A program made the translations under genes and the position numbers. From Priapulus caudatus (Eukaryota > Priapulida > Priapulimorpha > Priapulimorphida > Priapulidae): 24,567 nucleotides of DNA. This document shows positions 1 to 24,567 of the stretch, in pieces. Below the pieces are notes generated by a model. That model searched no databases. It was not told where the DNA came from and saw only the letters and a program-made list of their open reading frames with translations. The stretch covers positions 86,210-110,776 of the forward strand of contig NW_014577503.1 in NCBI RefSeq assembly GCF_000485595.1. Direction: 5' to 3'. How positions within the stretch are numbered: the stretch's first letter is position 1; the number at the start of each line of letters is the position of its first letter.

Positions 1-743
1 TCTCTGACTAAGATTGGTCACACATGCAGAACATAAAGACACCAGCAAAACTCTAGCTGTCCGAATGAAATCCTGTTGGCATGACCATTGTGTATGCCAC
101 GTGTCAGGCACGCACAAATCTCACAGCACAAATAGGAGACTAAAGCAATCACATTTAACGCGACCACCCGCATTTCATGCTAATTGCATGTCTCTGCAGT
201 TTTCACTGGTATCCTTAGATCCTTAGATCCAAGGGTTCTCACACCCTTAGATTAGGTGAAAGTACCCATGTGTGACTTTTGTCTACAAAAGCAATCCACC
301 TACGTTACTAATGGCTACCTAGTGAGTCACGTGTGATACAATTAGGTGCACACTGATAAAATAAAAACACTGAAAAACAAAGAAATCTAATAAGAAAATT
401 AATAGTGCACAATCATTGTTATTCCACATGTCTACTGAAATCAAACAAGAATAGAGAAATCATCCCAAATGTCTACACACAAATAGTAAGTGAAACTACA
501 AAGTCAAACAAAGTGAAAGAAAACTGTAAACTTACTATGTTATTCGAAGATGAACTTGTTAATATATTAAATGTCAGTTGTATTACTGCTATCTACAGTT
601 TACGAGATCGCAATTAATGAATTCAAAATTATTAATGAATCTGGATATAAGGAAATATTGAGGCTATTGATATATACTATTCAAAATGGTATGATAGTAA
701 CCAAACAAAAGTGCAAAATCCGCACATATTATGTGTGACATCA
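1..743. other. intron or 3' flank of papilin gene; no exon recognised
   Basis: AT-rich DNA downstream of exon 24 with no papilin-like (Ig, Kunitz or PLAC) coding segment on the minus strand. A short direct repeat of CCTTAGATC occurs around 213-232 and CCCTTAGATTAGG follows at about 244-257. Because exon 24 has a good donor, this is most likely part of a longer intron whose 3' exon lies outside the window. Confidence 0.55.
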
Positions 744-749
744 GCTTAC

Positions 750-929
750 CAGGCTCCTCAGGAGCTGTGCACGACGTCTCACACTCCTCCATGGTAGTAA
801 ACTTATTATCATTGCCTTCACAACCTCCGTACCAGAACCTGTCACACACTCCCTTTTCTATGTCAAAGTACCACTTGATCTCATAGGCACTGCACGGCCC
901 TTCATCCTTGGGTACGTCACAGGCGACAC
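750..929 (-). CDS. PAPLN: papilin exon 24: Kunitz domain
   Basis: The acceptor is TTTTTTAG and the donor GTAAGC at 744-749. It encodes a complete Kunitz/BPTI domain with all six cysteines: ACDVPKDEGPCSAYEIKWYF, EKGVCDRFWYGGCEG, FTTMEECETSC. The P1 position after the second Cys is Ser rather than the Lys or Arg of trypsin inhibitors, so trypsin inhibition is unlikely by analogy with BPTI. The exon ends EEPG in phase 1, so the gene continues past the left edge of the recognised coding sequence. Confidence 0.93.
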
Positions 930-3900
930 CTAAAAAACAAACATGACATTAGGCTATCATAAAGTAGGTGAGCAGTTTTAAATTGACATCTTGAAATCAC
1001 GCATTATAACAAACCAGGCACATAGCTACAATCAAAAAGTAACAAACCCTCTAATTTTTCCCAATCCACTTTATTGTGGATAAATTGTTTAAATATCCAT
1101 TGTGTCCGAAACATATTTTAATATAATATCAGGGGTTAATAATGACAATTTGTCACTATTAACCCCTGATAATATGTATGAATGATACTGGACCACATAC
1201 GTGTTGCTGCAGCCGTGGTTGTCATGACACAGCCCTCCATGTTGGGTCCCTGTGCCTCGTTCATACCATCTTCACAGCAGCCAAACAGAGAGTTTCTGCA
1301 GTCTTCAAGTTGGCAGCCTTCAAAATCAGGCCCTATCGCTGGCCTTACCCCATCCATGCAGCATCCCCATTGTGACACAGAGCATGCAGACACTGACAGT
1401 CCTGTTGTAGTCTCAATTACCTGTTTGCGCCAGAACAAAACGAAGGTTATGTTCAGCATTAGCAATGGAATTACAAATAAGAAAAAATAGAAAAGAAGGA
1501 AAAATTTGTAGTATATACTCGCCTCTTGCATGACCACTGTATTTACATACAAACTACCCTTTTTACTGTTTATAAAAAACAAGTACACTGATATATGATG
1601 ATCTATACTTTTACAGGTATTTGACACATGTAATATGAAGCCAAGCTCACCTGAATAAGAGAAGTATCGATGGTGCTACTTTCAGTAACTTCTGGCATTG
1701 AAGTGGTCATTATCTCAGTGGTGACATTTTCCTCTATTCCAGTCCCCACTGCGGTTGTTAGCACCTCCTCTGTTCCAGTCATTACCTCCATTGTTACATT
1801 AGGCATGACCTCTGTTCCAGTAGTCGTCTGCACAGTTGCAGTAGCCATCCCCTCTGTTCCAGTAGTCATCTGCACAGTTGCAGTAGCCATCCCCTCTGTT
1901 CCAGTAATCATCTGCTCAGTTGCAGTAGGCATCTCCTCTGTTCCAGTAATCAGCCCTTCTGAACTGGTAGTCATCTCCACTTCAGTGACATTCTCAGCCA
2001 TTTCTGTGACTGTCGCAGCAACCTCAGTAGTTTCTGTGATTCAAATCAAGTAGGACGTAGGAGTTACATAAAGTAGCATTTAACTCTGTGCTACGAAACC
2101 CAATAGCAATGTCCCGAAAACTGAATTCAGCAATTGCACCTAGTATGTTTATATACTGTGCTTCCATCACAGATAATTAACTGTGTAGACATTCTTACCA
2201 ATTGGGCAGTTCTCCCAGTCTTCATCCAGTGCTATAGTTATGCCATCTGGGCAGCATCCAAACTCAGACTCCTCGCATTCAGGCATGGGAGACACATATG
2301 GTGGTACCACTGTGTCGGGAATACACCCACTCCCTGCTTCATCGAGACCTATGCAACCCATAGCAGAACCTTCGCCTGTACCTGAGCAAAAACAAATGAA
2401 CACATGAACAATATTGAATTGAGACATATTTTGTCAAGTTCAATAAGATTCATCAGTAGCAAACACAGAAAATGTGGTTGCAGACTAGACGTTTGACTGC
2501 CTCCTTTGCCCATTAAGTAGCAAAAGAATATGCAAAACAATAATTTTTAAAACAGCCTACCAATTAGAATAACCTGTGAAAACTTTTAACGTTTAAAACC
2601 ACATGGACACATGCAATCACACTGTGTAAAAAAACGACATCAAACAGAAACAGATCAGACCAACTACAATAGCATCATCATGGTTCATACAGGATTGAAA
2701 AGATTTTCAAGGACTTTTCAAGGACATATTATCGGAATTCATACACAGAACAAAACATACCTGGATTAATTTAATAATAACCACATTCTTAATCACTGTC
2801 ACCTCTAAAACTTACCTGGATCACATTAATAAACCCTTCTAAACACTGTCACCTCTACAACATACCTTGATTTAGTGACTTACTGTAATTTGTGATCATC
2901 ATTTAACTGTGTATCATGTCTATAGCTTTTTAAGCTTATTTAACACAATTTTTATTGAGGTTTCCACATTATTGATGGTACAAAATTTCTTTTTATTACA
3001 GGCAAGGATTCTTTCTAAAAATTCAAGGACTTTTTAAGCACAAAATCAACATTTACTAAATTCAAGCACTTTTCAAGGACTCCTCTCAAATTCAAGGACT
3101 TTTCAAGAACTCCTCTCAAATTCAAGGACTTTTCAAGGACTGTGCGAACCATGATCATAAAATGCTATTTAATTGAAATGCAACCGATCTCCAGACGTAC
3201 TTATGAACCCACCCTCAATCTCTTCTTCACATCCCTCCATATTTGGTCCAGCTGCAGCTGAGATGTTGTCCAGACAACAGCCAAATGCTGTACTAGCACA
3301 TGGCGCAACAGTCATGAACTCACAGCCTTCATAGTCGTGACTTGCAGCGGCTGTTACGCCATCAGGACAACAGCCATATGGTGTCTCTATACAAGGTACC
3401 TTTAAAAATAAAGGTGGCAAATTGAACTGGTGCATTCATATGCATGCACACGTGAACACATCGAACAGGATTACATGCAAGTCAATCAGTTTCCAATATG
3501 TTATATATAGCAGATACAGAGAAATCAAACATAGCGCTATATACCTCTGACACAAAGATGCTGGTTGTGTGTTGAACGACATCAGTCTCTTGCTCTGTTA
3601 CTTCTGATACCATCTCCGTCACTTGAGTTACCATGGTGTCCGTATCTGTCATTTTAGTTACCATCGTGTCAGGTTCACTGGCGTTCACTGCAGCACTAGT
3701 GGTTACACCTACGTCCTCTGTTGACATCTGTGACTGCGTGGTCATGCCTGACACGATATCCTGTGTGCATACAAACATCAGTATGTTTGAGTATTGTTAC
3801 TTGTACTTATACATTGTTATTAAGGTACACTTTAAATAAAACAAGATGTTTAGCAGATAATGACAGCAATTACAACAATTATGTAAAAATATGTAGCTTT

Positions 3901-6900
3901 TGAACCAAAATTGCACGTACACAATTAGTTCAATATCTTAATTTTATAATGGTGTTTTATTCTAATTATGCAGTAAAATATTCAAGCTAACGAGCTGAGT
4001 CATTTACTAAAAAGCCAAATCAGATTCTGATCACCTTCACGTGCGAATCTATAACTGGCTTTCCTCTTGTCGGCAAAACGTAGTCTGGCGTCGTGGTCAA
4101 CCCTTCTGTGAACCCTGTGCCTTCCAATGTCACATCAGTAGACATGATTCCTGGTGCTTCAGTGCTTAGCATATCATACATTGCCTGAGTTCCAGACTCA
4201 GAACTCATTATTTCTGTGGTGACCATATCAACTGGTGTTTCAGTGCTCATATCTACTGGTGTTTCAGAGCTCATATCTACTGGTGTTTCAGTGCTGGTCA
4301 TGTTTGCTATCGTCTCAGTGTCGTTTGTGAATGCCATTGTCTCCGTTGGTGGTGTAGTAGGCTCAGATTCACATCCTGCAAAGAGTGGACCACTGGCAGC
4401 TGTCACGCCATCAGCACAGCAGCCATATGAGGATGTTTCGCAGTCATCCTCCTCTAAGCAGCCTTCACCCTCGTCTCCCTACAGGCAGAAAACAACATGC
4501 ACATGGTTGCCCAAGAAATACCTTACACGATGACATACTGACTACAATCCATCAACAACTGGACAACACCCCCAAATAAAACATTATATGGGGTAGGGAA
4601 TACAATTTGTGCGCGTTTGTGTGCGTGCCAGGTGTGCATGCGTGCATGTGTAAATAGATTATTTTGGGAAATATCCAGTACCTTGGCCGGTGTGATGCCA
4701 TCTGGGCAGCAGCCAAACCTGCTCTCATTACAGGAATGCACCATAGCACAGCCTTTCTTAAATGGTCCTGCAGCTGCAGTAATCCCATCCATGCAACAGC
4801 CATACCTACATTGTAGAAGTCATTATTATAAAATAATACACATAATCTTATATATTGATTGGGGTTCTTAGCACAACACAAATATTGCGTTTACAGTTGA
4901 ATGATGTGATCAACATATTTACGCATATTCACGTAGGAAAAACAAAACTGAGGTTTCTTTTTCAGGACTGCAGTTAGAAATGGAAATGACTAACAATAAC
5001 GCGTATATAATATTTTAAGGACATACGCAGTTTCATTACAAGGTATCCCAGTTTCAACCATACGACAGTTCTCTCTGTTTGGCTTAGCAGGAGTCACACC
5101 ATCTTCACAGCAGCCGAATTTCGATTTGTGACAACCTTCTACCGGCATTAGGACATCTACAATTAAAGTTACACATAACAACAGTCAACTTGGATTTAAT
5201 GAACAATCAAAATGAGTAAGTTGAGAAGGATTTCATTACAGATACTCCTGAACGTAGAATAATAAACGCTATCAATACACCTGACAAATAGGAACAGATG
5301 CTAAGACACTTCCACGAATGCGAGATTGTTTGCTGTACAGTTCATAAAGATACAGACACTAATAGCTATCAACCTTCATCACAAGCATTCTGGTTGCACG
5401 GTTCATTATCAAATGGCCTGTCATTAGGGTCACAGTCTCCCTTGTTGACCTTTTTGCCATCGCTAAGGCACATCACCTCCCGCTTGCGCACACCACCACC
5501 ACATGGCACTGAGCACTGCAGAAAACACAGCTCAATTAAGGACACATTCAACATTTTCATGAATAGCAAGTCTGGGAGATTATATATACAGTTATAATTG
5601 TTAAATTTGTATCACATGTAAATTTGTTCAAAACTGTAGTTCAGTACTCGTCCACCTAACCTGTTCATCTCTATTTCTAAAATTATTAACACTGAGGAAT
5701 ATTAATGTGATGAACTCATTCAGTAAAACAACATTAGGTACAGGCCTATTACTACTTCATTCAATATATATATATTGCTTAATCAAAATGCATGAACATC
5801 CGTACCAATGCCCAGGGTCCAGTGAACCAAACAGCTTCACAAGGTTCGTTCATGCAGTCCTGCTGTTCAGTAGGCCTCTCCGTCATACACAGTTCCTCAC
5901 TGGCTGGGCTGATACAACTGCTGTCCTCATCACTAGCAGCGACACACATCACATGGCGAGTCTGCACTCCCTTGCCACACGTCCCAGAGCACTGAAGCAT
6001 CATAATACAGTGATCATGCACACAAGTGTCATGCTGTCATCACCATTGTTAGCAACTGTAGTTAAGTAGAAGGAAGCACTGCATGGTATGCAGAGTACAT
6101 GATTAAATTGAAATGTATCATCAGACAATTATGAAAGTATGACACTGATTTATTTCATACAATACTTTTATAGTGTAGTATTATATCAATTATAACCATG
6201 GCATATAAAGTGAGTACATGTTTTTTTTTGCATTTTATAAAGATGTCCATATAGGCACATACACCTTCGTGTGTCTGGTGAGATATAAAGACGCTTATCC
6301 AACTCTTGTCACCTGTCATATTCGTTTTACTAGAATGGCTTATTATATCTTGAAAAATTATACTTCACATAGCATACTAATGCATTTAATAAATGCTGCT
6401 GGGGTTTTACTTACCGTACTCCATTCAGACATATGCCAGGCAGCTTCACATTTTGGGCTCATGACTGGGCAGTCACTCACGGAGTCAGGCTTCCTGAGTT
6501 CATCACACTTGCTATCGTCATAGATCACTCCCTTCTTGCTCACACATATAACATCGCGAGATTGCTTCGTCTGCCCACAGGCGTCACACTGCAGTAAATG
6601 ATAGCAAGGTTAGTTGCACAACTAAAGTAATGGTTCTTTCAAAAGATCAATGTGGATATTAGGTATATGTGGTCACTGACAATTAGCAAGCTATGTTATT
6701 AATCAATAGGGTCACAAAACGGACACAAGATGTGATGGAATTTGAAATGCTGATTTTTACAAAATGAATTGTTTTTGTAATGGTTCTTTCAAAAGATCAA
6801 TGTGAATATTAGGTATATGTGGTCACTGCCAATTAGCAAGCTATGTTATTAATAGGGTCACAACAAAACGGACACAAGATGTGATGGAATTTGAAATGCA

Positions 6901-8558
6901 GATTTTTACAAAATGTGCAACTATTCATTCATATCTAGACGGTGCACACAGAATCACTACGAATGTTACCAAAAGTTGTCCGATCATAAACGATTACCTC
7001 TGTCCACTCAGAGGTCATCCACTCCAGACCCTCACATGGTCCAGCATCGCACGTCCTGTTGGTGGATGGCATATGGCTCTCGTCACAGTTATCCTCTGGT
7101 AAGGTGTCATTGCTGCCAGGAGCATGACAGGTGAGAGTGCGTGTTTGCTCACCCTTACCACACATCTTGTCACACTATATAATGGAAATATTTTTACAGT
7201 GATACTTACATTGCCTATGACAAATATTGGCCTCTACCACTTATTGTTTCAACCAAAATAAATAAAATAAAAGGAATTGAACATATATTTACATAAATTA
7301 GGAATGTTCAATATTTACTTTATATTATTCACAGTGTCGGATTTCATACACAATTTAGCTTCTGGAAATGAGCATAATTAATAATATATGCAAAGAAAAT
7401 CTAGTGCCAATGATACATAACACACCAGTAAGTATAACACCCACAGCATCACATCTACTGTTTTACCATGAATAAGAGCATCATTTAGAAGACTTACAGG
7501 GCCCCATTTGCTGGCTTGCCAGTGTGGGCACATTTCATCCACATTGCACTCCTGTTTGTATGTAGGTTTCTCACCATCTGCATCAACGCACTGTTGTTCT
7601 AGAACCTGCAATTAACACAGCATTAACAGAGTTCAATGTTATGATGCTCAGCACATTTGAGTAACATATACAAAAGGGAGACAAGCTACAATTGGTAACA
7701 AATGCCAACAATTGAAGTTAACCAGCACCTAATTATTCATTTTCATATTTAATTCAAAATTTGAACAACGGGCTGAAGCAATTTCTGCCTCGTCGATTGA
7801 CTGTCAACACAGTTATGGCCAATGACACAATATGCACAAATATTCACACAACATGTGCATACCTGTGACACTATGCCATGCTTCGCCTGCTGCTGGCAGT
7901 ACACAATGCGGAATTGCAGCCCTCCTCCGCATGGATTACTGCACTCCTCCCATTCGCCCAGATACCAACTGCAAAATAAAGAAACAGCTTGAACTGCTGT
8001 GCAAGCCGTAAAGGTAGACACGGCCAGATTTATAGGAAAACGTCAACAATCCACACGTTACTCCTGGCGTAACATGTTACTTCACACTCCTTTAGGGAGC
8101 TACGGATGTCCAAAACACATCATCATATCTTGTCTACCTCCCTGTGCAGTTATACCTGGCAGGGCAGGCCTGAGTGTGGCAGGATTGCTCAGTAGGTGGT
8201 CGAAGCAGCGGGTTGCATAAGACCTCGCTAACGGTGTCATAGCCGATTGTCCTTGCGCAATACACGGGTCTCGTTTGAATGCCTGAAACACACGTGACAA
8301 CCATATTCAGTCCAAATCTTGACATGGCTAATTCAAATTATGCGTAGAGAGTAGAGGGACGAGATTTACCTATTTAAATCACATTACTTTAGGTGTGTTG
8401 TAAACAGAGGTATCTCTGGATGATTATAGTCACTATTAATATTGACATTGATCAAATGATCGACTAAATCTGCAAATGAAGCAAAAGAATATATATCTTC
8501 ATAAAAGCATTAATGTGATGATTATTTAGTTCTTCATTATTATTATTATTATTATTAT

Positions 8559-8590
<32 letters not shown>

Positions 8591-11500
8591 TTATTATTAT
8601 TATTATTATTATTATTAAACAAGATCAAAAGATAATGAATCAATGTATTCATTGCTTACCTCCGCCACAGGTCTGACTGCATTCTCCCCAACCATCATAT
8701 ATCCAAGCATACGAATCTGGATCTGCCATTGTCACTCCAAGTGGTATCGAATATTCGTATATCACACCAGGATTGGCTTCTTGTAGTAACAGCTGAAAAT
8801 GTTACAACATAGTTTGCTAGCTAAAGTATAGTAACAAAATCACTACCATGACTAAACTTTAGCAAATAGGGCAAATATTGCTGTTGAAATAATAGTCACA
8901 CTGACCAGAAATCGCTTCTCCATCGTCATAATTTTTTCATATAATAGAAATGACTATAAAAGCAAAATTTCTAATAACTGATTATACTAATTAATAAATT
9001 TTGCAATTACTGAAATAATTCAATGAGAAATAGTTTACCTGTACATATGCATCAATCCATAATAAGCATTTCATTACACCACCTCACATACTCATGTACA
9101 CACGCTTGGACACATGTAGGTTATGCAGATGGGGTCGTTGTCGTATCAGGTACTACAGATATGTAACCGAGGTAGTTTTAGGTTGTTTAGTATTATGTTT
9201 ATATTTTTATATGAGGTATGTTTAGGGTTAGGGTTAGGGTTAGGGTTAGGGCTAGGGCTAGGGTTAGGGTTAGGGTTAGGGCTAGGGCTAGGGCTAGGGC
9301 TAGGGTTAGGGTTAGGGTTAGGGTTAGGGTTAGGGTACACTTCTGTAGTACAAGTCTGGTACACTTTGTGTATACATATATCTGTAGTACCTGATACGAC
9401 AACGACCCCATCTGCGTAGGTTATGCCTCATACCACAATGAAGAGAGTCTCGGTGGTTGGTCCCAGTGCATCAAGCTGTTCTGGTGCATGGAAACCATGA
9501 GGCGTGCGTTTATAGTAAAATGTTGTGCCAGCAATTTGCATGTCCTTTGAACTGTCTATCCTCCACTCTCCATTGAGGTAATATGTTCCATGGATGTCCC
9601 GTATTGCTAGACATAACAGAATATTAGATAAAGTCGTGTTTTCCAACTAGAAAGCTCCCAAGAAATCCTTATCACGCGTACAGCTCAAAACATTTTCCTG
9701 AAACACCAATACGTAATGGCATATTTGTTGTTGAAATTAAAAACGCTTAAAAGGAAACTTTTAAAGCACAGGATAAACAACACAGCATCACAGCGATATA
9801 GATATCGGAGCGAGATAAGCAATGTGGTGTGCACTCGTCTACTAGACTGCATGCTTTCCTAATGTACTGAAAACCAAAATGTCAAAAACCTGGATGTTTA
9901 CAAAACAGTACTGCCTTTAATTTCATCAACATTTAAGGGTGTCTGAAAATAGTTAACCCATTGGCCACGAAGAGGAGTATACTTTACGTTCTGGCGCTCC
10001 AATTGTTGCTAGTTCACCTTGTGATCCCACAGCATAATTAATCTCTATACATTATAAAATGTTATACTTTATACATAATAGAATAATATAAATTACAATA
10101 ATATAGAGGACACTAGACACACCACCCACACTAGCTCTAATTCAAGATTTAAAAACACAACCACAGTATATTTCATACCAAGGAAATTATTTGTTGCTTT
10201 TCTCTCTCTAAGGTGAATGTTAGTGGCTCCTCCAGGAATGATAATCATGTCATTGTATCCTGAACACGACCAAACAAATGTTACCTTCAGTATACACATG
10301 ATAGCATCTAAAGTATTAGTTTAAATTTTATTATAGCTTATTAACCTCATATTTACGTTGTGTAACATATGATCATAGACAATTCTGATTTATTTTAACT
10401 AGGCAAATTTCCCATATTTTGCCAGATGAGATTCACGATTATACCATGTTTTAATGACATTCATAGATCAAGCCGTTCAAGAAGTAATATACGTATTTAT
10501 AAATGTTATGCCAATGCACATATGTCATACAGGTTTAGATACATTTAAAAATACATCCCAAACTTCTTGTCTAGTGACAAAGGTTTTTGCTCTTTTTATC
10601 CGATTCCTTGTCAAATGAATACTTGTAAGTAATGTAGATTTGCATTTACCAGTCTGTAGGTTTGATATGTCAAACAAGCCTTCCACAGTCTTACAAGTAC
10701 TGCCATCACCACCACACTCTCTGCACTTGTCTTCTTTGGCACTGGAACCTAACAGCTTATCACAGCCTACAGGCTAGAAAAGAAACAATAAGCCAGTAAT
10801 AAGAACCACAGATTTCTGCTGTGCTAGTGTTACATTTTCATCTACAAAACACACATAGTAAACAGCCTAAGGTTGCACTTGTGTGAAAAAATGTGCCAAA
10901 AATACTGAAGGAAGAAAATGGTAGTATGGACAGAGACAGGAAAAATACGCGAATAAAAATAAGTGAGATATAAGAAAAGGGGAAGGAAAAGAAAGAACAA
11001 GAGGAGAGATAGAAATGAAAAAGGAGAGGCCCAGCAAACAAAAGAATGAATAACGAAAGAAAGAGCGGGACAGTGAGACTGAAAGAAGGGAAGAGGATAT
11101 TTGATCAGTCATTGCTAACATGCCATAAAACATTTTCGTTGCTATCGACCAAGAAAATTCTGTGCACCCTGATGCTGCAATGTCCCCGTGCATCTTAAGT
11201 TATCTTAATGTTATTTTAGTTAATATATTTTATATTATTTAACATATATAATATATATGGTGTGTAAGCCCATTCAGTTTTCCAGAGAATTTCATTCATT
11301 TCATTCTATGTAGCAATGGCAATGCTATTCATTGTTACTACTGGTATTATCACATACAAAGATACACTTTGCAGCATTTAATAGCTACGCAATAGAAAAA
11401 ATATAGCGTATGTGCAGATTTTTAACACAAATGACTTCCCATCAACAAGTTTAACGCAGTGAATTCCTAAATTTTCACTTATATGCACCATACTTTAGGT

Positions 11501-14500
11501 TACATAAATAGATGCTTTGTTTTTGATATCATGTTGAACCCTTAGCGTAAACGCCCAACTCTAACGCCCAACTCTAACGATATTTCAAGACTTCAAGCAG
11601 GATCTAGTTACTGGCAAATACACGCAGTATATTTTGATATTTTTGCCACATTCCGTTGGCTGTGGAAATTACAATCTGGTGTTGATTAGACACACAGACA
11701 GTATCTACAAAAACGTTGACAGGCTTAGTAATGTATATTGAGCATGCTGTCTGTTTTTGTCTCAAGGATTACAGAACTGTTGAGGGGCCTTCATGAAAAT
11801 TTACTAGGAATAAAAATTTACTAGAAGTTTGTGTAGCGACTGGAAAATGTGAAAAAAGGAGGGAACATGTCGCTTAGATCAAACAGCTACAATTTAGTGA
11901 GGGGACCACTTTATTGTTTTAATCACTTATTTATACAAACACATCAGAGACAGATGCTGTTATAAATGTCAAAATCAATATCAATTATAAATTTTTGTGA
12001 ATGTATATTATGTTGATCATACCCGACATATTCCATTCACACAGATATCGGTTGATTCAGCATTGCATCGTGTTCCATCTACGGCTGCTGCAAATTTGTA
12101 GTAGAACTTTTCTGTTCTCGGCCTACAATTTAAATCACACTCGGAGAGAGCTGCAACACAAAAATGTAATTATGCTTTAGTAACCCATATCATATTTTCA
12201 TCACACGCAACAAAAATTTATTGCCATCCGGACATCAATGAGCTGTTAACTGCATATTTCTGAAAAAACTGACATTTTGCAATCATTCCTCAGCAAAATT
12301 TTGTTGACGGTAAATAATTATGAATAGCACGCTCTAAAAAGATACATGATAATTTATCTACCGGAAGATTGCTCATTACAGACTGCACGCTTCTCAGCAT
12401 TACATGCTAGCAGCTGGTGAGCAGCGAGGAACCCAGGTGGCACGATCCCAGGGAATTCTGAATGCCACAAGAGCCTACACAACTTCACATTCCGCTGATC
12501 ATGATATGACCACCAAACCCAGTGCAATTTGCTTCAAGGCAAACGCAAATAATTAAGGCGTAGCCCAGTGTGAAGAAACAGAAAACAAGATAGACGAAGA
12601 TGAACTGGCAGAAATTTGATACAGATGACGTGCAAGGAAATCTAAAAAGTACTTTCATTTCTACACTTCATTCCCACTGGTGATCTTGTTTGAACCCTAT
12701 TAAAGGCTCACAATGCGCATCCAAACACTAATTTCTCCAGTACTAGACTAGCAATAACTTCGTGTCATGCATAATCACACTACCTTATGACAAAATAAAC
12801 TCTAGTTGCTCCCATTTCACTGCGCGTTTGCTTAAAACCCACAAGAAAGAGGTGAGAAAACTGGCATTCTGGCGCAAACGCCGACTGTTTGCTAAACAAA
12901 ATAGCCTCGAAGTGGTGACGTGACGTCACATGTTTTTATCTTTGCTGCGCCCGTACCGCTGTACCGCAGCACCGCTGTACCGCTGCACGGTTGCTTGGGG
13001 ATTGGGGAAACTGTCAACAACGTCGGAGAATTTCAACAACATTGGAGGTATTTTCAAAATACCTTTTATAAGACAACGTGCAGTGAAATGGGAGGAACTA
13101 GAGTTTATTTTGTCATAAGGTAGTGTGATTATGCATGCCACGAAGTATTTGCTGGTCTACTACTGGAGTAATTAGCGTTTGGATGCGCATTGTGAGCCTT
13201 TAACCAACATATATTACACATCTCCTGGTAGGTTTTGCTGCCTTTGCTGATCGGAGTCATTGTCATGAGAGAGCTTATAGGGTATCTAATCCTCCTTATA
13301 TATAGCTTAGTTAACTAGCTTAAACTTAGATGAGTCAGTAATATTTAAATTTGCTAAGACTGCTTATGAAACTTGGTTAGTGTCACACACATGAGGGCTG
13401 TTACAATGAGATCTAACATCTTGATTACAACCTATTTATTGCCAGAGTTGGGCCTAGGTCAAGTAGAAAAATTACGTAAAGAATGGTGCTTGCTGGCACA
13501 ACCTTTAAATTTAATTAATTGAAATTTAAAAGATGTTGACACATGCAGTACAACACGCAATTTTGTACCAATAAACCTATTGCGGGATCAGTCATGAATA
13601 GATTAGAAATGGAAATGAAGAAATTACATGGCAGTGTGACTTGTATTTTCAAACTTCGGGCATATATGTGTAGCCTTTAATTACCTATATTTATTTCCAA
13701 AACATAAATACGTTTGCTTATACAATGTATGCAGACCATGTCCTAGCGATTCGTTACTCTGGTGAGACTGCAGTGCATGCTTTGACGTGCATACCTATTG
13801 CCAAATCAGAGAAAACAACATGACAGCAAATGCCAGTGAATTAGATTTACACATACCATTTGCATAGGGAATCCACTCATACGTTTGGTTCTGGAAAGGT
13901 GTGCTGTCATATTTGGCACATTGCTCGTCCCTAAAGTCTTTAGAGCCTGAAGGACAATCCTACAAAGAGGCAAATGCAATAATAAACTAAAAATGTCAAT
14001 GCAATGTTATTCCTACACGTTTTATTTAAATGAACAAACTCTCAACATTTGTCTACCTAGACATGCAACAAAAACATGCAACAAACTAAGGACAACTAAA
14101 CAAAGGAAGAAACTTCTAATTGCATGTACGGGCACAATGAGTACATTATTTAATTATCCTGCTCTAAAATGTGATGTGTAAGAGCATGACAAATAATACC
14201 AGCCTAGAAATAAGATCCAGTAAACGTGTCGGAACATACTAGGATATATAGAAGACCCACATCAGACAGTTGTCAACTGTCTTAATAATGTTTAATCTTG
14301 GTTTTGGCCCAAAATTAAATTTGTGAGACAACATTCAATTTGCAACATTCAAATTGCAACTTTCTATTCCCACTCTACAAAGATGTCGTGACATCTGCAA
14401 TATTCCTTGAATTATGATGCGTACAATTGTGAGTTTTACAGTTTCTTTTTCAAGACTGAGATTCAATCAGGGTACAATTTATTATTCATAGATGACTTTA

Positions 14501-16830
14501 CTGTGATTTGCCATAGCTACACCTTCAACGTTACTACTCATTTGCTTTGAAAACTGCTCACCTGAATTTGACAGGACTTGTAAATTTTACTGGCTCCTGT
14601 GCAGTCAGCACTTCCATCTGATCTGAAATAACAGATTAAAACCATGTAGCAATGACAGACTGGCAATAACAGCACAGACGTGTAAAGGTGGGGTAATAGA
14701 CAAGTTCCATGTTCGATTAAACCTGTATTAACATGAACTACAAATCAATAACTAAGCCATCGATGTGACTGTTTTTGAAACAGCCATGCAAGAGAATTCA
14801 ACATTTTGGCAAGATACTGCAGGTTAATTTCGATAGCAAGGCCAAGCTTATGGAAACACATGCGAGAAATAGAAACTTATTACAGGAATGTAAAAAGACA
14901 TTTTTTAACTATCTATAATCTTCTTTAGCATTCTCAACAGGTTCTTATTCGCCGTGTGTTTTAGGGTCTAATTACTCAGTTATCCAACAATGGGCAAGAT
15001 AATTTGATTGTATCTTAAATCGCCCCCACGATTTTCACAACGAGCATTAGAAGCATGTAATATCAAGCCACAATGGCCACGTCCGAATGCCAGCATCAGA
15101 TATCCACAGAATTGTTATAGGCTACAATTCAGATAGACGCAAAGAAATATTATATCTGTTTAATCACTCATTTTGTTCTGATATATCAATTGGTTATATC
15201 AAATGATGCCTGTCTAGTGAGTTTTCTTCGTTACTGGGTAACATAGAAACAAAAATAGAACTCCTAAAATAACAAACATGAGTATTCAATGCCAATGGCA
15301 GCTCATCATGATATGTATAAAAAACGAAGTTGTAAGTAACAAAACAGTGCGTTGGTCTTACTATGCCAGCAAGTCCCAGCTATTTAGGTAGGATAGCTCC
15401 TGTCATCATTATATGGATCGTAACAGGCAAACATTACAATCAACATTTCTGCATAATGCAATACAAGGTCATTATTCATTAAGTGAAATATTGCCAATGA
15501 CAATATATTGAGATACCATCAATATTAATTACATTATTAACAATATAATCAAGACCATCATAATCGACACAATATATCTATAAGTATAGGGCTATTCATA
15601 ATATCCCTATACTATGATGCTCCTCGTATAATCACTGATTCAAAGTAACAGACTTAAATTGATTACGTCACGAATTTTCTATGGTAAAATTTGTAAAATT
15701 TTTGTTGCCATTTTTTTACATTAAAAGTAAGAAGTTAAGAACTAACGGGACTAAACGTATCGTCAAATTCTTACCTGATAAGATTGTTTCTCAACTAGTT
15801 AAAAATCCAAAAAACTTGGACGATTTCATATTGTGTTCCTAACATAAATTGCTTGTTATGGGCTATGTATGAGTCACGAGTGTATGTTCACATCAAACAA
15901 TATAGTAAAATAAGAAGTATAATGCAGCAATTTAACCATAAAAAGTTAACAGAATTACTTTGACGATACGGCGACGTTATCACTTTAATAATAACTAATG
16001 GTCACTATCAGAAATGCACTAACTAGTGTCAAACGCATAGATGCGGATGTAGATATAGATCTTGAACAACAGCAAAACATAGCTTGTTATCTAGAGCGCA
16101 ATAGAAAATGCATAGTATGGGTATTATCAGGAGTAGATAATAGGGAATTATATACTATTAATTCCGTATTATCTACTCCTGGTATTATGTAGATACAATA
16201 ATATATAACCCAAACACAGCCTGGGTAGGTGTTCCCCTACCCCCGTGTTTGGGTTACATTATTGTATCTAGGGTATCATGGAGATAGTGGAGAAGGCTCT
16301 GGAGAGATCAATACATGTATAACACATGTCAGCTTGCTAAGTAGAAGACAACTAGACGAATTAGTGGCAGTCACGACTCTGGTTGCTATATGATGGTACC
16401 ATCGTGTATATCGAAATAAAAAACCGCACCATGTGAATAACGTTTTAGGCATTTCCTTCTGTCTACTAACACACCCACCCATCAGGTGTGATGCTAAAAA
16501 AAGAATATACACTAATTGTCACTATTAATAGTTTTATGAACGGTTTCACTCACCTTGCATTTACAGGTACATACTACATACTAGGGCACCAGCCAGATTA
16601 ATCTGAATATCACCTGAGAACGCGTTGATAGCGAAGACTTACCTGGTCGATAAACATTTTCGATGGTGATACGTGATTCCACCACCACATGATCGCGAGC
16701 ATGGTGACTCCCCGGACCAAGGACCCCATGCCCCGGAGTCCGGCCCGCTCCTATCCACAATATACTCCCTCGTTAGTAAACGCGGGTCCGGTGACCGCTT
16801 CGTTCGCACATGTGAAGCGAGATGTGTATC
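750..16830 (-). CDS. PAPLN: papilin-like secreted matrix glycoprotein, 24 exons, both ends missing
   Basis: Exons in transcript order: 16830-16643, 14622-14562, 13959-13857, 12150-12023, 10773-10650, 10259-10179, 9606-9434, 8792-8660, 8282-8138, 7968-7863, 7605-7498, 7174-6998, 6588-6415, 5991-5806, 5515-5374, 5156-5027, 4805-4682, 4478-4035, 3760-3545, 3399-3201, 2381-2199, 2033-1651, 1420-1201, 929-750. All junctions are AG/GT and all phases agree, giving about 1,369 residues. Domains: linker 1-34, TSR1 35-86, ADAMTS Cys-rich about 84-200, spacer about 201-320, TSR2-7 about 322-676, nine GCC cassettes about 681-1300 separated by mucin-like stretches (about 800-981 and 1108-1240), Kunitz about 1311-1361. 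Papilins are secreted basement-membrane proteins; the ADAMTS-like modules carry no protease domain. The signal-peptide exon and the 3' end are not seen. ADAMTS-like proteins are the main alternative, but the GCC cassettes plus Kunitz domain favour papilin. Confidence 0.93.
1126..1172. repeat. near-perfect hairpin with CAGGGGT terminus (hairpin family copy 1)
   Basis: The arm ATATCAGGGGTTAATAATGA at 1126-1145, continuing to 1148, pairs with 1150-1172 at 21 of 23 positions with a one-base centre. It lies 28 nt into the intron after exon 23. The terminal motif is shared with hairpins at 16121-16190 and 17966-18029. Confidence 0.8.
1201..1420 (-). CDS. PAPLN: papilin exon 23: GCC cassettes 8 and 9
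   Basis: It encodes CSVSQWGCCMDGVRPAIGP and CRNSLFGCCEDGMNEAQGP, followed by MTTTAAAT. The donor is GTATGT after 1201. The acceptor GCAAACAG at 1421 has a poor pyrimidine tract but is the only one giving phase 0 with exon 22. The frame also stays open for some distance upstream, so the 5' boundary is less certain than the cassettes. Confidence 0.86.
1651..2033 (-). CDS. PAPLN: papilin exon 22: second mucin-like stretch with 14-residue repeats
   Basis: The acceptor is AATCACAG and the donor GTGAGC. It encodes 128 codons without Cys, dominated by Thr, Glu, Met and Val. A 42-nt (14-codon) unit built on TGTEGMATATVQMT recurs about five times across 1769-1979. Several NVT sequons are present. It acts as a repeat-expandable, probably O-glycosylated spacer between cassettes 7 and 8. 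It starts in phase 1 and ends in phase 0. Confidence 0.88.
2199..2381 (-). CDS. PAPLN: papilin exon 21: linker and GCC cassette 7
   Basis: The acceptor is TGCTCAG and the donor GTAAGA. It encodes a Gly/Asp-rich linker with two Cys (GSAMGCIGLDEAGSGCIPD), then CEESEFGCCPDGITIAL and ending ENCPI. The tail of this cassette lacks the usual AxGP residues, so it is one of the more diverged copies. It is phase 1 at both ends. Confidence 0.88.
2394..3180. other. intron between exons 20 and 21 with tandem repeats
   Basis: No coding sequence seen. It contains two tandem blocks: an approximately 58-bp unit repeated twice at 2757-2870 (shared core ACTGTCACCTCTA), and 30-bp units at 3061-3142. A related TTTTCAAGGAC stretch at 2700-2726 suggests both TTCAAGGAC tracts belong to one dispersed repeat. 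Confidence 0.65.
3061..3142. repeat. 30-bp tandem repeat, TTCAAGGACTTTTCAAGGAC core
   Basis: Nearly three copies with an exact 30-bp period start at 3061, 3091 and 3121, each with TCCTCTCAAA between TTCAAGGAC pairs. Two partial related copies lie at 3022-3040 and 2700-2726. It lies inside an intron of the papilin gene. Confidence 0.8.
3201..3399 (-). CDS. PAPLN: papilin exon 20: GCC cassettes 5 and 6
   Basis: The acceptor is TTTAAAG. It encodes CIETPYGCCPDGVTAAASHD and, further on, CASTAFGCCLDNISAAAGP. Two donors give the same phase: GTACGT after 3201 (used here) and GTGGGT after 3213. They differ by four residues, GGFI/S versus none. Reading through both reaches a stop about 11 codons on, so an unspliced short isoform would end here. 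Confidence 0.88.
3545..3760 (-). CDS. PAPLN: papilin exon 19: mucin-like stretch continued
   Basis: The acceptor is CACACAG and the donor GTATAT. It is a 72-codon phase 0-0 exon with no Cys. It is rich in Thr, Val, Ser and Met and carries a repeated DTMVT motif (EPDTMVTKMTDTDTMVTQVT). The exon is supported mainly by its open frame, its Thr-rich composition and phase continuity with exons 18 and 20. Confidence 0.82.
3800..4034. other. intron between exons 18 and 19, no feature
   Basis: AT-rich intronic DNA between the two mucin-like exons. No repeat or coding signal noticed. Confidence 0.5.
4035..4478 (-). CDS. PAPLN: papilin exon 18: GCC cassette 4 and first mucin-like stretch
   Basis: The acceptor is GCCTGTAG and the donor GTGATC. 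This is a 148-codon phase 0-0 exon. It opens with GDEGEGC (end of cassette 3), then CETSSYGCCADGVTAASGP (cassette 4), then about 100 residues rich in Thr, Ser, Glu and Met. The stretch includes three copies of an 8-residue unit, TETPVDMS, in a 24-nt period near 4224-4297. The composition suggests an extended, heavily O-glycosylated spacer. It also contains NDT and NMT sequons. Confidence 0.88.
4682..4805 (-). CDS. PAPLN: papilin exon 17: GCC cassette 2 end and cassette 3 start
   Basis: The acceptor is AATGTAG and the donor GTACTG. It encodes YGCCMDGITAAAGPFKKGC, then CNESRFGCCPDGITPAK. Joined to exon 16 it completes CNETAYGCC. The shared xxAAxGPxxxGC tail marks the canonical cassette. It ends in phase 0. 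Confidence 0.9.
5027..5156 (-). CDS. PAPLN: papilin exon 16: GCC cassette 1 and start of cassette 2
   Basis: The acceptor is ATTGTAG and the donor GTATGT. It encodes DVLMPVEGCHKSKFGCCEDG, then VTPAKPNRENC, then GIPCNETA. The C-x4-F-G-C-C-x-D-G motif starts the cassette series typical of papilin. It ends two bases into a codon completed by exon 17, so cassette 2 spans the junction. Confidence 0.88.
5374..5515 (-). CDS. PAPLN: papilin exon 15: TSR7 body
   Basis: The acceptor is TTCTGCAG. It encodes CSVPCGGGVRKREVMCLSDG, then CDPNDRPFDNEPCNQNACDE. This completes TSR7, the last thrombospondin repeat. The proposed donor at 5373 is GTTGAT, a weak match. It is chosen because its phase (1) joins exon 16 in frame and the reading frame then meets a stop almost at once. 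Confidence 0.88.
5806..5991 (-). CDS. PAPLN: papilin exon 14: TSR6 body and TSR7 start
   Basis: The acceptor is GCTTCAG and the donor GTACGG. This is a 62-codon phase 0-0 exon: CSGTCGKGVQTRHVMCVAAS, then DCMNEPCE and AVWFTGPWAL. CSGTCG keeps the O-fucosylation consensus. It has the same design as the two preceding exons, each beginning at the first Cys of a TSR. Confidence 0.92.
5992..6414. other. intron between exons 13 and 14, no feature
   Basis: AT-rich intronic sequence with a short poly-T run near 6221-6230. No coding similarity or repeat structure noticed. Confidence 0.5.
6415..6588 (-). CDS. PAPLN: papilin exon 13: TSR5 body and TSR6 start
   Basis: The acceptor is TACTGCAG and the donor GTAAGT. 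This is a 58-codon phase 0-0 exon: CDACGQTKQSRDVICVSKKG, then CPVMSPKCE and AAWHMSEWST. The first loop, CDAC, is one residue shorter than the usual CxxxC, so TSR5 is a divergent repeat. The upstream intron holds a 150-bp tandem duplication. Confidence 0.91.
6627..6915. repeat. 150-bp tandem duplication in intron
   Basis: The segment starting GTAATGGTTCTTTCAAAAGA at 6627 recurs at 6777, an offset of exactly 150 bp. About 138 bp match per copy up to ACAAAATG. The copies differ by a few substitutions and small indels (for example, TCAA is missing from the second copy). It lies in the intron between exons 12 and 13. Confidence 0.88.
6998..7174 (-). CDS. PAPLN: papilin exon 12: TSR4 body and TSR5 start
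   Basis: The acceptor is TATATAG and the donor GTAATC. This is a 59-codon phase 0-0 exon. It opens at CDKMCGKGEQTRTLTC, closes TSR4 with CDAGPCE, and starts TSR5 with GLEWMTSEWTE. It contains NDT and NRT sequons. CDKMC lacks the O-fucose acceptor residue. Confidence 0.92.
7498..7605 (-). CDS. PAPLN: papilin exon 11: TSR3 end and TSR4 start
   Basis: The acceptor is ATTGCAG and the donor GTAAGT. It encodes VLEQQCVDADGEKPTYKQEC, NVDEMCP and then HWQASKWGP. The last part begins TSR4, with the intron placed exactly before its first Cys. It is phase 0 at both ends. Confidence 0.92.
7863..7968 (-). CDS. PAPLN: papilin exon 10: TSR3 first half
   Basis: The acceptor is TTTTGCAG and the donor GTATGC. 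It encodes WYLGEWEECSNPCGGGLQ, then FRIVYCQQQAKHG. This is the opening of TSR3. The CSNPC sequence has Pro where POFUT2 would need Ser or Thr. It ends in phase 0. Confidence 0.92.
8138..8282 (-). CDS. PAPLN: papilin exon 9: TSR2 body, two candidate donors
   Basis: The acceptor is TTTCAG at 8283-8288. It encodes GIQTRPVYCARTIGYDTVSE, a Cys-bearing middle, and EQSCHTQACPA, a complete TSR2. Two donors 18 nt apart keep the same phase: GTAGAC after 8138, used for this span, and GTATAA after 8156. The longer form adds six residues with an NCT sequon. Both join exon 10 in frame. Confidence 0.88.
8535..8617. repeat. compound trinucleotide repeat (ATT)n(ACT)n(TTA)n
   Basis: A run of ATT units is followed by about ten ACT units and another run of TTA/ATT units. 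It lies in the intron between exons 8 and 9, roughly 40 nt downstream of the exon 8 donor. Confidence 0.92.
8660..8792 (-). CDS. PAPLN: papilin exon 8: spacer end and start of TSR2
   Basis: The acceptor is TTTTCAG and the donor GTAAGC. It encodes LLLQEANPGVIYEYSIPLG, then YAWIYDGWGECSQTCGG. The Q-x-x-NPG-x-x-YEY-x-x-P motif ends the ADAMTS spacer, and the W-x4-W-x-x-CSxTCGG segment opens TSR2 with an O-fucosylation consensus. It ends in phase 1. A compound trinucleotide repeat lies about 40 nt into the downstream intron. Confidence 0.92.
9125..9415. mobile_element. 291-bp TIR element with internal telomere-type repeats, copy 1
   Basis: The terminal inverted repeats start GCAGATGGGGTCGTTGTCGT and are identical for about 38 bp. 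The element is bounded by the 9-bp direct repeat GTAGGTTAT at 9116-9124 and 9416-9424, a target-site duplication. Inside lie 19 consecutive TTAGGG or CTAGGG hexamers (9222-9335). There is no coding capacity. A 9-bp duplication is common for Mutator-like elements, but the superfamily is inferred only from that. It lies in the intron after papilin exon 7, 18 nt from the donor. A second copy is at 22013-22240. Confidence 0.93.
9222..9335 (+). repeat. 19 telomere-type hexamers (TTAGGG with CTAGGG variants)
   Basis: The order is five TTAGGG, two CTAGGG, three TTAGGG, four CTAGGG, five TTAGGG, without interruption. The blockwise variants suggest internal segmental duplication after insertion or in the source element. 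The tract is contained entirely within the TIR element. Confidence 0.95.
9434..9606 (-). CDS. PAPLN: papilin exon 7: spacer middle
   Basis: The acceptor is GTCTAG at 9607-9612 and the donor GTATGA at 9428-9433. It encodes AIRDIHGTYYLNGEWRIDSS through FYYKRTPHGFHAPEQLDALG and LFIV. YYLNGxW and the aromatic Y-x-R segment are typical of spacer domains. A TIR element sits only 18 nt downstream of the donor (9125-9415), with its target duplication between element and donor. Confidence 0.92.
9613..10172. other. intron between exons 6 and 7, no feature
   Basis: AT-rich intron of papilin. No repeat structure or coding similarity noticed beyond the splice sites. Confidence 0.5.
10179..10259 (-). CDS. 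PAPLN: papilin exon 6: spacer start
   Basis: An 81-base exon between GTTCAG and GTATGA. It encodes GYNDMIIIPGGATNIHLRER and a short continuation. The IPxGATNIxxxE string is the conserved opening of the ADAMTS spacer (beta-sandwich) domain. It is phase 1 at both ends. Confidence 0.92.
10265..10644. other. intron between exons 5 and 6, no feature
   Basis: AT-rich intronic DNA with no recognisable element. Confidence 0.5.
10650..10773 (-). CDS. PAPLN: papilin exon 5: end of Cys-rich region
   Basis: The acceptor is TTCTAG and the donor GTAAAT. It encodes PVGCDKLLGSSAKEDKCREC, then GGDGSTCKTVEGLFD. The VGCDxxLGSxxxxDxCxxCGGDGSxC pattern is the closing motif of the ADAMTS Cys-rich region. It ends in phase 1. 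Confidence 0.93.
10780..12016. other. 1.2-kb intron between exons 4 and 5 with purine-rich tract
   Basis: The plus strand from about 10905 to 11095 is strongly purine-rich (GGAAAAGAAAG-type). Further on, the 11-bp unit CGCCCAACTCTAA is directly repeated near 11549-11578. No coding sequence was found in the rest. Confidence 0.6.
12023..12150 (-). CDS. PAPLN: papilin exon 4: Cys-rich region core
   Basis: The acceptor is TGTTGCAG (12151 onward) and the donor GTATGA. The translation includes SECDLNCRPRTEKFYYKF, VDGTRCN and DICVNGICR. The C-x-L-N-C-R-P, VDGTxC and DxCVxGxCR series is the standard ADAMTS Cys-rich signature. It ends in phase 0 after the CR residues. Confidence 0.93.
12151..13856. 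other. 1.7-kb intron between exons 3 and 4
   Basis: It contains the TTAA-flanked TIR element at 12704-13199. The remaining DNA (12160-12699 and 13204-13850) is AT-rich, with a short palindrome around 13508-13530, and shows no coding similarity. Confidence 0.6.
12704..13199. mobile_element. 496-bp long-TIR element flanked by TTAA
   Basis: The left arm begins AGGCTCACAATGCGCATCCA at 12704 and runs about 130 bp. The right arm is its reverse complement with about 10% mismatch and ends at 13199. Both ends abut TTAA (12700-12703 and 13200-13203), the duplication typical of piggyBac and Kolobok elements. The centre holds a short ACCGCTGTACCGC tandem run (12954-12987) and no transposase. It is probably a non-autonomous foldback-like element in a papilin intron. 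Confidence 0.9.
13857..13959 (-). CDS. PAPLN: papilin exon 3: Cys-rich region start
   Basis: The acceptor is TTTGTAG and the donor GTATGT at 13851-13856. The exon encodes DCPSGSKDFRDEQCAKYD followed by FQNQTYEWIPYAN. The FRxEQC core is a hallmark of the ADAMTS/papilin Cys-rich region directly after TSR1. It contains an NQT N-glycosylation sequon. It starts in phase 0 and ends in phase 1. Confidence 0.92.
13966..14556. other. intron between exons 2 and 3, no feature
   Basis: AT-rich intronic sequence. A plus-strand open frame at 13993-14181 has no recognisable domain and AT-driven composition, so it is not called. Confidence 0.5.
14562..14622 (-). CDS. PAPLN: papilin exon 2: second half of TSR1
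   Basis: A 61-base exon between TTTCAG (14623-14628) and GTGAGC. One base completes the Arg codon left by the previous exon, then it reads SDGSADCTGASKIYKSCQIQ. This is the C-terminal part of TSR1 and matches the papilin/ADAMTSL pattern in which a DG-x-x-DC-x-G segment precedes a KSC motif. It ends in phase 0. Confidence 0.9.
16121..16190. repeat. hairpin with CAGGAGT terminus (hairpin family copy 2)
   Basis: The left arm TATCAGGAGTAGATAATAGG at 16124-16143 continues to about 16153 and pairs with the arm ending ATCTACTCCTGGTATTAT. The stem is about 30 bp with few mismatches. It abuts the next inverted-repeat element directly on its right. Confidence 0.85.
16192..16268. mobile_element. 77-bp palindromic element flanked by TA
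   Basis: The arms GATACAATAAT...AACCCAAACAC and their complement GTGTTTGGGTTACATTATTG continue to TATC and form a stem of about 34 bp closed by GGGTAGG/CTACCC. TA dinucleotides flank both ends (16190-16191 and 16269-16270), which fits a Tc1/mariner-type short MITE, though two bases are weak evidence. Confidence 0.75.
16643..16830 (-). CDS. PAPLN: papilin exon 1 of window: basic linker and start of TSR1
   Basis: The acceptor is TTTCAG at 16831-16836 and the donor is GTAAGT at 16637-16642. The exon starts in phase 0 and ends after two bases of an Arg codon. It encodes a basic linker with VRTKRSPD, where KR could be a proprotein-convertase site, then WGPWSGESPCSRSCGGG, the start of the first thrombospondin type-1 repeat. 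WGPW fits the WxxW C-mannosylation motif and CSRSCG fits the O-fucosylation consensus CxxS/TCG. It is not the first coding exon, because it opens at an acceptor and lacks a signal peptide. Confidence 0.9.
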
Positions 16831-16836
16831 CTGAAA

Positions 16837-17960
16837 TCAAATGCTACAATTAGAAACTGCATCCATTTGCAGGCAGAAGGTGGCGATGTGATAAAGCTGA
16901 AGAAAAACGTATTGAATTAGTTGGTATTTGAATTGCACGAGATGACTCGTGAAAGCTTACATTTCATGTGCCAATTTGAAACTTATCGCAATATTATTTT
17001 AATGTTACCATTCACCTTTTATGGTCAAAGGACGACGTTACAACCTGTTTTCCCATTATTTTAAATAACACATAATAATAATCGGTGGAAGAAACTTAGT
17101 CTCTCCTCTATTTTCATCCACTCACCCGCTATTTATATATGCTATATATATAGCTACCAGCGAAATTCTAAGTGGCAGGATAATGTCATGATATACCATC
17201 TTCAATAATGGTCGATAAATATGTCAATTAATAGCATATAGCTATCACGTTCACATAGCTTGTGTCGCAATACATTGGCTACATAGTACATGCTCCTTGA
17301 TGCATATATATGATACTGAAGGCTTGTTCGCAAATGTTTTTCCAGTACAGAGTTGGAAATGGTATATGTACAATATCATCAGGGTCTATATTATCTTACT
17401 CCTGATATCATTAATCATCATGATCGTGGGATATAACCAAGTTTACACAAGCGCTAAACTACAGGTTACGAAACATTACGCAACTTTTACTTGTGGTTCG
17501 GTTTGATATATTACCAGCAGTTGGCTGTTTCAGAGCGACTTAGATATCCTGTTTGTGTTATGGCTGGTGCGGTGACTAGAGAGCGACGGTGGTACGTGCG
17601 CGCGCATGCAAGGAGGACTGTATGGCTATGTAGCATATCAACACTATGAAGTCAAATCTGGAAATTCCAGACTATATAGCGGAACATTAGGCAACTGTTT
17701 GGGCTACTGACGTGTAAAATAGCGAGATGTTTGCGCATCTGCTCATAGGATAGTGTTAAACTGACAGTCAGGCTATATAACCTTCGTTGGACACATGGCT
17801 TTTTAGTTGACGGCTGCGTTCTATGTCGAGCCCCTTTACACAACGTTGCACAGTAGTGACTTCGCATGTAGTATGCACACACGGGCAGTCTACTGATGCC
17901 CGCCCAAATCAGCGACCATGAACTATTAGTCTTGTCTCGGTACAGAAAATATACATATAT
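16837..17960. other. upstream region of papilin; first coding exon not identified
   Basis: This should contain, or precede, the signal-peptide exon and promoter of papilin. I looked for a minus-strand Met-led hydrophobic segment with a phase-0 donor and found none convincing. The DNA is AT-rich. A degenerate hairpin-like segment (ATCAGGGTC with TTACTCCTGAT) lies at about 17378-17408. Confidence 0.45.
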
Positions 17961-17965
17961 ACAGG

Positions 17966-18029
17966 ACTCAGGAGTGAATAATAGAGATTTATTCTAGAGA
18001 TAATAAAGATGTATTATTCACTCCTGATA
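17966..18029. repeat. hairpin with CAGGAGT terminus (hairpin family copy 3)
   Basis: The left arm TCAGGAGTGAATAATAGAGA at 17968-17987 pairs with TATTATTCACTCCTGATAT at the right. It has the same design and terminus as the hairpins at 1126-1172 and 16121-16190, while the inner arm sequence differs. Confidence 0.85.
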
Positions 18030-19074
18030 TATATATATATATCTTCTATGATCAGGTCAGCTTTTATCATTTACTCATTATCTGTATAACTATATAGCCA
18101 GGGTACACAAATTAGAGTTAAAAGAGTCCAGCAGATGCTTAACGCCATACACAGTTTACACTAGTGAATACGCGTACTGTAAGCAATAAAAGAAGAGTGT
18201 TATAACGACAAGCACGCTGTGTACTGGTGGTGCCCGTCTCTGGGACCTACCCCTTCTCTTGATGCCCTACATCTGTTTGTTTTCCGCATGTTAAGTTATA
18301 GCAAAACGCTCGGCATGAATCAAGAATGTTCGGCATGTTCAATGAATCAAGTGATGAAAAGGAAAGAAATCAGCAAATCGTGAACTCCACTCAACAGAAA
18401 GATAAAAAGTCGAAGAGAAAAACGTCTAATAACTGAACGCAATAAATCAGAAACATCACAAACAGTAGCCGTTTCTGAAGAGAACGACATTCCTAATTGC
18501 ATTTTGATTACTAGATTGGTGAACAGTAAATATCGAAATAATTGGTGACCACTGACCCGGTACAATGAATATGATAATAGACATATAATCAGGAGATAAT
18601 CAATAGACAAAGGTATTACTAAATAGTAATTAACCAAGTATTATTTCAGCTGATCTGATACTAACTTTCCTTTGCGGATGTAGACACAACGACTACCGAT
18701 TCAACTCTGTTGCTTTCACACGTCAGTCGTCAGCAATATAATGACACTCATTGAGAACGTGCTCACTTTCAGTATCGCTCTCTCATACCAGCGATGCACA
18801 CGGCACCCCTACATATTCAGTAATGAACATGCCCCAAGCGACTTATCTTCTTACTATAATTTGCCGAATGTTGTATGTATGTATGTATGTATGTTAATGA
18901 AAGGCTCCGTCAGTTTTGATCCAAATAGCGCCAAATTCACAGAAGAGATCGATGAATACACGGAACGGGTTCTAAACTTTACTCGGTTGAAAACGGTAAA
19001 AAAGACTTAAAAAGGACACACACAAAAAGGTAAAGATTTGCCTGAAAATAGGGGGCGCTATATCCTTGCCTTGC
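18030..19074. other. intergenic stretch with (GTAT)n, no gene recognised
   Basis: It contains a (GTAT)n microsatellite at 18872-18894 and a lone CAGGAGATAAT segment near 18589 resembling the hairpin terminus. The plus-strand frame at 18741-19010 crosses the microsatellite and has no recognisable domain. Confidence 0.5.
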
Positions 19075-19136
19075 TAATATTTCGCCGACTGTGAACGTTG
19101 TGCTGTAATATTTCGCCGTCTGTCAACGTTGTGCTG
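19075..19136. repeat. 31-bp tandem duplication
   Basis: Two copies of TAATATTTCGCCG(A/T)CTGT(G/C)AACGTTGTGCTG sit head to tail with a 31-bp period and two differences. Confidence 0.88.
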
Positions 19137-19410
19137 CATGCACAAAGATTTTTGTAAGCCCAATAATGGAAGTAGAAATAACCATGTAATAATGAAGTTA
19201 AATGTTCAGTAGCTATTTTGGGATAGTTTTCGATATGAGATGTACAAGTTCAATTTCATCAGAGCTGACTTGAAGAAATGGCACTTACACTGACAACGTT
19301 GGTTTCCATGAGATCCTTTAATTGCGTAGTTATTAGCTCCGCGTTGAAAACGGAGCTCATGCAATCGCTCGCGCGTGTGTGTTCGTGTGTGTGTGTAGCC
19401 ACCGCGCGAT

Positions 19411-19586
19411 CGATAGCGCGTCGAGTCAGCGAGTGGCGAGCCAGCAGCAGCCACCAGTGACCGGCGAATCGATAGCGCGTCGAGTCAGCGAGTGGCGAGC
19501 CAGCAGCAGCCACCAGTGACCGGCGAATCGATAGCGCGTCGAGTCAGCGAGTGGGCGAGTCAGCGAGCGAGATCCAGCAGCAGTGA
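19411..19586. repeat. 59-bp GC-rich tandem array, left part
   Basis: Units beginning CGATAGCGCGTCGAGTCAGC start at 19411, 19470 and 19529, an exact 59-bp period. The first two are nearly identical. A (GT)n run precedes the array. The array is interrupted by the TIR element at 19587 and related sequence resumes at 20545. Confidence 0.9.
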
Positions 19587-20541
19587 TGGCCCTGTCACAC
19601 ATTGACGATTTAGCCAGCGTATGCCGGACGTAAATCAAAAATTTGGTGAATACGCTGGCGTACGTCGAATAAGTTATGGTAAGCTTTGTATAAGTTAAAA
19701 GCACGCTGAAAGCACGCTGAAGCACGCTGAAGCACGCTGGTATACGTCGTAGTACGGCGAGGTCGTCGAAAAATGTTGAGCATGCTCAAAATGTTTCCGA
19801 CGTATGCCAGCGTATGCCCATACGTCCCGGCATACGCGGGCCATAAGTTTGTTAGTAAGTTATTCGATCGTTGACACACGTTTGACCCACGTTACTTGTA
19901 AAGTTACTCAAAGTCGAAATTACGTCGAGATATAATGTCTAGCGTACCCAAAACTTATTTCTAACTTATGAGTAACGTGCTTTGAACCTATGTGTAACTT
20001 ATCTCCAACGCATATTGACGTATTTGACGGTGTTCCGGACCCCACAGACTTACTGAAGCGTGTTTCTAACTTACAGCTACCCGTATAATGGCGTATTGGC
20101 AGCGTTTAGGGGAATTGGTATATAAAAATGGTATTGGGCATGGTAGATTACTGCGACGGTGATGTTGATACACTGCCGATGTCTAGTTGGCGGTTATGAT
20201 TTGAATCGTCGAGCGGAGAGCCTTTTATAGGCTACGACACGTGATCGTCGGCGATCCAGCCTGCGCGCGCGCTATGCATAAGTTAGACATCGTTGGGCAT
20301 AATAGTTGTGAAGCGCCGGCAACACGCTAAGCATTCGTTGTATAAGTTATCTATAAGTTATCGAAACGTTCTATATATAGTTACTAAATAGCGTTATGTA
20401 TGCGTCCAACTCGTTAGACTACGCTTGTATACGCTCAAATTGAAAAAAAAACATCGATAGTTCAGCGTATGCCAGCGTTTTAAGAGAAATTTTGATACGT
20501 CCGGCATACGGCTGGCTAAATCGTCATGTGTGACAGGGCCA
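19587..20541. mobile_element. 955-bp non-autonomous TIR element inside the 59-bp array
   Basis: The left terminus TGGCCCTGTCACACATTGAC and right terminus GTGTGACAGGGCCA are part of about 55-bp imperfect inverted repeats that include GACGATTTAGCCAGC and TATGCCGGACGTA. TGA lies on both sides (19584-19586, 20542-20544), consistent with a 3-bp duplication as in PIF/Harbinger elements, though an AT 2-bp duplication cannot be excluded. The interior is rich in ACGT-type words (GTATGCCAGCGTATGCC, AAGTTAT, AAAGCACGCTG repeats) and has no transposase frame. Confidence 0.85.
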
Positions 20542-20544
20542 TGA

Positions 20545-20720
20545 GCGGCTGAATCGATAGCGGCGTCAAGTCGCGAGTGCGAGTCAGCACAGCCACGCAG
20601 TGAGCAGCGAGTGCAGCACAGCAGGCGAGTCAGTCAAGCAGCCGCCACCAGCGAGCCACATACATCGTCACATCGCTCGCGGGAGCTATGCACTCTCCGT
20701 GAGTGCCCTCTGTCTAGTTT
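20545..20720. repeat. degenerate continuation of the 59-bp array plus GGAGCTATGCACTCTCC tail
   Basis: It contains ATCGATAGCGGCGTC, GAGTCAGC and CAGCCGCCACCAGCGAGC words matching the left array, with many small indels. It ends in GGAGCTATGCACTCTCCGTG (20682-20701) and CCCTCTGTC, which recurs at 21273-21310 after a second array copy. Confidence 0.75.
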
Positions 20721-20843
20721 TTGCATATTATTGCGTAGTAATAGTTGCGATTTTGAAAAGTCGAAGCACTGTTCGTGCATCACACACGTATTTCAGATTT
20801 CCGGCTATTCAAAGCTGTGCGGGTGCTAGCATACAATAAAACA

Positions 20844-20944
<101 letters not shown>

Positions 20945-20994
20945 TTCACTGTGTACTTGCCTAACAAATGGTTAATGTGTTACGTGTAAGCATG

Positions 20995-21044
20995 ATTACC
21001 TCCGCCCACGGAGTTAACGGAGTAACGGAGTGGAGGGAGGTAAT
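20995..21044. repeat. short palindrome ATTACCTCC...GGAGGTAAT
   Basis: The arms ATTACCTCCGCCCAC and GTGGAGGGAGGTAAT enclose ACGGAGTTAACGGAGTAACG, which itself holds three ACGGAGT words. TTACCTCC termini are common on small invertebrate repeats, so this is probably a short element or a remnant. Confidence 0.7.
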
Positions 21045-21049
21045 GTAAT

Positions 21050-21315
21050 CGGTCTCGTGTGTGTGTGGTGCTGTGTGTGGTGTGTGTGTGTGTGTGTGTG
21101 TGTCCAGTCCGCGCGGCGCGATCGATAGCGAGTCGAGTCAGCAGCAGGCGAGTGAGTCAGCAGCAACCACCAGCGAGCGGCGAGTCAGCAGCCGCCACGC
21201 AGCGAGCGGCGAGTCAGTCACGCAGCCAGCAGCAAGCCAGCTCGTAACACATTACAATGTTTTTACATGCTGGCGGAGGTATGCACTCTCCGTGCGTGCC
21301 CCTCTGTCCTAAGTT
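21050..21315. repeat. second copy of the (GT)n plus GC-rich array plus GCACTCTCC module
   Basis: An imperfect (GT)n run at 21054-21103 leads into GCGCGATCGATAGCGAGTCG and repeated GAGTCAGCAGC words to about 21240. The tail GGAGGTATGCACTCTCCGTG follows at 21274, then CCCCTCTGTCC. The order matches the array at 19380-20720 once the inserted TIR element is removed, so the whole module is duplicated. Confidence 0.78.
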
Positions 21316-22003
21316 GTACATGTATTTCTTTCTGACATCTCAACGCATAAAAAAACCAACATGTGCAACAACTAAACTCTCTCCATATAACGCCTTAACA
21401 CATAAAATAACACTACTGGTAACACATGCACACAGTCAATAAGCCCGCGCTAGCGCGGTTCCAGCTAGTAGTTATAAACATTCGTGCCCCCCCCTCCAAG
21501 TACATCAATCAATGCCGCCCCGGCCCAGGGAGGGTAGGCACCGCCGCGTTGTAATGGTAGTTCAGTGGGTGTCGCGGGCTGCTTTTTTCAGCGACCTTTG
21601 AAAACGTTGCGTGAGAACGTGGTGGCGATGGCGCCCCGGCTCAAGAGGATGTTAGGAACTAGAATTTTCCAGTTGTCCCGATCGGGGCAACTAGGCAAGA
21701 GAATAACTTGTCCGACATAAGACTTTCACTTGTCCCGGGCAATCGGACAACCGTTAGTGTCGAGAAATGTACCGTAGATAAGGGACCTTGGTGAGGCGGT
21801 ATAAGAGGTACAAATATATGAAAATGTGCGATGTCTTACAAAACAGAAAATGAAAATCGGACGGGATAAGACATATTCAGTTACAGTGTGTTTTCTTAGC
21901 TTCCTTTGCTACTACTCTTTCACTATTCATTGCAACGTTCATTGCAGCCATTGATTGCAACGTCCAAGTGCAACTATTCAGTGGCAACGTTAACACACGG
22001 CAC
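21316..22003. other. unannotated stretch with palindrome and ACTTGTCC words
   Basis: It contains the perfect 14-bp palindrome CCGCGCTAGCGCGG at 21445-21458. A block at 21670-21755 repeats TTGTCC words (AGTTGTCCCGATCGGGGCAA, ACTTGTCCGACA, ACTTGTCCCGGGC). No gene recognised; it is likely degraded repeat DNA. Confidence 0.45.
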
Positions 22004-22012
22004 GTTCCTATG

Positions 22013-22240
22013 GCTTAAGGGTCGTTGTCGTATCAAGGTTACTACAGATATGTACCCGAGGTACATATATGTATACACAAAGTGTACCAGACTTGTATTA
22101 CAGAAGTGTACCGCTAACCGCTAACACTAACCCTAACCCTAACCCTAAACATACCTCATATAAAAATATAAATACTAAACAACCTAAAACTACCTCGGGT
22201 ACATATCTGTAGTACCTGATACGACAACGACCCCATCTGC
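22013..22240. mobile_element. 228-bp TIR element with internal telomere-type repeats, copy 2
   Basis: This is an inverted-orientation copy of the element at 9125-9415. The right terminus GACAACGACCCCATCTGC matches exactly; the left terminus is mutated (GCTTAAGGGTCGTTGTCG). It is bounded by the 9-bp direct repeat GTTCCTATG at 22004-22012 and 22241-22249. Its telomere tract (22113-22149) has only about three intact CCCTAA units plus decayed ones. It retains an extra GTACCTCGGGTACATATCTG segment in the left arm that copy 1 lacks in the corresponding arm. Confidence 0.93.
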
Positions 22241-22249
22241 GTTCCTATG

Positions 22250-22711
22250 CCACAGTGGGTGGCACTAGCTGTACTTCCGTGTTTACGTACATTGCTTAGT
22301 ACATGCCATTCCGTATCGATGAATCGAGATTGTGCTGCCGGAGTATATGATTGCGACATGCCAAAAGAGAGCAAGGAGAATTACTTATTTTGACAACCTA
22401 TAATTTAGTAAACTTCACTAAATAAACTTCAACCCAAACCTCATCTTAAACAATCAATCAGCCCTATCCCTAATCAAATTTCACATACACAATTACAATC
22501 CAAAGAGATATTATATATGCAAATCTACAACATCTCTCAATCTTTGGCCCCTGCTATTAGTCAAAACACAAATCACAATATATGTGTTCTGTTGGGGGAC
22601 ATTATTATGGGGTTCCAAGCCGAGGGTCATCTCGTAGTCGTAGTACAGGCGCCTTGTTTTTTTAAGCTAGAAAGGGCAGTTGCAGTTGTCGGCCACCTAC
22701 ATGATCACCAG
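22250..22711. other. no gene recognised
   Basis: AT-rich DNA between the second telomere-repeat element and the 150-bp array. The plus-strand frame 22517-22801 runs into the array and has no recognisable domain. Confidence 0.5.
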
Positions 22712-23805
22712 TGTTCTCCCCAGAGATGTGTAAGTATACAAAGTTTGGTCGCGCTAAAAGGTCAATTAGGGGCCAGAGTTATAGAGCGGAGGGAAATATG
22801 ATGAAGGCAGGGTCAAGGTCAAATAAAGGTTGGCAGTGACACTGTTTCGGTACGCGACACATCCTTCTCCAAAGATGTGTAAGGTATAATACAAAGTTTG
22901 GTCGCGCTAAGTCCAATTAGAGGGCCGAGTTATAGAGTGGAAAGAAAATATAATCACGGTCAAGTCCAATGGTCAGGTCAAATTAAAACGCCACAGTGAC
23001 GATTGTTTTGGTAACACGACAGCACATTCTCGCCCAAGATCTGTAAGTAATAGCCAAGTTTTTGGTAGCGCTAGTCAATAAGGGGCCGAGTTATAGAGGC
23101 AGAAGGGAAATATAATTCAAGGTCAAGGTAAAGGTCAAATAAAGGTCGTAGTGACGTGGTTTTGGTACGCTGAACACACCTTCTGCCCCAAGATGTTAAG
23201 TATAGCCAAGTTTGATGGCGCTAGTCAATTAGGGGCCGAGTTATAGAGCGAGGGAAATATGATCAAGTCAATGTAAAGGTCAAAATTAAAGGTCGTAAGT
23301 GACGCTTGGTTTTAGGTAGCGGCTAGGTCAATTAGGCCGGAGTTTAGAGAGCGGAATGGGAAATATGATCAAAGGTCAAAGTAAAAGTCAAATAAAGTGC
23401 AGTGACCTGGTTTTGGTAGGCGCTGCTGCACGCTTCTCCCGCAAGATGTGTAAAGTATACAAGTTTAGTAGCCGCTAGGTCAATTAGGAGGACGAGTTAG
23501 AAGAGGCGGAAAGGAAATATGATCAAGGTCAAAGGTAAAAGGTCAAATAAAGGTCGCAGTGACCTGGTGTTGTAACGCTGCTTCACCTTCTCCCCAGATG
23601 TGTAAGTATATCCAAGTTTGGGCAGCGCTAGGTCGTTTAGGGGCCGAGTTTAAGAGAGCGGAAGGGAATATGAATCAAGGTCAAAGTAAAAGGTAAATGA
23701 AGGTCGCAGTTGACATGGTTTTAGTACTCTGGCAGCACCTTCTCCCCCAAGATGTGAATAGTAAATACCAATGTTTGGTCAGCGCTAGGTCAACTTAGGG
23801 GGTCT
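22712..23805. repeat. approximately 150-bp tandem array, about eight diverged units
   Basis: TCTCCCC-AAGATGTGTAAG marks unit starts near 22712, 22866, 23028, 23181, 23436, 23589 and 23740. One unit between 23181 and 23436 has lost that marker. Each unit continues with AAGTTTGGT-GCGCTAGGTCAATTAGGGGCCGAGTTATAGAG, GGGAAATATGATCAAGGTCA and CAGTGACCTGGTTTTGGTA. Copies differ mainly by one-base indels. The frame is not conserved, so it is non-coding satellite-like DNA. Confidence 0.92.
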
Positions 23806-23906
23806 GAGTCTCTTGCGGCGGACGCGAAGCGCGGCGGGGCGGCGGCCGCGCGGCGGCTGGGGAGACATGAAACCATAAGTATCCCCGCGACTTCGTGCGG
23901 GGGATA
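23806..23906. other. GC-rich block and hairpin at the end of the 150-bp array
   Basis: GCGGCGGACGCGAAGCGCGG and GCGGCGGCCGCGCGGCGGC at 23815-23858 are almost pure GC and CpG-dense in an otherwise AT-rich region. A hairpin follows: TATCCCCGC (23880-23888) pairs with GCGGGGGATA (23897-23906) around a GACTTCGT loop. It may be one terminus of the repeat that carries the array. Confidence 0.7.
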
Positions 23907-23929
23907 GCAATAAGCATTGTAAGCGTTTT

Positions 23930-24124
23930 ACTACTACATTGTAGATTGTAGCATACATTGGTATACATAGTATACATTGTAGTACATAGATTGTACTACA
24001 TTGTACTTTACTACATTGGTAAGGTGCTTATGACTGATATGATCCGTCCTCGTCCAGCTTTGCCGCACATGTCAGTGACCATCAGTAGCGGAAAATAGTG
24101 TTTATGTTATATTTATATTAGGTA

Positions 24125-24156
<32 letters not shown>

Positions 24157-24181
24157 TAATATATAGTATATATATATATAA
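23930..24181. repeat. TACATTGTA-type repeats and (AT)n tract
   Basis: Repeated TACATTGTAG, GTACATAG and TTGTACTACATTG words fill 23930-24020 and are partly self-complementary. A long AT dinucleotide tract with interruptions spans about 24116-24181. Confidence 0.75.
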
Positions 24182-24567
24182 ATGTTATATTAGGTGGCAG
24201 CACGGCATACAACGCAATAAGTGGTTTTCAGGCAGGTAATGTTAGCTGATATCTTATGGCACACGAAATACCCTGTAATACCTATAAAATTCGGTAGTGT
24301 TTCGGCAGTCCATATAACACGCGCACGAAAAATGATGGCGGATTCCAGACAAATATGCCTGCAGAGGATGTAACGCGATGACAGCTTCGGCGTCATTCTT
24401 TTACTTCATAATAGTTTTTCAGCCGATTGAAGAAAAATTAAAACACAATATCATTCATCCCGGTGGGCTATGCTCGGTGAGATGGAACACTATGAGTTTA
24501 CGACGGCGTCCGCAGGTTCAAATAAACCAACACAGGCCTTCCGAGAGTGGGAACTGCAGCACCAAAG
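24182..24567. other. right end of window, no gene recognised
   Basis: No domain is recognisable in any frame. A GCAGGTTCAAATAAACC segment near 24510-24526 resembles a Pol III B box but lacks a convincing tRNA fold. Confidence 0.45.

Follow-up and report, generated by a model that had tools for sequence, protein, structure and literature searches.

A multicopy transposon family that probably seeds interstitial TTAGGG arrays in the Priapulus caudatus genome

Interstitial telomeric sequences are commonly interpreted as relics of chromosome fusion or of healed breaks. Some dispersed repeats of C. elegans may contain telomere-like repeats. The window analysed here, a 24,567-nucleotide stretch of the Priapulus caudatus assembly, holds two TTAGGG tracts, each enclosed in a short element with inverted ends, and raises the question of whether such tracts can be seeded by transposition. 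That interstitial telomeric sequences abound on the chromosome arms of metazoans is called a mystery in one review (PMC9071541). Movement of telomeric repeats by transposition has been proposed earlier (PMC6410037; PMC8621592), and another review lists transposition by mobile elements only as a possible mechanism (PMC6410037). The two elements, E1 and E2, and the exon beside E1 have the following features.

9116..9124, no strand: left target-site duplication (TSD) of E1, GTAGGTTAT
9125..9415, plus strand: E1, 291 bp, with the TTAGGG strand on plus; atypical, both ends being of the GCAGATGGGG type
9125..9162, plus strand: left 38-bp terminal inverted repeat of E1
9222..9335, plus strand: array of E1, 19 hexamers (13 TTAGGG, 6 CTAGGG)
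9378..9415, minus strand: right 38-bp terminal inverted repeat of E1
9416..9424, no strand: right TSD of E1, GTAGGTTAT
9428..9646, minus strand: reading frame adjoining E1, with a host exon (ADAMTS spacer 1 domain, from Pfam)
22004..22012, no strand: left TSD of E2, GTTCCTATG
22013..22240, minus strand: E2, 228 bp, of typical form, with the GCAGATGGGG end at 22240 and a GCTTAAGGG end at 22013
22111..22148, minus strand: TTAGGG array of E2, 38 bp, 3 intact and about 3 degenerate units
22241..22249, no strand: right TSD of E2, GTTCCTATG

E2 lies in the orientation opposite to E1. The common ends and subterminal sequence reported in the first-pass annotation are borne out, as 168 positions outside the array align with 3 mismatches, alongside indels of 5, 17 and 2 bp and changes at one end. 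The array junctions are identical in position in the two elements, as had also been claimed, and the 9-bp direct repeats noted around each are perfect and differ between the two. The 300-bp flanks align with a score no higher than that of shuffled sequences and are thus unrelated. The difference in hexamer number, 19 against 3 intact units, likewise holds; in E1 the units follow the order TTTTTCCTTTCCCCTTTTT, with the variants clustered along the array (runs test, p 0.022). The common terminal inverted repeat stands only in part. The inverted repeat of E1 is 38 bp long and perfect, with the motif GCAGATGGGGTCGTTGTCGT exact at both ends; that of E2 is alignable over about 45 bp, the motif being exact at one end only and the other end reading GCTTAAGGGTCG. 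Reading frames in E1 comprise only the repeat array and short arms, Rfam gives no match, folding of two end stretches is not informative, and a sensitive search finds no further copy within the 24.6-kb window.

In the window's own assembly (385,217,808 bases, 2952 contigs), GCAGATGGGGTCGTTGTCGT has 255 exact matches (138 forward, 117 reverse), and the reversed control has 0. Sixty loci, taken in order of 100 listed places and thus from the start of the contig list rather than by random draw, provide 63 usable anchors, and a copy is counted as complete where a second end lies within 700 bp of the anchor. Complete pairs of this family, termed family A, are found at 48 of the 63 anchors, a number in which exact-motif anchoring favours well-kept copies and some anchors, nested or neighbouring within a single locus (L034, L088, L089), are not independent; their median length is 242 bp (n = 48). 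The remaining 15 anchors have no partner end within 700 bp. Among them, L028 has one hexamer only within the 650 bases read, and L017, L025 (mostly N), L079, L102 and L108 have none. Every locus was located through the end motif or through TTAGGG, which places array-free families and other hexamers outside the sampling.

The second end reads GCTCAAGGGG in 25 of the 48 copies and GCTGAAGGGG in 10, so the two ends of the element usually differ. E2 therefore represents the usual form, and E1, whose ends are both of the left type, is the exception. A reading of the GCTTAAGGG end of E2 as damage was rejected, the family sample showing it to be a near-normal second end. The 9-bp TSD is perfect in 29 copies, has at most one mismatch in 35 and more than one in 13. 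When left and right flanks are swapped between copies, at most one mismatch is seen in 3 of 2256 pairs; chance repeats are rejected on this control and on the reversed-pattern controls, which give 0. The target in the 35 copies with at most one mismatch is NNNANTNNN, with position 4 always A and position 6 always T (35/35), a centre that is lacking from the TSDs of both E1 and E2. Twenty-three 40-bp flanks are long enough for comparison, and 251 of their 253 pairs differ. One of the two matching pairs joins the two L089 anchors. The other links L035 to the inner anchor of L034; these lie some 37 kb from each other on contig C23 and may represent a local copy.

Telomeric hexamers are present in all 48 complete copies, with at least 2 consecutive units in 45 and at least 4 in 20. 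The G-rich strand points away from the GCAGATGGGG end in 46 copies; the two inverted arrays are those of L081 and L088+, the latter a pairing of two neighbouring anchors. The junction, AGGTATGT followed directly by TTAGGG, recurs in 31 copies, the first hexamer begins at base 97 in 21, and the array midpoint falls at 0.52 of element length (sd 0.08, n = 47). Genome-wide, the junction GAGGTATGTTTAGGGTTAGGG is found at 604 sites with at most 2 mismatches (reversed control, 0). The arrays span 18 to 291 bp, the longest of which, in L089+, may be composite, and include the variant units TTAGTG and CTAGGG. In the 25 copies with the canonical junction, the left arms share 96.9% mean identity (minimum 90.0%), so the array changes faster than the rest of the element. 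The clustering of variants in E1, taken with this range of spans, fits array turnover after insertion.

The copies thus have in common their ends, their 9-bp duplications and the junction and orientation of the array, and they are dispersed to different flanks. They have a short inverted-repeat form without coding capacity, a TSD of fixed length and many unrelated sites, as in miniature inverted-repeat transposable elements (MITEs). The earlier claim that the tract is mobilised with the element as a unit is upheld by the distinct TSDs and unrelated flanks of E1 and E2 and by the sampled pairs, and a search for further end pairs carrying both TSD and TTAGGG, which the same annotation had put forward as a check, is answered by these counts. 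E1 and E2 most probably (about 0.9) belong to a multicopy family of non-autonomous DNA transposons that is moved by cut-and-paste and seeds interstitial telomere-type tracts.

Under this reading, an element of about 240 bp with related, non-identical ends (GCAGATGGGGTCGTTGTCGT and GCTCAAGGGGTCGT or GCTGAAGGGGTCGT) would be moved by a transposase supplied in trans, would insert mostly at NNNANTNNN targets with a 9-bp duplication, and would with each insertion seed an interstitial telomeric tract at the new site. Slippage or unequal exchange would then lengthen, shorten and diversify the tract. Acquisition of the first array was probably a single event in the ancestor of the family, with either slippage or telomerase acting on a break in the hairpin loop of the element as its possible source. 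The central position of the array is where a cruciform would place its loop, and a break there, followed by telomerase extension and rejoining, would leave the hexamer with a fixed strand. The proposal that interstitial tracts are seeded by transposition therefore holds for their spread and does not extend to the entry of the first array into the ancestral element.

A second family appears when the arrays themselves are taken as the starting point. The genome has 718 starts of arrays with at least 4 perfect units (reversed control, 0), where one array can give more than one start, and 11 arrays of at least 14 perfect units after overlaps are grouped, the one on contig C1 being internal to its contig. 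The first 45 starts in the list of 718 represent 44 arrays, 3 of which are covered by family A loci (L019, L021, L022); the other 41 were read in 40 loci. Seven of these first 44 listed arrays belong to family A, 11 to a family B, 13 lie between other inverted arms and 13 in neither setting, inverted arms being called where the array lies between arms with a local alignment score of at least 50. That score is reached in 22 of the 41 arrays, against 47 of 2000 positions drawn at random from the window and the 10-kb loci; N makes up about 9% of the letters of the window and the 20 long loci. With arrays masked, 34 of the 40 loci have a match in one or more of the others in the set, and some of these matches may run through other dispersed repeats. 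L051 and L061 have long flanks in common.

The family B junction, TTTGATATGG followed directly by TTAGGG or a close form of it, is found at 2441 sites with at most 2 mismatches (reversed control, 0). Both ends are present in 7 of the 11 family B arrays of the first sample and in 12 of 20 loci fetched by the junction, the remaining 8 of those 20 being without both ends. In the 19 complete copies, the TSD is perfect in 10 and within one mismatch in 14; among these 14, position 4 is A in 12 and position 6 is T in 14. L120 and L121, which have one TSD in common, are probably local copies of each other. Relative to the array, the ends keep their sides: the left one reads GCTCATAGGG in 12 of the 19 copies, and the right one GCTGAGAGGG in 14. 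Families A and B resemble each other in their ends (GC..A..GGGTC) and in their target, and may be served by one transposase. At L032 (about 8300-9015, partly N), a TTAGGG tract beside a family A end encloses an end of family B with its array, an arrangement suggestive of one element inserted into the other.

The share of interstitial arrays that fall within such elements, a further check raised by the first-pass annotation, is at least 18 of the first 44 listed, in two families, so transposition seeds a substantial part of the arrays examined. Beyond families A and B, evidence for transposition of the inverted repeats is weak. Among the 14 arrays in this group, a perfect 9-bp duplication is found in L041, L071 has a duplication at shifted boundaries, L048 has one with a single mismatch in repetitive sequence, 8 have 2 to 4 TSD mismatches and 3 are not measurable. 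The sequence to the right of the array (TTTTTGCATCAT or close) is common to L040, L041, L059, L060, L067 and L074, whose inverted arms differ, as if the array and its right flank were a module common to several families. It is conceivable, with odds clearly below even, that several inverted-repeat families gained TTAGGG separately near their hairpin loops and that these together account for most of the interstitial telomeric DNA in place of fusion or break healing; the weak duplications outside families A and B lower the odds of this reading. If true, such separate gains would point to a recurrent route, for example telomerase acting on transposon hairpin breaks.

Among other explanations, the one that survives best is that the array is an ordinary microsatellite that arose by slippage within a MITE, its match to the telomere repeat being fortuitous and telomerase playing no part. 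MITEs with tandem repeats are known (PMC6947457, in the part cited), and the variant units and variable lengths of the arrays are what slippage would produce. Against it, the same hexamer occurs in family B and between other inverted arms, though these loci were found by way of that hexamer, and the E1 arms show no excess of TTAGGG-like cryptic seeds on the array strand. This origin is a serious contender that nevertheless falls short of being the expected one.

An unlikely alternative is that selection keeps the array as a working part that helps transposition or targeting, for example as a G-quadruplex or as a binding site for a Myb-like or telomere-binding protein. Its presence in 48/48 copies, near-fixed orientation and central position are compatible with such a role, as are its recurrence in family B and the alike target choice there. 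However, the longest run is 1 to 3 units in 26 of the 48 copies, 2 copies have no unit on the G strand, a four-G-run motif finds no match in E2, and retention can be explained by simple descent.

It is highly improbable that telomerase or break repair placed TTAGGG separately at each locus, with the elements as incidental neighbours or landing sites. Separate insertion is a documented source of short interstitial telomeric sequences in vertebrates, and in the source cited a transposable element surrounds 6 of the 27 TERC-ITSs of primates and rodents, its authors holding that transposons are not the spreaders (PMC8537989). In families A and B, separate insertion by break repair is contradicted by the recurrence across copies of the junction (31/48), the base-97 offset (21/48) and the orientation (46/48), and by the 604 (A) and 2441 (B) sites with common junctions. 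That E1 and E2 come from a single segmental duplication, a reading invited by their presence in one 24.6-kb window and named in the first-pass annotation as a refuting condition, is refuted by their unrelated flanks and differing TSDs, as well as by hundreds of copies elsewhere and the near absence of matching flank pairs (2/253), and has a negligible chance of being correct.

The preferred reading, a MITE family moved in trans, calls for a transposase source. L017 contains a 7.2-kb pair of ends, free of N and with one mismatch in its TSD; it was rejected as an autonomous partner because six scanned reading frames gave no Pfam domain above cut-off, and no autonomous partner came to light. The 9-bp TSD suggests an affinity with Mutator-like elements (MULEs), which, with Mutator-like MITEs, are similarly described as having TSDs of 8-10 bp, inverted ends and non-autonomous copies (PMC5225508; PMC8449440). 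According to the same description of MULEs, Muta1 has no apparent target preference (PMC5225508), in contrast to the strong NNNANTNNN choice of family A. MULE inverted repeats are typically longer than 100 bp, whereas those here are short and unequal, 38 bp in E1 and about 45 bp in E2. Inverted repeats of less than 60 bp are reported for 2 of 14 Aedes MULE families (PMC5225508), so their length is not decisive against a MULE. The element is not filed there, since the target choice and the short unequal ends differ, and the affinity is best taken as a candidate assignment. In viral contigs, a 17-base end motif has 7 matches, none of which extends to the element, and three inner patterns have no match; in prokaryote contigs, a 20-base motif has one match that does not extend.

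The link between a short inverted-repeat element and a tandem array is also seen in the GTCY microsatellites of insects and in Xstir of Xenopus, as these are presented in the source cited (PMC6947457). Here, in contrast to those MITEs, the array is a telomere-type hexamer and at least two families carry it, so the spread of the elements creates interstitial telomeric sequence. MoTeR retrotransposons similarly make interstitial TTAGGG tracts, as described in part of one account (PMC7367193); they do so by inserting into telomeres and burying the target repeats, whereas the present elements bring the array to ordinary sites as internal cargo. The TERC-ITSs and other break-repair tracts of vertebrates are likewise short TTAGGG tracts far from chromosome ends, described as having been inserted at breaks (PMC8537989), whereas here tract, junctions and element move together. 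Among the open-licence papers searched, no title or abstract opening describes transposons of one family with TTAGGG arrays inside them. At dozens of loci in this genome the element is legible along with its TSDs and array, and a counted share of its interstitial tracts can thus be assigned to transposition. Interstitial tracts should not be taken as evidence of fusion before a check for element ends, and elements with telomere-repeat cargo are a direct source of telomere-like DNA far from chromosome ends.

Judging from sequence, E1 itself appears to sit in an intron of a minus-strand animal gene, read here as papilin-like. Among ten frames scanned against Pfam, ADAMTS spacer 1, TSP1 and Kunitz domains were found, three frames had no match, and the E1 repeat frame had only a low-complexity match. 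The exon end is read at 9434, which would place the beginning of the E1 TSD at intron base +10, 9 bases inside, and so the splice donor would have been spared.

Other repeats in the window are of different kinds. An inverted repeat at 12700-13203, with 138-bp arms that are 91% complementary and TTAA at both sides, looks like another MITE, without TTAGGG. A 953-bp element at 19588-20540 has long inverted ends beginning GGCCCTGTCACACA, and no long target duplication is clear there. Three small palindromes, nearly perfect and with ends CAGGRGT.. / ..ACYCCTG, at 1130-1180, 16128-16190 and 17969-18035, are a possible snap-back repeat family. An approximately 150-bp tandem repeat occupies 22714-23801 in roughly 7 copies with many small indels.
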